Assembly: GCA_016214845.1 (NCBI GenBank)
Contig: JACRMS010000037.1
Coordinates: 124,001 to 188,000 of the forward strand
Source of the DNA: Nitrospirota bacterium
GTDB lineage: Bacteria; Nitrospirota; Thermodesulfovibrionia; UBA6902
Length of the DNA stretch: 64,000 bases
Reading direction: 5' to 3'
The notes beneath the pieces were generated by a model that had not been told where the DNA came from, searched no databases, and saw only the letters and a program-made list of their open reading frames with translations. How positions within the stretch are numbered: the stretch's first letter is position 1; each line of letters starts with the position of its first letter. Shown one piece after another: positions 1 to 64,000 of this stretch. The translations under genes were made by a program, and so were the position numbers.

Positions 1-20
1 TGTTAATGATATCATTAACA
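1..20. promoter_or_regulatory. Perfect 20-bp palindrome at window edge
   Basis: The first 20 bases form a perfect inverted repeat, two 10-base arms with no spacer (TGTTAATGAT and its complement). Such a dyad is typical of an operator for a dimeric regulator. The core AATGAT/ATCATT resembles half a Fur box but lacks the central spacer base. The gene it would control lies outside the window, so its function is a guess. Confidence 0.3.
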
Positions 21-110
21 GAAGCAAACATCTTGCAGAAGTGGCCTACAATAAAGTCTGGAAGATATAGATGTACCAGACGCTATTTGCGGTTACAAAG
101 GAACTCTTCC

Positions 111-854
111 CTACCCCTTCAACCCCTTAAGCACCGCCTTCTTCCCCCCAACCCCGGGTCGCTGCTCAACAGAAAACCCGGCATCAGCAAGCCCCCGTCT
201 CACTGCTCCGGCAACTGTAAAAGTTGCGACGGTCCCGCCGGACACTGTTTTTTCTCCAATCGCCATAAGAAGCTCATGCCGCCACATGGCAGGGTTTTTC
301 TTTGGGCCATGACCATCAAGGAACCATGCGTCACAGGGCGTTGTGAGCGCGTGTACCATTTCAAGCGCCTCGCCGATCCAGAGATTCAGGGTCACGATGC
401 CGAAGGGCCGGGTGAGTTGTAACTGGTGCCAACCCGGTTTGGAAATTTCGACGCGGCTGTAGGCCCCGACAAGCAGGTCGATAAGCGGCCCGGCCTCTGT
501 CCTGAATCCACTGAGTATGGACGCCATCCGTTCGGAAGTGACCGGATGCAGTTCAACGGAATTGTAGGTGATCGCTATATCCGTGACGCCGCAGTTGTCC
601 AGGAAATCCATGAGGGCGATGAGCAGGCGGCCTGCGCCGAAGCCTGTTTCGCCTATTATGAATTCTTTGCGTCCCGTGCCTGCGGAAGAAAGGACATCCA
701 TCATGCCCGTGCCCTGAAAAAAGATGTGCTTGGCTTCTTCAATCGCACTGACCACATCGAAATAGCGGTCGTCATAATGTTCGTTCATAAGATAGGGTGG
801 GACATGCATTGTCGGAAGCGCTGGTCTTTTGCTGGTCATGAGAAATTGTAACAT
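111..854 (-). CDS. mnmD: tRNA 5-methylaminomethyl-2-thiouridine methyltransferase, MnmD-like
   Basis: 247 aa. This is a stand-alone version of the methyltransferase half of MnmC, which methylates the wobble uridine of certain tRNAs using S-adenosylmethionine. Visible motifs are the SAM-binding loop GETGFGAGR (residues 68-76), an acidic strand end at E101, and the family signature WFLDGHGPKKNPAMW near residues 177-191. The MnmC-C oxidoreductase domain is absent, as in bacterial MnmD proteins. The start is uncertain: Met6 or Met16 are possible and no strong ribosome site precedes any of them. A dispersed palindrome lies directly upstream. Family assignment is good; activity is inferred. Confidence 0.8.
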   Translation of the reverse strand: MLQFLMTSKRPALPTMHVPPYLMNEHYDDRYFDVVSAIEEAKHIFFQGTGMMDVLSSAGTGRKEFIIGETGFGAGRLLIALMDFLDNCGVTDIAITYNSVELHPVTSERMASILSGFRTEAGPLIDLLVGAYSRVEISKPGWHQLQLTRPFGIVTLNLWIGEALEMVHALTTPCDAWFLDGHGPKKNPAMWRHELLMAIGEKTVSGGTVATFTVAGAVRRGLADAGFSVEQRPGVGGKKAVLKGLKG

Positions 855-861
855 TTAACGC

Positions 862-895
862 AATGTAGGGGCGAACGGCCGTTCGCCTCTACATT
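862..895. repeat. Dispersed palindrome, GGCGAACGGCCGTTCGCC type (intergenic copy)
   Basis: The core GGCGAACGGCCGTTCGCC is self-complementary and is extended on both sides by AATGTAG and CTACATT arms. Near-identical cores recur inside two coding regions, at 2775-2802 and 24875-24902. It sits between mnmD and the divergent FAD-dependent dehydrogenase gene. Confidence 0.75.
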
Positions 896-959
896 AAACC
901 ACTATTTAATGCAATAATTATGTCATGAGTTATGAAATAAAAACGGACGGAGGCGGCTT

Positions 960-2543
960 TTGGATCTGATAATAAACAACCTGCGGATACCCGTTGAAAA
1001 GGACGGGGTGGATGAATATGTAAGGGCCGCTTCGCAGAAGATGAACATCAGCGAAGATAATATTCAATTCAATAAAATCCTCAGCAAGTCACTTGATGCG
1101 GGCAATAGAGAACAGTTCTACTATGAAATCTCAATAGTGGTAAGCGCTCCTGACAGCTTCGACAACAAAGAGAACTTTCCAGCTTACGCGGAAAAAATAA
1201 AGCAGAACAATAGATCAGCGGCCATCAGCGAGAGGCCCATCATAATTGGCTTCGGGCCTGCTGGCATGTTCGCTGCCCTTGAGCTGATCGATCACGGTAT
1301 CAAACCTCTGATATTTGAACGAGGCAAAAAGATAGAAGAACGCTCCATTGATGTTCAACGGTTTATTAAAGAAAGGGAGCTCGACCCTGAATCAAATATC
1401 CAGTTCGGTGAAGGCGGGGCCGGGTCATATTCGGACGGGAAGCTGTTTTCAAGAATAAAGAATTCTCGGTATGCGGACAGGGTGCTGGATACCTTCATTA
1501 AATTCGGCGCGCCTGAAGAAATAGGGTACATCAGCAAACCCCATCTGGGCACGGACGTGTTGTGCAGGATAGTAAAAAACATGAGGAGCTACATACTTGA
1601 TAGAGGCGGGGAGATACACTACAACTCCAAAATGACGGACCTGATTATTTCAGATGGAAAGGCCGAAGGCGTAATGATAAACGGGAGAATGGAATATCGT
1701 TCTTCAATGATCTATCTTGCGCTGGGACATTCGGCGCGTGATACATTTGAGCTGCTCCGCGATAAAGGCGTTGCCGTTGAGCAGAAGCCGATATTTGTCG
1801 GCACGAGAATAGAGCATCCCGCTGAGATCATTAATCTCATAAGATATGGAGATAAATATAAGGACTTCCCCGGCATAGGCGCTGCCAATTATTCTTTCAC
1901 CTACACCGATAAAAAAATCGGGAGGGGAGTCTACACCTTCTGTATGTGCCCCGGAGGTGAGGTAATAAATGCTTCATCTGAAAAAGGCCTGCTGGTTGTA
2001 AACGGCATGAGTTATTCGGGCAGGTCTTCGGCATTCTCTAATTCAGCGATAGTTGTGACCTGTCATACGGATGATTACGGATCAACCGACCCATTGGCAG
2101 GCATTCAATTCCAGAAGAATATAGAGCGCAAAGCCTTCAATGCAGGCGGAGGGAAATGGGAAGCCCCAGCGCAAAACCTGATGGATTTTTTACGCGGGAG
2201 GATATCTGCCGACTTAAATAAAAATTCTTACAGGATAGGGACCGCATCTGTTAGCATGAACGAAATTTTTCCAACATTTATCTCCGAGATGCTTCTGTCC
2301 GCATTCAATAAATGGAAAGAGGATTACCCGTTATTTGTTTCAGAGCACGCGATATTGTTAGGAGCGGAAACGAGGACCTCCTGTCCCGTAAGAATTAAAC
2401 GCAGCGAAAACTACGAGTCAGTAAATATAAAGGACCTGTATCCGATTGGCGAGGGTTCAGGTTACGCAGGAGGGATAACGAGTTCAGCCGCCGATGCAAT
2501 AAAGGCCGTGGAAAGCAGTCTGCTCTCCCATTCAGCCGCCTGA
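960..2543 (+). CDS. Uncharacterised FAD-dependent dehydrogenase (COG2509 family)
   Basis: 527 aa. It begins with an N-terminal domain of about 85 residues, followed by a Rossmann dinucleotide-binding motif, IIGFGPAGMFAALE, around residues 95-108. A glycine-rich FAD-contact segment (QFGEGGAGSYSDGKL) follows, and near the C terminus GEGSGYAGGITSSAADG-like residues close the flavin site. This layout matches the COG2509 group of flavoproteins, whose substrate is unknown. The start codon is TTG, preceded by GGAGG about nine bases upstream. Its last 12 bases overlap the convergent SUI1-like gene. Confidence 0.8.
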   Translation: MDLIINNLRIPVEKDGVDEYVRAASQKMNISEDNIQFNKILSKSLDAGNREQFYYEISIVVSAPDSFDNKENFPAYAEKIKQNNRSAAISERPIIIGFGPAGMFAALELIDHGIKPLIFERGKKIEERSIDVQRFIKERELDPESNIQFGEGGAGSYSDGKLFSRIKNSRYADRVLDTFIKFGAPEEIGYISKPHLGTDVLCRIVKNMRSYILDRGGEIHYNSKMTDLIISDGKAEGVMINGRMEYRSSMIYLALGHSARDTFELLRDKGVAVEQKPIFVGTRIEHPAEIINLIRYGDKYKDFPGIGAANYSFTYTDKKIGRGVYTFCMCPGGEVINASSEKGLLVVNGMSYSGRSSAFSNSAIVVTCHTDDYGSTDPLAGIQFQKNIERKAFNAGGGKWEAPAQNLMDFLRGRISADLNKNSYRIGTASVSMNEIFPTFISEMLLSAFNKWKEDYPLFVSEHAILLGAETRTSCPVRIKRSENYESVNIKDLYPIGEGSGYAGGITSSAADAIKAVESSLLSHSAA

Positions 2544-2879
2544 GCGTTTCGGCCTGTAGCCCAATTTTGTCAAAGCGGCAATGAGCGCGTCGCAGTGGTC
2601 GCCCTGTATCTCAAGAGACGTGTCCTTGACTGTGCCGCCTGTGCCCAGTCCAGCCTTCAATTCCTTAAGCAGGGCTTCCCTGTCTTTTGCCGGGACCTGC
2701 AAGCCCTCGATCACCGTGACGGACTTTCCGCCCCTATGCTTCCGGTCGAGCCGGACGATCACCCTCTGATTCGCTGCAGGGGCAAGCGGCCGTTCGCCCC
2801 TTCTATTTCCGGACGGTCTTTCCTTTCGGGAAACAAGCTTGTCAGTGGAGTAGACCAATTTAGATCTTTCATCAGGCAT
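2532..2879 (-). CDS. SUI1/YciH-like translation initiation factor
   Basis: 115 aa. The C-terminal 70 residues form the eIF1/SUI1 fold seen in bacterial YciH: VIVRLDRKHRGGKSVTVIEGL, then a GTGGTVKD segment and IQGDH near the end. Bacterial YciH is thought to affect start-site selection on the 30S subunit. The linker before the domain contains the peptide GERPLAPA, which is encoded by a dispersed palindrome inserted in frame (2775-2802). It converges with the COG2509 gene and overlaps it by 12 bases. Confidence 0.8.
   Translation of the reverse strand: MPDERSKLVYSTDKLVSRKERPSGNRRGERPLAPAANQRVIVRLDRKHRGGKSVTVIEGLQVPAKDREALLKELKAGLGTGGTVKDTSLEIQGDHCDALIAALTKLGYRPKRSGG
2775..2802. repeat. Dispersed palindrome inserted in frame in SUI1-like gene
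   Basis: A copy of the GGGGCGAACGGCCGTTCGCCCC-type element with one mismatch (GCAAGCGG). On the minus strand it encodes GERPLAP within the linker ahead of the SUI1 domain, so the reading frame is preserved. Confidence 0.7.
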
Positions 2880-2924
2880 TGTTCATTATAGCACGGGGAA
2901 TTTTTTGAAAAAGTCCCGGCATAT

Positions 2925-3716
2925 TCAAAGCTCAAGCGCTTCGATCTTCTTTTTCCTTGTGAGTTTTTTTAAAGCGCCCTCAAGCCTTCTCGCTTCTGCC
3001 GCATTCGCGCATGGAATTGTTTTGACCAGTTCAAACGGCCTCCACGATCTTACGAATTTGCTGCCGGTGCCGAGCTTGTGCTTTTCAATCCTCTTCTCAA
3101 GATCATTTGTCATCCCGATATATAGAGAATTGTTGCGGCACCTGAGCACATAAACACACCAGTGCCCGCTGTTTGTCTTAGTCCGTTCTTTCGCTAACTC
3201 ATTTAGCCAGACCTTTAGGACCTTCCTTGCTTCCTTGTCCACAAATGAGAATATCCGGTGAGCAGTGTCGTGAGTTCGGGACCTGGAATGTCCGGCTACC
3301 TTCACAACGTGAAAGCCCAACTCGTCGTGAAGTTCGTAAAATGCACGGTAGAGAGAAGCGTTGCCTATTTGCCGGTTTGTCTTTTTTGAAATGAAACCTC
3401 TGGCCAACAAGCGGGGTTTTCTCTTGAGAAGTCCTGTAACGCACTGTGAATCGGAATATATTGTCAGGCTGCCATGCGGCAACTGCCGGTTCTCTTTAAG
3501 CGCCCATAAAACGGTCTGAAGTTCGAGCCTTGTCGATGAAGTGCCTTCGAATCTCCGCACTTTTATCCGCCCGGCTATTTCGAGTCTTCCGATAACTTTG
3601 GAAGAGGCGTGTAGAAATGAAGCCGGGATAATGACATAGGCCCCCACACCAAGCTTGAGGCCGGGGCTTACACTCACATCGGTGAAGAGGGCAAGATCAT
3701 TTATGGCGGTATGCAT
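2925..3716 (-). CDS. RNase H-like / GIY-YIG nuclease fusion
   Basis: 263 aa with two nuclease-type domains. Residues 1-170 look like RNase HI. The four acidic catalytic positions appear as D13 (FTD), E65 (RLELQ), D89 (IYSDSQ) and D160 (VDKEARK), and H143 sits in a VAGHS loop. Residues 185-263 are a UPF0213-type GIY-YIG domain with CVYVL (187-191), YIG (199-201), R209 and E246. Both active sites appear complete. RNase H cuts RNA in RNA-DNA hybrids and GIY-YIG enzymes nick DNA, so a repair or R-loop role is possible but only inferred. It is transcribed alone, divergent from the small Lys-rich gene. Confidence 0.8.
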   Translation of the reverse strand: MHTAINDLALFTDVSVSPGLKLGVGAYVIIPASFLHASSKVIGRLEIAGRIKVRRFEGTSSTRLELQTVLWALKENRQLPHGSLTIYSDSQCVTGLLKRKPRLLARGFISKKTNRQIGNASLYRAFYELHDELGFHVVKVAGHSRSRTHDTAHRIFSFVDKEARKVLKVWLNELAKERTKTNSGHWCVYVLRCRNNSLYIGMTNDLEKRIEKHKLGTGSKFVRSWRPFELVKTIPCANAAEARRLEGALKKLTRKKKIEALEL

Positions 3717-3879
3717 TCTCTATCTTACATCGAGGCGGCATCAACTTCACAGCAGAGTTACAGAACACAGTCGCCGCATTCGTCCTTGCCTTCGGTCTGT
3801 TCTTCTGGTAGCATTCATCGTAAGGGACACAGGTCCCGAAAGACAAGAATATAACCGGCAACACGAAAGGAGGCACACA

Positions 3880-3996
3880 ATGGGAGACAAAGGCGGCAAA
3901 AAGGACAAAGACAAGGACCGGAAACAGAAGGAGATCCAACACACAAAAGACCTGAAAGATAAGAAGGACAAACAACCAAAAAGCGCATCGAAATAG
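3880..3996 (+). CDS. Small lysine-rich protein of unknown function
   Basis: 38 aa, about 40 percent Lys, with many Asp. It begins MGDKGGKKDKDK and has no hydrophobic segment, so it is likely disordered and highly charged. The ATG at 3880 follows a strong ribosome site (AAAGGAGG, about seven bases upstream), which is the main support for a real gene. A longer in-frame reading from 3655 overlaps the RNase H gene antisense and lacks such a site. I know no function for this kind of protein. Confidence 0.6.
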   Translation: MGDKGGKKDKDKDRKQKEIQHTKDLKDKKDKQPKSASK

Positions 3997-4373
3997 AGAA
4001 CAAGTTTTTATTCTTGCAAGATACTACTGAATTGAAAAACGGGCGAGGCACCGCCTCGCCCCTACAAAAGGCTTCAGGCAACGGCGTTTTTACCTTAACA
4101 CCTTTCAAGATCATAGGATAAAATGCTCGGAACAAGCCCTGATATCCCCTCTCTTGAAAATCACGACGTAAGGGGGTTATGATATTCAGGTACATTGCAG
4201 GAGCTCTACATTATCCGAATAATTTATTCTGAAATGTCTACAAGAGGTCCCCTCCAATATACCTGAAAAAATATTTTAGGGATAAAAAGCTATCGTGCTT
4301 TGCCACATTTTTAAAAACCGGTTTTTAACAGGTGTCAGAATCTCTCATAAGGAAATCATAACGGAATTTTAAG
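3997..4373. other. Intergenic region with two palindromes
   Basis: 377 bases without a supported gene. It contains a GGGCGAGGCACCGCCTCGCCC hairpin (4041-4062), a dispersed-repeat type related in design to the GGCGAACGG element. It also contains a perfect 18-base palindrome at 4311-4328 near the following gene. The rest is AT-rich leader sequence. A minus-strand reading across 3815-4195 has no coding character. Confidence 0.5.
4311..4328. promoter_or_regulatory. Candidate operator palindrome upstream of nitronate monooxygenase gene
   Basis: TTAAAAACCGGTTTTTAA is a perfect 18-base inverted repeat centred about 55 bases before the start at 4374. Position and symmetry suit a repressor or activator site. 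The binding protein is unknown. Confidence 0.35.
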
Positions 4374-5438
4374 ATGAAAATGAAATTACCTGAATTACGG
4401 ATTGGCGACTTAACGGTTTATCCTCCCATCATACAGGGCGGCATGGGGGTGAGGGTCTCACGTTCAAGGCTCGCCTCGGCAGTCGCAAATGAAGGCTGCG
4501 TGGGGGTTATAGCGGGAGTCGGCCTGGGGAAGTTTGAAGACCTGCCGAGGCTGGAATATGAGGCCGTGAACAATGAGGCTTTAAGGACAGAGATAAGAAA
4601 AGCCCGGAGCATGAGCAAAGGCATAATCGGCGTAAACCTGCTGGTCGCGCTTTCAAACTATGAGTCGCTGGCAAGGACCGCTGCGGATGAGGGTGTTGAC
4701 CTGATCATATCCGGAGCCGGGCTTCCACTGGAGCTGCCGAAATTTGTAGAAGGAAAAAACATTAAGCTGGTCCCGATCGTCTCATCTGTAAGGGCATTAA
4801 ACATCATCTGCGGTAAATGGAAAAGGAACTTCAACAGACTGCCGGACGCCGTAATAGTTGAAGGCTATAAGGCAGGCGGCCATGTAGGATATGACTTTCA
4901 GGACCTTGTTGAAGGAAAAGCCCCGTCACTTGATGACCTGCTTGTTGAAATCGTAAAGTTTGCGAAAACGTTTGACCCGCCCATCCCGGTCATCGCCGCC
5001 GGAGGAATTTATGACGGCGGAGATATCGCCCGCGTTCTAAAATTAGGAGCTTCCGGTGTTCAGATGGGCACCCGGTTTGTCTGCACGGATGAATGTGATG
5101 TTCATGAAAATTTCAAACAGGCCTTCATAAAAGCCCGCAAAGAAGATATGGTGATCATAAAAAGTCCTGTTGGATTACCCGGCAGGGTGATCAAAAGCAA
5201 GTTTGTTGAGGACATTATGAAAGGCCAGACCAAACCCAAGTCCTGCAAGTACCGCTGCCTGAAAAACTGCGATCCCCAAACAGCCCCTTACTGCATAGCC
5301 AGGGCGCTGACAAACGCGGCGGAAGGGAACCTCGATGAAGGTTTCGTTTTTGCGGGGTCCAACGCGTACAGATGTACGGAAATTATTCCGGTGAAAAAGC
5401 TGATCGAGACATTGATACAGGAATACAATCAGGCCTGA
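4374..5438 (+). CDS. Nitronate monooxygenase / 2-nitropropane dioxygenase family flavoenzyme
   Basis: 354 aa TIM-barrel FMN enzyme. Family marks are PPIIQGGMGVRVS near the N terminus, VEGYKAGGHVGYD around residues 161-173 with the conserved His, and AAGGIYDGGDIARVLKLGASGVQMGTRF for the FMN phosphate site. Relatives include nitronate monooxygenases and the enoyl-ACP reductase FabK. The C-terminal tail has a cysteine cluster (CKYRCLKNC...YC) that the catalytic fold does not need and that might bind metal. The exact substrate cannot be read from sequence. Confidence 0.8.
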   Translation: MKMKLPELRIGDLTVYPPIIQGGMGVRVSRSRLASAVANEGCVGVIAGVGLGKFEDLPRLEYEAVNNEALRTEIRKARSMSKGIIGVNLLVALSNYESLARTAADEGVDLIISGAGLPLELPKFVEGKNIKLVPIVSSVRALNIICGKWKRNFNRLPDAVIVEGYKAGGHVGYDFQDLVEGKAPSLDDLLVEIVKFAKTFDPPIPVIAAGGIYDGGDIARVLKLGASGVQMGTRFVCTDECDVHENFKQAFIKARKEDMVIIKSPVGLPGRVIKSKFVEDIMKGQTKPKSCKYRCLKNCDPQTAPYCIARALTNAAEGNLDEGFVFAGSNAYRCTEIIPVKKLIETLIQEYNQA

Positions 5439-5494
5439 ATGCCGTCCACACCCAATGTAAATACCGTAATTTTCGGTTTCATAAATCTATTGTA

Positions 5495-7420
5495 TCAGCA
5501 GCCCGGCCCCTTCTTCTCTGTCCGCTTTTCAGAAGCAGGGAGATAAATGGAGAAGGCCGAACCTTTTTGCAGTTCCGATTCTACCGATATATGCCCATCA
5601 TGTCTTTTGATGATTGAATATGCCACTGCAAGACCCAGGCCCCGTCCCATCTCATGCGTTGAAAAATAGGGGTCGAATATCTTCTGCAAATCTTCTCTCG
5701 ATATGCCCGTGCCCTGGTCCTGCACTGATACTTTTACATACTTCACATTTTGCGGCGCCTCATCCGCACCTGATCTCATGATAGTGTTCTCCGCGCTGAC
5801 CTGTATGATGCCTTCTTCCGGCATGTTTTGCCGGGCGTTTATGACAAGGTTCCGGATCACCTTGCTTATCTGTCCCTCATCGACCTCGACAGGCCAGAGA
5901 GGGTCTTCCATTTTATATACGCATTTGATATTTGAGCCCTTCAGTGCAAAGTCGGCGGATTCCCGGACAGCTCCCGCAATGTTTGTCGGCTTCCTGTTCA
6001 GCGCTTCACCTTCAGCAAAGGTCAGCAACTGCTGGATCAGGTCCGCTTCCCTGTGAATTGCTTTATCGGCCGCCTCCAGGCGTTCATATTCCTTGCTGTT
6101 ACGGTCAATATTCTTCATTGCGAGATAAACGTTATTTCTCATCGCTGTCAGGAGATTGTTGAAATCATGGGCTATCCCGCCGGCAAGAATCCCGACAGAT
6201 TCAAGCTTATGTCTCCTCAGGAGTTCATCTTCCAGTCTTCTTTTCATCGTGATGTCCCGTATGGCCGTGATCCTGAGAATACGGTCCTTTGAAGAAAAGG
6301 ACTTGCCGTAAACTTCAACGGGGAACTGTTTGCCGTCTTTTTTCACGCATACGCACTCATACGGCCTGTCGTACCCCGATGTGATTTTCTTCATCGTATC
6401 TTCGAGATAGTCGGGCGCTATCAATCTCGACACGTGCATTCCGGGCATTTCGGAGGGTGAGTATCCAAAGATCTTCGCGAACTCTTCATTCGTTTCCAGG
6501 AACACTCCTTTCTCCGCAAGTGCAATTCCATCAAAAGCGACTTCAGCAAGCAGCCGGAACCTTTTCTCAGCCTCTTTAATGGCCTCCTCCGCTTTCGTGC
6601 GTTCGAAGATTTCCTGCTGGAGACCGGCATTCGCCGCTGTCAGTGCCGCAGTGCGGTCTTTCACCAGATCCTCAAGCTGCTCTCCTTGCCGCATGAGTTC
6701 CTCTTCCGCTTTCCTGCGCTCCACAATCTCGGACGAGAGCTCTTTATTGAGTTTTTCCAGATCATCTTTTGCAGAGGAAAGATATGAAACAAGGCTGCTG
6801 TTCTCAAAGCGGAGGCGCAGGGACGCAACCGTCATCCGGCTGATGCGTAAAGCAATTCCGGTAATGAGAACAAGAAAAAGCAGGGACATACCCCCCATGG
6901 CCAGATGGATATCGTCACCAATAACCAGGAAACGGACAATTAAAGGGGCCAGGGAAAGCGCTGCATACGCAATGAATGCCTCCATAACAACCGAGTATGC
7001 GCCAACTGCGCCGATTGCCATGCCGCCCAGCACAAAGGCAAGAAATGCCTGATGAATGACCGATGATTGAGGAAAGAGAAAGACACCTGCAGAACCCCAT
7101 GCCGCACCGGATACAGCCGCGCGGGTAATAAACCGCAGCCCCCATCTTCTGAAATCTGCCGGGACCGGGGACGCGCGCCGGAACCTGACAATCGACGTGT
7201 ACCCCCAAGATGTTATCAGCACAATGCAGGCCAGCCAGGCAAACAGCATATGATGAGGTATTACGCTTCGCAGGATAAATGCCAGGACCGCTGAATTAAT
7301 CAGACTCGCCACGAGCGCCACCGGCGCGATCTTGTACAAAAGCCTGACCTGTTCCGCATAGAGCTGCGGATAATCGTGGGGACTGGAGTTTCTCTCTGAC
7401 TCGTTCGGAAGAATTGTCAT
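5495..7420 (-). CDS. Membrane-bound PAS sensor histidine kinase
   Basis: 641 aa. About six or seven hydrophobic segments occupy residues 25-200, followed by a coiled coil (residues 210-285) and a PAS domain (about 285-400). The phosphoacceptor box is GGIAHDFNNLLT, near residue 410. The ATPase domain has the N box (NLVINARQNMP), DQGTGI and GRGLGLAV motifs. There is no receiver domain and no adjacent response regulator, so its partner is encoded elsewhere. The membrane input domain is of MASE type and its signal is unknown. Confidence 0.85.
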   Translation of the reverse strand: MTILPNESERNSSPHDYPQLYAEQVRLLYKIAPVALVASLINSAVLAFILRSVIPHHMLFAWLACIVLITSWGYTSIVRFRRASPVPADFRRWGLRFITRAAVSGAAWGSAGVFLFPQSSVIHQAFLAFVLGGMAIGAVGAYSVVMEAFIAYAALSLAPLIVRFLVIGDDIHLAMGGMSLLFLVLITGIALRISRMTVASLRLRFENSSLVSYLSSAKDDLEKLNKELSSEIVERRKAEEELMRQGEQLEDLVKDRTAALTAANAGLQQEIFERTKAEEAIKEAEKRFRLLAEVAFDGIALAEKGVFLETNEEFAKIFGYSPSEMPGMHVSRLIAPDYLEDTMKKITSGYDRPYECVCVKKDGKQFPVEVYGKSFSSKDRILRITAIRDITMKRRLEDELLRRHKLESVGILAGGIAHDFNNLLTAMRNNVYLAMKNIDRNSKEYERLEAADKAIHREADLIQQLLTFAEGEALNRKPTNIAGAVRESADFALKGSNIKCVYKMEDPLWPVEVDEGQISKVIRNLVINARQNMPEEGIIQVSAENTIMRSGADEAPQNVKYVKVSVQDQGTGISREDLQKIFDPYFSTHEMGRGLGLAVAYSIIKRHDGHISVESELQKGSAFSIYLPASEKRTEKKGPGC

Positions 7421-7738
7421 GACGACTCATCCTTCTCTTTTGACTTACAGTGCCTGATTCATTGACTGCAAACGAAAGATATTTTTTGTATCTGAAAAAA
7501 TTCTAATAGAAACCAGGAGGATGAGATAGAATTGCAACGGTCGGTGCTACACCATCATTACCTGCGATCAGAAGCCGTAATCACTGATGCAATCATTATA
7601 TCATAATTTCGGATTTGAGGACTATCCGTCTCTCGCTGAACAATCGGATATCTTCACCGGGTGGTACGGGCACGAGGTGGATCTGCAAACAGTTATGACT
7701 CCGGCTAACTCGTCGAAGGACCCGTTTTAGCCCTTTGA
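7421..7738. other. Intergenic region, no confident gene
   Basis: 318 bases between the histidine kinase start and the VOC remnant. A 47-codon plus-strand reading beginning at 7587 has no recognisable homology or ribosome site and is not called. The segment may be decayed sequence left by the deletion that truncated the neighbouring VOC gene. Confidence 0.4.
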
Positions 7739-7900
7739 TTATTTTTGCTCATATCCCTCTGGTCTTCCTGAGACCGCTGCCCCTGCTTCGTCATAGCGGG
7801 TAATGCTCACGATCTTTGAATTCCTGAAAACAGAGATATAAAAATTCACTGCCTCTTCGGCCTGGTCATCGAACCACAAGAACAGAGTAATTTTTTGCAT
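7739..7900 (-). pseudogene. Truncated PhnB-like VOC protein remnant
   Basis: 53 codons read MQKITLFLWFDDQAEEAVNF and continue through an NSKIVSITRYDEAG segment to SGRPEGYEQK and a TAA stop. This is the N-terminal third of the PhnB / 3-demethylubiquinone methyltransferase-like VOC family, whose members are normally about 130-160 aa. A good ribosome site (AAGGAGG) precedes the ATG, so the start is intact and the remainder has been lost. No continuation was found in other frames downstream. Confidence 0.7.
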
Positions 7901-7923
7901 GTAGCCTCCTTATAAATTATTTT

Positions 7924-8658
7924 TTACTTTGATCTGAATTTATCTCGAATTTTAATCCTTGAACCGGCAAGCTCACGAAAACGCATTGCCAGTTCCGGCC
8001 CTTTGGCCTCGTCCTCGTGTTTAAAAAAAACGAAGGCCTTCTTCCATTTTTGCGAAAGGAGCCTTTCTATCCAGAGGGAGAGATCATCATCCGTATAATC
8101 GGAACGGTGCAGGCGCAGGTATCTCCATGTCGCTGTTATGATGATCTCATTTGCCGGGTCCTCATCGGTATCCGCGATGCACGGGCTGTATCCCCTCTCG
8201 CGAAGGAGGTCCAGGATTTTGCTGTCAAACCAGGACGTGTTGCGGAACTCGAATGCGCATGACGTATTGCCGGGGACCAGTTTGAGAAATTCTTTCAGCG
8301 CAAGATGGTCCGCGTGAAAGCTCTTTGGAAACTGAAAAAGGACCGGCCCCAGTTTCTTCTTCAAGACCGACAGCGTCCTGAAGAGGTACTCGGTTTCCTC
8401 CTCCACATTTCTTAACTGCTTAATGTGCGTTATGACCTGAGGCGCCTTGAGCGCGAAGACAAAGTCATCGGGGACCTGTTCAGACCATGACACGAGGACA
8501 TCCTCTGTGGGCATGTGATAAAAGGTGTTATTTATCTCAACCGTGCTGAGGCGTTCCGAATAGAAGCGGAGCATTTCTTTGGGCGGGAGCTTTTCAGGAT
8601 AGAATTTTCCTTTCCATTCCTTATACCCATACCCGCTTGTACCGACATAAATTTTCAT
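7924..8658 (-). CDS. DUF72 family protein (YecE-like)
   Basis: 244 aa. It begins MKIYVGTSGYGYKEWKGKFYP, typical for DUF72/COG1801, and has VEINNTFYHMP, FALKAPQVITH, GPVLFQFP and AFEFRNTSWF segments in the expected order. The family forms a TIM-like barrel of unknown function. I chose Met at 8658 because a longer reading to 8763 would translate an intergenic inverted repeat. It is the lead gene upstream of the VOC remnant on the same strand. Confidence 0.85.
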   Translation of the reverse strand: MKIYVGTSGYGYKEWKGKFYPEKLPPKEMLRFYSERLSTVEINNTFYHMPTEDVLVSWSEQVPDDFVFALKAPQVITHIKQLRNVEEETEYLFRTLSVLKKKLGPVLFQFPKSFHADHLALKEFLKLVPGNTSCAFEFRNTSWFDSKILDLLRERGYSPCIADTDEDPANEIIITATWRYLRLHRSDYTDDDLSLWIERLLSQKWKKAFVFFKHEDEAKGPELAMRFRELAGSRIKIRDKFRSK

Positions 8659-8676
8659 AACCTGACAAAACAGTTG

Positions 8677-8809
8677 AACCACAGAGGACACAGGGAAAGA
8701 TGTTGAGAAGCTATGAAGTTGAGAAGTTGAGAAGATACGAAAACCAATAGCACTCCGGCCCATCTTCTCAAGTTCTCATCTTCTGTCGTCCTCCGTGTAC
8801 TCTGTGGTT
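8677..8809. repeat. Composite intergenic inverted repeat
   Basis: The outer arms read AACCACAGAGGACACAG and, inverted, AACCACAGAGTACACGGAGG. Inside lie GAGAAGTTGAGAAGAT and its approximate complement ATCTTCTCAAGTTCTC. Two separate repeat types thus appear nested. A similar GAGAAG/CTTCTC block occurs inside the P-type ATPase gene (24322-24410), and the CACAGAG motif recurs near 15825. Confidence 0.65.
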
Positions 8810-8822
8810 AATGCCGTTATAC

Positions 8823-9182
8823 TCACATGCCTGCTTTGGCCTGCCAGAGTCCGAAGGTCGCGCCGGTCGGGTCTGTGATTACGCTGAACCACCCCATGTT
8901 CGGGACCTCGGTGACGTCCTTGCAGATCCTGGCGCCGAGAGTCTGCGCCTTTTTTGTCGAGGCTGCAACGTCATCAACCAGGATATAGGGAAGCCAATTG
9001 TCCGGCATGCCGGCAACAGGGTTCTTAAACATCCCTCCGCCGGTCCCCTCACCGACGTTGATTATCGTGTAGTCCATGTCCGGGAACTCTTCCAGCTTCC
9101 AGTCGAACATGGCTGAGTAGAACTTTTTTGATTTTCCCAGGTCTTTAGATTGCAATTCAATGTGAACAAACGGATTTGCCAT
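8823..9182 (-). CDS. VOC family (glyoxalase-like) protein
   Basis: 119 aa. It forms a single vicinal-oxygen-chelate domain: MANPFVHIELQSKDLGKSKK, FYSAMFDWKLEE, then VDDVAASTKKAQTLGARI and ITDPTGATFGLWQ. Such small proteins are often called glyoxalase/bleomycin-resistance family. The metal ligand positions H7 and the terminal E are not all present in classical form, so no reaction is assigned. A ribosome site (AGGAGG) precedes the start. Confidence 0.85.
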   Translation of the reverse strand: MANPFVHIELQSKDLGKSKKFYSAMFDWKLEEFPDMDYTIINVGEGTGGGMFKNPVAGMPDNWLPYILVDDVAASTKKAQTLGARICKDVTEVPNMGWFSVITDPTGATFGLWQAKAGM

Positions 9183-9243
9183 ACTGCACCTCCTGAAGGT
9201 AAATTATAAAAAGAAGTATAGCAAAGATATGCCGTCCGTCAAG

Positions 9244-9966
9244 CTATCCCATATCACCCAGTTCATACTGGATAATACTGATTGCCGTTATTGGAGCGGT
9301 CTCGGTGCGGAGGATTCTGCGGCCAAGTGAGGCTTCAATAAAACCCTTCTCGAATGCTGAGGAAACTTCTTCTCTGGTAAATCCACCCTCAGGCCCTATG
9401 AGCAGGGTGATGTTTTTTGTGTCTTTATAACCGGTCAATATTTTTTTTAGATTTCTTTCTCCCTGCTCTTCAGAGAAAATGATCCCACCCCCCTTAAGTT
9501 CCCCTTTAACAAATCCCTCAAACTCCACCGGCACGTCGATCTCCGGTATCTGTTCCCTGCCGCACTGCTGCGAGGCTGAGAGAGCGATCTTGCGCCAGCG
9601 TTCAATCTTCTCAGTATGTTTTACCTGCGAACGCTCGGTTATTAGAGGGATGACTTTTCTGACGCCGAGTTCGGTTGCTTTCTGAACAATAAAATCCATC
9701 TTGTCACTTTTCGGCAGGCCCTGAGCAAGGGTTATGTGAACGGGAGATTCAGCGGAGTAGGGCTCCGTCTCTATCTTCTCGACGACCACTTCTTTTTTGT
9801 GTACCAGAAGGACCCTGCAAATATACCTGTGACCGGAGCCGTCAAAGATCACAACCTGCTCCCCCGGTTTCACACGCAGGACAAGCGAAAGATACCTCGC
9901 CTGTTCACCGTCAATAATTATTTTTTCTCCTGAAAGTTTTTCAGGCGGAAGGAATAAACGGGTCAC
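9244..9966 (-). CDS. rsmE: 16S rRNA m3U1498 methyltransferase RsmE
   Basis: 240 aa, full length. A SPOUT-class methyltransferase that modifies U1498 in the 16S rRNA decoding region. Diagnostic segments are the N-terminal PUA-like part (GEQARYLSLVLRVKPGEQV), ALAQGLPKSDKMDFIVQKATELGV-type sequence, SQQCGREQIPEI and the SAM knot LLIGPEGGFTREEV, ending LGRRILRTETAPITAISIIQ. The neighbours downstream belong to a separate toxin-antitoxin unit. Confidence 0.93.
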   Translation of the reverse strand: MTRLFLPPEKLSGEKIIIDGEQARYLSLVLRVKPGEQVVIFDGSGHRYICRVLLVHKKEVVVEKIETEPYSAESPVHITLAQGLPKSDKMDFIVQKATELGVRKVIPLITERSQVKHTEKIERWRKIALSASQQCGREQIPEIDVPVEFEGFVKGELKGGGIIFSEEQGERNLKKILTGYKDTKNITLLIGPEGGFTREEVSSAFEKGFIEASLGRRILRTETAPITAISIIQYELGDMG

Positions 9967-10023
9967 AATATTATTTCTCCTCTCTCAAATCCTCTGCTAT
10001 CAATTTATATTGCTCCTTGGACT

Positions 10024-10299
10024 TCACCGATATACCTCATCGTGACTCCCAACGTCGAGAAGGACGATCTCTTTTTCTGTTATAACAACAGTCAGCGACA
10101 CCCGGTATTTATCATTTATGCTTACCGCCTGAATACCTTTTAGCTTACCTCCGAGATGATGATAATGAAGATGCGGCTGGAAGGGGTCTTTTTCAAGGTC
10201 GCGCAATACCTGGGCAAGTTTCTTTTTCAGCTCGGGATGAAGCTTCCTGAACTTTTCAGCCGAGCGGGTAAAATGAGCAGTCCAAACAAGAGTGTACAT
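10024..10299 (-). CDS. RelE/ParE-superfamily toxin
   Basis: 91 aa. Small basic protein with the RelE/ParE fold pattern: an N-terminal strand (YTLVWTAHFTRSAEKFRKL), a helix pair (PELKKKLAQVLRDLEKDPF), HHLGGKLKGIQAVSINDKYRVSL and the C-terminal strand IVLLDVGSHDEVYR. RelE-type members cleave mRNA on the ribosome and ParE types target gyrase; the sequence alone does not decide. It lies three bases after the antitoxin gene, so they are co-transcribed. Confidence 0.85.
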   Translation of the reverse strand: MYTLVWTAHFTRSAEKFRKLHPELKKKLAQVLRDLEKDPFQPHLHYHHLGGKLKGIQAVSINDKYRVSLTVVITEKEIVLLDVGSHDEVYR

Positions 10300-10302
10300 T
10301 CC

Positions 10303-10566
10303 TCAGTCTTCCAGCTTCAATTCTTTTATCAGATCTTTTGCGGTCCCGCGTTTTACCCTTCCTGCTTTTAAATCCTCAAGGGACGCCCGGATGCGAGCAT
10401 TATATGCCTCACCCTCGGCCTCAAGCAATTCGCGGTATCTCTCTTCAGAGAGAACAACATACTGAGGCTGGTTGTTTTTAATAATGTGAACAGGCCCCTC
10501 TTTCAGGACTTCATCTACTGCTGAAATCCCTTTTCTCTTAATTTCCTGAGCAGTCAAGGTGTTCAT
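10303..10566 (-). CDS. Phd/YefM-family antitoxin
   Basis: 87 aa. The N-terminal half (LTAQEIKRKGISAVDEVLKE, then HIIKNNQPQYVVLSEERYRELLE) is the Phd/YefM DNA-binding fold. The C-terminal helix is charged and would wrap around the toxin. It precedes the toxin gene, the usual order for this class. Antitoxins of this kind repress their own promoter, which probably lies in the 10567-10620 stretch. A ribosome site (AAAGGAG) is present. Confidence 0.87.
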   Translation of the reverse strand: MNTLTAQEIKRKGISAVDEVLKEGPVHIIKNNQPQYVVLSEERYRELLEAEGEAYNARIRASLEDLKAGRVKRGTAKDLIKELKLED

Positions 10567-10653
10567 ATCGATACTCCTTTCAGTACTTAATATAGTATCT
10601 GAATTATAACAATAAGGCGCTTAATTCTTCAAGAAGCCAGCACCTCATTCAAC

Positions 10654-10842
10654 TCAAGGCTCAAGCTCATTCTCCTGATGCAGTGCAAACCGGATCAACG
10701 ATACCAGATCAGTAAGCATCTTCTGCGCGCTTGCGCCTCTGACCTTTGATTTTTCCAGAGCAGCGTAGGCACTCCAGTGCCGATCCAAGACAATAATAGT
10801 GCAGAAGCGCGAAAGAGCAGGAGCGCAAAAGAACGAAAGCAC
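10654..10842 (-). pseudogene. Remnant of type I restriction enzyme R subunit C terminus
   Basis: The peptide HWSAYAALEKSKVRGAS, then QKMLTDLVSLIRFALHQENELEP, closely follows the C-terminal domain of HsdR proteins of the EcoEI type, where it normally continues PF... for some tens of residues. Here a stop follows ELEP at once. The upstream bases are low-complexity and not HsdR-like. No hsdM or hsdS is nearby. I read it as a decayed fragment of about 50 residues. Confidence 0.6.
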
Positions 10843-10904
10843 GCAAGCTTGAAAGACGGAAAGTGAGAAAGCGAAGAGTGGGGTATTAGGATAAGCGGCT
10901 TGTA

Positions 10905-12032
10905 CTACTTCGCCTGTTCTTTATGATTGAACAGGTCTTTGACTTTGTCCATGAAGCCTTTTGAGGTGTCTTCGCCGCTTAGCCTGGCGAACTCCATGAG
11001 AAGTTCTTTCTGCCGGGGTGTGAGTTTCTTGGGGACGTCTATAAAGACGGTTATATACTGATTGCCTTTGCCGTAACCGCCTAACTTGGGTGCGCCTTTG
11101 CCCTTCAGATGAAAGACCGTGCCTGAAGGCGTGCCTGCTGGGATTTTAATTGTCGCGGAACCGTCTATTGTCGGCACCTCGATCTCGGAGCCGAGGGCGG
11201 CATGCACAAAAGAGATCGGGACTTCGCAGAGAAGGTCGTTGCCTTTTCTTTTAAAGAATGGGTGTGGTGTGACATTAATGATAACGTACAAATCACCGGC
11301 CGGGCCTCCGTAGAATCCAGCCTCTCCTTCGCCAGAAACTTTCAGCCTGATGCCTGTATCAACTCCGGCAGGAATTTTCAGCGATATGGAGCGCTCTCTT
11401 TTTACCTTGCCCTGGCCTTTGCATTTTGTACACGGGTCTGTGATGACCTTGCCGTGGCCTCCGCACTTGCCGCAGGTCTTTGAGATCGTGAAAAAGCCCT
11501 GCTGCATCCTCATCTGCCCTGTGCCTTTGCAGTTCGGGCAGACAGCAGGCCCTTTGCCGGGCTTTGAACCGGTGCCTTCACAGTCGGGACAGTTTTCCCA
11601 TCTCGGGATCTTTATCTCTTTTTCAACTCCGAAGATCGATTCCTTGAGCGCTATATCAAGATCGTAACGCAGGTCCTGCCCTTTTGTCGGGCGTGACCTT
11701 CTTCTCCCCGTGAACTCGCCGAATATGTCTCCAAAGACATCTCCAAAGATATCCCCGAAATTTGAAGAAGAGAAGCCGCCGAATCCCGCGCCGAAATCAA
11801 AGCCCGCGCCGCCCGCGCCTTCAGCCGTGCCGAACCTGTCGTAGTTGGAGCGTTTCTCGGCGTCGCTCAGACACGAATAAGCCTCGTTTATCTCTTTGAA
11901 TTTGTCCTCGGCTGCCTTGTCTCCGGGGTTTCTGTCGGGATGAAATTTTAACGCTAACTGGCGGTATGCCTTTTTTAGATCGGCATCCGTCGCGTTTTTA
12001 TCTACGCCAAGTGTCTGGTAATAGTCTTTCAT
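10905..12032 (-). CDS. dnaJ: Chaperone protein DnaJ
   Basis: 375 aa, full length. J domain with HPD ([20 protein letters not shown]) at the N terminus, a Gly/Phe-rich linker (residues 74-108), and four CxxCxGxG zinc repeats ([32 protein letters not shown]). The C-terminal substrate-binding domains include [16 protein letters not shown]. It delivers clients to DnaK and stimulates its ATPase. It is the last gene of the hrcA-grpE-dnaK-dnaJ cluster. Confidence 0.96.
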
Positions 12033-12052
12033 GAAATTTAAGTAGGAAGTGG

Positions 12053-12104
12053 GAAGTAGGAAGTAAGAAGCAAAATAAAAAATTTACTTCTTACTTCCTA
12101 CTTC
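12053..12104. repeat. Hairpin repeat between dnaK and dnaJ
   Basis: Two perfect 18-base arms (GAAGTAGGAAGTAAGAAG and its complement) flank an A-rich loop. The left arm is preceded by another AAGTAGGAAGTGG unit. It is placed between two co-transcribed chaperone genes and could weaken or stabilise the transcript there. The type looks like a dispersed repeat rather than a classic terminator, since no T-run follows in the direction of transcription. Confidence 0.65.
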
Positions 12105-12111
12105 TTAGTTC

Positions 12112-14040
12112 TCAGTTGTCCTTTTTGTCCGTTTCTTCAAATTCGGCTTCGACGACGTCTTCTTTTTCTTTCTGGCCGCCGTCTGATGCTGAGGCACCCG
12201 CGCCTGGTCCTGCCTGCTGTGCTCCAGCAGCGCCTTGTGATTTATACATCTCTTCGGCGATCTTGTGCGAAGCTGTGGTCAGTTCCTCGGTTGCCTTCTT
12301 AAGATCTTCCGGGTCGGTTGCGGTATCCTTTGCCTTTTTGCACTTTAGAAGCGCATCTTCTATCTTCTGCTTGTCCTCGGGCGACACCTTGTCGCCATAA
12401 TCCTTCAGAGATTTTTCAACTGTGTATATGAGCGTGTCAGCTTCATTTCTCGCCTCGGCAAGCTGGCGCTTCCTGTGGTCTTCCGCGGCGTGGGCTTCCG
12501 CGTCGCCTGTGGTCCTCTTTATTTCTTCTTCGCTTAAACCGCTTGACGCGGTTATCCTGATTGACTGCTCTTTTCCTGTGCCCTTGTCTTTTGCGGACAC
12601 ATGAAGGATGCCGTTTGCGTCAATGTCAAAGGTGACTTCGATCTGCGGAACACCTCTTGGCGCAGGTGGGATTCCGACGAGTTCAAAATTACCAAGGAGC
12701 TTGTTGTCCCCGGCCATTTCCCTTTCGCCCTGGCATATCTTGATTGTCACAGCCGGTTGATTATCGGATGCTGTAGAAAATACCTGGCTCTTTTTTGTGG
12801 GGATCGTTGTGTTTCGTTCGATGAGCTTGGTAAATATTCCTCCAAGGGTTTCAATGCCCAGAGAAAGCGGGGTGACGTCAAGAAGGAGCACGTCTTTGAC
12901 TTCGCCCTTCAGAACGCCTGCCTGGATCGCTGCGCCTGCGGCAACTACTTCATCGGGGTTAACTTCCTTTGAAGGCTCTTTGCCGAAAAACTCCTTAACC
13001 ACCTGCACGACCTTCGGCGTCCTTGTCTGTCCGCCGACAAGTATTACTTCATTAATTTCCTTTGCGCTTAATCCCGCATCGGCAAGCGCGCGTTTGCACG
13101 GCTCAACTGTCCTTTGGATCAGGTCATCAACAAGCTGTTCAAACTTGGCCCGGGACAACTTCACTACCATATGTTTTGGCCCTGTTGCATCCGCTGTGAT
13201 AAAAGGCAGATTGATCTCTGTCTCCATTGCTGAGGACAATTCTATCTTTGCCTTCTCAGCGCTTTCCTTCAATCTCTGAAGCGCCATCTTGTCATTGCGG
13301 AGGTCAATGCCGGAGTCTTTCTTGAATTCAGTAACAAGCCAGTCCATTATCTTGATGTCAAAATCATCTCCGCCGAGATATGTGTCGCCGTTTGTTGATT
13401 TCACCTCAACAACGCCTTCGCCTATTTCCAGTATTGATACGTCGAAAGTGCCGCCGCCGAGATCATAAACGGCGATCTTCTCTTCCTTCTTTTTATCCAT
13501 GCCGTATGCGAGGGATGCCGCGGTCGGCTCGTTGATAATTCTCAGTACGTTCATTCCCGCGATCCTTCCCGCGTCCTTTGTGGCCTGGCGCTGGCTGTCG
13601 TCAAAATATGCCGGCACTGTTATGACCGCGTCAGTGACGGGCTCGCCTAAATAGTCTTCCGCCGCCTGTTTTAATTTCTGCAGGATCATGGCGGAGATTT
13701 CAGGAGGTGAATAAGTCTTGCCGTGCGCCTCAACATGGGCGTCTCCGTTTGGAGCGCTGACTATTTTGTAAGGAAGTTTTTTCTTTGCCTCATCGGCCTC
13801 TCTTGAGCTGGACTTTCTCCCCATCAATCTCTTTATGGAGAAGATTGTATTCTCAGGGTTTGTGATCGCCTGCCTTTTGGCAACCTGCCCGACAAGTCTC
13901 TCGCCTTTATCAGTGAAAGCCACAACAGAGGGCGTTGTCCTTGTGCCCTCCTGGTTGGCGATGATGGTTGGTTCTCCGCCCTGCATTACAGCGACTACCG
14001 AGTTGGTAGTTCCAAGGTCTATTCCAACTACTTTTCCCAT
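12112..14040 (-). CDS. dnaK: Chaperone protein DnaK (Hsp70)
   Basis: 642 aa, full length. The ATPase domain has [13 protein letters not shown] at the N terminus, [25 protein letters not shown], and [15 protein letters not shown]. The linker [19 protein letters not shown] leads to the substrate-binding domain, and the tail ends in acidic [12 protein letters not shown]. It refolds proteins in cycles driven by GrpE and DnaJ, both encoded beside it. It lies 42 bases after grpE. Confidence 0.97.
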
Positions 14041-14082
14041 AAATCTATTCCTCCTGTTTAAATCTGTTTTCTGTGTTTGATA

Positions 14083-14646
14083 TTAGTTTTCTTCTGTTGT
14101 AACGGCCTGGTTTTGTGAGACACCCTGTGTACCGGACGGTTTCTTTGCAACGCCGACGAGTGCTGCCCTTAAAACCCTGTCCCTAAACATATACCCTTTT
14201 CTGAATTCCTTGACCACGGTGTTTTCCTCAGCGTCCTCTGATTCTATCTGCGCCATCGCGTGGTGAACATTGGGATCAAAGGGTTTATTCAAAGCGTCAA
14301 TGCCGGTCAGCCCGTATTTTTCAAGTGTGGCCTTTATTTCCTTCAAAGTTAACTGCACTCCCTCTGACAGCGGGCCTGATGTTTCGTTACCGGAAGTATG
14401 CTGAAGAGCAAGCTCCAGATGATCGAGAACGGTAAGGAGGTCTTTCAGAAGGCTTTCATTGGCGTACTTCAGTTGATCTTCTTTTTGCCTTGCCGCAAAT
14501 CTCTTGTAGTTTTCAAATTCAGCGTAAAGCCTGACGTATTTATCGCTGGCCTCAGACAGGGATTTCTTTAATGCCTCGATATCTTCAATCTCGCCGCCGG
14601 TTTTTTGTTCCGGCCCGTTTGGTCCTGTATTTTGATTCTCAGCCAT
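14083..14646 (-). CDS. grpE: Nucleotide exchange factor GrpE
   Basis: 187 aa. A long coiled coil (about residues 25-75, SDKYVRLYAEFENYKRFAAR) precedes the beta-rich wing with PFDPNVHHAMAQIES and a GYMFRDRVLRAALVGVAK signature. It releases ADP from DnaK. The gene lies 14 bases downstream of hrcA in the heat-shock operon. Confidence 0.95.
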   Translation of the reverse strand: MAENQNTGPNGPEQKTGGEIEDIEALKKSLSEASDKYVRLYAEFENYKRFAARQKEDQLKYANESLLKDLLTVLDHLELALQHTSGNETSGPLSEGVQLTLKEIKATLEKYGLTGIDALNKPFDPNVHHAMAQIESEDAEENTVVKEFRKGYMFRDRVLRAALVGVAKKPSGTQGVSQNQAVTTEEN

Positions 14647-14660
14647 TAATGCGATGCTCC

Positions 14661-15695
14661 TTAGATTTCTGTTAATATCCTTGTTAATGCCCTGGCGGTA
14701 TGGTCCACCATCGGGATCAATTTTTTATAGTTCATCCTTGTCGGGCCTATTATCCCGATGGCCCCGTTGGCCTGCTTTCCGTCCCTGTAGGTGGAAATTA
14801 CCAAGCTCAGTTCCCTCAGTGAAGGGAGAATATGTTCCATTCCCACGAATACCTGAGTGCCATGAGAGCCACTCATTTGATGAAGTAATTTTAGCATAAA
14901 ATGTTTGTCTTCAATAGCTCTGAGGATTTCCTTTATCTGTTTCATTGTCGCGAAGTCCGGGAGGTTGGACGCGCCGGAAAGCACGTTCAGTGTGAAGTCT
15001 TCAGTCTCCGACGTAAATACCTCCCTGCAGAGCGCGATCAGGTTGGCGATCAACCGGTCGCAGGCCGCCTTGTCCAGGTGAAGCTGGCCCGTTATCTCCT
15101 CCCTTATTATCTTTATCGTTAATCCATGAAATTTGCCGTTCAGGTAATTGGACGCATTATCAAGCTGTTTCTGTGAATATATCCTGTCGAGCTCGATGAT
15201 CTTGTTGCTGATCATCCCCTCTTCAGACACCAGGACGGCCAGGACCTTTCTGTCTTCATACTTGATAAACTTGATGTGCTTCAAAACGATGTCCTCTGTT
15301 TTCGGCGGGATCGCAAGCGCGAGATAATGCGAAAATAAAGAAAGGGTATTTGCCGCTTCTTTTACGATCTTGCCGTTGTCCTTTTCTGCAAGCATGAGTT
15401 TGCCTGACAGCTCGTCAGAAAGCTCCGAATTACCTGCCAATGTCTGCTCCTCTAAAAGTGTGCTCACAAAAAACCTGTATCCTTTTTCAGTCGGCACCCT
15501 TCCCGCAGAGGTGTGAGGTTGCGAAATATAGCCCAGTTCTTCCAATTTCGCCATCGTATTTCGAATGGTAGCGGAGGACAAGCCGACTGAGAACTGTTGG
15601 GTTATAAAGAACGAGCCTATCGGGATGTTAAGGTCGATGTGGCTTTGTATTATTGCACAGAGTATTTTTTTACGTCTTTCGTCAAGGGTTTCCAT
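14661..15695 (-). CDS. hrcA: Heat-inducible transcription repressor HrcA
   Basis: 344 aa. An N-terminal winged helix (residues 1-75, LDERRKKILCAIIQSHIDL, SSATIRNTMAKLEELGYISQPHTSAGRVPTEKGYRFFV) is followed by the GAF-like dimerisation domain, ending IGIIGPTRMNYKKLIPMVDHTA. It represses chaperone operons by binding CIRCE. A CIRCE site lies six bases before its own start, so it is autoregulated together with grpE, dnaK and dnaJ. Confidence 0.96.
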   Translation of the reverse strand: METLDERRKKILCAIIQSHIDLNIPIGSFFITQQFSVGLSSATIRNTMAKLEELGYISQPHTSAGRVPTEKGYRFFVSTLLEEQTLAGNSELSDELSGKLMLAEKDNGKIVKEAANTLSLFSHYLALAIPPKTEDIVLKHIKFIKYEDRKVLAVLVSEEGMISNKIIELDRIYSQKQLDNASNYLNGKFHGLTIKIIREEITGQLHLDKAACDRLIANLIALCREVFTSETEDFTLNVLSGASNLPDFATMKQIKEILRAIEDKHFMLKLLHQMSGSHGTQVFVGMEHILPSLRELSLVISTYRDGKQANGAIGIIGPTRMNYKKLIPMVDHTARALTRILTEI

Positions 15696-15701
15696 CTTTG
15701 G

Positions 15702-15728
15702 TTAGCACTCTCAAGCGTTGAGTGCTAT
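15702..15728 (-). promoter_or_regulatory. CIRCE operator (HrcA binding site)
   Basis: TTAGCACTC, nine bases, GAGTGCTAT: one mismatch from the canonical inverted repeat. It lies directly between the hrcA start and its promoter, so bound HrcA would block polymerase or early elongation. Confidence 0.95.
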
Positions 15729-15729
15729 T

Positions 15730-15759
15730 AATATAGCAACAATAATTATTGTGTGTCAA
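15730..15759 (-). promoter_or_regulatory. Promoter of the hrcA-grpE-dnaK-dnaJ operon
   Basis: On the minus strand, TTGACA (15754-15759) and TATATT (15730-15735) are separated by 18 bases, a near-consensus housekeeping-sigma promoter. The predicted transcription start falls inside CIRCE. Confidence 0.85.
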
Positions 15760-15858
15760 GGATGAGGCTCGCGGTATAACTTAAAGTAATTAAAAGAAAT
15801 CCGGATTCCTAAGATGTTGATCAACCACGGAGGCACAGAGACACAGAGAAGGAAATCA

Positions 15859-15928
15859 ACAGATTACGCAGATGACACAGATTGAGAAAACGCTTTTCAA
15901 TAAATCTGTGAAAATCTGCGTAATCTGT
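15859..15928. repeat. Inverted repeat ACAGATTACGCAGAT type
   Basis: Perfect 15-base arms (ACAGATTACGCAGAT and its complement) surround about 40 bases. It is preceded by a CACGGAGGCACAGAGACACAGAG tract like that at 8677. A degenerate relative occurs at about 37742-37850. It fills the gap between the heat-shock promoter and the lipid kinase gene. Confidence 0.65.
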
Positions 15929-15959
15929 GGACGAACATTATTCCCGTGCCTCCGATTGC

Positions 15960-16832
15960 TCACCAGACAAAATAGAGCGCGTCCTTCACAACGTCAATCT
16001 TTGCGGGCAGTGTCCCGAAGTAGTCGCCGTCTACCTGGACATGGACTTCGCCGCCGGATGTGAGTTCGAGTCCTGAAGTTTTTTGACATGAGATATCTTT
16101 GAATTTCAAATGCCTTCCGCTGATTACCCCGATGATAAACCGCAGAAGGTCTTTTCTTGTTTTGCCTTTGAAGATACACACCTCAAGAAGTGGTTCGATG
16201 ATGGATGCATGTGGAGTAATTGAAAATTGCCCGCCGTAATTCTTCGCATTACCTGCGACAACCGTGTAGCCGGTAAGTTCATTCTCAGGGGTTTTAATAT
16301 TTATGAGCGGAGGATTATATTTTGTTAAGACCTTAAATCCTGAAACGACATGCGCGGCCTTGCCGGAGATTTTTTTTATCAGGTTATTTTTAACGCCCAA
16401 TACAGCCTCTGCGTCAAAACCGATCCCCGCCATTGACGCAAAATACCGGCCGTTGATCCTTCCAAGACAGATCTTTCGAGCAGGGCCGGTCAGCGCGAGC
16501 TCGAGAGCGCTTTCAATGTCCTCAGGGATGAGGAGTTCTTTTGCAAGGACATTTGTAGTCCCAAGCGGAATAAGGGCCAGGGGGACATTTGCCGGATCTG
16601 CTTTCTCCGGGGAAAGGACGCCGTTGATCACTTCATTCAATGTGCCGTCGCCTCCGACGGTTATGATGCGGTCAACGCCGGAGAGACTTTTTGCGAATTG
16701 AAAGGCGTCTCCTTTTTTTTTGGTAATGAAGGTGGTGAGAGATGCCCTTTTCTTTATCAGTCTCTCAATTTTTTCAATAGACCTGTATGCCCTGTTACCG
16801 GCTATGGGATTTACGATGAGACTTACGTTCAA
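15960..16832 (-). CDS. Diacylglycerol/lipid kinase family protein (YegS/BmrU-like)
   Basis: 290 aa. It starts SLIVNPIAGNRAYRSI and has the nucleotide-binding signature ITVGGDGTLNEVINGVL near residues 57-73. IPLGTTNVLAKEL and SMAGIGFDAEAV follow, as expected for the family. These enzymes phosphorylate diacylglycerol or related lipids; the substrate here is not determined. The start is TTG with AAAGGA upstream. It overlaps the end of bioW by 38 bases, which implies co-transcription with the biotin genes. Confidence 0.87.
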   Translation of the reverse strand: MNVSLIVNPIAGNRAYRSIEKIERLIKKRASLTTFITKKKGDAFQFAKSLSGVDRIITVGGDGTLNEVINGVLSPEKADPANVPLALIPLGTTNVLAKELLIPEDIESALELALTGPARKICLGRINGRYFASMAGIGFDAEAVLGVKNNLIKKISGKAAHVVSGFKVLTKYNPPLINIKTPENELTGYTVVAGNAKNYGGQFSITPHASIIEPLLEVCIFKGKTRKDLLRFIIGVISGRHLKFKDISCQKTSGLELTSGGEVHVQVDGDYFGTLPAKIDVVKDALYFVW

Positions 16833-17610
16833 GGATTTCCTTTAATGTTAAGGTCCCCTCGCAGGGTTTAATATTGTCGATCAGGACAGGCGTTGTCTGG
16901 AGGTACTTGATAAGCTCCTTCACTTCCCCGCCTGTGATAAAGAACGCCCTGCCTCCATAGGGTAGGCCCCTCTTTTTAATGTGCGGAAGCCGGATGTATC
17001 CGAAGCTTCGGGAGGCAATATAACCTGTCGTATAATTCGGGTCATCGGATATGCACAGTTCCCCAAGGACCATCGGGTATTTGTGGACCTTGCTTGCCAG
17101 AATAAGGGCCTCTTGAACGGTGTCATTTTTGAGGCCGAGTTTGGCCAACTGTTTTGAGAGCACGGCATCCGCATTTTTTGTGATGCCCATTCGCGTGACC
17201 CGCACCCCGCGCAAAAGGTCCGGTTCAAGCCTCACCCCTTCGATGTCCATTAACATCGCACCCCTCATCGTTATGCCGATATTGAGGGATGTGAAGGCCT
17301 CCTCAATCGCCCGTTCGGTTATTCCGATAGTCGCGAGGATCTTGAACACCGCCTTCCTGACCGCCTCAGGGTTTTTTGTATTTAAAGTGCAAAGCGGCAG
17401 GGAAGATATCTTGCGCGGTTTTTCTTTAAGTTCCTCTACTGCAAGGCGTATTTCATCCGCCTTTCCTTTGTCATGGGTCAAGGCCCTTTCAGTATATTCT
17501 TTGACGACATTGAGGATATCGTCTTTTTCATATATTCCCTCGGCGCCTGAAACATGAACACTGTTCTTAGACGCCCTCATCCTTACGCTGTAGTGAATGT
17601 TTTTTGACAT
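16795..17610 (-). CDS. bioW: 6-carboxyhexanoate-CoA ligase (pimeloyl-CoA synthetase) BioW
   Basis: 271 aa, close to the usual length of about 250. It begins YSVRMRASKNSVHVSGAEGI, the BioW signature, followed by ERALTHDKGKADEIRLAVEE, RGAMLMDIEGVRLEPD, a GVRVTRMG segment and HPHIKKRG-like LPHIKKRGLPYGGRAFF. BioW makes pimeloyl-CoA from pimelate and ATP, the first committed biotin precursor in organisms lacking BioC/BioH. Its ATG shares one base with the bioB stop (TAATG), so translation is coupled. Confidence 0.9.
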   Translation of the reverse strand: MSKNIHYSVRMRASKNSVHVSGAEGIYEKDDILNVVKEYTERALTHDKGKADEIRLAVEELKEKPRKISSLPLCTLNTKNPEAVRKAVFKILATIGITERAIEEAFTSLNIGITMRGAMLMDIEGVRLEPDLLRGVRVTRMGITKNADAVLSKQLAKLGLKNDTVQEALILASKVHKYPMVLGELCISDDPNYTTGYIASRSFGYIRLPHIKKRGLPYGGRAFFITGGEVKELIKYLQTTPVLIDNIKPCEGTLTLKEILERKSHRKSHSR

Positions 17611-18590
17611 TATATTTCAAACCCCATATCTTTGATCATCTGCAGGTCATCCGCAGGGTTTCTCCCGGTTGTAGTGAGATAGTTCCCTATCAAAAGCCCA
17701 TCGGCCCCGGCAAGAAATATGTGCGAGTTCAAATCCCTCAGGGTAGCCGGCCTGCCGCCGCAAACCCTTATCCCCCTGTCTGGAAGGATAAGCCTGTAGA
17801 TCGCTATTATCTTCAAGGCTTCCAGAGGGTCAAGCTGCTCCCTGTTTGACAGAGGGGTGCCGCTGACGGGGGTGAAGAAATTCACCGGCACTGAATCAAC
17901 GCCGATCTCTTTTAGCGCAAACGCCATGTCAATGCGGTCTTCCCATGATTCACCGAGTCCGAATATGCCGCCGCTGCAAATGGAAAGCCCAAGGGCCTTT
18001 GCGGATTCGATGGTCTTTATCTTATCCATGTAAGTGTGAGTGGTGCATATTTCGCTGAAAAAGGCCTCGGAGGTTTCGAGGTTGTGATGGTAACGGTGAA
18101 GTCCCGCATCTTTCAACTCCGCAAGCTCCTCATGTTCCAGTATACCGAGAGTGGCGCATGGCAGAAGCCCCAGGCCTCTTATTTCACGAATGAAGCCGCA
18201 AATCTCTTTTAGATCTTTACCTGAAGTTTTTTTCCCGCTGGTAACAATGCAGAACCGTTTGACGCCCTGCTGACTCGCCGACCTTGCGGCCTGGAGGATT
18301 TTGGCTTTGTCCACAAGGGGATAAACCGCGGCAGTTGTTTTATTGTGTGCGGATTGAGCGCAAAAAGAACAGTCTTCGGGACAGGCTCCTGACTTCGCGT
18401 TAATAATGGAGCACAGATCGACCTTATTGCCCCGGAATTTTTCTCTTGTCCTGTTTGCTGATGCAAAAAGTTCATAAATTTCGGGACCTGTCCGCTGTGA
18501 CAGGTAAAGGGCGGTCTGCCTGTCGGTCCCTTGTTCCATAGTCTGGGTCCTGTTTCCTGAGCTCTGCATCACCTGGTCTGTTTTTAGCAT
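17610..18590 (-). CDS. bioB: Biotin synthase BioB
   Basis: 326 aa radical SAM enzyme that inserts sulfur into dethiobiotin. The cluster motif is CPEDCSFC within SGACPEDCSFCAQSAHN, about residues 69-80. YHHNLETSEAFF, the GGIFGLGES loop and NFFTPVSGTPL are also typical. The start is not certain: Met8 and Met18 are alternatives, the latter behind AGGAAACAGGA. It leads bioB-bioW-lipid kinase; bioF, bioA and bioD are not in the window. Confidence 0.94.
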   Translation of the reverse strand: MLKTDQVMQSSGNRTQTMEQGTDRQTALYLSQRTGPEIYELFASANRTREKFRGNKVDLCSIINAKSGACPEDCSFCAQSAHNKTTAAVYPLVDKAKILQAARSASQQGVKRFCIVTSGKKTSGKDLKEICGFIREIRGLGLLPCATLGILEHEELAELKDAGLHRYHHNLETSEAFFSEICTTHTYMDKIKTIESAKALGLSICSGGIFGLGESWEDRIDMAFALKEIGVDSVPVNFFTPVSGTPLSNREQLDPLEALKIIAIYRLILPDRGIRVCGGRPATLRDLNSHIFLAGADGLLIGNYLTTTGRNPADDLQMIKDMGFEI

Positions 18591-18653
18591 GTGTTATTAT
18601 CTATTCATCAAAAGCCGTTGTCAATAATGAAAATTTTTATGATGAAAAATATA

Positions 18654-18668
18654 TTGCCAAAATGGCAA
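18654..18668. promoter_or_regulatory. Candidate operator between bioB and PilZ gene
   Basis: TTGCCAAAATGGCAA is a perfect inverted repeat in the AT-rich 190-base gap between the two divergent genes. It does not match the known BirA or BioR boxes that I can recall. It could control either side. Confidence 0.3.
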
Positions 18669-18779
18669 AATTGTCATTTTGATGCACTTCTTTTAATTGC
18701 TGAAGCTACTAAACCCTTTAATTAACTTAGGTATTTCCCCGGCATATTTTTTGCTCTCCTAATTATTAGGAATAATAGC

Positions 18780-19106
18780 ATGGAACGAAGAGCTTTTGAG
18801 AGAATAGACACGAACATTACCGCAAGATTTTTCTTCGGTAATATGTTTTACAATGGAAATATCTTAAACATTTCCGAAAGGGGAATGTTGATAAATACCC
18901 GGAGATGTCTTCCCTCTGAATCAATGTTCGTTGTGATCATACGTCTGGAAAGTAAGCTTCTAAAGGTGGTTGCCAAGGTCAGGCGTTTAAAAAAAGGCAA
19001 TGGTCATTACGACGGTATGGGGGTTGAGCTTTTAAGTACGTCTGTTGAATATCTGGATTTCATCAAAAGTTTAAAGAGTGTGAAGTCCTTCACAAACTTA
19101 TCGTAG
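18780..19106 (+). CDS. PilZ domain protein
   Basis: 108 aa made only of a PilZ domain. The c-di-GMP contact motifs are present: RxxxR as RAFER at residues 4-8, and NISERG, a variant of (D/N)xSxxG, at about residues 30-35. It is therefore likely a c-di-GMP receptor that acts on a partner protein. Two GGDEF proteins in this window could supply the ligand. It converges with the acyl-CoA ligase gene with one base between them. Confidence 0.85.
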   Translation: MERRAFERIDTNITARFFFGNMFYNGNILNISERGMLINTRRCLPSESMFVVIIRLESKLLKVVAKVRRLKKGNGHYDGMGVELLSTSVEYLDFIKSLKSVKSFTNLS

Positions 19107-19107
19107 G

Positions 19108-20610
19108 TCATATTTTCCATTTTCGCAATTCAGTCTTTTTAATCTTTCCGGTAGCTGTTTTGGGAAATTCCTCAATAAAAATTATCCTCTTTGGTATCTT
19201 ATACCGCGCAAAGCGGCCCTTCAAATAACCTCTTATGTCACTCTCGTTAATGACTGTATTGTCTTTGTTTTTTATGAAAAGCACCGGTATCTCCGAGCCT
19301 CTGCCGTCTGGTATCCCAACCATCGCGCATTCCTCAACCGATGGGTGTTGAATTAGATGCTCTTCTACTTCCCTCGGATACATATTCATCCCGTCGATGA
19401 TGATAAGGTCCTTTTTTCTGTCGACAATATAGATATACCCGTCTGAATCAATCTTTGCCATGTCGCCGGTATAAAGCCAGCCGCTCTTTAAGACCTCTTC
19501 AGTTTCTTTTTCCTTGTTGTAATATCCCCGCATAACGTTAGCGCCTCTTACGATCAGCTCCCCGGTTTCTCCGGCCGGCAGGTTTTTGCCGTCTTCCCCG
19601 ACAACCGCAACTTCAACCCCCGGGACAGGCAGGCCCACGGAGGAAGGCTTCCGTACACCTCTCAGCGGGTTTACGGCCACCACAGGAGATGCCTCGGTAA
19701 GCCCGTATCCCTCGATCAACGGGATACTGAAGCGTTTCTCAAACGCATTGATCGTATCCGCGGGCAGCGCTGCCGCTCCTGATATGCACGCCCTGATATT
19801 AACGAGGAACTTAAAAAAGAACCTCAGAAAGAAAGGCATCTTCTTTCTGGAGAGAATATTGTATATCGTTGGGATCGCGACAAAGAGGGTTATCCTGTCT
19901 ATGAAAATACTGTTTATGACCTTTGAAAACGGCTTTACAGACACCAGCAGTATTATTTGGGCCCCGGCGAATATCGGCAATATAACGCAGACCGTGAAGC
20001 TGAATGAATGAAACAATGGGAGAAAGAGCAATATCCTGTCACTTCCTGAAACCTCCATTGCCTTCATGCACGACTCAGCATTTGTCAGGAGATTTCTGTG
20101 GCTGAGCATGGCCCCTTTGGGAAATCCCGTTGTGCCTGAGGTATATAAAAACACAGCGACTTCATTTTCATCCAAATCCGATCCACCCTTTACTAAAGGT
20201 GGGACGGGAGGGTTTACAGGTATCTCATCAAACATAAAAACCTTCAACCCGGGAATAGCATTATTAATTTTTTCTACATGAGACAAAAACCTGATATTGT
20301 AGATCAGAATCTTACAGGCGGAATCATTGAGAATATAGGATATTTCACCAGGGGTGAGAAATGTATTTAAAGGAACAACAACTCCGCCCGCCCTGAGGAT
20401 TGCAAAATATGAGATTATGTATTCAGGGCAGTTGTCCATTAAGATCGCAACCCGGTCCTGATGTTTTAATCCCAAGGTCCTTAACCCGCCGGAGGTGACG
20501 CTGACAAGCCTGTCTGTATCTGAGAAGGTGAATTTTTTCTTCTCAAACTTTAGACAAATTTTATCCGGAATTTCCCTTGCCCGTTTTGATAACAACGCGC
20601 TCAGTGTCAT
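19108..20610 (-). CDS. AMP-dependent acyl-CoA synthetase/ligase
   Basis: 500 aa ANL-superfamily enzyme that activates a carboxylic acid with ATP and couples it to CoA. Motifs: VFLYTSGTTGFPKGAMLSHRN (P-loop), EGYGLTEASPV, GWLYTGDMAKIDSDGYIYIVDRKKD and the C-terminal lysine in PKTATGKIKK. The length and pattern suit a medium- or long-chain fatty acid substrate, but this is not proven. The segment IPVNPPVPPLVKGGSDL before the P-loop is encoded by a dispersed repeat inserted in frame. Confidence 0.88.
   Translation of the reverse strand: MTLSALLSKRAREIPDKICLKFEKKKFTFSDTDRLVSVTSGGLRTLGLKHQDRVAILMDNCPEYIISYFAILRAGGVVVPLNTFLTPGEISYILNDSACKILIYNIRFLSHVEKINNAIPGLKVFMFDEIPVNPPVPPLVKGGSDLDENEVAVFLYTSGTTGFPKGAMLSHRNLLTNAESCMKAMEVSGSDRILLFLPLFHSFSFTVCVILPIFAGAQIILLVSVKPFSKVINSIFIDRITLFVAIPTIYNILSRKKMPFFLRFFFKFLVNIRACISGAAALPADTINAFEKRFSIPLIEGYGLTEASPVVAVNPLRGVRKPSSVGLPVPGVEVAVVGEDGKNLPAGETGELIVRGANVMRGYYNKEKETEEVLKSGWLYTGDMAKIDSDGYIYIVDRKKDLIIIDGMNMYPREVEEHLIQHPSVEECAMVGIPDGRGSEIPVLFIKNKDNTVINESDIRGYLKGRFARYKIPKRIIFIEEFPKTATGKIKKTELRKWKI
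20180..20222. repeat. In-frame dispersed repeat (PPVPPLVKGG type) in acyl-CoA ligase
   Basis: An imperfect inverted repeat, CCACCCTTTACTAAAGGTGGG with flanks, encodes PVPPLVKGG on the minus strand. A related sequence with longer C/G runs lies in the P-type ATPase gene at 24641-24685. It falls in a surface loop ahead of the SGTTG motif. Confidence 0.65.
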
Positions 20611-20762
20611 AAAATTTCACCCTCCGAAAATGTATCACAAAAAGGCAAATTAATAAACCCAAATATTTTTTGTATTCACAGGAATATGATTTAGGACATA
20701 TTGTTGAAGAGGTTAAATCGTGTAACATAAAACATCAAAAACATTTTTAGGGAGGTATCAAC

Positions 20763-21050
20763 ATGGGAAGTTGCGGTAGTTGCAGTTCCGGGGCCGGGCC
20801 GTTTTCTGAAGGAAGGGATTTGGTAGAGTTTGTATATAACGCTCATGGGGGAGCAATTAAGGACCAGCCCCTTCCAAGCGGCTTGAAGACAAAATGCCAG
20901 GGCTGCGGAGAGGCGTTCACATTAAAGACATTTGTCGGGAAGTGCCCGAAATGCGGCGGCGTTCATGCGGTGTCCCCGCCGCGCTGTGAAGATCCTGCCA
21001 ACATACAGTTTGCCGGAGCCGGGTATAAGCTTCCTGAAGACAGGGATTAA
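20763..21050 (+). CDS. Small zinc-ribbon protein of unknown function
   Basis: 95 aa. It starts MGSCGSCSSG and carries a CxxC pair (CQGCGEAF) and a second pair (CPKCGG) 17-20 residues later, a treble-clef or zinc-ribbon pattern, plus a lone C near PPRCEDP. Strong ribosome site GGGAGGT precedes the ATG. The MGSCGSCSSG start resembles small proteins found in several anaerobes, but I cannot assign a function. Confidence 0.7.
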   Translation: MGSCGSCSSGAGPFSEGRDLVEFVYNAHGGAIKDQPLPSGLKTKCQGCGEAFTLKTFVGKCPKCGGVHAVSPPRCEDPANIQFAGAGYKLPEDRD

Positions 21051-21156
21051 GATCAGTCATTCGTTACTCGCTGAATGAGAGGAAGGCCAATCAGTGAGGG
21101 ACTATTTAAGGCTGAATACAGCAGGCAATTAATTTGTCTGGCGGTTAATTTTCATT

Positions 21157-21339
21157 TTACTGTTTGCAGCCGATTGTAAATACCGCCTGTGTTAAAAAAC
21201 TGCAAGCGTTGCAATCTTTACAGTGCTTACAATTCTTTTCGTCTTTGCCCAACAAACATACGAGCATCCTTTCTACTGACTCATACACCTTAGTGTTAAT
21301 GACGGGACTAACATTATCAGCCCTGATTCTTTCTAACAT
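21157..21339 (-). CDS. Small cysteine-rich protein
   Basis: 60 aa. The C-terminal half holds a CKHCKDCNAC cluster plus two further cysteines, suggesting a metal or Fe-S site. The start is preceded by GGGAGGTG at good spacing, which supports expression. It converges with the zinc-ribbon gene. No family recognised. Confidence 0.5.
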   Translation of the reverse strand: MLERIRADNVSPVINTKVYESVERMLVCLLGKDEKNCKHCKDCNACSFLTQAVFTIGCKQ

Positions 21340-21518
21340 TTGGCACCTCCCGAGAGATTAGTAATCTGCTCTTAATGTTCTAATACATCCTGTGATTGTC
21401 AAAGTCAATAGGAGGTAAGAAGGTTATAAGAATTTAATATTTGCGGAACCGCGCAAATAGCGGAAGTGATGAAGTTGTCCGGCGGCAACCCTTCCGGGCT
21501 GCCATCCGTTTTTAATTT

Positions 21519-22259
21519 TTAATGGGTCCCCTTTTTGAGGCCGTATCTTTCCCTGACCTCTTTTATCTTGCCGCAGGTATAATCGCCTTCAGGGCAGGGG
21601 GTGTATAGACAGCCAGGGCCGGCTTTATGAAATATCGTGGGCGCGGCTTTTTTGACGAGCTTCAGCATCTCCTCCGCCATTTTTCTTATCTCCCACTGGG
21701 CGCGGTTGCAGCATCTCTGTTTGAAGAAGTGCAGAAGCTCTCTTGCGTTCATGGTCATCATGATCTTTGTCTCAGCAGCATTCGGCAGCAGGAAGCGCGC
21801 GTCCTGATTGGCGGACTCTCCTGTTATTCCCAATTCGTTCAACTTTTTGACCATCCCGTTATAAGCCTGCTGAGCATCTTCCATAGAGGAGAGGAAGACC
21901 TTTTTTAATTCTTTGTTCTCCTTGATAACAGGCGGGATGATATAATCAAAGCCAGCCTCCTCGCTGACGTATCTTTGCGACTGCTGGCTGTAAGAGGCAA
22001 GGCGGTGCCTTACAAGCTGGTGCGAGCAGGCGCGGGAAATCCCTTCAACGGCAAATGTAAAAACAGCGTGTTCAATGGGACTCATGTGTCCCATCTTCAC
22101 AAGCTTTTCAACGAAGGCCTTCTGGTCTTTAGTTTCAATTTTATCTTTCAGGGATTCAATATCCGAGGGACTGTAACAGAGCTTAGCAGCCATTGCTACT
22201 GTCTCCTCCGGGTCCGGCGTATGACGCAGAAGAATGACTTTCAATCTCGCTTCCGACAT
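21519..22259 (-). CDS. thyX: FAD-dependent thymidylate synthase ThyX
   Basis: 246 aa. The ThyX motif RHRxxSxxxxSxRY is present as RHRLASYSQQSQRYV. HxxxFTFAVEGISR and an AQWEIRKMAEEML helix at the flavin site agree. It makes dTMP from dUMP with methylene-tetrahydrofolate and FAD, and is common in anaerobes that lack ThyA. AAGGAGACACC precedes the ATG. Confidence 0.95.
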   Translation of the reverse strand: MSEARLKVILLRHTPDPEETVAMAAKLCYSPSDIESLKDKIETKDQKAFVEKLVKMGHMSPIEHAVFTFAVEGISRACSHQLVRHRLASYSQQSQRYVSEEAGFDYIIPPVIKENKELKKVFLSSMEDAQQAYNGMVKKLNELGITGESANQDARFLLPNAAETKIMMTMNARELLHFFKQRCCNRAQWEIRKMAEEMLKLVKKAAPTIFHKAGPGCLYTPCPEGDYTCGKIKEVRERYGLKKGTH

Positions 22260-22365
22260 GGTGTCTCCTTTTTTGCAGCCGCGGGCTTCAGCCTGCTTTT
22301 CAATAAAAATCAGGATGCTGAAATAATAAACCTATCCCGTTTTATAAGTCAATTTGATATAACCG

Positions 22366-22394
22366 TTGACAGGCAGGCGCAATAGTAATATATA
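22366..22394 (+). promoter_or_regulatory. Promoter of the universal stress protein operon
   Basis: TTGACA (22366-22371), 17 bases, TATATA (22389-22394). This is close to the sigma70 consensus. The expected transcript starts near 22400, giving a short leader to the ATG at 22413. Confidence 0.75.
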
Positions 22395-22412
22395 ACTGTT
22401 AAAGGGTGTTGC

Positions 22413-23249
22413 ATGTACAAAAAGATTCTTGCGGCTGTAAATGAATTTTCAAATTCGGAGATAGCCTCGCGGTATGCGATAACGCTCGCGAAATCTTCTC
22501 ACGCAAAACTTTATCTCGTGTTTGTTGCTGAAGAGAAGATAGAAAAGGACAAATTGCGTCATGCCGAGGCCGCGCTTGAGAGGCTCTTTTCAGAAGCCAG
22601 GAATACCGGTGTTGACGTTGAAAGTATTACGGAATGCGGCGAACCAGTCAGGAAGATAAAAGAATTAGTAAAGGAGCATGACATAGATATTGTCTTTACC
22701 GCCACGAGGAGAGAAGACGTAAAGAAACGCTTTTTTGTAAGGACCATCGCGAGACAACTTATGATGAAGCTGCCCTGTTCGGTTGCGATGGTAAGGGTAG
22801 TGAAGATGGGGGGGATACACCTTAAAAACATTCTCGTGCCTGTTCGCGGCAGGATAACCGGCCTCAAAGAAAAGGCATACTTCGTTGCAAAACTTGCGGA
22901 AGGCTCAGGCTCCAGTGTGACGCTTTTCCATCTGCATAAGCCAGGCGCAAGTTTCTTTCAGGGGGAGAAACACTTAAAGCCCGTTCAGAGAGATGAATAT
23001 ATTCCAAAAGATGTTGAGGAATTCCGGGAACATTTAAACAAATACAAAATACCGTATGAAAGGAAGACAGGACTTGGCAGCGTTGCAAGGGCAATAACAA
23101 TAGAGGCCGCGCACAGGAGGAATGACCTTATTGTAATGGGAGCAAGCGACAGAAGTCTCCTGATCTCCATTGTAAAGGGAAATCCTGTAGAAAATGTTTT
23201 ACGCGAGACCCCGTGCAACCTGATAATTTTCAGGGCAAGAAAAAGCTGA
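22413..23249 (+). CDS. Tandem universal stress protein (UspA, two domains)
   Basis: 278 aa with two Usp domains (about 1-135 and 140-278). Each starts with a buried strand (KKILAAVNEFSNSE; KNILVPVRGRITG). The second ends VMGASDRSLLISIVKGNPVE, near the G-2x-G-9x-G(S/T) nucleotide motif. Usp proteins often pair with membrane transporters. The P-type ATPase begins nine bases downstream, so the two probably work together in ion stress. Confidence 0.87.
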   Translation: MYKKILAAVNEFSNSEIASRYAITLAKSSHAKLYLVFVAEEKIEKDKLRHAEAALERLFSEARNTGVDVESITECGEPVRKIKELVKEHDIDIVFTATRREDVKKRFFVRTIARQLMMKLPCSVAMVRVVKMGGIHLKNILVPVRGRITGLKEKAYFVAKLAEGSGSSVTLFHLHKPGASFFQGEKHLKPVQRDEYIPKDVEEFREHLNKYKIPYERKTGLGSVARAITIEAAHRRNDLIVMGASDRSLLISIVKGNPVENVLRETPCNLIIFRARKS

Positions 23250-23258
23250 CCGCTAACA

Positions 23259-26072
23259 ATGAATATCCACAATCTCTCAAAAACAGAGGTGCTGAAAAAT
23301 CTCGTTACTTCAGAAAAGGGGCTCTCTGAAACTGAAGCGGCAAGGAGGATGCATGAATACGGGCTAAATGAGATAAAAGAAGTAAGAAAAAAAGCTCTCT
23401 ACCTAAGGTTCATTGCACAATTCACGCATTTCCTTGCCATGCTCCTCTGGCTTGCGGCGGGACTCTGTTTTTTATCCGAATACCTTCATCCGGGCGAGGG
23501 TCTTGTTTCACTCGGTATAGCAATAATTGTGGTTATATTGATCAATGCGGTTTTTACTTTTGTACAGGAGTACCGTGCAGAAAAGGCAATTGAAGCTCTG
23601 AAGAAGCTCTTGCCTTTTAACGTAAAAGTTGTAAGGGAGGGCATCAGAAAAGAGATCTGTGCTGAAAATATAACGCCGGGAGACCTGATACTCTTGAGTG
23701 AAGGGGACAAAGTCCCTGCTGACGCGCGGCTCATCGAATCAAATTATTTAATGGTAAACAACGCGCCTCTCACAGGAGAATCCGATACAAGGCCGCGAAG
23801 TCATGAAGCATTCGAAGGAGAGTATATTGAAAGCCCGAACATCGTCTTTGCAGGCACTCATGTTGTAAGCGGCTCAGGAAGGGCCGTTGCGTTTGCCACC
23901 GGCATGTCCACGGAATTCGGGAAGATAGCCCATCTTACAAGCGGTGTTCAGGAAAGATTAAGCCCGCTGCAGAAAGAGATAATAAAGGTAACAAAAATAA
24001 TAGCCGTTATTGCCCTGACCACGGGGATATTCTTTTTTGCCCTTGGAATTTTCATCGGCAGGAGCTTCTGGCACAATCTGCTTTTTGCCATAGGCATCAC
24101 TATCGCCAATGTGCCTGAAGGGCTTTTACCGACTGTTACTCTTTCTCTGGCAATGGGCAGCCAGAGGATGGCAAAGAAAAAGGCGTTGATAAAGACCCTC
24201 ACATCAGTTGAAACCCTCGGCTCTGTTACGGTGATATGCACCGACAAGACAGGCACGCTGACGCAGAATAAAATGGAGGTGGAGAGGGTTTATGCAGGCG
24301 GAAGACTTATAAAGTCAGAAAATGGGAAGATGAGAAGATGGGAAGATGAGAAAAAGACAGGATCTGAAAGCTTCTCAACTTCTCAACTTCCCAGCCCCTC
24401 AACTTCTGCATTAGACATGCTCATGCAAGCCGCATCCCTCTGCAACAACGCGGTTTACGATAACGGGAAATACAAAGGCGACCCCACAGAGGCAGCCATC
24501 TTAAAGGCCGCGAGAGAAGCGATAGGAGACGTGAAAGCTGAACGCATACATGAGATGCCCTTTGACTCTGATAGGAAGAGAATGACGACGGTTTGCAAGA
24601 CAGGGATTAGGGGTCAGGGATTAGGGATTAGTGGAAAAGACCATCCCCCCATCCCCCCCTTACCAAGGGGGGGCGAAGGGGGGTTGTTTTCTTTTACCAA
24701 AGGCGCTCTCGAAACGGTCCTTCCGTTTTGCACTGGAATTCTCAGGGACAATGAGATAAAAGCAATCAGCGAAGATGATAAAAAATCCCTCATGCAGGCC
24801 TACCATTCAATGATGGATGAAGGGTTTAGGGTAATCGCGTTTGCGTTTAAAGAGATTAACGATATTGATATTGGTAAGGGCGAACGGCCGTTCGCCCCTG
24901 CAGATTTGGAATCAAATTTAATTTTCCTCGGCCTCATGGGGCTTGAAGACCCGCCAAGGCCTGAAGTCCCTGACGCTATAAGAAAATGCCGCGATGCAGG
25001 TATCAAGGTCATCATGATCACGGGTGATGCGGGCAGGACGGCGGTTGCGGTTGCAAAACAGATCGGTCTTGTCAAAAATAATCCTTTAGTGATTGAAGGG
25101 CATGAAATAAATTTGATGTCTGACAGCGACCTCAGGGGAAAACTTTTATCAGATGAAATCATCTTTGCAAGAATGACGCCTGTTCACAAGATGAGGATAG
25201 TGACCATTCTTGAAGATGAAGGGGAGAGGGTCGCGGTGACGGGCGACGGGGTTAATGATGCGCCGGCACTGAGGAAGGCAAACATCGGCATTGCAATGGG
25301 ACTGTCCGGGACAGACGTTGCAAAAGAGGCGGCGGATGTAGTCCTTCTTGATGATGACTTTGCGACAATTGTAAACGCAGTGGAAGAAGGAAGGGCAATA
25401 TTTGAGAATATAAAAAAGTTTATCACCTACATCTTTGCGCACGGCACACCCGAGGCGGTCCCGTATGTGATGTTCGCATTTCTGAAAATACCTCTTCCCC
25501 TGACAGTGATGCAGATACTCGCGATTGACCTCGGCACTGAAACGGTCCCGGCGCTGGCCCTCGGGGTTGAGCCCCCGGAGGCAAATATTATGAAAAACCC
25601 TCCCAGGCCCCTTGATAAGGGACTTATAGACCGCTCGCTGCTTTTCCGCGGCTACATTTTTATCGGGCTGATAAGCGCGGTCGGCGTCCTTTGCGGTTAC
25701 TTCTACGTCCTGTTCAGCGGAGGATGGCAATGGGGCACTGAGTTACCAATGGAGCATACCCTGGCCCGTCAGGCAGCCACCGCAACTTTTTTGGGAATTG
25801 TCATCCTGCAGATCGGCAATGTGTTTGCCTGCCGCTCATTCAAAGACTCAATCTTCAGGCTCGGCTTCTTTTCCAACAAACTGGTCATACTTGGAATAGC
25901 CGCCGAGATAATTCTGTCGGCGCTCATTATTTATCACCCGTGGGGCAACAGGATCTTCGGGACCGCGCCCCTAAGAGCGGATGTATGGCTGCTCCTGATA
26001 CCGTTCAGCATAGGACTGCTTTTGGCAGAGGAATTGAGAAAATATTATGCAAGAAGATATAGTAACACCTAA
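23259..26072 (+). CDS. P2-type cation-transporting ATPase with repeat insertions
   Basis: 937 aa. Family motifs: TGES in the actuator domain (APLTGESDTRPRS), M4 ANVPEGLLPTVTLSLAMG, the phosphorylation site DKTGTLTQN with D329, MITGD and AVTGDGVNDAPAL. About ten membrane segments. M6 reads AIDLGTETVPALALGVEPPE, closer to the Na,K-ATPase type (IDLGTDMVPA) than to the Ca pump type, so Na or K transport is possible; not settled. The nucleotide domain carries several unrelated dispersed repeats in frame (residues about 355-384, 448-476 and 539-548). None hits a catalytic motif. Operon with the Usp and ferritin-like genes. Confidence 0.9.
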   Translation: MNIHNLSKTEVLKNLVTSEKGLSETEAARRMHEYGLNEIKEVRKKALYLRFIAQFTHFLAMLLWLAAGLCFLSEYLHPGEGLVSLGIAIIVVILINAVFTFVQEYRAEKAIEALKKLLPFNVKVVREGIRKEICAENITPGDLILLSEGDKVPADARLIESNYLMVNNAPLTGESDTRPRSHEAFEGEYIESPNIVFAGTHVVSGSGRAVAFATGMSTEFGKIAHLTSGVQERLSPLQKEIIKVTKIIAVIALTTGIFFFALGIFIGRSFWHNLLFAIGITIANVPEGLLPTVTLSLAMGSQRMAKKKALIKTLTSVETLGSVTVICTDKTGTLTQNKMEVERVYAGGRLIKSENGKMRRWEDEKKTGSESFSTSQLPSPSTSALDMLMQAASLCNNAVYDNGKYKGDPTEAAILKAAREAIGDVKAERIHEMPFDSDRKRMTTVCKTGIRGQGLGISGKDHPPIPPLPRGGEGGLFSFTKGALETVLPFCTGILRDNEIKAISEDDKKSLMQAYHSMMDEGFRVIAFAFKEINDIDIGKGERPFAPADLESNLIFLGLMGLEDPPRPEVPDAIRKCRDAGIKVIMITGDAGRTAVAVAKQIGLVKNNPLVIEGHEINLMSDSDLRGKLLSDEIIFARMTPVHKMRIVTILEDEGERVAVTGDGVNDAPALRKANIGIAMGLSGTDVAKEAADVVLLDDDFATIVNAVEEGRAIFENIKKFITYIFAHGTPEAVPYVMFAFLKIPLPLTVMQILAIDLGTETVPALALGVEPPEANIMKNPPRPLDKGLIDRSLLFRGYIFIGLISAVGVLCGYFYVLFSGGWQWGTELPMEHTLARQAATATFLGIVILQIGNVFACRSFKDSIFRLGFFSNKLVILGIAAEIILSALIIYHPWGNRIFGTAPLRADVWLLLIPFSIGLLLAEELRKYYARRYSNT
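24322..24410 (+). repeat. In-frame GATGAGAAG/CTTCTCAAC repeat in P-type ATPase
   Basis: GGAAGATGAGAAGATGGG units on the left and CTTCTCAACTTCTCAACTTC on the right form an imperfect inverted repeat. The intergenic element at 8677-8809 contains the same type. It is translated as a charged and Ser/Pro-rich insertion (MRRWEDEKKTGSESFSTS and onward) shortly after the phosphorylation domain. Confidence 0.7.
24602..24685 (+). repeat. Two adjoining dispersed repeats in frame in P-type ATPase
   Basis: 24602-24632 shares a 26-base identical core (TTAGGGGTCAGGGATTAGGG and following bases) with the intergenic hairpin at 33301-33364. 24641-24685 is a C-run/G-run hairpin (CCCCCTTACCAAGGGGG) encoding PPIPPLPRGGEGG, related to the repeat in the acyl-CoA ligase. 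Both keep the ATPase frame open. Confidence 0.75.
24875..24902 (+). repeat. GGCGAACGGCCGTTCGCC palindrome in frame in P-type ATPase
   Basis: A copy of the element at 862-895, encoding KGERPFAPA. It lies between FKEINDID and DLESNLIFLGLMGLEDPPRPE, a surface-exposed linker before the P domain resumes. Confidence 0.75.
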
Positions 26073-26099
26073 AACATAAACCATAGAAAGGAGCAGCGC

Positions 26100-26573
26100 A
26101 TGGAAAAGTTTTCAATAAGCGAAGTGATTGAACAGGCTGTGCAGACGGAAAAATTAGGCTACCAGTTTTACACCACAATGGCAAAGAGGTTTGAAAAAGA
26201 CGAGGGGCTGAAGAAGCTGTTCGACACCCTCGCGACAAAGGAGCTGCGGCATGAAAAAATGTTTTCCGAATTAAAAGACATATCAGGGGAAGAAGAACCG
26301 GAAGGATGGGAAGAGGTTTCAAGTTATCTGAGGGCGATTGTCGAGTCGGAGTTCTTCCTCGGCAATAACAGCCACCTGCCTCTGCTTGAGCACGTCAAGA
26401 CCGTGGAGGATGCCGTGAACTTTGCCATGGGCTTTGAAAAAGAAACATTGCTTTACTTCCACGCGGTCAGTGACATTGTCAAGGAGAAGGATGTTGTTGA
26501 TGAGATAATCAACGAAGAGAGAAGCCACATCAAATGGCTCGCCAGGTTCAAGGAGAGCTTTAAAGCAAAATAA
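26100..26573 (+). CDS. Ferritin-like (rubrerythrin-type) diiron protein
   Basis: 157 aa four-helix protein. Candidate diiron ligands are E17 (EKLGYQFY), ELRH around residues 47-51 (KELRHEKMF), a glutamate in FEKETLLYF, and EERSH near the end. The rubredoxin domain of classic rubrerythrin is absent. It probably reduces peroxide or binds iron. It lies 27 bases after the ATPase gene with a ribosome site (AAAGGAG), as the third gene of the operon. Its stop codon abuts a MITE-like insertion. Confidence 0.83.
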   Translation: MEKFSISEVIEQAVQTEKLGYQFYTTMAKRFEKDEGLKKLFDTLATKELRHEKMFSELKDISGEEEPEGWEEVSSYLRAIVESEFFLGNNSHLPLLEHVKTVEDAVNFAMGFEKETLLYFHAVSDIVKEKDVVDEIINEERSHIKWLARFKESFKAK

Positions 26574-26574
26574 C

Positions 26575-26717
26575 GAGGCTCTTGCAAAAGTCTTGTTTTG
26601 TCATTCCCGAGGTAGTAATCGGGAATCCAGCTCCTTTGAAAAACAAAGACTTCAGGATACCCGTTTTCACGGGTATGACGGCCCAAGTCATTTTGCAAGG
26701 ACATTTGCAAGAGGCTC
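26575..26717. mobile_element. MITE-like element with TIRs and TAAC target duplication
   Basis: 143 bases bounded by imperfect 16-base inverted repeats (GAGGCTCTTGCAAAAG left; GAGCCTCTTGCAAATG as the complement of the right end, 14 of 16 matching). The four bases TAAC occur directly on both sides (26571-26574 and 26718-26721), like a target-site duplication. The interior holds a CATTCCCGA/TCGGGAATC hairpin and an ACCCGTTTTCACGGGT hairpin. No transposase is encoded. Confidence 0.65.
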
Positions 26718-26815
26718 TAACGTTATGAGTTATCTCATGGGAACGCGTATCTCATTTATGCTGTAGTATTATACGTTGCTAAAGGAAACGGCATAAAAAG
26801 ACGAAATCATATTGT

Positions 26816-28516
26816 ATGGGCTTTAGTTTTGCATGGAAACAGCGTAAGCGTTTTACCGCTTTCATCGATCTTCTCATAATCGGGGTCCTCGGAAGCGCGA
26901 TATATTTAATAGCTGTATTCACCACTGCACACGAGTTAATTGATAACTGGACAGGCAACAGGCGGTTTTTAGGACTTGAGCTTGATGAACTCGTGGTCGT
27001 ATTTGCATTTCTTGGGATTGCTTTCAGTATCTTCTCAATACGCAGATGGAATGAGCTTCATCATGAAACAATCAAACGTGAAGAATCCGAGAAGAAGCTG
27101 CTGGAGCAGGAAAATAAATTCAGAGATTTAGTGGAGAAGTCGTTAGCAGGCGTTTACCTGGTGCAGAATGAAATATTCAGGTATGTCAATCCGGAGCTGG
27201 CTAATCTGTTTGGTTATACGGCAAATGAACTGATAGACAGGAAAGGCCCGGCAGATGTTGTATTGCCGGAAGATTGGCCTCTCGTTAAAGAGAATTTGCA
27301 GAAGCGGATGTCCGGCGAGGCCGGATCTATTCACTACAGTTTCAGAGGAGTAAAGAAAAATGGAGAGATCATCTATGTGTCTGTTTACGGCTCCAGAACA
27401 TTATATCATGGACGGCCTGCCGTTATAGGGACGTTGCTGGATATTACCGAGCGCAAGCTGAAGGCGGAGGCGCTGAGGCAGAATGAGGAACGCATTATCA
27501 GGCAGAGCTGCGAGCTTGAAGCCATGAACGTGGAGCTGATGACTTTGCACAAAGTTACGTCGGCCATTAGCCACAAGCTGGACAGGCAAAGCCTCTTTAA
27601 AAATATTCTTAATGCAATAACCGAACTTGATATTATCAAGGTCAAACGTCAGGCCGGAATATTTATTGTAGAAGGCGACAGGTTAAATCTTGTCGCGCAC
27701 CTCGGACACCCAAAGGCTTTTCTGGATATGCATGAGAACATGACAGTAAACGACTGCCTTTGCGGGCTTGCGGCAAGGACAGGAGAGATTGTAGTTTGTA
27801 AGGATTTCCATGCTGACCGCCATCACACAATTCAGTATCCCGGCATGGAGTCTCACGGGCATATAATTTTACCGCTGAAAACCGCAGATAAAGTAGTAGG
27901 GGTTTTGTACCTTTACCTGCCGCCCCACGCTGAAGTTGGCGAGAGTATACTTACTACACTCGGGACAATTGGAAATCAGATCGGCATAGCAATCAACAAC
28001 TCCATGCTCTATGAAGAGACGAGGGAGCTTTCACTGCATGACCCGCTTACAGGACTTGCCAACAGGCGTATGATGGGCATTGTATTTGAAAGGAGCATTG
28101 CAAGGGCCAGGAGATTTGGAAGTTCCTTTTCAATCATCATGCTGGACCTGGATAATTTCAAAAAATATAACGACACCCACGGACATCCTGAAGGAGACAG
28201 GCTGCTTGTTGAAGTCGCCCGCATGCTGTCAGAGGAGGTAAGGGATCTTGACCTTGTTGCCAGATACGGAGGAGAAGAATTTTTGATACTACTTCCTGAA
28301 ACAGATTTAAAAATAGCCTGCAAGGTGGCAGAGAGGATACGGAAATCCGTTGAGACAAAGACGGCGATTACCCTCAGCCTCGGCGTTACATCCTGTTATC
28401 CCGGGATCCAGAGCATGAAAGACTTTATAAAAGAGGCGGATGATGCATTATACCAGGCAAAGCAAAAAGGCAAGAACAGGGTTGAGGTAGCCGAGCCCGG
28501 ATTGGTTGGCGGGTGA
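26816..28516 (+). CDS. Membrane PAS-GAF diguanylate cyclase
   Basis: 566 aa. Two hydrophobic segments near the N terminus (residues 15-40 and 60-80), PAS (about 100-220), GAF (about 250-400), then GGDEF (about 405-560). The active site reads ARYGGEEFLIL. An allosteric I site, RDLD, sits five residues before it, so product inhibition by c-di-GMP is likely. Its c-di-GMP could act on the PilZ protein at 18780. No clear ribosome site before the chosen ATG. Confidence 0.88.
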   Translation: MGFSFAWKQRKRFTAFIDLLIIGVLGSAIYLIAVFTTAHELIDNWTGNRRFLGLELDELVVVFAFLGIAFSIFSIRRWNELHHETIKREESEKKLLEQENKFRDLVEKSLAGVYLVQNEIFRYVNPELANLFGYTANELIDRKGPADVVLPEDWPLVKENLQKRMSGEAGSIHYSFRGVKKNGEIIYVSVYGSRTLYHGRPAVIGTLLDITERKLKAEALRQNEERIIRQSCELEAMNVELMTLHKVTSAISHKLDRQSLFKNILNAITELDIIKVKRQAGIFIVEGDRLNLVAHLGHPKAFLDMHENMTVNDCLCGLAARTGEIVVCKDFHADRHHTIQYPGMESHGHIILPLKTADKVVGVLYLYLPPHAEVGESILTTLGTIGNQIGIAINNSMLYEETRELSLHDPLTGLANRRMMGIVFERSIARARRFGSSFSIIMLDLDNFKKYNDTHGHPEGDRLLVEVARMLSEEVRDLDLVARYGGEEFLILLPETDLKIACKVAERIRKSVETKTAITLSLGVTSCYPGIQSMKDFIKEADDALYQAKQKGKNRVEVAEPGLVGG

Positions 28517-28529
28517 AACAGAGAGTGAT

Positions 28530-28610
28530 ATGGGAAAACTGAATTGCTGGGAATTCAAAAAATGCGGCAGCCTGACGCAGAGCCGCTTGCGGAGGTTATC
28601 TAAAATTTAA
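28530..28610 (+). pseudogene. Remnant of a two-CW domain protein
   Basis: 26 codons begin MGKLNCWEFKKCGS, matching the first 13 residues of the intact two-CW protein at 43493-43804 (MAKLNCWEFKKCGR). The sequence then leaves the family and stops, overlapping the 3' end of asnS by 11 bases. It looks like a 5' fragment left by deletion when asnS came to lie next to it. Confidence 0.6.
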
Positions 28611-29985
28611 TCGTCTGCGGCGCGCGGGGGCATGGGATGACGTCGCGGATGTTGTGCATCCCGGTGATATACTGCACCAGCCTCTCAAAGCCCAATCCAA
28701 ACCCCGCATGAGGAGCGGAGCCGAACCTGCGGAGGTCAAGATACCATTGCACATTTTCAAAAGGTATCCCCAATTGGCCCATCCTCTCAGTTAATGCCTC
28801 AAGCCTTTCCTCGCGCTGGCTGCCGCCGATTATCTCGCCGATTTTCGGGACGAGCACGTCCATTGCGGCAACGGTCTTTCCGTCGTCATTCATCCTCATG
28901 TAAAACGCCTTTATCTCTTTCGGGTAATCCGTCACGATCACGGGCCCTTTATAGACCTTGTCAGTCAGGTAACGCTCATGTTCAGACTGCAAATCCAGTC
29001 CCCATTTCACGGGGAACTCAAATTTCTCTGTCGCCTTCTCCAGCTCTTTGACGGCATCGGTGTACGAGATGTGGACAAAAGATTTTTCGGAAAGGTTTTT
29101 AAGTTCGGCGATGGAGGTGTTCTTATAAAACTTTTCAAGAAATGCGATCTCGCTCTCGCCTTTCTCCAGGACCTTTCCGCACAAGGTCCTGAAAAAATCT
29201 TCAGCCAGCTCCATATCGTCTTTAATATCAGCAAAGGCCATCTCCGGCTCTATCATCCAGAACTCGGAAAGATGGCGCGTGGTGTTCGAGTTCTCAGCCC
29301 TGAAGGTAGGGCCGAAGGTATAAACATCGCCCAGCGACATCGCGAGAAACTCCGCCTCAAGCTGACCGCTCACTGTCAGATAAGCGCGTTTGCCGAAAAA
29401 GTCATGTGAAAAATCAATGCCGTTGTTGCCCCTCGGAGGTCTCTCCAGATCAAGCGTTGTCACTGTAAACAAATCACCTGCCCCCTCGCAATCGCTTGCA
29501 GTGATTACCGGCGTATGGACCCAGACAAATCCCCGGCCCTGAAAGAATTCATGCACCGCCTCCGCAAGGATATTACGCACCCTGAAGACTGCACCGAACG
29601 TGTTTGTCCGTGGCCTCAGATGTCCTATCTCGCGCAGGAATTCAAGCGTGTGCCCTTTTTTCTGCAAAGGATATAAGGCAGGATCGGCATCGCCGAAAAT
29701 TTCAATCCCGGAAACTTCCATCTCGAACTTCTGCCCCTGTGCCGGAGATTCTTTCAAGATGCCGGTGGCTTTAATCGCGGCCCCGGTGTTGCAGTGAGTT
29801 AATTTCTGAAAAGCCGGTGATGTTTCAGCAATGACGAGCTGCAGGGTGTCCTGTGTCGAGCCGTCATTCAGCGCAATGAAGGCAATGCCCTTTGATTCGC
29901 GCCTCGTCCTCACCCAGCCGCAGACAGTGATCGCCTGCCCGGCGCTTCCGTCAGAAAGAATGTTTTTTATCCGAAGCCGTTTCAT
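28600..29985 (-). CDS. asnS: Asparagine-tRNA ligase
   Basis: 461 aa class II synthetase. N-terminal OB fold (VCGWVRTRRESKGIAFIALNDGS), motif 2 region TFRAENSNTTRHLSEFWMIEPEMAF, and motif 3 GFGLGFERLVQYITGMHNIRDVIPCPRAP at the C terminus. The LxExE-type motif for Asn (SEFWMIEPEMAF) supports AsnRS over AspRS. Upstream, GGGAGGATTTC precedes the ATG and a TATTAT box lies some 40 bases before. Confidence 0.95.
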   Translation of the reverse strand: MKRLRIKNILSDGSAGQAITVCGWVRTRRESKGIAFIALNDGSTQDTLQLVIAETSPAFQKLTHCNTGAAIKATGILKESPAQGQKFEMEVSGIEIFGDADPALYPLQKKGHTLEFLREIGHLRPRTNTFGAVFRVRNILAEAVHEFFQGRGFVWVHTPVITASDCEGAGDLFTVTTLDLERPPRGNNGIDFSHDFFGKRAYLTVSGQLEAEFLAMSLGDVYTFGPTFRAENSNTTRHLSEFWMIEPEMAFADIKDDMELAEDFFRTLCGKVLEKGESEIAFLEKFYKNTSIAELKNLSEKSFVHISYTDAVKELEKATEKFEFPVKWGLDLQSEHERYLTDKVYKGPVIVTDYPKEIKAFYMRMNDDGKTVAAMDVLVPKIGEIIGGSQREERLEALTERMGQLGIPFENVQWYLDLRRFGSAPHAGFGLGFERLVQYITGMHNIRDVIPCPRAPQTIKF

Positions 29986-30297
29986 GAAATCCTCCCAGTT
30001 AATATGAATTCTATAATACCATGAAGATGGAAGATGGCTGAAAGTTTATTTTTTTTGTTCCCCTTTATTTAATTTTCATCTTTATATAAAATAAAACGTT
30101 TTTTCGTTTGAAATGGATACGGAAAGTTTTTTCTTCATAGGTTTTATCTGTTCCCTTTCGGCTGCAGCAATCTCTCTTCTGCCTGTCCCGAAAGTGAAAG
30201 GCCCTAACTGTATCCGCTTCACACCCGCCGCAATATCAAATAAGAAAGTCATTGATTTTTCCACTGAAGCAGCTGTGATATTTCGGGGGTCATCGAA

Positions 30298-32343
30298 ATG
30301 ATCATTACGCCTCTTGCGATAGTCTCTTTATCTGTACTGCTGCTCTTTCTGTCGGTGATGCTTGTGCCGCTTTTGAAAAACAACCAGCGTCTATTAATCA
30401 GTACATCTTTCACCCTGGCTTCAGCCGCTTCATTACTTGGCATAACAGGAGGCGTCTGGGCTGTCGGCGGAGCTATTACAAATAAAATGATCCTGCCTGT
30501 GGGACTGCCCGACCTTCCTTTTCATCTGAGGACCGATCCGCTTGCGGGTTTCTTCATTACGGTAATATGCCTGCTGTCGCTCTTTGTATCGATGTATTCT
30601 CTTGGCTATATCAAGGGATATTTAGGACGCAGGCCGGTAACAAGTCTTGTTGTTTTCTACAACATTTTTCTTGCAGGCATGCTGATGGTTGTGCTGGCGG
30701 ATGACGCGCTGTTCTTTCTTATCGCGTGGGAAGTCATGGCCGCGGCCTCATACTTCCTTGTAATGTTTGAAGATGAACGCATAGAAAACAGGCGTGCCGC
30801 ATTTCTCTATATAATAGTCGCGCATGTAGGGGCGATCGCGATACTCTTGTCCTTTGGAATCATGGCGGGCCTTACCACGGGTTTTGAAAGTTTCAGCGGC
30901 TACACGTTTGACGCCATGCGGCAGGCTGAGTTCCCTCTTAAATGGGCAACTGCCGCGTTCCTGCTGGCCTTTTTCGGGTTTGCCGCAAAGGCGGGCGTGG
31001 TCCCACTTCATGTCTGGCTTCCTGAGGCGCATCCGGTTGCTCCGTCAAATGTTTCCGCTTTGATGAGCGGCGTAATGCTTAAGACCGCCATCTATGGAAT
31101 AGTGCGCGTGTCTTTTGATCTCCTCGGTACATATCCGTGGTGGTGGGGGGCCATTGTTTTGATACTCGGACTGATATCCGCTGTTATGGGCGTGCTCTAC
31201 GCACTTATGCAGCATGATCTCAAGAGACTGCTCGCTTACCATTCCGTGGAGAATATCGGGATCATACTCATCGGCATCGGTCTGTCAATGATATTCACTT
31301 CATTTAATATGCCCATGCTTGCCGCGTTAGGCCTGATCGCAGGGCTTTATCATACAATGAATCACGCCATGTTCAAAGGACTGCTCTTTATGGGCGCCGG
31401 GGCCGTGCTTCACGCTACTAAAGAGCGCAATATGGAGGAAATGGGCGGACTGATACACCGGATGCCGTGGACAGCGGCGCTGTTTCTTATAGGGTGCGTT
31501 TCCATTTCCGCGCTGCCTCCTTTTAACGGGTTCGTGTCTGAGTGGCTTACGTTTCAGGCGTTTCTGCTTTCACCCGCGCTGCCAAGTCCGTTACTGAAAT
31601 TATTGGTCCCTCTTGGCGCGGCGCTTCTCGCGCTGACAGGCGCGCTTGCCGCCGCCTGCTTCGTAAAGGCGTTCGGGGTAACTTTTTTAGGGCACTGGAG
31701 AGGGCATCATATGCCCCGCGTCCATGAGGCTGACTGGTTTATGCGCTCCGGTATGATATTGGCTGCGCTGACCTGTTTTTTACTTGGCGTGTTACCCACC
31801 CTGTTTATTGACTGGATGGACATAATTCCGCAGCAGTTGATCGGGACAAAGATCGGCGCGTCCTCAGGAACTTACGGCTGGCTGTGGCTTACGCCAGTTG
31901 CACAACAGAGGGCGTCATATTCAGGCCCGATAGTTTTTGTGGGCATATTGCTTGTCGTGGTTGCGGCGTATCTTATACTGCACGTCAAGCCCGGCGCAAT
32001 ACACAGAGTGCCTATCTGGGACTGCGGCTTTGGAAGGCTTAACCAGAGAATGCAATACAATGCCACATCTTTCTCAATGCCGATCCGCAGGATATTCGGC
32101 TTTCTTTTCAGCATCAGGGAACAGGTGAGGCTTACACCGAGGGGCGTATACAAGGCTTTTCCTAAAAGGTTAAATTATTATCTTCGCGTAAGAGACCGTT
32201 TCTGGGGCTGGCTCTACAATCCGGTCATAGAATTCAGTTTCTGGGTATCGCGCATGGTGGGCAGGCTCCAGCAGGGGCGCATTCAGGCGTATCTCATATA
32301 TTCTTTTATAACTATAATAGTGCTGTTGGTGTTTTCACGATGA
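30298..32343 (+). CDS. hyfB: HyfB-like proton-translocating antiporter-type subunit
   Basis: 681 aa, about 16 membrane segments. NuoL/MrpA-type fold: conserved WEVMAAASYFLV, AAKAGVVPLHVWLPEAHPVAPSNVSALMSGVMLKTAIYGI and HSVENIGII. HyfB of hydrogenase 4 has this length and order. It would carry protons or sodium across the membrane in a hydrogenase-like complex. First gene of a six-gene operon; it overlaps the next by four bases (ATGA). Confidence 0.88.
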   Translation: MIITPLAIVSLSVLLLFLSVMLVPLLKNNQRLLISTSFTLASAASLLGITGGVWAVGGAITNKMILPVGLPDLPFHLRTDPLAGFFITVICLLSLFVSMYSLGYIKGYLGRRPVTSLVVFYNIFLAGMLMVVLADDALFFLIAWEVMAAASYFLVMFEDERIENRRAAFLYIIVAHVGAIAILLSFGIMAGLTTGFESFSGYTFDAMRQAEFPLKWATAAFLLAFFGFAAKAGVVPLHVWLPEAHPVAPSNVSALMSGVMLKTAIYGIVRVSFDLLGTYPWWWGAIVLILGLISAVMGVLYALMQHDLKRLLAYHSVENIGIILIGIGLSMIFTSFNMPMLAALGLIAGLYHTMNHAMFKGLLFMGAGAVLHATKERNMEEMGGLIHRMPWTAALFLIGCVSISALPPFNGFVSEWLTFQAFLLSPALPSPLLKLLVPLGAALLALTGALAAACFVKAFGVTFLGHWRGHHMPRVHEADWFMRSGMILAALTCFLLGVLPTLFIDWMDIIPQQLIGTKIGASSGTYGWLWLTPVAQQRASYSGPIVFVGILLVVVAAYLILHVKPGAIHRVPIWDCGFGRLNQRMQYNATSFSMPIRRIFGFLFSIREQVRLTPRGVYKAFPKRLNYYLRVRDRFWGWLYNPVIEFSFWVSRMVGRLQQGRIQAYLIYSFITIIVLLVFSR

Positions 32344-33284
32344 AACTTTACAGATTCGTAATAGAATTTCTCCAGATAGCGATTCTCCTCGGGGTCGCGC
32401 CAGCGTTCACGGGATGGGTAAGAATGCTGAAATGCTGGTCGCAGGGACGCACATCAGCAGGCATATTTCAGCCTTACAGGGACATCCTGAAATTATTTTC
32501 AAAGGACATCTTTTTAGCTGATAACGCTTCATGGATATTCCGCTTCACGCCTTACCTTGTGTTCGGAACAGCCGTGCTTGCCGGAGCAATAATTCCCATG
32601 TTGTCACTGGAACTTCCTATAGCGTCCACTGCTGACGTAATTGTTCTTGTAGCGCTCTTTGCGATTGCGCGCTTCTTTACCGCGCTTGCGGGAATGGATA
32701 TCGGGACTGCTTTCGGCGGCATGGGTTCAAGCCGCGAAATGACAATAGCGTCATTGGCCGAACCTGCCATGCTCATGGCTATATTTACAGTTTCGCTGGC
32801 AAGCAAATCAACTTCACTGTCGCAGATGGTGCATGTTATCTACAGCGGTCAGATCGCTTTAAGGCCTTCACTCGCGTTTGCCTTTTTTGCTTTTATATTG
32901 ATCGCCCTTGCTGAGACCGGCAGGATACCGGTTGATAATCCGGCCACGCACCTTGAACTTACAATGATCCATGAGGCCATGATACTTGAATATTCGGGAA
33001 GGCATCTGGCGCTTATAGAATGGGCGAGCATGATGAAGCTCTTTCTTTTTGTCATGCTGGGGGTTGCGGCCTTTGCTCCCTGGGGCATTGCGGAAACAGG
33101 CGATCTCGCCGCAATCTTTCTGGCGTTTGTATTTATGCTGTTAAAGCTTGTAATTGTCGGGACCGTGCTTGTAATGATAGAGACAGGTCTTGCCAAGATG
33201 AGGATATTCCGGCTGACCGAATTTTTAGGGTCGGCGTTTTTACTTGCAACACTCGGGATGCTGTCTTATTTTATTTTGGAATGA
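32340..33284 (+). CDS. hyfC: HyfC/NuoH-like membrane anchor subunit
   Basis: 314 aa, about eight membrane segments. NuoH/HycD/HyfC type: GRTSAGIFQPYRDILKLFSKD near the N terminus and AETGRIPVDNPATHLELTMIHEAMILEYSG, the conserved loop that contacts the quinone-site region in complex I. It links the peripheral arm to the membrane arm. Confidence 0.9.
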   Translation: MKLYRFVIEFLQIAILLGVAPAFTGWVRMLKCWSQGRTSAGIFQPYRDILKLFSKDIFLADNASWIFRFTPYLVFGTAVLAGAIIPMLSLELPIASTADVIVLVALFAIARFFTALAGMDIGTAFGGMGSSREMTIASLAEPAMLMAIFTVSLASKSTSLSQMVHVIYSGQIALRPSLAFAFFAFILIALAETGRIPVDNPATHLELTMIHEAMILEYSGRHLALIEWASMMKLFLFVMLGVAAFAPWGIAETGDLAAIFLAFVFMLLKLVIVGTVLVMIETGLAKMRIFRLTEFLGSAFLLATLGMLSYFILE

Positions 33285-33300
33285 GATGGAGAATAAGGTG

Positions 33301-33364
33301 TTAGGGGTCAGGGATTAGGGATTAGTAAAAAACTAACCCCCAACCCCCGATCCCCAATCCCTAA
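33301..33364. repeat. Hairpin repeat between hyfC- and hyfE-like genes
   Basis: TTAGGGGTCAGGGATTAGGG and following bases form the left arm; GGGGATCGGGGGTTGGGGGTTAG is the complement of the right. The left arm is the same repeat found inside the P-type ATPase at 24602-24632. It splits an otherwise tightly packed operon. Confidence 0.75.
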
Positions 33365-33371
33365 AAATGAT

Positions 33372-34037
33372 ATGGATTTAAATGTTGCCGCACAGTTAAA
33401 TAGTTTTTTGGCCGCCTTTGTGCTGCTTACCGCGTTTGGAATGCTGGTGCAGAGGAGGATGTACGGGCTTGTGCACCTGTTTACATGGCAGGGACTTTTT
33501 TTATCGATCAATACGGCCGTTGTCGGTTTTGTCGCCGGGAAACATCACCTTTATATATCGTCCATTCTGACATTGTCTTTGAAAGTCATCCTGCTTCCCT
33601 ATATCCTGCACGTGCTCATACGGCGGCTCAAGGTACACAAAGAGGTGGAAGTGGTAGTGAACATTCCCATGACAATGATGATGGGCATAGCCCTTGTTAT
33701 ATTCTCTTATTACCTGATGGCCCCTGTTACCCAGCTTTCCACTCTCGTTACACGCTCGACGCTCGCTGTCGCGCTTGCCACCGTCATGATCGGGTTGCTG
33801 ATGATGATAACGAGAAAACATGCCGTCACGCAGATAATAGGATTTCTTGCTATGGAAAACGGGCTCTTCTTCGCGGCCACCAGCGCGACATACGGGATGC
33901 CGCTCGTGGTGGAATTGGGAGTAGCGCTTGATATTCTGATCGCGGCGTTCATATTCGGGATATTCTTTTTTCATATACACACTACCTTTGACAGCCTGGA
34001 TGTCGACCAGATGGCAAGGCTGAAAGAGGAGGATTGA
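33372..34037 (+). CDS. hyfE: HyfE-like membrane subunit
   Basis: 221 aa, about seven membrane segments, with an extended GFLAMENGLFFAATSATYGMPLVVELGVALDIL segment that recalls NuoK. This is the pattern of hydrogenase-4 HyfE. It would complete the ion-conducting membrane arm. Confidence 0.85.
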   Translation: MDLNVAAQLNSFLAAFVLLTAFGMLVQRRMYGLVHLFTWQGLFLSINTAVVGFVAGKHHLYISSILTLSLKVILLPYILHVLIRRLKVHKEVEVVVNIPMTMMMGIALVIFSYYLMAPVTQLSTLVTRSTLAVALATVMIGLLMMITRKHAVTQIIGFLAMENGLFFAATSATYGMPLVVELGVALDILIAAFIFGIFFFHIHTTFDSLDVDQMARLKEED

Positions 34038-34171
34038 AAGTAGCGATAAGCTTTCAGCAATAAGCGGTAAGCTTTTCGTCATTCCCGCGAAGGCGGGAAC
34101 AAGAGAGAAGACGGTTTTTGTAGTTTTAGCTTAGAGCTAATCGCTTAAAGCTATTTTAAGGAGCAGACATA

Positions 34172-35617
34172 ATGTTACTGGTTTTACTACTGGTGCCGCT
34201 TTTTGCGGCGGTGATACTGGGGTTTGTGGGAGACAGGAAGTTTGCGCCCGAGATAAACATCGCCGGGTCAGCCGCAACATTTGTAGCGGGCGCGGGACTT
34301 GCTCTGCAGGTTTATGAGCAGGGGCCGATGCTTGCCGGAGGGAAGTTTTTCTTCGTTGACGCGTTCAATGTCTATCTGGCTGTGCTTACATCTTTTGTCT
34401 CCATGACAACGGCGATCTTCAGCAGGAGATATATGAGGAGGGAAAAGGAGCACGGGCGGGTAGGGCACGTAAGGATGCGCTTCTATCACGCGATGTTCCA
34501 GCTTTTCATCTTCGCAATGCTTTTGTGTTTACTGACAAATAATATCGGCGTGCTCTGGATCGCTATGGAGCTCGCTACATTGTCCACGGTCCTGCTCGTC
34601 TCCCTATACAGGACACCTACCGCAATTGAGGCGGCGTGGAAATATTTCATACTCTGCGGCGTTGGTATCGCGCAGGCTCTCTTTGGAACGGTGCTGCTGT
34701 ACTTCGCCGCTGAAAAAGTCCTTGGAGAAGGCGGCGAGGCGCTTCTCTGGACCAACCTGAGCCAGGTAAGCGGAAGCCTTGAGCCTACAGTTCTCTCTCT
34801 TGCCTTTGTATTTCTCATGGTAGGGTACGGCACGAAAGTCGGCCTTGTTCCCCTGCATAACTGGCTGCCGGACGCGCACAGCGAAGGCCCCACACCCATA
34901 TCCGCCGTGCTTTCAGGCCTTTTGCTGAACATCGCGCTTTATGCCCTCGTAAGATGCAAGGTGCTTGTCGACGGTTCTACCGGCACACACCGCGCGGGAA
35001 ATATAATGATGGGCTTCGGACTGCTCTCAATACTTGTTGCGGCTTTCTCTCTCCTGAGGCAGAAAGATATTAAACGCATGTTCTCTTATTCATCCATCGA
35101 GCATATGGGAATAGCGACCTTCGCCTTCGGCCTCGGAGGGCCCATTGCAACATTCGGCGCGCTCCTGCACATGCTCGTGCACAGTCTCGCAAAGTCATCC
35201 ATATTTTTTACCGTAGGCCATGCCTCCCAGATGCACAGGACACAGGAGATGGACAAAATCAGAGGTCTCTTCAAAGGCAATTCACTGGTCGGATGGGGAC
35301 TGATGTTCGGCGTAATGGCAATCGTAGGAATGCCGCCCTTTGGTGTCTTTACAAGCGAGTTTCTTATATTGACGGCAACAATAAAAGACGCGCCATTGTT
35401 GACGCCGTTTCTTCTGCTGGGTCTTGGGGTGGCTTTCGCTGCCCTTTTCAGAAGGGTGCAGCCGATGGTCTCAGGCGATATGCCGCCTTATCAGAAGCCC
35501 ATAAAAGTAGCGCACCTGCCTGTGCTGCTGCATATGGTGCTGGTCCTTATTCTCGGCGTTTATATGCCGGCGTTTCTTAATAACTGGTTTCATACCGCAG
35601 TGGAGTTATTGAAATGA
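34172..35617 (+). CDS. hyfF: HyfF-like antiporter-type subunit
   Basis: 481 aa, about 14 membrane segments. NuoN/MrpD type: WIAMELATLSTVLLVSLYR, GTKVGLVPLHNWLPDAHSEGPTPISAVLSGLLLNIALYALVR and SYSSIEHMGIATFAFG. A second ion-translocating unit beside HyfB-like. It has GGAG six bases before its ATG. It overlaps the next gene by four bases (ATGA). Confidence 0.88.
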   Translation: MLLVLLLVPLFAAVILGFVGDRKFAPEINIAGSAATFVAGAGLALQVYEQGPMLAGGKFFFVDAFNVYLAVLTSFVSMTTAIFSRRYMRREKEHGRVGHVRMRFYHAMFQLFIFAMLLCLLTNNIGVLWIAMELATLSTVLLVSLYRTPTAIEAAWKYFILCGVGIAQALFGTVLLYFAAEKVLGEGGEALLWTNLSQVSGSLEPTVLSLAFVFLMVGYGTKVGLVPLHNWLPDAHSEGPTPISAVLSGLLLNIALYALVRCKVLVDGSTGTHRAGNIMMGFGLLSILVAAFSLLRQKDIKRMFSYSSIEHMGIATFAFGLGGPIATFGALLHMLVHSLAKSSIFFTVGHASQMHRTQEMDKIRGLFKGNSLVGWGLMFGVMAIVGMPPFGVFTSEFLILTATIKDAPLLTPFLLLGLGVAFAALFRRVQPMVSGDMPPYQKPIKVAHLPVLLHMVLVLILGVYMPAFLNNWFHTAVELLK

Positions 35618-37185
35618 GCATATTGAAAAACGCGATAATATCAGCCCTCGGAGTGGAAGCAGTGTTTGATGGAAACAATTATCCAGCTTCCATGGATTTC
35701 TGCGTTGTGCCGAGAGGGAAATTCGTAGACGCCGCAAAGGCGATGAAAAAGGTCCACGCCCTTCTTGCGGCTGAATGGGCTTCCGACGAATCGCAGCTTG
35801 GCAGGGGCTTCGGCGTATTTGCCTGCTACAGATGGGGTGCTGAGTACCTGATCGTAAAGATCGAGCTTCCGTATGATGATCCGATCTTTGCCAGTATCAC
35901 GAATAAATTTATGCCTGCCTACCGTTTTGAACGCCAGATGAAGAGCCTCATGGGTGTCGTGCCTGTGGGGCATCCTGACTTGAGGCCGTGGATAAAATTT
36001 GAAGACTGGCCTGAAGACGCATGGCCGCTCAGGAAATCCTTTGACGCTTTAAAGCCGATGCCGCGTGTTGCCGGTGAATACAAATTCGTCAGGGCGGAAG
36101 GGGAGGGCGTTTATGAAATACCGGTCGGGCCTGTGCACGCGGGAATTATTGAACCGGGGCATTTTCGCTTTCAGGCAGTGGGAGAGGACATTCTCAATCT
36201 CGAAGAGAGGCTTGGATATGTACATAAAGGGATTGAGAAAAGATTTGAAGCGCTTTCATGGCAGGAAGGCTCAAGGCTTGCTGGACGCGTGTCAGGAGAT
36301 ACAACCGTCGCGCACAGCCTCGCTTATTGCATGGCGTTGGAGACCATGACAGGATGCAGAGTGCCGGAGCGCGCGCAGTGGCTGAGGGCGCTTTTTCTTG
36401 AAAGGGAGCGCATTGCCAACCATCTCGGAGACCTCGGCGCGATCTGCAATGACGCAGCCTTCGCGTTCATGCTTTATCAGATGTCGAGGCTCAAGGAGAT
36501 TATGCTTCGGACAAACCACAAACTGTTCGGGCACAGATTTATGATGGACAGGATAATCCCCGGAGGGGTATCGGTTGATATTGGTCCGGACGGCAGGGAA
36601 TTAATATTATCTGAGCTGAAAAAGCTCTTAAAGGAATTCAACAGGCTCGTGATTATCTATGATGAGAATTCATCACTTGAAGACAGGGTGCGGGAGACCG
36701 GTATTCTCATCCCTGAGAAGGCGAGAGAATTGTGCGCGGTGGGGATTGTCGCGAGGGCCAGCGGGCTTAATCTCGACTGCCGCACGCAAAATCCTTTTCC
36801 GCCTTATGACCGCATCGGCGTGAACGTTCCGGTGCTTATTTCCGGCGACGTGCACGCAAGGGCGTGGGTCAGGGTCGAAGAGGTAAGAGAGTCCATACGG
36901 ATCATCCGCGAGATAATTAATGCGCTTCCATCCGGCGCGATATCCGCTGAGGCTGGAATTCCTGCGCCGGATACGTCAGGGTTTTCCGCTGTGGAGGGAT
37001 GGCGCGGAGAGATTGTCTACTGGCTCCAGGCAGGGCCGAATAGCGAAGTCAACAGGTGCATGGTAAGGGACCCCTCCAGCGTCAACTGGCTTGGGCTTGA
37101 GCAGGCGGTGTTAGGCAATATAGTGCCCGACTTTCCGCTCTGCAATAAGAGTTTTAATCAGTCATATTCGGGGCATGATCTGTGA
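35614..37185 (+). CDS. HyfG-like large subunit lacking the NiFe ligands
   Basis: 523 aa. Residues 1-140 match the NuoC/HycE N-terminal domain; residues 160-523 match NuoD/HycE large subunits. In NiFe hydrogenases Ni is held by RxCGxC and DPCxxC. Here the first motif reads RVSGDT (S227, T230) and the second DPSSVN (S488, N491), so all four cysteines are gone. The rest of the fold is intact (SLAYCMALETMTGCRVPERAQWLR, ERERIANHLGDLGAIC). This cannot be a NiFe hydrogenase; it fits the Ehr class. No hydrogenase maturation gene is in the window. Confidence 0.87.
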   Translation: MSILKNAIISALGVEAVFDGNNYPASMDFCVVPRGKFVDAAKAMKKVHALLAAEWASDESQLGRGFGVFACYRWGAEYLIVKIELPYDDPIFASITNKFMPAYRFERQMKSLMGVVPVGHPDLRPWIKFEDWPEDAWPLRKSFDALKPMPRVAGEYKFVRAEGEGVYEIPVGPVHAGIIEPGHFRFQAVGEDILNLEERLGYVHKGIEKRFEALSWQEGSRLAGRVSGDTTVAHSLAYCMALETMTGCRVPERAQWLRALFLERERIANHLGDLGAICNDAAFAFMLYQMSRLKEIMLRTNHKLFGHRFMMDRIIPGGVSVDIGPDGRELILSELKKLLKEFNRLVIIYDENSSLEDRVRETGILIPEKARELCAVGIVARASGLNLDCRTQNPFPPYDRIGVNVPVLISGDVHARAWVRVEEVRESIRIIREIINALPSGAISAEAGIPAPDTSGFSAVEGWRGEIVYWLQAGPNSEVNRCMVRDPSSVNWLGLEQAVLGNIVPDFPLCNKSFNQSYSGHDL

Positions 37186-37196
37186 AAGGAGAAAAT

Positions 37197-37232
37197 ATGT
37201 CCTATAAGGCATATAAGACCTATAACCAATGA
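37197..37232 (+). CDS. Possible 11-aa leader ORF before the small subunit
   Basis: MSYKAYKTYNQ, with a perfect AAAGGAG site five to seven bases before the ATG, and a stop that overlaps the next ATG (ATGA). The direct CCTATAAGG/TATAAGACC content looks like an inserted short repeat that moved the ribosome site away from the true start. Coupled translation through this leader is then the only good route to the small subunit. Confidence 0.4.
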   Translation: MSYKAYKTYNQ

Positions 37233-37738
37233 AAATACTCAATCAAATTCTAAGGACAGGGATTGTAACGGAGGCGCTGCCGCCGGAGGTTGAAGAAGAG
37301 ATAAAGGCTGTCGGCACAAAACTGGAGGAAGCCATCAGAAGGCGTTTCAGCAGGAGCCTTACTATCCGGCAGGTGGATGCGGGCTCGTGCAACGGATGCG
37401 AGCTTGAGATCCACGCGATAAATAATCCAATCTACAATTGCGAGAGGTTCGGTATGCATTTTACCGCTTCCCCCAGGTTTGCGGACATGCTTTTGGTCAC
37501 AGGCCCTGTGACAAGGAACATGGAGATAGCCCTACGCAGGACGTATGATTCAACGCCTACTCCGAAACTTGTTGTTGCCGCGGGAGACTGCGGTTGTAAC
37601 GGCGGGATATTCGGAGAGACCTACGCTTCTCTGGGCGGCATAGACAAGGTCATTCCGGTAGACGTTTATATTCCCGGCTGCCCCCCGACCCCGATAGCGC
37701 TGCTCCACGGGATACTCAAGGCAGTAGAGGTAAAATAA
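37229..37738 (+). CDS. HyfI/NuoB-like iron-sulfur small subunit
   Basis: 169 aa. Electron-transfer subunit with a proximal 4Fe-4S cluster. Ligands appear intact: C54 and C57 in CNGCELE, C121 in GDCGCNGG, C151 in GCPPTP. So electrons can still enter although the large subunit lacks nickel. There is no adjacent HyfA/HyfH ferredoxin-type gene. The N terminus (residues 1-45) is a helical extension with many charges. Confidence 0.88.
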   Translation: MKILNQILRTGIVTEALPPEVEEEIKAVGTKLEEAIRRRFSRSLTIRQVDAGSCNGCELEIHAINNPIYNCERFGMHFTASPRFADMLLVTGPVTRNMEIALRRTYDSTPTPKLVVAAGDCGCNGGIFGETYASLGGIDKVIPVDVYIPGCPPTPIALLHGILKAVEVK

Positions 37739-37851
37739 CTTCGGCCACAGATTATCGCAGATAAGCGCCGATAAAAAAAACTCAGTTCATACTGGACCCA
37801 AAGGTTAGATTTGAAATTAATAAATCCGCGTCAATCTGCGTAAATCAGCGG

Positions 37852-38061
37852 CTAACCGGGTTTCTTGGAATCAAATATCTCTTTTACGCGTCCTACTTCT
37901 CCGCTTTCCAGACGCACTTTGATACCGTGAGGATGCGAAGGCGACTTGGTTAAAATATCCCTTACTATTCCTTCTGTCAGTTTCCCGGAACGCTGGTCCT
38001 GTTTCAAGACGATTGAAACACGTAATCCAGGTCTTATATCCGAGCGGTTATTGCCAATCAT
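37852..38061 (-). CDS. YwbE family protein (DUF2196)
   Basis: 69 aa. It reads RSDIRPGLRVSIVLKQDQRSGKLTEGIV and then a SPSHPHGIKVRLESGEVGRVKEI segment, typical of the YwbE/DUF2196 family. A small SH3-like fold of unknown role. A good AGGAGAG site precedes it. Confidence 0.88.
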   Translation of the reverse strand: MIGNNRSDIRPGLRVSIVLKQDQRSGKLTEGIVRDILTKSPSHPHGIKVRLESGEVGRVKEIFDSKKPG

Positions 38062-38105
38062 ACTTTTCTCTCCTGTTAGACCAGATTTTCAAGAAGGACT
38101 TTATC

Positions 38106-38969
38106 TTAAAACGCCCTGACGCGGAAGAGGGTGCCGCTGTAGTTGAAGACGACCCCTGTCTCGGTAATTTCCTTTATCGTCAGATTTTTTGCCACCGTAT
38201 CGCCTTCGCGTAAAATATCACCGTTAACATTCACCATCCGGGTGTCGGAGCTGTTGGAATAAATATGCCCGAGAATGGATAGCTTCGGAAGCTCGCCCTG
38301 GACATTTTGAGGCAGCTGGCTTAATTCCGGGATGCTGTTGGTTGAGGCGGTTTTATTTGTATCCGGCTGCTGTGGTTCCTGCAGTGCAGGAATTGTTTTG
38401 GGAGATTGTTTTCTTAGTGTTTCAGTTGCAGCAGCTTTAGGCAACTTCATGCTCGCGACTTTTTTAGGTGGTGTTATTGCGTCAACTGCCGGCAATGGCG
38501 GCGCTTGATCTTCAGGTTTTGATTCCTGTTTGGTTGCTTTCGCAGTTGATTGCTGCTCCTGCTTTACCGTTTTAGATGCAACGTTTTGCTTCCCTGAAGC
38601 GGCAGTATTTACTTCCCTTGCAGGTTTTTCTTTAGCGGCCTTTACGGATGAGCTGTGTGTATCAAATATCTTATCACTAACCTTTTCAGTAACTATGGAT
38701 TTATTCGTTTTTGTTTCTGCGGCTGTTGTTTCATGCTGCTGATCAGCGGCAGTTTGAGCCGTAGTGTTTTGATTGCCTCTATCCCGTGGAAGGAGCCAGA
38801 CTGCCAATATGCCGGCGTTCAGAATCAATGCCGCAAGCACAAGATATTGCCAGACGGGACGCTTTCTCTGCTCTTCCGGCGCAGGAATATGTACCGTCAT
38901 CAGGTCCGGTACGGAGCCCCGCTGGCGTTTCTGCTCAATTTTTTTCAGCGCATCAAGTATAAATGACAT
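38106..38969 (-). CDS. GspB-like general secretion pathway protein B
   Basis: 287 aa. N-terminal cytoplasmic stretch MSFILDALKKIEQKRQRGSVPD, the GspB/ExeB start, one transmembrane segment (about residues 41-61), a Gln/Ala/Lys-rich low-complexity linker, and a C-terminal GspB domain (LSILGHIYSNSSDTRMVNVNGD, then ITETGVVFNYSGTLFRVRAF). With ExeA, encoded upstream, it helps place the type II secretin through the cell wall. No other gsp genes are here. Confidence 0.85.
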   Translation of the reverse strand: MSFILDALKKIEQKRQRGSVPDLMTVHIPAPEEQRKRPVWQYLVLAALILNAGILAVWLLPRDRGNQNTTAQTAADQQHETTAAETKTNKSIVTEKVSDKIFDTHSSSVKAAKEKPAREVNTAASGKQNVASKTVKQEQQSTAKATKQESKPEDQAPPLPAVDAITPPKKVASMKLPKAAATETLRKQSPKTIPALQEPQQPDTNKTASTNSIPELSQLPQNVQGELPKLSILGHIYSNSSDTRMVNVNGDILREGDTVAKNLTIKEITETGVVFNYSGTLFRVRAF

Positions 38970-38999
38970 ATATTTTAATTCATTGATACAGGGTTACTC

Positions 39000-39076
39000 A
39001 TTCTGTCATTCTGGCTTGTCCAGAATCTTTTGTGATTCTCAAAGAGTCAGAAAGATTCCCGGCAAGCGGGAATGAC
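39000..39076. repeat. Palindromic GTCATTC/GAATGAC-type repeat
   Basis: TCATTCTGGCTTGTCCAGAATC and GATTCCCGGCAAGCGGGAATGA form two hairpins in the gap between exeA- and gspB-like genes. Similar CATTCCCG hairpins occur at 34080-34100 and inside the element at 26575-26717. Confidence 0.6.
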
Positions 39077-39090
39077 AGCAAAAGAACCAC

Positions 39091-40740
39091 TTATTTTTTT
39101 ACTAACAGCGGCTGCTCCTTATCAACAGCAGCGTTAATTGCGATAATTGTCTTGGGGCCTATTATGCCATCCGGTTTCAGTCCCTCAGTGAGCTGAAATT
39201 TTTTTACCTCTTTAACGAGGGCGGCATCATAGACCAAACTTTCCCGTGGCTGGGCCTGTAGTCCCTGCATAGCTGATAATCGCTCGCTCAGCCACCGCAC
39301 AACCGTCCCCTTGTCACCGGGCAGGATGTCGCCGTGATAATCAGCCGGAGCTCTCCACAAAAGCGTGAAGTCACCGAGCCAGTGTGATTCGATATCTTTG
39401 ACGGGAACTCTTTTGGTTGACGTTCCTATTGTCAAAGCAGCAGTCTCCCCTTCAAATGCATTTAAAGCAGCGGAAAAAATCTTTCCCTTTTCATCCGTGA
39501 GTTTCAACACCGCGGGGCTGTTTAACTGACGCAGTGTGTTTAAACTGCCGACGTCATTAAGACATTGTAAGCCGTTTGCCTTTGCCTGTTCGCACGGCTG
39601 AACATTTTTCCGGGGTTGGTATACGATGCCCCACTGACTGAAAATGGATTGAAAGGCCGTCTCGCTGCTTCGATTAAATGGTTGACCTTCAGGCCATTCC
39701 AGTTTGTCGGGTAGAGGAGATTGAATGACGTTGATCGGTTGTATGACTGTTACCGGCTGTATTACAGTTGCCTGTTGTTCTGTTGTCTGTTGAGGAACAT
39801 TTGCAGTGATCTTCCGTGATTTATTTAAGTCGTCCTTAGTATAGTAAGTTGCAGCCAGCACAACACCGACTACGGGAACCATAATTGCCGCAAGCCAGAC
39901 AGCGGCTTTTTTGTATTGTCCCAAAAAACTGTTTCCCCCGAATACCTCACGCGAGGCTTTTATCACTATGGGTTTGGTGACCTCGTTTTTCCCAAGGGCA
40001 AAGGCCCCGAGCAGGGCGCGGTCGCAGAGGACGTTGATTAAACGTGGTACCCCTCCGCTTAATTCATACAATTTAGCAATTGCGGGACCTGTAAACAACT
40101 GTCTTTTTACACCGGCAATTGTCAGACGGTGCGAAACGTAGGACGCCAATTCTTTTTTAGATATAGATCCCAGATGGTAACGCGCAATAACGCGCTGAGA
40201 AAGCTGACGCAATTCAGGCTGTGCTAATTTCTCCCTGAGCTCAGGCTGTCCCAGCAGGATTATCTGAAGAAGCTTGACCTGGTTCGTCTCAAGGTTAGTC
40301 AGAAGACGAAGCTGCTCCAGAACATCGGCGCTCAGATTTTGGGCCTCGTCAATTATGAGGACGGTCTTTTGCCCTTTTTCATGGGACTCGAGTAAATAAC
40401 CGTTCAGGAGGTCCACAAAGACTTTTATGCTTGTATTGCCATGCGGATATTTTATTCCGAACTCATCACAGATAGTGGCCAGAAGCTCTTCGACGGTTAA
40501 TTTAGGATTTACAATAAATGCAATCGCGGAGTTTTCCGGTATTTGCTCCAGCAAACAGCGGCAGACTGTTGTCTTACCGGTCCCGACCTCGCCGGTGAGC
40601 AGGACAAAGCCGCCGTCACTGTTGAAGCCGTATACCAGATGGGCCAGCGCCTCCCTGTGCTGCTCGCTCATGTAGAGATAGCGGGGGTCCGGGGCAATGG
40701 AGAAAGGCATTTCTTCGAGGCCGAAATATTCTTTGTACAT
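39091..40740 (-). CDS. ExeA/GspA-like AAA ATPase with peptidoglycan-binding domain
   Basis: 549 aa. AAA domain with Walker A GEVGTGKTT (about residues 50-58) and Walker B VLIIDEAQNL; N-terminal signature FGLEEMPFSIAPDPRYLYMS is characteristic of ExeA. A transmembrane segment lies near residues 280-300, and the C terminus is a peptidoglycan-binding domain (LKPDGIIGPKTIIAINAA). Acts with GspB in secretin assembly. Confidence 0.9.
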   Translation of the reverse strand: MYKEYFGLEEMPFSIAPDPRYLYMSEQHREALAHLVYGFNSDGGFVLLTGEVGTGKTTVCRCLLEQIPENSAIAFIVNPKLTVEELLATICDEFGIKYPHGNTSIKVFVDLLNGYLLESHEKGQKTVLIIDEAQNLSADVLEQLRLLTNLETNQVKLLQIILLGQPELREKLAQPELRQLSQRVIARYHLGSISKKELASYVSHRLTIAGVKRQLFTGPAIAKLYELSGGVPRLINVLCDRALLGAFALGKNEVTKPIVIKASREVFGGNSFLGQYKKAAVWLAAIMVPVVGVVLAATYYTKDDLNKSRKITANVPQQTTEQQATVIQPVTVIQPINVIQSPLPDKLEWPEGQPFNRSSETAFQSIFSQWGIVYQPRKNVQPCEQAKANGLQCLNDVGSLNTLRQLNSPAVLKLTDEKGKIFSAALNAFEGETAALTIGTSTKRVPVKDIESHWLGDFTLLWRAPADYHGDILPGDKGTVVRWLSERLSAMQGLQAQPRESLVYDAALVKEVKKFQLTEGLKPDGIIGPKTIIAINAAVDKEQPLLVKK

Positions 40741-40940
40741 AGTTTCCCATTACAAATCAGGTTGCCAAAAAACCATTTTGTAATTAATTAAGAGTAATAC
40801 AAGAAACAGGGAAAATACAACTGCCGGCATGATACAGTGTGCATCGCACAATGTTCACACACTCTTCAGCACAGAGGAACGCAGCCGCAGACAGGGGGGA
40901 TATGAAGAAAAAATCTTTCCGGGTGGTTTAATTAATAATA

Positions 40941-42587
40941 TTACTGAAGGTTATGATTGGCGGGGGAAGGTGTTTTTGTTTCAAAGTCAGGGTATTCCTC
41001 TCCCCCATCGTAATCAGCAGCTTCATTTCTGAGCTTGAATTCATCAGCTAAGGCCTTAAGCTCCGTTGCCATTCTTTGCAGTTGTATGCTGGATTCCGAG
41101 GATTTTTGAGCGCTGTCGTTGGTCTGCTCGCTTAGGTTCGCTACAGTAGAAAGATTGGCGGTTATTTCATTTGCCGCGCTGGACTGCTCTTCGACTGTAG
41201 CGGCGATCCTCTGGATCATTTCCGTAACGTTTTGCGCGGACACCACTATCATCTGCAGTGAATTGCCCGCCTTGCCTGCCAGGTCGGAACCGCTTGCAAC
41301 CTCTTTTGTACAATGTTGCATGGATTGGACGGCCTTATTCGTGTCATCCTGGATGCCTTTGATCGTGTCGGCTATTTCCTTTGTTGCGGAAGTGGTCCTC
41401 TCCGCCAGTTTCCTTACCTCATTTGCTACTACTGAAAACCCTCTCCCCTGCTCTCCCGCGCGGGCGGCTTCAATGTTTGCGTTGAGCGCAAGGAGATTTG
41501 TCTGATCCGCTATCTCGTCTATCACTTTAATAATCTCACCGATTTGCGCCGACCTGTGTGAGAGGCTTGAAACAATATCCGAGGCCTCTTTTACAGTACC
41601 TGCGATGGAATTCATTCTGTTCATGGCGTCAATAACGACGTCTCCGCTTTCAATTGCAAGCGCAAAAGACTCCCTCGCGGAATTTGATACGATTTCAGTA
41701 TTCTGCACTATGTCATTAAATGTCGCAGACAGTTCCTCAGTTGCGGCAACAGCGCTGCTGGTCTGTGACGTCTGCTCCTGCGCGTTGGTAGCAATCCTTG
41801 CAGTGTTTGCAGAGAAACCTTCAGCATTTAGTGCAACTGCGTTAATGTCGTTTTTTAAGGTGCTAATAAAACTGCTGAGTTTATTCAGTGCGCGATTAAA
41901 GTTGGAAGCTAATTTGCCGAACTCGTCTTTATTAGATTCATCCATTACGATGCTTAGATCGCCCTTCTCAAAACCTTCGGCAATGGTATTCAGCGCTTTT
42001 ATGGGTGAGGTGATGGAGCGATAGAGGTTGATCAATATAAAGCACATTATTAACAGGATTACAGCTACAACAATGTTGATGATGCGTTCAATCTTTATTG
42101 CAGTTGCTTTTGCATCTGCAAGCGATTTTGCGGCAAGGGCGTCAACTTCCTTTAATAAATCCTTGGCTTCCGTGGTGAGCTGGCCGTATTGGAGCATTGC
42201 ATCATCATTTGTTACTTTTATAAGTTTAATATTCAGAAACGTCTCGGCGCCTTCTCTGACTTTTTTCCACTGAGGAATGATTTTTTCCTGCATTGTTTTG
42301 CGTAATTCAGCATCTTTTAATTGTGTCGTGAGAAGTTCATGTAACTCATCAAACCCTTTCAGATGCTCCTGGGTAAGCTGCCTGGAGAGAGGCTCCCCTT
42401 CGTCAATAATAAACTCATTTATCCCTCTGAATAAACCCTGAAGGTGCATGGTCTCGTCTTCAAAAATCCAGGCAAGCTCGGTGTTTTCAGCAACCGACTT
42501 ATTTCCGAACCAGTTTATCAGCACCATTGTGATAAACAGCGCGCACAATATCACAGAGGAGAAGACGATCCTGTTTCTGATAGTCAT
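40941..42587 (-). CDS. Methyl-accepting chemotaxis protein
   Basis: 548 aa. TM1 (about 7-25), a periplasmic four-helix sensory domain, TM2 (about 175-195), HAMP, and a coiled-coil signalling domain whose hairpin tip reads [30 protein letters not shown] chose the ATG at 42587; an in-frame TTG seven codons earlier overlaps the GGAGG site. The signal is unknown. cheA and cheW are not in the window. Confidence 0.9.
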
Positions 42588-42657
42588 GTATATCCTGTTT
42601 TCCTCCAAGTATAAGGCTGGGGGATAGACTATTCTGTCCCCCAGTCCTGATATTTTT

Positions 42658-43113
42658 TTAGTGCTCTAAAGGATAGCCCTTTTTAGACCAGTCGTCAAAA
42701 CCGTCTCTGAACCACATCACGTTTTTATAACCGGCCTCTTTTGCTATCTTGGCAGCGTAATATGATTTCCAGCCAGTCGGCCCGTCGCTGTGAAAAACAA
42801 TCTTCGCATTCTTGTCCTGAGGCAATACAGACATGTTAAACTCGCCTGCGCGCTTACTTGCATCCTCATTCTCCACTGTCCACTTGAACGGGAGTGAAAC
42901 TGCGCCCTGAAGGTGGCCCTTGCCGTAATTCAACGCCTTTCTCATATCAAAGATATGCACACCTTTCTGTCCTAACAGCGCCTTTACCTCGTCTGAGGTC
43001 ACAATCTTTACTCCTTCGAGTTTTGCCGGTGTCGGCGCATCATCTGCCGTTGAAATGCCTGCAAATGCAAATACAAAAGAAACGACTAACAACAGTAATA
43101 GAATTTTTTTCAT
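42658..43113 (-). CDS. Exported rhodanese-like protein without catalytic cysteine
   Basis: 151 aa with a Sec signal peptide (about residues 1-23, [21 protein letters not shown]). The rhodanese fold is clear ([46 protein letters not shown]), but the active-site loop reads [11 protein letters not shown] where CxxGxR is expected. The mature protein has no cysteine. It is therefore probably a binding or structural domain, not a sulfurtransferase. Confidence 0.85.
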
Positions 43114-43373
43114 GGTTTTTTTACTCCTTTTTCATTCTTTGATTTTTGACTTTCTGTAAATAAAAAATGCTATTTAATAATTGGATCCACCTCGCCCTCT
43201 TTTTCAATTTTGATGTTCAGTAAGAACATAAGTAACTTTCTATCGGCATTCCGTCTGAAAACTTTAATGAAAACTAATAACAGAAAAATCTTTTCCCGCT
43301 TGTTTAAGACACCACTGTTTGTAATTTGTTTAAGACGGCGATAATCTTAATGGCTTTGAGAAAAGAAAAAAAC

Positions 43374-43458
43374 AAGGTGCTGACCCGAGGGGACACGCTT
43401 AAATTTGGCAGGTTTTTTGGCAAGGCAGGGAAAACCTTTAAGCTAAGGTCAGCACCTT
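43374..43458. repeat. Structured palindromic repeat, copy A
   Basis: 85 bases closed by perfect 12-base arms (AAGGTGCTGACC). Inside are GAGGGGACA, an inner stem GCTTAAA/TTTAAGC with AGGTTTT/AAAACCT, and the loop GGCAAGGCAGGGA. It shares its plan and motifs with copies B and C. Confidence 0.75.
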
Positions 43459-43492
43459 TCTTTTATAACTATTCTGTGTTTACAAAAGAAAT

Positions 43493-43804
43493 CTATTTTG
43501 CTGCTGCTGCGTATTTCTGCCCCGGTTTTAACAAAATGAACTTGTCAGCGCCTTCTTCCTGCTTGACTGATTTAAAGAACTCGCAGGACATACAGGAGAC
43601 TGACTTCTGAGCAAAATCGCCCTGGACCTTTCCTCCACAGAAAGTCCCGGCAATTGCCCAGCAAATACGTCCGGCGTTTTTGCCGGCGTTCATACCTGAG
43701 CATGAAGCCTCTGTAGTAGCCGGGCATATACCCATCTCCTTGGACTTTACCCCGCCGGGCTCCCTTCCGCACTTCTTAAACTCCCAACAATTTAGTTTGG
43801 CCAT
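43493..43804 (-). CDS. Two-CW domain cysteine-rich protein
   Basis: 103 aa. It starts LNCWEFKKCGREPGG and has a second CW unit (ICWAIAGTFCGG), plus CPATTEASCSG, and CMSCEFF. Nine cysteines in a small soluble protein suggest zinc or iron-sulfur binding. Proteins with these two CW units are widespread in anaerobes, often near sensors, but their function is unknown. A broken copy of the 5' end lies at 28530. AGGAGGG precedes the start. Confidence 0.85.
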   Translation of the reverse strand: MAKLNCWEFKKCGREPGGVKSKEMGICPATTEASCSGMNAGKNAGRICWAIAGTFCGGKVQGDFAQKSVSCMSCEFFKSVKQEEGADKFILLKPGQKYAAAAK

Positions 43805-44031
43805 TTATCCCTCCTTTGTCTAAAATGGCTACCATCACAAAAGATAGTGATGCATAGGGGGCTATCGCCCCAAATTTTTTCTCTAACATCCTTATCGGCA
43901 ACTTAAATCGAAAACTTTAATTGTGGAAAATAAGGGGCTGTATGACAAAAAAAGAGGAGCATATTAGAGGAATAGAGAAAATTGTTGCAATTATAGAGGG
44001 TAGAAAAATTTAGAATTGAGAGGGAGAAAAA

Positions 44032-44128
44032 AGAATGCTGGCCCTATGAGGGGACATGGCTGAAATAAAAGGTTGGGCTCTTAGCATAGGCAGGGAATAA
44101 CCTTTTAAAAATCAGGGGCCAGCATTCT
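44032..44128. repeat. Structured palindromic repeat, copy B
   Basis: 97 bases with perfect 13-base arms (AGAATGCTGGCCC). Core: GAGGGGACATGG, an AAAAGGTT/AACCTTTT inner stem and the loop GCATAGGCAGGGAAT. The core is almost identical to copy C while the arms differ in paired positions. Confidence 0.8.
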
Positions 44129-44145
44129 ATCCGTTATTTTCTTAA

Positions 44146-44269
44146 AGAGAGTATAAAGATAGGATGCTGACCTATGAGGGGACATGGTTGAAATAAAAGG
44201 TTGGGCTTTTTGCATAGGCAGGGAATAACCTTTTACATCTGAGGTCAGCATCCTATCTTTATACTCTCT
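44146..44269. repeat. Structured palindromic repeat, copy C
   Basis: 124 bases. Perfect 28-base arms: an AGAGAGTATAAAGAT extension joined to AGGATGCTGACCT. Core as in copy B. The extra 15 base pairs make this the longest stem in the window. It starts 17 bases after copy B. Confidence 0.8.
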
Positions 44270-44685
44270 AAGCTTCAATACAGTTCCTTCTTTCCAGAAA
44301 AATTTAATTTACTGCTAAAAATAATATACAATATTAAGTACGCCTAATGCAATACCTTAATAAAAAATATTGAAAAACAAGAATTATTGTCTAATAAAAA
44401 AGACAAGTTAAGGGTAGGTGATCGCAAAAAGATAAAATAAAACATGCAGTTAAAAGGCTGAAGTGTATGGCTGGAGGTGAAATAAGCGAAAAGGATATGA
44501 TGGTTATTTATTGCTGTTGAGTAAATAAAACCTTAGGGAAACACCTTAGTGGTATCGGGGGAAGGCTGAAAACGTGGGGGGGTATAGGTGTGAGTTATGG
44601 AGAGGTTGGGTCGTCCATTACTAATAGTGATAAAGAAAGATGCTAATCTAAAATACCATAGACACTGCCTCGATGCAGAATCATG
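44270..44685. other. AT-rich intergenic region
   Basis: 416 bases downstream of the response regulator gene with no supported coding sequence. The longest start-to-stop readings are under 25 codons, and no riboswitch core or tRNA is recognised. A G-rich stretch (GTGGGGGGG) lies near 44575. Confidence 0.4.
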
Positions 44686-45336
44686 TTAAACGGATGTTAG
44701 TCCCTCTCTTATGGCATACTTTGTGAGATCAGCCACATTACGAATGTTTAATTTGCCCATAACCTGACGGCGATGTGACTCTATGGTCTTTGTGCTTACA
44801 CTTAGATGTGCCGCAATCTGTTTTGTTGATCTGCCCTCTGCTATTAGCTGAAGCACCTCCCGTTCTCTTTCAGTGAGCAGGGAAAACGCCTGATGATTGG
44901 TTCTTTGAGTATTGGTTACCAGACTCTCTACAACAAGGCTTGCAATTTGGGGGTTAATATAAGTTTTGTTGTCCATCACCACTCGAATTGCCTGGGCCAT
45001 TTCATCAAAGGCGCATTCTTTAAGTAAATATCCCGATGCTCCGGCCTTAAATATTTCAGAGACAAAATGTTTATCATAATGCATTGATAAAGCCATAACT
45101 TTTACGCCGGGGTGGTCTGCAATAATTTTACGCGTAGCGTCAATGCCGTTTAAATCGGGCATGCTGATGTCCATTATCACGATGTCCGGTGAAAGTTCTT
45201 TTACAAGTTGTAATGCGGTCCTCCCGTCTGCGGCTTCACCTACGACCTGCATGTCTTGATACTCTTTCAACAAAGAGCGAATCCCGTCTCTTAAGATTTT
45301 ATGATCGTCCACCAGTAAGATTCTTGTTTTTTTCAT
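44686..45336 (-). CDS. NarL/FixJ-type response regulator
   Basis: 216 aa. Receiver domain with D10, D11 and phosphoacceptor D56 (IVIMDISMPD), then a LuxR-type helix-turn-helix (LTEREREVLQLIAEGRSTKQIAAHLSVSTKTIESHRRQVMGKL). Acts as DNA-binding partner of the kinase just upstream (14 bases apart, same strand). Confidence 0.93.
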   Translation of the reverse strand: MKKTRILLVDDHKILRDGIRSLLKEYQDMQVVGEAADGRTALQLVKELSPDIVIMDISMPDLNGIDATRKIIADHPGVKVMALSMHYDKHFVSEIFKAGASGYLLKECAFDEMAQAIRVVMDNKTYINPQIASLVVESLVTNTQRTNHQAFSLLTEREREVLQLIAEGRSTKQIAAHLSVSTKTIESHRRQVMGKLNIRNVADLTKYAIREGLTSV

Positions 45337-45350
45337 AATAAATACCCCTC

Positions 45351-47690
45351 CTAAGTTGTTTTTATTGAAAGCTGAAATGGCGCCACGATTGTGACCCGGG
45401 TACCGAGACCCGGTATGGATTTAATTTCAAAATGCCCGTTAATATGGTTCATTCTTTCCCGTATATGGAAGAGACCGTATCCACTGTATGGTATTGAGGA
45501 GTCGGGAAGCCCCATCCCGTCGTCTTCCACAATAATTTTAAGTTTATTGTCGTCTCTAATGAATTTAATTGTTGCCCTTTTCGCCTTTGCATGTTTAACA
45601 ATGTTTACGAGCAGCTCACGCACTGCCTGGAAGAGAAAGAAGCGGATATTGTTGTCAAACGGCATTTCACCCTCATCATATTCCAATGTTATTTTTATAC
45701 CGTGCTTACTGCGGAATTGGTCTGTGAGCCATTGAATGGCCTGACTAAGTCCTAATTCATACAATATAGGGGGGCTAAGCTCAAAAGTCAATGTTCTTGT
45801 TTCTTTTATAGTCTGCTCGATAAGCTGCAGGATTTCTTTTACTGTGCTCTTGAAATCATCTGATGGCGCAGTCTTGTTCAGCGAGCTGAGCTTGATCTTG
45901 GAGAGCGCAAGCGTCTGTCCTATACAGTCATGCAGTTCTGTAGCGATGCGTCTCTTCTCGTGCTCTTCTATCAGGGATATCTGGGAAGTGAGTGACTGAA
46001 GCTGTTTTTGATAGCTGAGAAGTCTTTTCTCAGCCTGCTTGCGCACGCTGATTTCCACCTGAAGGGCATGATTGGCTTCCAATAATTCACAGGTACGGTC
46101 TTTAACGAGTTCCTCAAGCTGTTCCCGGTGTTTCTTTAATTCTTCATCGGCTTTTTTCCGCTCGGAAATGTCGCGCACAATGCACTGAAATACTTTATAT
46201 CCGCCTAAATCGAGCAGGTTTGCCGAGACCCCGGCGGGGAAAACGGAATTGCTTTTCCTCTTGAAATTGATTTCAAAATTGCCGGCCCCCTGTTTGACAA
46301 CCGCATTACACACGGTAATTGATTTTTCGATTTCTTCAGCAGGAAAAAGGTCGTGAATCTGCAGGGAGAGAATCTCAGACTTTGAATACCCGAATTGCTC
46401 CAAAGCCTTCCGGTTTACATCCAATATGTTTCCGTCAAAATCATGAATAAAAATCGCATCGCTTGAATGATGAAAGAGCTTGCTGTATTTATCCTGACTT
46501 TGCTGTAACGCAATTTCAACTATTTTACGCTCGGTCAGGTCCCTGATGATGCCGATTATTGCAAATGGAATATTACTCTTGTCATTGACAACAAAGGCTG
46601 ACAGCCAGATAGGAAAGACATTGCCTTTTTTATTCCTTACCATCAATTCCCCGAACCATTTCCCCGTATTTTTTATTGATGGAATTATTGTTTTTGAGGC
46701 CAACCCGGAGTCAGTGTTCATCACATTAACATGTTTCCCTTTCAATTCGCTATGCGAGAAACCGAAGATTTCTTTGATGGCATGGTTGGAATAAATGATA
46801 TGACCCTCAAAGTTGATTATAAGCACCCCGTCAGGAGAATTCTCTGCAATATTAGAAAACAGTTTCAATTTAGCTGTGCTTTCCTCTGCTAATTGCTCCA
46901 GTTCTTCACGGTACTGCTCCAGTTTTGTTTCATTTGTTATACGTTCGGTAATATCACGAAAGACAACGACATAGCCTGTAATAGTCTCATTATCTGAAAT
47001 CGGCGCGGAACTAAGCTCTATATTTATGTTGGAACCGTTCCTGGTCTTCAGGATAAATTTTGCCTGGGTTAAGGGTTCCCTTACCTGAATAATTTTACTT
47101 ACTGTATCTTCTGCATCTCCGGGTTCATTGTATTTAATCTTAAATATGGTTGAGAGATGTCTGTCTTTAACGTCAGATAGCAACCAGCCGGTTAAAGATT
47201 GCGCAACGGGATTCATTAAAATAACAAGACCGTCCTTGTCTGTTGAGATCACGGCGTCGCTTATGCTGTTGAGGGTTGTGAGGAGCTGGTTGTTACTTCT
47301 CTTTAATTGCTCCTCCATCCTGTGCTTGTATATCGCCAGATCTATGGTAGCCTGCAGTTCCCTCTCATTGAATGGTTTGACAAGGTATCCATATGCATTG
47401 GTTTTTTTGGCCTGCTTGAGAATTTCTTTGTCTGAATACGCAGTGAGGTAAATGACTGGAATATCATAACCGGAAATTATTTGATTGGCTGCTTCCGTGC
47501 CGCTGATCTCGCCCTGTAATACAATATCCATCAGGACCAGGTCCGGTTTTTTCTCCTGAATCTTATTTATTGCTTCCTCGCCTGTGGAGACTATGGCAGA
47601 GACACTATATCCCAGATTTTGCAGACTCTTCTTAATATCGTTAGCAATGATCCACTCGTCTTCGACGATAAGTATTTTGGACTTGGCCAT
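45351..47690 (-). CDS. REC-PAS-PAS-PAS HisKA_3 sensor kinase
   Basis: 779 aa, no membrane segment. An N-terminal receiver (ILIVEDEWIIANDIKKSL, VLMDIVLQG with Asp near 55), three PAS domains (about 135-250, 270-400, 400-515), a coiled coil, and a NarX-type kinase: H box RRIATELHDCIGQTLALSK and ATPase motifs ending GYGLFHIRERM. The receiver first and kinase last suggests it integrates an upstream phosphorelay. Partner regulator is the next gene. Confidence 0.92.
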   Translation of the reverse strand: MAKSKILIVEDEWIIANDIKKSLQNLGYSVSAIVSTGEEAINKIQEKKPDLVLMDIVLQGEISGTEAANQIISGYDIPVIYLTAYSDKEILKQAKKTNAYGYLVKPFNERELQATIDLAIYKHRMEEQLKRSNNQLLTTLNSISDAVISTDKDGLVILMNPVAQSLTGWLLSDVKDRHLSTIFKIKYNEPGDAEDTVSKIIQVREPLTQAKFILKTRNGSNINIELSSAPISDNETITGYVVVFRDITERITNETKLEQYREELEQLAEESTAKLKLFSNIAENSPDGVLIINFEGHIIYSNHAIKEIFGFSHSELKGKHVNVMNTDSGLASKTIIPSIKNTGKWFGELMVRNKKGNVFPIWLSAFVVNDKSNIPFAIIGIIRDLTERKIVEIALQQSQDKYSKLFHHSSDAIFIHDFDGNILDVNRKALEQFGYSKSEILSLQIHDLFPAEEIEKSITVCNAVVKQGAGNFEINFKRKSNSVFPAGVSANLLDLGGYKVFQCIVRDISERKKADEELKKHREQLEELVKDRTCELLEANHALQVEISVRKQAEKRLLSYQKQLQSLTSQISLIEEHEKRRIATELHDCIGQTLALSKIKLSSLNKTAPSDDFKSTVKEILQLIEQTIKETRTLTFELSPPILYELGLSQAIQWLTDQFRSKHGIKITLEYDEGEMPFDNNIRFFLFQAVRELLVNIVKHAKAKRATIKFIRDDNKLKIIVEDDGMGLPDSSIPYSGYGLFHIRERMNHINGHFEIKSIPGLGTRVTIVAPFQLSIKTT

Positions 47691-48012
47691 TTTATCTCTT
47701 TCTATGAAACCTGTTGAAAGAAAGGAGACCGATTTCTGTCATCGCGGGAATATTTCTTTGAGCAATAGTGGAATATGGAAGGTAAAACATGTGCAAAACT
47801 GGCCCCCTTCCCGAACTGATGCTTAATTATCGTTAATTATGAGAAAAAAATCAACATACTCCGCCTTAATAAAATGTCCTTAACAGATAAACATAGCTTA
47901 AGGTTTAATAAAAGATGCCGATAAGTATTGTGAGATAGTCTAAGAGCAAATGCTCGGATTCGGGGTAATGACATATCGGGCTGGACGGCAGGTAAAACAA
48001 GGAGGAGTATCT

Positions 48013-49302
48013 GTGAAATCTGTTATGCGGGAATTGAATATCCAGTGGAAAATAGGCATTATCCTTTTGGCATTGGTAGCATGTGTTTTTGGCAACTTTT
48101 TAGCAATACTGTTGACGGACGCAGACACCGCGAAGGCGATAGGCACGCTCAAAACTGTTTCAATGATATCCTTTATCGTTTCCCTTGTGATTGCCGCAGT
48201 CGCATTTTACAGTGTAAAGAAAAGAATAGTTGCGGACCTGAAAGGAACTGTAGTGGTAGCCAACCAGCTTAAAGAAGGAGAATTGGCTATGGAAATTGAC
48301 ATAAGAAGCAACGATGAGATCGGGGAAGTGCAAACCGCACTGAAGACCATGGTGGAGAACCTTACAAAAATGGTCGGAGAGATACAGGATGTCTCACATA
48401 CAGTTGCAAGCAGTTCGGAAGAAGTATCCGCAATGATAACTCAAATAAACAGAGGAATAGACGACCAGGCGCAGCAGATCGAGCAGTCTGCAACAGCCAC
48501 GACAGAGGTATCGCAGACGATTGTAGAAGTTGCAAAGAATGCGTCTCACGCATCTGAGGCTGCAAGCGAGTCCGTTACTATCGCCGGTGAAGGTAAAGCA
48601 GTCGTTGAAAAAGCCGTTACAAGCATATTGAATATCGCTTCAACAATTGAGAAGTCTTCGCAGACCATAGGGAACCTTGGTGAGAGCAGCCGGCAGATAG
48701 GAGATATTATAAATGTCATCAACGAGATTGCCGGACAAACGAATCTCCTTGCGCTGAATGCCGCCATTGAGGCAGCAAGGGCCGGAGAGCAGGGGAGGGG
48801 TTTTGCAGTCGTAGCTGACGAGGTCAGAAAGCTTGCGGAGAAGACCGGTAAGGCGACGGATGAGATAACCGAGATGATCAAAAAGATCCAGCAGGAGACG
48901 GAGATGTCCGTGCAGAGCATGGCGCAAAATAAAGTAGAGGCCGAAGAGGGCGTGAAGCTGGCAAATCAGGCCAAGGATTCACTTGACAGGATAGTCCACG
49001 CATCTGAACAGTGCCTCGAGATGGTGCGTTCAATTGCAACAGCGTCAGAAGAGCAGTCAACTGCAATTGATGAGGTTTCGTCAGGAATGGAAAATATTGC
49101 CAGTGTATTTGCCATATCGCGCGAGGCGATCTCACAGATAAATATAGCTGCAAATGAACTTGCAAAGATCGCGGGCGAATTAAGGGAACGTGTAGCCTGG
49201 TTTAAGACGAGTTCTAAAAAAGGAAATGGCAGTAAAGCACGCTCCGTACGCGGCCCTCAAAATAATAAACGCAATAGTATCATGTCTGCAGCGCAAAATT
49301 AA
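48013..49302 (+). CDS. Methyl-accepting chemotaxis protein
   Basis: 429 aa. Two close membrane segments (about residues 13-35 and 45-65) leave almost no periplasmic domain. HAMP and the signalling hairpin ([34 protein letters not shown]) follow. I chose GTG at 48013, nine bases after AAGGAGGAG; a longer reading from 47950 has no such site. It may sense the membrane or cytoplasm. It is close in sequence to the receptor at 49492. Confidence 0.87.
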
Positions 49303-49324
49303 GACCCGGGGTAATCCTTATTCA

Positions 49325-49358
49325 GATGGTGTTTGATGTAACTATGTCAAACACCATC
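49325..49358 (+). terminator. Hairpin after chemoreceptor gene
   Basis: GATGGTGTTTGA and its exact complement are separated by ten bases. It lies 23 bases past the stop. The following bases are only moderately T-rich (AATCTTCTCTTA), so termination is likely but not certain. Confidence 0.55.
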
Positions 49359-49491
49359 AATCTTCTCTTATAACAATCAGGGAAATAACCTTAAGTAATT
49401 ACCGCAATCTTCCGATAATAGAATTGCAGTTGCACAATCAAAGGGCGCTAACAGTGCTTTGTGTTTTTATTGTTAAAAAAGGAACAGGACT

Positions 49492-51198
49492 ATGAGCATA
49501 AAAAATTTAAAAACAAGGGACAAGATCATTATATGTTTCGCATTGCCTTTAATCTTGACAACACTGTTATGCTTCTGGACCTTTTCAATAAGCTCAAGCG
49601 TTTCTGATAATATCGAAACGGTGCGGACAAAGAATGTCGAGCTTGCGCTGTTGGCCGAAAGAATGAATACCCAGGTTGTGGAGATCCAGCAATGGCTTAC
49701 TGATATATCTGCCACGCGCGGACAGGACGGGCTGGCTGATGGTTTTGATGAGGCGGCAGAAAGCTTTAACTTTGTAATTTCCGGTCTATCCAAATTTAAG
49801 GAAATGTACGAGGCTGAAAAAAATCCCGCGGGGGTCAAAAATATCCAGGATTTAAAAATAAGAGTGGACGCTTACTATGAAACAGGCAAAAAGATGGCCA
49901 AGGCTTATGTTGAAAACGGGACCAGTGAAGGTAATAAAGTAATGGGTGAATTTGACAGGGCCTCTGATGCTCTCAGCGAAGTCCTGGAGCCTTTTGTTAA
50001 GGAGCAGACGGAAAAAATGGACAAAGGGTTGGATGCAGTTACATATTCCGTAAAGAGCGTGAGGAATGTAACGTTTACCTTGAATGTGTTTTTTATAGTT
50101 ACTGGTGCTGTGAGTTGTTTGTATTTAGTCCGCTCCATAGTACTGCCTCTTAAAGAGGGCGTAGCCGCTACCGACAGATTAGCTGACGGAGAGCTTAATG
50201 CTGAAATCAAAACGGACAGGGGTGATGAATTCGGGCGCTTACAGGTCTCGTTAAAAACTTTGGTTGAAAATCTGAGGGAGATAGTCTCACAGATAAAAGA
50301 CGTTTCAAATACGGTTGCGAGCAATTCTGAAGAAGTGTCAGCGACAACGGAACAGATAAGTTCAGGCATTAACGAGCAGTCAAGGCAGATCGAACAATCC
50401 GCCGCCGCAGTAACGGAGGTGGCTCAGAGCATAGTGGAAGTTGCAAGGAATGCGGCAAATGCATCGGATGCCGCAAAGGAGTCCGTCAGCATTGCCGGAG
50501 AAGGAAAAACTGTTGTTGAGCAGACCGTGACAAGCATGTTAAGTATAGCTGAGAACGTAGAACAATCTTCACATACTATCGGGGAACTGGGCGAGAGCAG
50601 TAAACAGATAGGGGACATAATAAGCGTAATCAACGATATTGCCGGACAGACCAACCTCCTTGCATTGAACGCCGCTATTGAGGCGGCAAGGGCGGGTGAG
50701 CAGGGAAGGGGGTTTGCGGTAGTGGCTGATGAGGTGAAAAAGCTTGCGGAGAAGACCGGCAAGGCGACCGAGGAAATTACGGAAATGATCAAGAAGATAC
50801 AGCGGGAAACCGAAGTTTCTGTGGTGAGCATGAGAAAGAACAAAGAAGATGCTGAGAAAGGCGTCAGGCTCGCAAATCAGGCCAGGGAATCTCTTGAAAG
50901 AATAGTCCATGCATCTGATCAATGCCTTGATATGGTGCAATCAATAGCTGCCGCAACTGAAGAACAATCTTCCGCAGTTGAACAGGTGTCGGCAACTATG
51001 GAAAATGTTGCTGGCGCATTTGGCGCTTCACGCGAAGCTGTTTCTCAAATCAACACATCGGCAATTGAACTCGCGCGGATCTCCGGCGAGTTGATGAACC
51101 TTGTGTCGTGGTTCAAGACAAATACTTCCGGGAACATTGAGAAGACGACACAGACTATAAAGTCTCACTATAAAGAACCTGGTGCAGTTAGGGGATAA
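49492..51198 (+). CDS. Methyl-accepting chemotaxis protein
   Basis: 568 aa. TM1 (about 15-35), a periplasmic helical sensory domain of about 160 residues, TM2 (about 190-210), HAMP, and the signalling hairpin [40 protein letters not shown] precedes the ATG. The cytoplasmic half closely resembles the receptor at 48013, indicating a local duplication followed by change of the sensory part. Confidence 0.92.
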
Positions 51199-51229
51199 TC
51201 AGAAATTACCGGGAAACTATCCTGCGGCA

Positions 51230-52030
51230 CTATTTGAAGCCGTGCTCATCTGAAGGGAATATGCCTTTTTCGATTTCTTCCCGGTAGAGTTTAATTGCTT
51301 TCAGGGCATCTTCCTTCATGTTAGCGTACTGCTTTACAAATTTCGGCACAAACCTCTCAAACAGGCCGATTACATCATGAAGGACGAGTATCTGCCCGTC
51401 GCAGTGCGGACCGGCCCCTATGCCTATTGCAGGTATGGAAAGTTCTCCGGTGATTTTTTTTGCAAGGCCCATCGGTATCGCTTCAAGCAGCAGTGAGAAG
51501 GCCCCTGCATCCTCGATAATGTGCGCTTCTTCAATAAGTTTCTTTGCAGCCTCATCTGTCTTGCCCTGGACCTTGTATCCCCCCATCCTGTGGATGGATT
51601 GAGGGGTGAGGCCTATGTGGGCCATCACGGGGATATCTGATTTTGTCAGCGCCTTGATATGTTCAGCAATTTCAGCTCCGCCTTCCAGCTTAACGGCAGC
51701 GGCCCCAGCTTCTTTTAAGAACCTGCCTGCATTCTTCACCGCGTCTGAAATACTTGTCTGATAAGACATGAAGGGCATGTCGCCTATGACCATCGCGCTT
51801 CTTACAGCCCTTGCAACCATTTTTGTATGGTAAAGCATTTCATCCATTGTCACAGGAAGTGTGTTTTCCAGTCCCTGGACAACCATGCCAAGTGAATCCC
51901 CCACGAGCACGGCGTCTATTCCAGCCTCATCAACGATCCGCGCAAACGGATAATCGTAGGCAGTGATCATCGTAATTTTTTTGCCTTCTTTTTTCTTTTT
52001 AAGAAAATCCTGGACGGTAAAGTTTGACAT
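51230..52030 (-). CDS. panB: 3-methyl-2-oxobutanoate hydroxymethyltransferase PanB
   Basis: 266 aa. First step of pantothenate synthesis, adding a hydroxymethyl group from methylene-tetrahydrofolate to ketoisovalerate. Motifs: [53 protein letters not shown], and [17 protein letters not shown]. Metal ligands D and E are in place. The start at 52030 is chosen; a GTG nine codons earlier is possible. Confidence 0.95.
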
Positions 52031-52059
52031 AATGATATTATTCGATCTTTTTGTCACCC

Positions 52060-52116
52060 TGAACTTGTTTCAGGGTCCTGTTTTTAGAGATGCTGAAATA
52101 AATTCAGCATGACATT
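52060..52116. repeat. Hairpin pair between panB and FKBP gene
   Basis: ACCCTGAACTTGTTTCAGGGT and GATGCTGAAATAAATTCAGCATG are two adjoining hairpins. They resemble the dispersed CATTCTGAACTTGTTTCAGAAT type seen in many bacteria. They lie upstream of panB. Confidence 0.55.
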
Positions 52117-52124
52117 AAAGGTAG

Positions 52125-52556
52125 TTACGTTTGCACTATCTCCACCAGCTCCAGCTCAAATATAAGCTCTTTTCCCGCCAGCGGATGGTTCGCATCCATC
52201 ATAAATCCTTTATCAGTAATGGCCACCACTGTTACCGGAACGGACCTTCCGTCGGCCCTGTGCATTTTAATTGTATCTCCAATCCTGGGGTCAAAATCCC
52301 CGGGCGCATTTTTTCTTGCAAATTCAAAAATCTTGCTATCGTCACGAAGGCCGTAAGCGTCTTCCGGGGAGATGGTGAGTTTTTTCTTCTCGTTTAATTT
52401 CATACCGATAATGCCTTTTTCAAAGCCGGGGATAACCTTTGCCTCGCCGACGGTGAATTCTATCGGGGCTATGCCTATTGAGGTTTCGATTGTATCTCCA
52501 TTTGCATCTTTAAGGGTGTAATGCAATTTTACCCTGTCGCTGTTTTTTACTTCCAC
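52125..52556 (-). CDS. FKBP-type peptidyl-prolyl isomerase, SlyD-like
   Basis: 143 aa. FKBP fold interrupted by the insert-in-flap domain: VKLHYTLKDANGDTIETS, GEAKVIPGFEKGIIGMKLNEKK, and DANHPLAGKELIFELELVEI. It speeds proline isomerisation and acts as a chaperone. The His-rich metal-binding tail of E. coli SlyD is missing. Confidence 0.92.
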   Translation of the reverse strand: MEVKNSDRVKLHYTLKDANGDTIETSIGIAPIEFTVGEAKVIPGFEKGIIGMKLNEKKKLTISPEDAYGLRDDSKIFEFARKNAPGDFDPRIGDTIKMHRADGRSVPVTVVAITDKGFMMDANHPLAGKELIFELELVEIVQT

Positions 52557-52623
52557 GTCTTGCCTCCTTTATATCTTTAACACGTTATGCGTGCCGCGTT
52601 ATTTAGTTCCGGATTTTGCACAA

Positions 52624-53466
52624 TTATAACATCTGAGATCTGTTTTTTCTTAGAAAGAAAATCCCCGCGCCGGTCAATATCATGCACAGGCAGAGTATCT
52701 GCCCCATTGATATGAAGCCAAAAAATAATCCGAGCTGGGGGTCGGGGTCGCGGACGAATTCAATCAATAACCTCACCAGACCATAGCCGATAAAATATAC
52801 GGAAAGATAAAAGCCGCTGAATTTTTTCCTGCCACGAATATTCCAGAGCACAAGAAAAAGGAATATCCCCTCAAAAAGCGCCTCGTAGAGCTGTGACGGA
52901 TGCCTGAGCTGCCGTGTTTCGTCAAGGGGGAAATACATTCCCCACGGCACGGTCGTGGCCCGTCCGTAAAGCTCGCCGTTAATGAAGTTGCCCATCCTGC
53001 CGAATGTATATCCAAGCGGGATGGAAGGGACGAGGAAGTCCCCAAGCTGCCAGAAATTTATTTTGTACTTGCGGCAGAATATTGCTGAAGCTGTGATGAC
53101 GCCGATCAATCCGCCGTGATAAGACATGCCCGCGAGCCCGGTAAAATGGAACCCGCCCGTAAAACTGAACGGCAGGATTATCTCCAGCGGGTTTGACATG
53201 TAGTAACTGAAATTGTAAAAGAGCACATATCCCAGCCTGGCCCCGACCAGGAGCCCCGCGACGGCCCCCACAAGATAATTTTCTATATCGGTCTTTGTGT
53301 AGCTGAAATTTTCTTTATTCAGCCTGTGGAGCGACAGCAAATAGAGGGTGGCGAACGCGGCAATATACATCAATCCGTAATAGCGGACCTGGAACTGCCC
53401 GATCTGAAAGATATAGGGCTTGAGGTTTTCGGGGATATGCTGCCAGAAGTCAATGAAGTTGCTCAT
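52624..53466 (-). CDS. lgt: Prolipoprotein diacylglyceryl transferase
   Basis: 280 aa, seven membrane segments. The Lgt signature GRMGNFINGELYGR is present, with MSYHGGLIGV containing the catalytic His region. It adds diacylglycerol to the lipobox cysteine, the first step in lipoprotein maturation. Its start overlaps the stop of the upstream small membrane gene (ATGA). Confidence 0.96.
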   Translation of the reverse strand: MSNFIDFWQHIPENLKPYIFQIGQFQVRYYGLMYIAAFATLYLLSLHRLNKENFSYTKTDIENYLVGAVAGLLVGARLGYVLFYNFSYYMSNPLEIILPFSFTGGFHFTGLAGMSYHGGLIGVITASAIFCRKYKINFWQLGDFLVPSIPLGYTFGRMGNFINGELYGRATTVPWGMYFPLDETRQLRHPSQLYEALFEGIFLFLVLWNIRGRKKFSGFYLSVYFIGYGLVRLLIEFVRDPDPQLGLFFGFISMGQILCLCMILTGAGIFFLRKNRSQML

Positions 53467-53765
53467 GTCTTATTGTTTGCTGAGTATCTATTCCCTGTTT
53501 GCTCTTCTATAGAGCGGTATATTTTTTTGGTATTTTTTATAAAAAACATCAAGGCGGTCCCGATAATCGCTGCCGCAATTATCATTGTAATAATATTAAT
53601 CTTTTCAAAGTGGACAAAGTGCTTGTTGATCAAATGCAGCGAACCGGTGACGAGCATTGTAACTACGATAGTCAAAAGGGAATAGATGCTGATCACAATT
53701 AAAAGGAATATTGACGGCAAGAGCCGCTGCACCGGAGACCTCGACGTTGAGTTTGTTATGGGCAT
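53463..53765 (-). CDS. Small two-segment membrane protein
   Basis: 100 aa with hydrophobic helices at about residues 17-40 and 57-77 and a charged tail (NTKKIYRSIEEQTGNRY). No family recognised. The four-base overlap with lgt supports that it is expressed and coupled to it. Confidence 0.65.
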   Translation of the reverse strand: MPITNSTSRSPVQRLLPSIFLLIVISIYSLLTIVVTMLVTGSLHLINKHFVHFEKINIITMIIAAAIIGTALMFFIKNTKKIYRSIEEQTGNRYSANNKT

Positions 53766-54005
53766 GAGGTTATTGTACGAAATAAGGGGCAGAGGTTACA
53801 ATATCTCTTTTCCCTGCTTTAGGTCTTGCACTGCTGCATTGAAAATTTAATTGAAGTTAACAATCAACCAGATCATAAAACCGTAGAGTCGCAGCTTAGA
53901 ATTGACATGACATGCAAAAGTTACGAAACATATGCGACATAGACAAGTACTTAAAAATATGGTATAAGCATTACATTAATATTAATAGTATTAGCATTAC
54001 ATCAT

Positions 54006-54602
54006 ATGAATAAGAGCAGTCCTGAATCAAAAAAAACTGGCAGCCTCCGCAAGAAGGCGGAAGGAAAATTGCGGAAACAAAAGGGGACATCATTAAAAAT
54101 CATCTCTGCTCAGGATTCTCAAAGCCTCGTTCATGAGCTTCAGGTGCACCAGATAGAACTGGAAATGCAGAATGAAGAACTTCGCAACGCGCAGGTCCTG
54201 CTCGAAGAATCACGCAGCAAATATTTTGACCTGTATGAATTCGCCCCTGTCGGGTATTTCACCCTCGATAAAAAGGGACTTATCCTCGATGCGAACCTCA
54301 AAGGCGCAAACCTTTTAGGGTTGGAAAAAAGCATTCTGAGAAGAACTCCATTTTCAAGGTATGTCAGCAGGGACGAACAGGACAAATATTATTTTAGCCG
54401 TAAAAATATTCTCGAAACAAAGACCCAGCAGACCTGCGAGCTTAAAATGCAAAAAAAGGGCGGCGCAATATTTTATGCTCAGCTGGAATGCATACCGGTA
54501 CAGGGCAATAAAGATACTGACATTCAATTGCGAATAGTGATGAACGAAGTTACAGAAACGGAAGAAGATGGAAGAAACCATAAAAAAACTGGTCCATCAT
54601 GA
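54006..54602 (+). CDS. PAS domain protein (probably upstream half of a split GGDEF protein)
   Basis: 198 aa. A basic N terminus and a coiled coil (ELQVHQIELEMQNEELR) precede a PAS domain (about 65-180, FAPVGYFTLDKKGLILDANL). It ends VTETEEDGRNHKKTGPS as it runs into the GGDEF reading frame. The N-terminal 150 residues closely resemble the kinase at 58817. The stop lies 35 bases inside the next gene, so either coupling or a frameshift joins them. Confidence 0.75.
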   Translation: MNKSSPESKKTGSLRKKAEGKLRKQKGTSLKIISAQDSQSLVHELQVHQIELEMQNEELRNAQVLLEESRSKYFDLYEFAPVGYFTLDKKGLILDANLKGANLLGLEKSILRRTPFSRYVSRDEQDKYYFSRKNILETKTQQTCELKMQKKGGAIFYAQLECIPVQGNKDTDIQLRIVMNEVTETEEDGRNHKKTGPS

Positions 54603-55155
54603 TGCGCTTACCGGACTGCCCAACAGGACGCTTTTTGCAGACCATCTCAATCTTTCGCTTTCTCAGGCCTCCCGCAGCGGGCACATGGTGGCCGTCCTTT
54701 ATCTGGACCTCGACAATTTCAAGACAATCAATGATTCTCTGGGACACTCTGTTGGAGACCAGTTGCTGAAGGCGGCTGCAAAACGTTTGCAAAGCTGTCT
54801 GCGTGAAAGCGATACCGTGGCCCGTTTGGGAGGCGATGAATATGTCATATTGCTTCCCGTAACTACTCATGAGAAAGATATCGTCGTCACAGTCACGAAA
54901 ATCATCTCCGCCTTTCAGGAGCTGTTTTTGATTAATGGTCATAAACTCCATGTAACCGTAAGTGTGGGTATCAGTCTCTATCCGCCGGACGGTAAAGATA
55001 TTGACACATTGCTGAAGAAGGCGGATACCGCCATGTATAAAGCGAAAGAAAGAGGGAAGAACGGCTATAAGTTTTTTAACGCCGCCATGAACAGCAAATA
55101 TGTTAATAGCATGAAGCCGGGAAGCCGCCTCCGTAAGGGTATTAAGTCTAAATAA
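54568..55155 (+). CDS. Diguanylate cyclase (GGDEF) domain protein
   Basis: 195 aa, GGDEF domain only: LVHHDALTGLPNRTLFADHLN, LDLDNFKTINDSLGHSVGD, ARLGGDEYVIL. The motif reads GGDEY, a slight variant. A RESD inhibitory site precedes it by five residues. The first residues METIKKL-like (MEETIKKLVHHD) normally follow directly on a PAS domain, supporting an original fusion with the gene at 54006. An A7 run at 54584-54590 is a possible slippage site. Confidence 0.8.
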   Translation: MEETIKKLVHHDALTGLPNRTLFADHLNLSLSQASRSGHMVAVLYLDLDNFKTINDSLGHSVGDQLLKAAAKRLQSCLRESDTVARLGGDEYVILLPVTTHEKDIVVTVTKIISAFQELFLINGHKLHVTVSVGISLYPPDGKDIDTLLKKADTAMYKAKERGKNGYKFFNAAMNSKYVNSMKPGSRLRKGIKSK

Positions 55156-55362
55156 CTGGTAGTGCATTTCCAGCCGATAGTTCACTTCCTGATCTTCCGC
55201 GCTTTTGCACTGTGGCACTTCTTTATTTAACGATTGACACTTTCACAAGAATGTTCTAATCTTAAGCACTTGCCCTTGCAAAAGAATCTATCATTATATG
55301 ATTATTCCGGTGATGAGGGGTAGCCGCCGGATAAATGAATATTCATTGAATGAAAGGGCCCG

Positions 55363-58300
55363 ATGGCTGGAAAGCAAAAAAAAATCATCAAAAAATCCGG
55401 TACCCGGAAAATATCCCGCAAGGCCAAACTTACAAGCAGGACCACTTCTGCTCCGGCAACAACAATTGCATCAGAAGCACCTAACATAAACCGCGGTTTA
55501 TTTATTGTCGGTATCGGCGCTTCTGCCGGAGGATTAGAGGTATTTCAGGAGTTCTTTACCCATATGCCTTCTAACAGCGGAATGGCCTTCATACTGGTCC
55601 CTCACCTTGATCCCACTCACAAGAGCATCATCGGCGACATTCTAAAGAAATATACGGAGATGAATATTTACCAGGCAGAGGACGGGATGAAAGTCCTGCC
55701 GAACTGTGTGTATCTGATACAGCCTGATAAAAATATTGCCATACTTCATGGGAACCTTCAGTTGATAGAACCTGCGGAGCGCCGCGGCCTGAGGCACCCC
55801 ATAGATTTTTTCTTTCGTGCCTTTGCGGAAGACCAGGGCGAAAAAGCCATAGCTGTTATTCTCTCGGGAACCGGGACCGAGGGGACCCTCGGCTTAAAGA
55901 CAGTTAAAGGAGAAGGCGGACTGGTTATCGTTCAGGACCCGAATACTGCCAAATACGACGGCATGCCCCGAAGCGCCATAGCTACAGATATGGTTGACTA
56001 TGTTCTGCCTGCGGAAAAGATCCCGGAAATTCTCCTGAAGTATGTGAGGCATCCGCAAACAAAGCTCCTGAGAAAAACTGAAAGCCCCTTGGAAAAATTC
56101 CCTGACGCCCTGCAGAAGATATTCATTTTGGTCCGTAACCAGACAGGCCATGATTTTTCCCTTTACAAACCATCTACCATCATCCGCAGGATCGAAAAGC
56201 GTATGTCCCTTCACCAGATTGAAAATGTCGCAAATTATGTTACGTATCTCAGGGACAATCCCTCTGAGGTAATAATACTTTTCAAGGACCTCCTCATCAG
56301 GGTCACCAAATTCTTCAGGGACCCTGAGGCCTTCGAGCTGCTCAAGAAAGATATTCTCCCTGACCTGTTTAAACATGCCGGGGAAGAAAATCTCTTGCGC
56401 GTCTGGGTGCCCGGCTGTTCCACGGGCGAAGAAGCGTACTCCATGGCCATTGCGCTGCTTGAGTATATCAGCGAGCATGATCCGGCCGCTAAGATCCAGG
56501 TATTTGCAACGGACATAGACAGCGACTCTATCGAAACCGCCAGAAGAGGAAGTTATCCTGACAGCATTTCCGACGATATAGCGCCGGAACGGCTGAAACG
56601 CTATTTTGTGAGGGAAGACAATACCTACCGGATAAGCAGAAAACTAAGGGAATTAGTTGTCTTCGCCGTTCAGAACGTGACCAAAGACCCCCCTTTCTCG
56701 AAGGTAGACATGATAAGCTGCAGGAACCTTCTCATTTACCTGGGGCCGGAATTGCAGAAAAAGATCATACCCCTTTTTCATTACGCGTTAAAGCCGGGGG
56801 GCATTCTTTTCTTAGGCACTTCAGAGACTATCGGGACCTTCTCCGACCTTTTTTCCGCTGTCAGCAATAAATGGAAGATATTTAAGTCTAAAAAAACTTC
56901 TCTTGTCAGCGCAGCGTCCACGGATTATTATCCGGCCATGGTCAAAACCGGGCCTGTGAAATTGCAGCTCTTAAAAAAGGGAATAGCCGGGGAGATGACT
57001 CTTGGCGATATAACCGAAAAGCTGCTCGTTGAGCGCTATGCACCGCCGTGTGTGATCATTGACGAAAACGGAAGCATCCTCTACTTTCACGGCCGCACCG
57101 GTAAATACCTGGAACCCTCCCCCGGTAAAGCCAAGCTTAATATCTTTGAAATGGCGCGCGAGGGACTTAGGCTTGAACTGAGAGCGGAGATCCGTAAAGC
57201 CGTAACCAAAAAAACAGATACCGTCATCAAAAACCTGAAGGTGAAATCAAATGGTGACATTTATGCAGTCACTGTAAACATTAAGCACATAAATAAACCG
57301 GCCCATTTAAAAGGCCTGATCATGATAGCATTTGAGGAAGCCGCGCCTTCTCAGCGGGTAAAGGCGGACAAAAAATTACCGCACAGTGAAAAACCGGGCA
57401 GCCTGCGTGCCGCAGAGCTGGAATTTGAATTGAAATCCATGAGGGAACAGCTCCAGAGCACAATAGAGGAACTTGAGGCATCAAACGAAGAACTGCAATC
57501 AACAAACGAGGAGCTCCAGTCGGCCAATGAGGAACTTCAGAGTTCCAATGAAGAGCTTGAGACGTCAAAGGAAGAACTCCAGTCGGTTAATGAAGAGCTG
57601 ATGACGGTAAACTCCGAGTCCCAGAACAAGATTGATGAACTGATACAGGTAACAAATGATATGAACAACCTCCTTGCCGCCACAAAAATTGCCACCATTT
57701 TTCTGGATAACGATCTGAACATAAAACGCTTTACCCCGGAAACCGGCAAGGTGATCAAACTGATACAAACGGATATAGGCCGTCCTGTAAGAGATTTCGC
57801 ATCATCACTTCAATATGAAGATATGGTCAAAGATGCTGGGGAAGTGCTGAGGACCCTCATTCCCATAGAAATAGAAGTATCCGACAAAAACGGGCTCTGG
57901 TTCTTAATGAGGATCCTGCCCTACCGCACCATCGAAAACGTTATTGACGGAGTTGTTATTACATTCACAAACATAACTGAGCAGAAACATGCGCAGGAAG
58001 CATTGAGTGAGACACTGATCTACGCTGAAAGCATTATAGATACGATCCGTGAACCCCTCATTGTCCTTGATGCCGGCATGAAAGTTGTATCGGCAAACAG
58101 TACCTTTTACCAGACTTTTAAAGTCCTCAAAGAAGATACAGAGGGCAAAATCATTTACGACCTCGGTAATCACCAGTGGGACATCCCGAAACTCAGGGAA
58201 CTTCTGGAAAATATCCTCCGGGAAAAAACCGAGTTTCGTGATTATGAGGTTGAGCATGATTTCCCATCTATCGGTCATAGAAAGATGCTGCTCAATGCCC

Positions 58301-58371
58301 GGAAGATCATGCAAAAAAGCAAAGGGACGGAAATGATATTACTGGTCATTGAGGATGTGACAGGGAAATAA
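55363..58371 (+). CDS. CheB-CheR-PAS fusion signalling protein
   Basis: 1002 aa. CheB methylesterase domain (VGIGASAGGLEVFQEF with the Ser, VPHLDPTH with His, SGTGTEGTLGL where the usual Asp is Glu). CheR methyltransferase domain follows (VTKFFRDPEAFELL, VWVPGCSTGEEAYSMA, SCRNLLIYL), then a coiled coil of repeated NEELQS units (about residues 690-750) and two PAS domains. It ends LLVIEDVTGK with no kinase domain. It may link receptor methylation to a kinase such as the one at 58817. Confidence 0.9.
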   Translation: MAGKQKKIIKKSGTRKISRKAKLTSRTTSAPATTIASEAPNINRGLFIVGIGASAGGLEVFQEFFTHMPSNSGMAFILVPHLDPTHKSIIGDILKKYTEMNIYQAEDGMKVLPNCVYLIQPDKNIAILHGNLQLIEPAERRGLRHPIDFFFRAFAEDQGEKAIAVILSGTGTEGTLGLKTVKGEGGLVIVQDPNTAKYDGMPRSAIATDMVDYVLPAEKIPEILLKYVRHPQTKLLRKTESPLEKFPDALQKIFILVRNQTGHDFSLYKPSTIIRRIEKRMSLHQIENVANYVTYLRDNPSEVIILFKDLLIRVTKFFRDPEAFELLKKDILPDLFKHAGEENLLRVWVPGCSTGEEAYSMAIALLEYISEHDPAAKIQVFATDIDSDSIETARRGSYPDSISDDIAPERLKRYFVREDNTYRISRKLRELVVFAVQNVTKDPPFSKVDMISCRNLLIYLGPELQKKIIPLFHYALKPGGILFLGTSETIGTFSDLFSAVSNKWKIFKSKKTSLVSAASTDYYPAMVKTGPVKLQLLKKGIAGEMTLGDITEKLLVERYAPPCVIIDENGSILYFHGRTGKYLEPSPGKAKLNIFEMAREGLRLELRAEIRKAVTKKTDTVIKNLKVKSNGDIYAVTVNIKHINKPAHLKGLIMIAFEEAAPSQRVKADKKLPHSEKPGSLRAAELEFELKSMREQLQSTIEELEASNEELQSTNEELQSANEELQSSNEELETSKEELQSVNEELMTVNSESQNKIDELIQVTNDMNNLLAATKIATIFLDNDLNIKRFTPETGKVIKLIQTDIGRPVRDFASSLQYEDMVKDAGEVLRTLIPIEIEVSDKNGLWFLMRILPYRTIENVIDGVVITFTNITEQKHAQEALSETLIYAESIIDTIREPLIVLDAGMKVVSANSTFYQTFKVLKEDTEGKIIYDLGNHQWDIPKLRELLENILREKTEFRDYEVEHDFPSIGHRKMLLNARKIMQKSKGTEMILLVIEDVTGK

Positions 58372-58375
58372 ATAT

Positions 58376-58440
58376 TTCGGATTTCGGAATGCGGAATGTG
58401 GAATAAAAAAACCGCAATCCTAATTCCGTATTCCAAAATT
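58376..58440. repeat. ATTCCG/CGGAAT inverted repeat
   Basis: GGATTTCGGAATGCGGAAT and, complemented, GGAATACGGAATTAGGATTGCGG flank an A-run. The same ATTCCGAATTCCGCAATCCG type lies within the first codons of the kinase gene (58857-58893). The two bracket the four-helix-bundle gene. Confidence 0.65.
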
Positions 58441-58451
58441 GATAAGTTGCG

Positions 58452-58820
58452 ATGGAACAAAATTATTTAAAACAGAGGACAAAACAATTTGCACTTGATA
58501 TTATCCGGTTAGTCGAATCGTTACCAAAAAGCCGGACAACCGAGGTAATCGGCAGGCAGTTATTAAGATCAGGAACTTCTGTTGCAGCAAACTATCGCTC
58601 TGCTTGCCGTGCAAAATCTACTGCTGATTTCATATCTAAAATGGGAACGGTAGAAGAAGAGTCTGATGAATCGATCTTTTGGATGGAATTGCTCGTCGAA
58701 AGCGGGATTGTATCAATAAAATCTCTGGAGTCACTGATGAAAGAAGCAAATGAACTTTTGGCAATCACTGTTTCATCAATAAAAACTTCCAGAAAAAATA
58801 GTCGCAGGTATTCAGTGTGA
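58452..58820 (+). CDS. Four-helix bundle protein (23S rRNA intervening-sequence protein family)
   Basis: 122 aa. The family pattern is clear: TKQFALDIIRLVESLPKSRTTEVIGRQLLRSGTSVAANYRSACRAKS, then FISKMGTVEEESDESIFWMELL. Relatives are encoded in 23S rRNA insertions and beside diversity-generating retroelements (Avd). Neither context occurs here, and no reverse transcriptase is in the window. It overlaps the next gene start by four bases (GTGA). Confidence 0.87.
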   Translation: MEQNYLKQRTKQFALDIIRLVESLPKSRTTEVIGRQLLRSGTSVAANYRSACRAKSTADFISKMGTVEEESDESIFWMELLVESGIVSIKSLESLMKEANELLAITVSSIKTSRKNSRRYSV

Positions 58821-60565
58821 AGAAAAAATCAAAAGTCTCTGACAAACATATCAGCGAGCCGAATTCCGAATTCCGAATTCCGCAATCCGAACTAAGAAAG
58901 CGCGCAGAAAAAAAATTAAGAGCGCGGACTGCTGAAAAGCAGGGTCTATCGTTTAAGGACGCCCAGCCCGTCATTCATGAGCTTCAGGTGCATCAGATCG
59001 AGCTGGAGATGCAGAACGAAGAGCTGCGCCGGGCTCAAATAGAACTGGAAGAATCACGCAGAAAATATTCCGACCTGTATGACTTTGCCCCTGTGGGATA
59101 TTTTACTTTTGATAAAAATGGACTGATCCTCGAAGTAAATCTTACCGGAGCTGCCTTGCTGGGATTGGGGAAAAGCGCTCTTATGGAAAAACCTTTTTCC
59201 AGGTTTATTCACCGGGAGGATCAGGACCTGTTTTATCTGCACCTTCGGAAGGTTTTCGAAACAAAGTCGAGACAGGCCTGTGAGATCAGTCTTAAGACAA
59301 GGGACAACTCAGTATTTATTGCCCAGTTGCTGAGCATTCCCGTTAAGGACATTGAAGGCAATTACAGCCGGACAAGAACGGCCATGATAAACATTACCGA
59401 GCGCAAACTGATAGAGGAGGCCCTCTACAGAGCGCATGAAGAACTGGAATTCAGGGTTATCGAAAGAACGGCAGCGCTCAGGGAAAGCAACGAGCTTATG
59501 GAAAACATCTTCTCCAATGTCCACGTTCAGATCGTGTATTTGGACAGTGCTTTCAACTTCATCCGGGTGAACAATAAATATGCAAAAAGTGAGGGGAGGG
59601 AACCGGAGTTCTACGCAGGTAAAAATTACTTCGGCCTGTTCCCGGATGAAGATGACAAAATGATCTTCCGGAAAGTGGTCGAAACAGGAGAACCTTACTC
59701 CGCCAAAGCTAAGCCATATGCATACGCAGGACATCCGGAACAACAGATTAAATTCCGGGACTGGAGCCTTAAACCTGTCAAAGAGGAGGACGGCAGGATC
59801 AGCGGGCTGGTCCTCAGCCTGATTGACGTGACCGATAATATAGTCCTTTATTCTGAACTGATGCGTTCCGAACACCTTGCTTCAGTCGGCAGACTTGCTG
59901 CGGGCGTGGCACATGAGGTAAATAATCCGATAAACGGCATTATCAACTATGCTCAGATGCTGCTGAACAAATTCGATACAGAAAGCAAAGAGCATGAGAT
60001 TACGGGACGGATTATAAAAGAAAGCGACAGGATCGCCGACATTGTAAAAAGTCTTCTTTCATTTGCACGTGAAAGCAAAGAAGGTAAAAGGCATGTGTAC
60101 ATCAGTGAAATATTGTCTGATTCACTCGCCTTGACTGAAATACAAATGAGAAAGAGCGGTATAAAGCTTGTGATGAACATACCTCCCGGCCTGCCCCGGA
60201 TTAATGCTCAACCTCAGCATATCGAGCAGGTGTTTCTGAATCTGATCAGCAATGCATGCTATGCATTGAACCGGAAATATCCTGAAGCACATAACGATAA
60301 AATCATCAGGATATTTGCTGAAACTGTAGAGGCTGGCAATACTCAATATGTGCGGATATCATTTTATGATCAGGGAGCCGGGATACCGGCGGGGATTCTG
60401 GATAAGATCATGGATCCGTTTTTTACCACAAAAAACAGAGAGGGAACCGGGCTGGGTCTGAGCATCAGTCACGGCATTATAAGTGATCACGGCGGCAGTA
60501 TCAAAATAGACAGCGTTGAAGGAAAATTTACAAGAGTGGTCATAAATTTACCTGCGCAGAAATAA
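58817..60565 (+). CDS. PAS sensor histidine kinase
   Basis: 582 aa, soluble. GTG start overlapping the previous stop. The N-terminal 45 residues include NSEFRIPQSEL, encoded by an ATTCCG repeat. Then a coiled coil and two PAS domains (about 85-190, 230-340), HisKA with RLAAGVAHEVNNPINGIINY, and an ATPase domain (NLISNACYALN, DQGAGIPAG, GTGLGLSISHGI). No paired regulator nearby. Its N-terminal half is a paralogue of the protein at 54006. Confidence 0.92.
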   Translation: MKKKSKVSDKHISEPNSEFRIPQSELRKRAEKKLRARTAEKQGLSFKDAQPVIHELQVHQIELEMQNEELRRAQIELEESRRKYSDLYDFAPVGYFTFDKNGLILEVNLTGAALLGLGKSALMEKPFSRFIHREDQDLFYLHLRKVFETKSRQACEISLKTRDNSVFIAQLLSIPVKDIEGNYSRTRTAMINITERKLIEEALYRAHEELEFRVIERTAALRESNELMENIFSNVHVQIVYLDSAFNFIRVNNKYAKSEGREPEFYAGKNYFGLFPDEDDKMIFRKVVETGEPYSAKAKPYAYAGHPEQQIKFRDWSLKPVKEEDGRISGLVLSLIDVTDNIVLYSELMRSEHLASVGRLAAGVAHEVNNPINGIINYAQMLLNKFDTESKEHEITGRIIKESDRIADIVKSLLSFARESKEGKRHVYISEILSDSLALTEIQMRKSGIKLVMNIPPGLPRINAQPQHIEQVFLNLISNACYALNRKYPEAHNDKIIRIFAETVEAGNTQYVRISFYDQGAGIPAGILDKIMDPFFTTKNREGTGLGLSISHGIISDHGGSIKIDSVEGKFTRVVINLPAQK

Positions 60566-60594
60566 AAATGAATCATATATTGAAATGGATGTAA

Positions 60595-60665
60595 ACCCGG
60601 GAAAAGCCGCGCCTGACCGTTGACTGTCTTTCCGGGCTTGTCGCGACGGCTCTCCGCTCTTATGC
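60595..60665. other. GC-rich possibly structured segment
   Basis: AAGCCGCGCCTG pairs partly with TCGCGACGGCT, and CCCGGG/CCGGGC elements lie nearby, in an AT-rich 240-base gap between the kinase and the radical SAM gene. It may end transcription or be an RNA element. It does not match the cobalamin riboswitch core that I know. Confidence 0.3.
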
Positions 60666-60808
60666 AATTTTCATTGTCTTCCATAAATTATCTGCCCCTG
60701 AATATTGACAACCAGCCGGTTTTTTGATAATTGATAATTAAAAGTATGCGATAGAGAAATTTATCGACTGTTTGAGTGATTCAGAAAAAATGATAAATCA
60801 GGCGCTGC

Positions 60809-62191
60809 ATGAGCATGAAAAGAATTTCCTTTATTGAGGCCGGTGCGCCGGGATCACATATTTTCAGCAAATTCCCTGTGGCGCGGGTCGGTACGGTATT
60901 GCTATCGACCATCCTGAAAGAAAAGTGCCACGAGGTAAAGGCATTCATTGAAGATATTTCTCCACCCGACTGGGAGTTTATTGAAAGTTCCGATCTTGTC
61001 TGTATTTCAACGCTGACATCCACGGCGATCAGGGCTTATTCGATAGGTCAACGTCTTAAGGCCAAAGGAATATCGGTTATTATGGGCGGGGCCCATCCGA
61101 CCTTTATGCCTGAGGAAGCGCTGCGGTATTCCGATTTTGTGGTAAGGGGAGAAGGTGATTTTACACTCCCGGAACTTATGAGTTATCTTGATAACGGCGC
61201 CCCGGCAATCGAAACGATACAGGGGTTATCTTACAGGGACAAGACCGGCAAGTTTTTTCATAACCCGGACAGACGGCTTCTTAATGAGGAGGAACTCGAC
61301 TCCCTTCCCGTACCTGATTTCTCGCTGGTCAATAACTGGAAACCTTCGCTTCTCTATTCCGTATCCACATCGAGGGGTTGTCCTTTTGCATGCAAGTTCT
61401 GTTCGGTAATTCATATATTCGGCAGACAATACCGGTTTAAATCAACCGCATCAGTTCTGAAAGAATTGAAGCATATAAGTTCTGTTTCAAAGGGCACCAG
61501 GTTTTTCGTTGATGATAATTTCACGGCAAACAGAAAAAGGACAAAGGAACTGTTACGGGTGATGATCGCGGAAAAGCTGACCTCAGACTGGACTACCCAG
61601 GTGAGAACGGATGCTGCCGCCGACCCGGAACTTCTCCGCCTCATGGCTGATGCAGGCTGTCATACTGTTTATATAGGCTTCGAATCGATTAATCCTGAAA
61701 CGCTCGAACAATATAATAAAAAACAGACCCTGAAAGATATAGTCAGAAGCATCAGGTCGTTCAGGGACCACGGTATCCATATCCATGGCATGTTCGTGAT
61801 CGGCGCTGATACCGATGATGTTGACGTGATAAAAAGGACAGTCGATTTTGCTGTGCATAACGGCATCGACACAATTCAGCTTATGGTGCTTACGCCTCTG
61901 CCCGGGACACCGCTTTTTAAGGAAATGAAGGAAAGCGGAAGATTACTTCATAACGACTGGAGCAAATACGATGCACACCACGCGGTCTTCAGGCCCTCTC
62001 TGATGAGCGCGCAGACACTTCAGACAGAGACTCTGACGGGGATGGGACGGTTTTACTCATGGAAGTATATTTTGAAGCATCTGTCAAAGCTCGACCTGCG
62101 CTATGCGGGCATTGGAATTTTCGGAAAAACGACTGTGAACAAAACACTCAGGCAAATTACCGCATGCCATGATAAAGCGCTTTCTTTATAA
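60809..62191 (+). CDS. B12-binding domain radical SAM protein
   Basis: 460 aa. Residues 5-130 form a cobalamin-binding Rossmann fold (VISVIMGGAHPTFMPEEAL type, VVRGEGDFTLPEL). The radical SAM core has C191, C195, C198 (RGCPFACKFCS). FVDDNFTANRKRTKELL and YIGFESINPETLEQYNKKQ follow the usual order. Relatives act on lipids, cofactors or secondary metabolites by methylation or rearrangement. The neighbours do not indicate the substrate. Confidence 0.88.
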   Translation: MSMKRISFIEAGAPGSHIFSKFPVARVGTVLLSTILKEKCHEVKAFIEDISPPDWEFIESSDLVCISTLTSTAIRAYSIGQRLKAKGISVIMGGAHPTFMPEEALRYSDFVVRGEGDFTLPELMSYLDNGAPAIETIQGLSYRDKTGKFFHNPDRRLLNEEELDSLPVPDFSLVNNWKPSLLYSVSTSRGCPFACKFCSVIHIFGRQYRFKSTASVLKELKHISSVSKGTRFFVDDNFTANRKRTKELLRVMIAEKLTSDWTTQVRTDAAADPELLRLMADAGCHTVYIGFESINPETLEQYNKKQTLKDIVRSIRSFRDHGIHIHGMFVIGADTDDVDVIKRTVDFAVHNGIDTIQLMVLTPLPGTPLFKEMKESGRLLHNDWSKYDAHHAVFRPSLMSAQTLQTETLTGMGRFYSWKYILKHLSKLDLRYAGIGIFGKTTVNKTLRQITACHDKALSL

Positions 62192-62237
62192 GCCCGATCC
62201 CGAAGAAATCTCTGCGGAGTGAAGAATAGGTCCTCCC

Positions 62238-63668
62238 TTATTTCGGGTGGGCTACAGATCCTGCGTAAAATACCTCGCACTTCCCGCCTTGAAGAAATTT
62301 CTTCGTCTTCACGTACAGATTAAGTATTGGTCCTGTAATTGATCCCAGGGTGCTTACCTTTTCAACGCGGGGGTCCCGGAATGGGCCGTAAATTTTCTGA
62401 CTGAACCTCACGCATCCTTTTTCATCCAGCGCCGCCACAGTCACGTTGTCGAACTTTTCGTTGACAAAATCAAGCCTCCCCTTAAGTGCAACGCGATTTT
62501 TACTTGTGATGAGGGCAACGTCTTCCGCTTCCGCAACGCCGTTTTTTACCTTCCATTCAGAAACGAGTTTTTTTATCGCGCTCTTTCCTCCCAGAGATAC
62601 TACGTAAACACTCCCGAAGTTGTAGCCTTTTGTCAGCAGCGTGCCCAGTGGCCCGGCGACAAAGAAGGCCCCCACATCGATCAGGTTGAAGTTCTGGATC
62701 GTTTCGTACTTCTCCAACACACGGTCGAGGTCGAGGCTTTCGTGAATGAGGTCCTGCCCCCGGAGCGAAACCACTCCCTGTGCCGTCCTCGTAAGTTCAT
62801 TAGCGTTCTTTCCTTTCATCGTGAGATGCGATTGCATGTCCAGCTCGCCTCGTATGGGTTTTTTCTGTTTAAACTGCTCAAGCACTTCTTCAAAACGCAA
62901 TTTTGTGATCGCAAGATCAACCACGTACTCAGGGCTTTCACCTGTCATCACACCCTTGATGCTGCCTTTGCCGTCCCCGCCAAAGACCTTCATAGTGATC
63001 GGGTCAGCCTCAAACTTCCCCTCGCGGGCCTTCATGACAACGCGGATATCTGAGATCCTCAATCCTTCCGCCTTCACCTCCCTGCATGACAAATCTCCAT
63101 CGAGGGAAAGTGTGACAGGGACCTCTCCTCCACCTACGGAGAAGTTGTTGATCGCAAGGTCGCACTCGTCAGCCTCGGTCTTTCCACCGGATCTTTCGTC
63201 CATGTACAAGAGACGCCCTTTCCTGATAAAGATTTTTTCCGCCTCAATTAATCCCAACAGGAGCTTTTTCCCGGCGGGTCTCTTTTCAAGTGTTTCGACG
63301 TTGAAGCGCCCTTTTCTGTCTTTGGTGATGAAGAATGCGGGGTTGATGAGCTTGACCTGCTGTATGCGTATTCCTCGCCAGAGAAGCGGCAGCAGTCTCA
63401 TTTCTACCTCCGCCTTTTTTACGGATGCGACATCAGCATCCCTGTTTTGTATCAGAATGTCTTCAAGCGATACGCCTGTACGCGGAAAGAGCGCAAGTTT
63501 TATTTTGCCGTTAATGCGTACCTTCATCCCTATAGCGTCGGAGGCAGCTGCCTCAATGCGGGGCCTGTAGGGATTTATGTTGAAGGTGAGGAGGAAAATG
63601 AGTATTGCAAGGACAAGGGCCGCCGCACCGCCGCCAAGGATTATAAGGACTTTCTTCATCTTTGCCAT
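62238..63668 (-). CDS. AsmA family protein
   Basis: 476 aa from the chosen start. One membrane anchor (about residues 5-27, VLIILGGGAAALVLAILIFLL), then the AsmA N-terminal domain (INPYRPRIEAAASDAIGMKV, FPRTGVSLEDILI, PLLWRGIRIQQVKLINP) and the AsmA_2-like C-terminal region (GNELTRTAQGVVSLRG-like). AsmA proteins act in outer-membrane lipid transport. A longer reading to 63887 adds 73 residues of poor quality before MAKMKK, so I start at 63668. Confidence 0.85.
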   Translation of the reverse strand: MAKMKKVLIILGGGAAALVLAILIFLLTFNINPYRPRIEAAASDAIGMKVRINGKIKLALFPRTGVSLEDILIQNRDADVASVKKAEVEMRLLPLLWRGIRIQQVKLINPAFFITKDRKGRFNVETLEKRPAGKKLLLGLIEAEKIFIRKGRLLYMDERSGGKTEADECDLAINNFSVGGGEVPVTLSLDGDLSCREVKAEGLRISDIRVVMKAREGKFEADPITMKVFGGDGKGSIKGVMTGESPEYVVDLAITKLRFEEVLEQFKQKKPIRGELDMQSHLTMKGKNANELTRTAQGVVSLRGQDLIHESLDLDRVLEKYETIQNFNLIDVGAFFVAGPLGTLLTKGYNFGSVYVVSLGGKSAIKKLVSEWKVKNGVAEAEDVALITSKNRVALKGRLDFVNEKFDNVTVAALDEKGCVRFSQKIYGPFRDPRVEKVSTLGSITGPILNLYVKTKKFLQGGKCEVFYAGSVAHPK

Positions 63669-64000
63669 CTCATTATATACATACAATTTTTTTTGCTCTT
63701 TGGCAAATGCTGATAGACAGCCGTCTTTTATTGTGAAGTTTATCAGTATAGCCTCGGCAAACAATGCAGCAGCGGCCATCTGTTCAATGCATACCTGTAC
63801 CCAAGAAAGGTTGCAGGCAAGGGAAAAGAGCGGTAGTATTTTCATTAAGAAGATACAAAAACATCTTAGGGCATCATTTATCTTCATAACAAAAGGTCAT
63901 CGTGCCGGGGAATATTGACGATTACAAAAACTTTCCATCGAAAAGAAGATGAAGAAACAACAAAATATTTGGGTGTTGGGCCGGCTCTTAAGCTTCCTGC
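63669..64000. other. Window end, no confident gene
   Basis: 332 bases upstream of the AsmA gene to the window edge. No start with a good ribosome site or family match was seen. The promoter of the AsmA gene is probably here. Confidence 0.4.

Follow-up and report, generated by a model that had tools for sequence, protein, structure and literature searches.

Several unrelated families of dispersed repeats very probably insert broadly in the genomes of this Nitrospirota lineage, survive in frame in tolerant protein loops and turn over there; in the gene studied, which encodes a putative type II P-type ATPase, the inserts are predicted to be translated and the pump to be apparently functional. 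The window, i.e., the whole 64-kb stretch of DNA that was analysed, is part of a 3.4-Mb genome comprising 41 contigs.

The ATPase gene and its insert slots

The gene, the three slots (S1–S3) and the repeats found in them are as follows:

23259–26072, + strand: type II P-type ATPase, 937 aa, intact open reading frame with inserts (ORF translation, family models, structure match)
24285–24416, + strand: slot S1, residues 343–386, between DKTGTLTQNKMEVE and MLMQAASLCNN; 44 aa here, 13–47 aa in relatives (alignment)
24317–24407, + strand: GATGAGAAG / CTTCTCAAC hairpin with 8-mer (GGGAAGAT-type) arrays in S1 (repeat search; low confidence at residues 363–381)
24594–24689, + strand: slot S2, residues 446–477, a β-hairpin tip that immediately precedes the ATP-binding motif KGA; 32 aa long (alignment, model)
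24602–24631, + strand: AGGGATT heptad array (TTAGGGGTCAGGG repeat; TTAGGGA-type) in S2 (repeat search)
24641–24689, + strand: C/G-rich element with hairpin CCCCCTTACCAAGGGGG (peptide PPIPPLPRGGEGG) in S2 (genome-wide copies)
24855–24908, + strand: slot S3, residues 533–550, between RVIAFAFKE and LESNL; 18 aa here (alignment)
24874–24902, + strand: GTAG-type (GYAG) palindrome GTAAGGGCGAACGGCCGTTCGCCCCTGCA in S3, translated KGERPFAPA (repeat search, genome-wide copies)

The first-pass annotation had placed four separate repeats, in frame, inside this one gene. All four sequences are present and the 937-residue frame is intact, with no stops; the sites number three, as the C/G-rich hairpin directly adjoins the TTAGGG array within a single slot. 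The location of the insertions between catalytic motifs was confirmed, the TGE, DKTGT, KGA, DPPR, TGD and TGDGVNDAPA motifs being invariant in the 21-sequence orthologue alignment, and the insertion edges, which were to be sought by alignment with homologues, could be defined against relatives. The KGERPFAPA peptide also occurs in MutS2 of the same genome.

By its motifs and by the general family model TIGR01494 (317.1 bits, cut-off 62.3), the predicted product is a type II P-type ATPase; its scores lie below the curated cut-offs of the models for the Na,K/H,K-ATPase alpha subunit (TIGR01106, 634.5 against 946.1 bits) and for the PMR1-type Ca-ATPase (TIGR01522, 625.8 against 798.3 bits). The predicted structure matches those of Na,K-ATPase with TMq up to 0.87 (8jbk), and the fold and all catalytic motifs are common to the type II pumps Na,K-ATPase, SERCA and SPCA; the animal pumps have loops of their own at the places of S1–S3, unrelated in sequence to the Nitrospirota inserts. 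The AlphaFold2 model has a mean pLDDT of 83.9, with values below 50 only at residues 363–381, 450–472 and 228–230; the first two stretches are the S1 and S2 inserts, and their low model confidence likely reflects disorder. In this model, S2 forms the tip of a β hairpin (strands 441–448 and 476–482) and S3 lies between strands 524–533 and 554–563. A comparison of the cores of the ATPase from the window's genome (G000) and of one orthologue (G006), over 834 core codons, gave dN 0.093 and dS 0.623, which shows the predicted protein core to be under purifying selection; these figures and the model both fit an active pump that carries additional, flexible loops.

Copies of the repeats in the window and in the genome

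Repeat searches located the following relatives of the inserts in the window (no strand assigned):

865–893: related palindrome copy
2776–2804: related palindrome copy, diverged
8698–8785: related GTTGAGAAG / CATCTTCTC hairpin, with CACAGAGGACACAGGG-type arms on both sides
33296–33364: related heptad hairpin TTAGGGGTCAGGGATTAGGGATTAGT...ACTAACCCCCAACCCCC, intergenic, with a gene on either side

Each repeat had been said to have a relative elsewhere in the window, which is the case for three of them. The AGTTGAGAAG-type repeat recurs at 8709–8781 (six matches including those in the ATPase gene, 0.05 expected), TTAGGGGTCAGGGATTAGGG has a match at 33301 (0.00 expected), and the S3 palindrome has a copy at 870 and another, with two mismatches, at 2781 (0.00 expected); genome-wide, the palindrome has five exact copies and 12 with at most two mismatches. 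For CCCCCTTACCAAGGGGG, the window contains no second close copy, the two matches representing both strands of one site (0.67 expected), and the nearest likeness is a weaker C/G-rich hairpin, CCACCTTTAGTAAAGGGTG, at 20184–20202. Despite this lone window site, the C/G-rich unit is a real dispersed repeat, with seven exact copies in the genome and 12 with at most one mismatch, against none for a control pattern. An Rfam search of the window gave no match.

The hairpin at 20184–20202 is in frame within an ORF resembling an AMP ligase (PVNPPVPPLVKGG) and adds one more decorated gene. Positions 8690–8815 form a nest of inverted repeats, in which CACAGAGGACACAGGG-type outer arms enclose the GTTGAGAAG/CATCTTCTC hairpin, and a heptad hairpin of the type found in the ATPase inserts, GAAGTGGGAAGTAGGAAG...CTTCCTACTTC, is present at 12046–12111.

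Turnover of the inserts among orthologues

The ATPase was compared with about 21 orthologues from related genomes (22 sequences counting that of the window). Nearly all length variation falls in S1, S2, S3 and a fourth slot present in a few species; majority-gap columns hold 372 residues within the slots and 52 elsewhere. Every slot in the 22 orthologues keeps the frame and contains no stop. The slot contents differ by species, with unrelated repeats occupying the same loops: the fillers include C/G-rich hairpins (peptides PPIPPLPRGGEGG and NPPLVKGG), GTAG palindromes (VGAIHESPLQ, VGARRAVPL), heptad hairpins (one giving a peptide that includes STSHFLLPTSY), a GTCATTGCGAGGAGCG element and others, and in several slots two families are combined (heptad with C/G-rich element, heptad with palindrome). 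Several relatives have no insert in S2. In one orthologue (G009, contig L007), S3 carries an in-frame GTCATTGCGAGGAGCGGCAGCGACGAAGCAATC...GATTGCTTCGCCCTCGGCTCGCAATGAC element, which represents yet another repeat family.

When 1.37 Mb of sampled contigs were searched, slot DNA matched repeats elsewhere in 39 of 61 cases (64%), and control segments, equal in length and drawn from the same genes, did so in 31 of 305 (10%; Fisher p = 3e-18); a number of slots had no match among the sampled repeats, and most of those slots' genomes lie outside the sample. The S3 palindrome agrees with another genomic copy at 28 of 28 bases.

Had the segments been shared by distant homologues, they could have been regarded as ancestral protein sequence. 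Among 80 homologues from a broad collection, mostly of other phyla, the segments are absent, and the S2 loop, 32 aa long in the ATPase of the window, measures 8 aa in most; a congener, deposited as Nitrospiraceae bacterium SURF_11, and one close relative from the Nitrospirota bear inserts of their own. The comparison rules out an ancestral origin and shows the segments of the predicted protein to be insertions.

The closest pair of orthologues (G019 and G032) is 92.5% identical in the core and only 24, 6 and 17% identical in S1, S2 and S3, respectively, and the alignment of their DNA gives near-exact insert edges. Overall, no target-site duplications were seen. Inserts can also persist, because other pairs share an insert by descent (G005 and G008, 97% identity in S2, 94% in S3). 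On a tree of the core, built with the slot columns left out, at least 15 changes of repeat family in S1, at least 14 in S2 and at least 11 in S3 were counted, with family labels assigned by eye and only three of the 20 branches fully supported. Recurrent filling and turnover of the slots in the predicted proteins are shown by these comparisons, and the composite slots suggest that a loop already occupied may safely receive a further insertion.

Reading-frame filter

Arrays of period 7 number 38, against none in Markov shuffles, and 27 of the 38 lie in ORFs, mostly as stop-free units and often as inverted pairs. Among arrays of period 7 or 14, those in ORFs have units that lack a stop on the coding strand in 29 of 32 cases; for arrays between genes, the figure is 10 of 46 strands (p = 1.5e-9). 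Such a bias is what selection on translated insertions would predict, and the filter acting on the presumed reading frames is shown by these counts.

Decorated genes beyond the ATPase

A sample of 622 kb (18% of the genome), in which ORFs were predicted by length only and a few may be spurious, contained 144 repeat intervals, of which 28 lay well within ORFs, 26 at the boundaries of ORFs and 90 between genes. The density amounts to five per 100 kb inside ORFs versus 121 between genes, so copies in genes are strongly depleted yet frequent. At least a dozen conserved enzymes in the sample are decorated, the hosts including GuaA (GMP synthase), DapF, CbiD, NAD(P)HX epimerase/dehydratase, TrpE, MqnC, ThiL, TilS and MutS2. 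GuaA has a single slot before VVWMSHG; among 20 relatives, most have a heptad or C/G-rich insert there that differs from one to the next, and some have 0–1 aa; CbiD has several such slots, re-used likewise in relatives.

The picture of one specially tolerant gene, drawn in the first-pass annotation, was correct as to the tolerance of the ATPase loops and proved too narrow in view of these enzymes and of the re-use of loops in GuaA and CbiD. Similarly, the nucleotide-binding (N) domain, described there as a tolerant landing zone, does have loops that are tolerant and repeatedly used; a second type II P-type ATPase of the same genome has ordinary loops, and the N domain as such is therefore not the attractor, nor is its role as a general landing zone supported.

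Among the sampled contigs, CbiD (L061:6601–7839) bears at least three in-frame repeats and GuaA (L056:11605–13209, minus strand) a heptad hairpin. In TrpE (L061:13025–14527), the same GTAG palindrome occurs twice in frame (VGAGFKPAL in both cases).

Palindrome class and search for a mobiliser

The S3 palindrome belongs to a set of hairpins that end in GTAG or GCAG, including GTAGGGGCGGGTTTNAAACCCGCCCCTAC. It possesses the features of GTAG-tagged REPs, namely a GTAG/GYAG tag, a short G/C-rich palindrome and many copies; as regards an unpaired tag at one end only, many copies are symmetric (GTAG...CTAC) and others have the form GCAG...TTAC. As judged from sequence features, the set fits the GTAG-tagged REPs, for which a degenerate GYAG tag has been described (Di Nocera et al. 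2013, PMC3733652). The lineage commonly carries Y1/RAYT transposase genes. Nineteen Y1_Tnp loci, from this genome and related ones, showed no GTAG hairpin, and mobilisation of the palindromes by a RAYT was rejected on this ground, a RAYT flanked by repeats being a hypothesised mobiliser that is not demanded of every REP family. For the heptad and C/G-rich elements, we know of no enzyme. One RAYT-like Y1 transposase (L113:1440–2160) is flanked by GGGACACATCCC / GGATGTGTCC-type repeats and not by GTAG palindromes.

Comparison with known repeat systems

In their mode of insertion, the repeats resemble the Rickettsia palindromic elements (RPEs), which are 105–146 bp long and occur in obligate intracellular bacteria (Ogata et al. 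2000, reviewed in PMC2229807): both are short, dispersed, open-frame repeats fused in frame within conserved genes, and the multi-copy, in-frame, stop-free insertion in conserved genes, with absence from homologues, was found here as well. The product of an RPE-bearing gene can remain active (PMC2229807). Unlike RPEs, the Nitrospirota inserts belong to several unrelated, mostly shorter families that share slots and are refilled between close species.

GTAG-tagged REPs are mostly intergenic, with some in frame inside ORFs, and in recB different REPs occupy about the same site in two Xanthomonas species (PMC3733652). The S3 palindrome and its relatives are similar in having G(T/C)AG ends, G/C-rich stems and a mostly intergenic, partly in-frame distribution; they differ in that no RAYT gene was found beside a copy here and many intergenic copies are symmetric, and in that the recurrence extends over several genes and about 20 species. 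The heptameric repeats of Nostoc and Xanthomonas, which are likewise tandem heptads at dispersed sites and include GGGGATT-type units, lie mainly between genes (68% in Nostoc; PMC4692102), whereas most of the period-7 arrays counted here lie in ORFs. No description of the repeat peptides or of the phenomenon in Nitrospirota was found in the open-licence literature; what is new here is how many families are involved, their occurrence outside Rickettsia and the repeated filling of given loops, whose contents turn over between closely related species.

Proposed mechanism and alternative explanations

In the preferred reading, unrelated families (GTAG-type palindromes, C/G-rich hairpins and heptad/octad arrays, often inverted pairs) would spread through genomes of the lineage by some form of transposition or copying. 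Insertion would be broad, and selection would purge most intragenic copies; those that survive would keep the frame, have no stops on the coding strand and occupy loops where extra residues spare the fold. Three loops of the ATPase N domain would qualify, and in nearly every species they may independently have gained inserts, lost them by erosion and been filled again, an occupied loop perhaps being an even safer target. The inserts, presumably nearly neutral, would appear in the translated protein as flexible loops, and the pump would apparently still function. A variant in which an active process rewrites the same loops, swapping dispersed repeats by copying or by targeted insertion into repeats, with heptad arrays maybe arising from an undescribed templated synthesis, is considered rather unlikely; if it were true, conserved enzymes would bear fast-changing, species-specific loop cassettes.

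An adaptive role, with the inserts tuning nucleotide affinity, regulation or partner binding of the pump, or acting as RNA hairpins that pause ribosomes or mark messages, would be in keeping with the position of S2 beside the KGA motif, with the hairpins formed by most inserts and with the altered substrate affinity of a Rickettsia guanylate kinase bearing an RPE insert (PMC2229807). It appears quite improbable, since insert sequence, length and family are unconserved between close species, several relatives are missing the S2 insert and the same repeats decorate enzymes of unrelated function. The loops could alternatively be fast-evolving, low-complexity protein shaped by slippage and drift, with an incidental resemblance to repeats: slippage can lengthen heptad and octad arrays, and slot length varies in many P-type ATPases. 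This explanation is highly improbable and already largely refuted by the slot DNA, which matches multi-copy repeats six times more often than same-gene controls do, by the perfect palindrome match and by the unrelated families that fill the same slot even in the pair with the 92.5% identical core. Hop elements are likewise mobile and located inside conserved genes, and the inserts might by analogy be spliced out or bypassed in translation and never reach the protein; the kept frame, the absence of stops in all slots of the orthologues and the stop-free coding strands of the ORF arrays count against this, since elements removed in such a way would need neither, and removal is almost certainly not the explanation.

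Under the preferred reading, the lineage offers a natural loop-insertion scan, with unrelated peptides placed repeatedly at the same points of core enzymes, and the conserved remainder of the decorated enzymes suggests that they may still work. Protein-coding selfish repeats would not be limited to obligate intracellular bacteria, and several families could be involved at once; the neutrality of the inserts and the movement of the heptad and C/G-rich elements become testable. In annotation, these peptides should be read as insertions and not as domains.

Elsewhere in the window, at 44043–44269, two 74-bp copies, 91% identical, lie beside a perfect 28-bp inverted repeat, AGAGAGTATAAAGATAGGATGCTGACCT, 68 nt apart; these repeats look like a small mobile element or a remnant of one.
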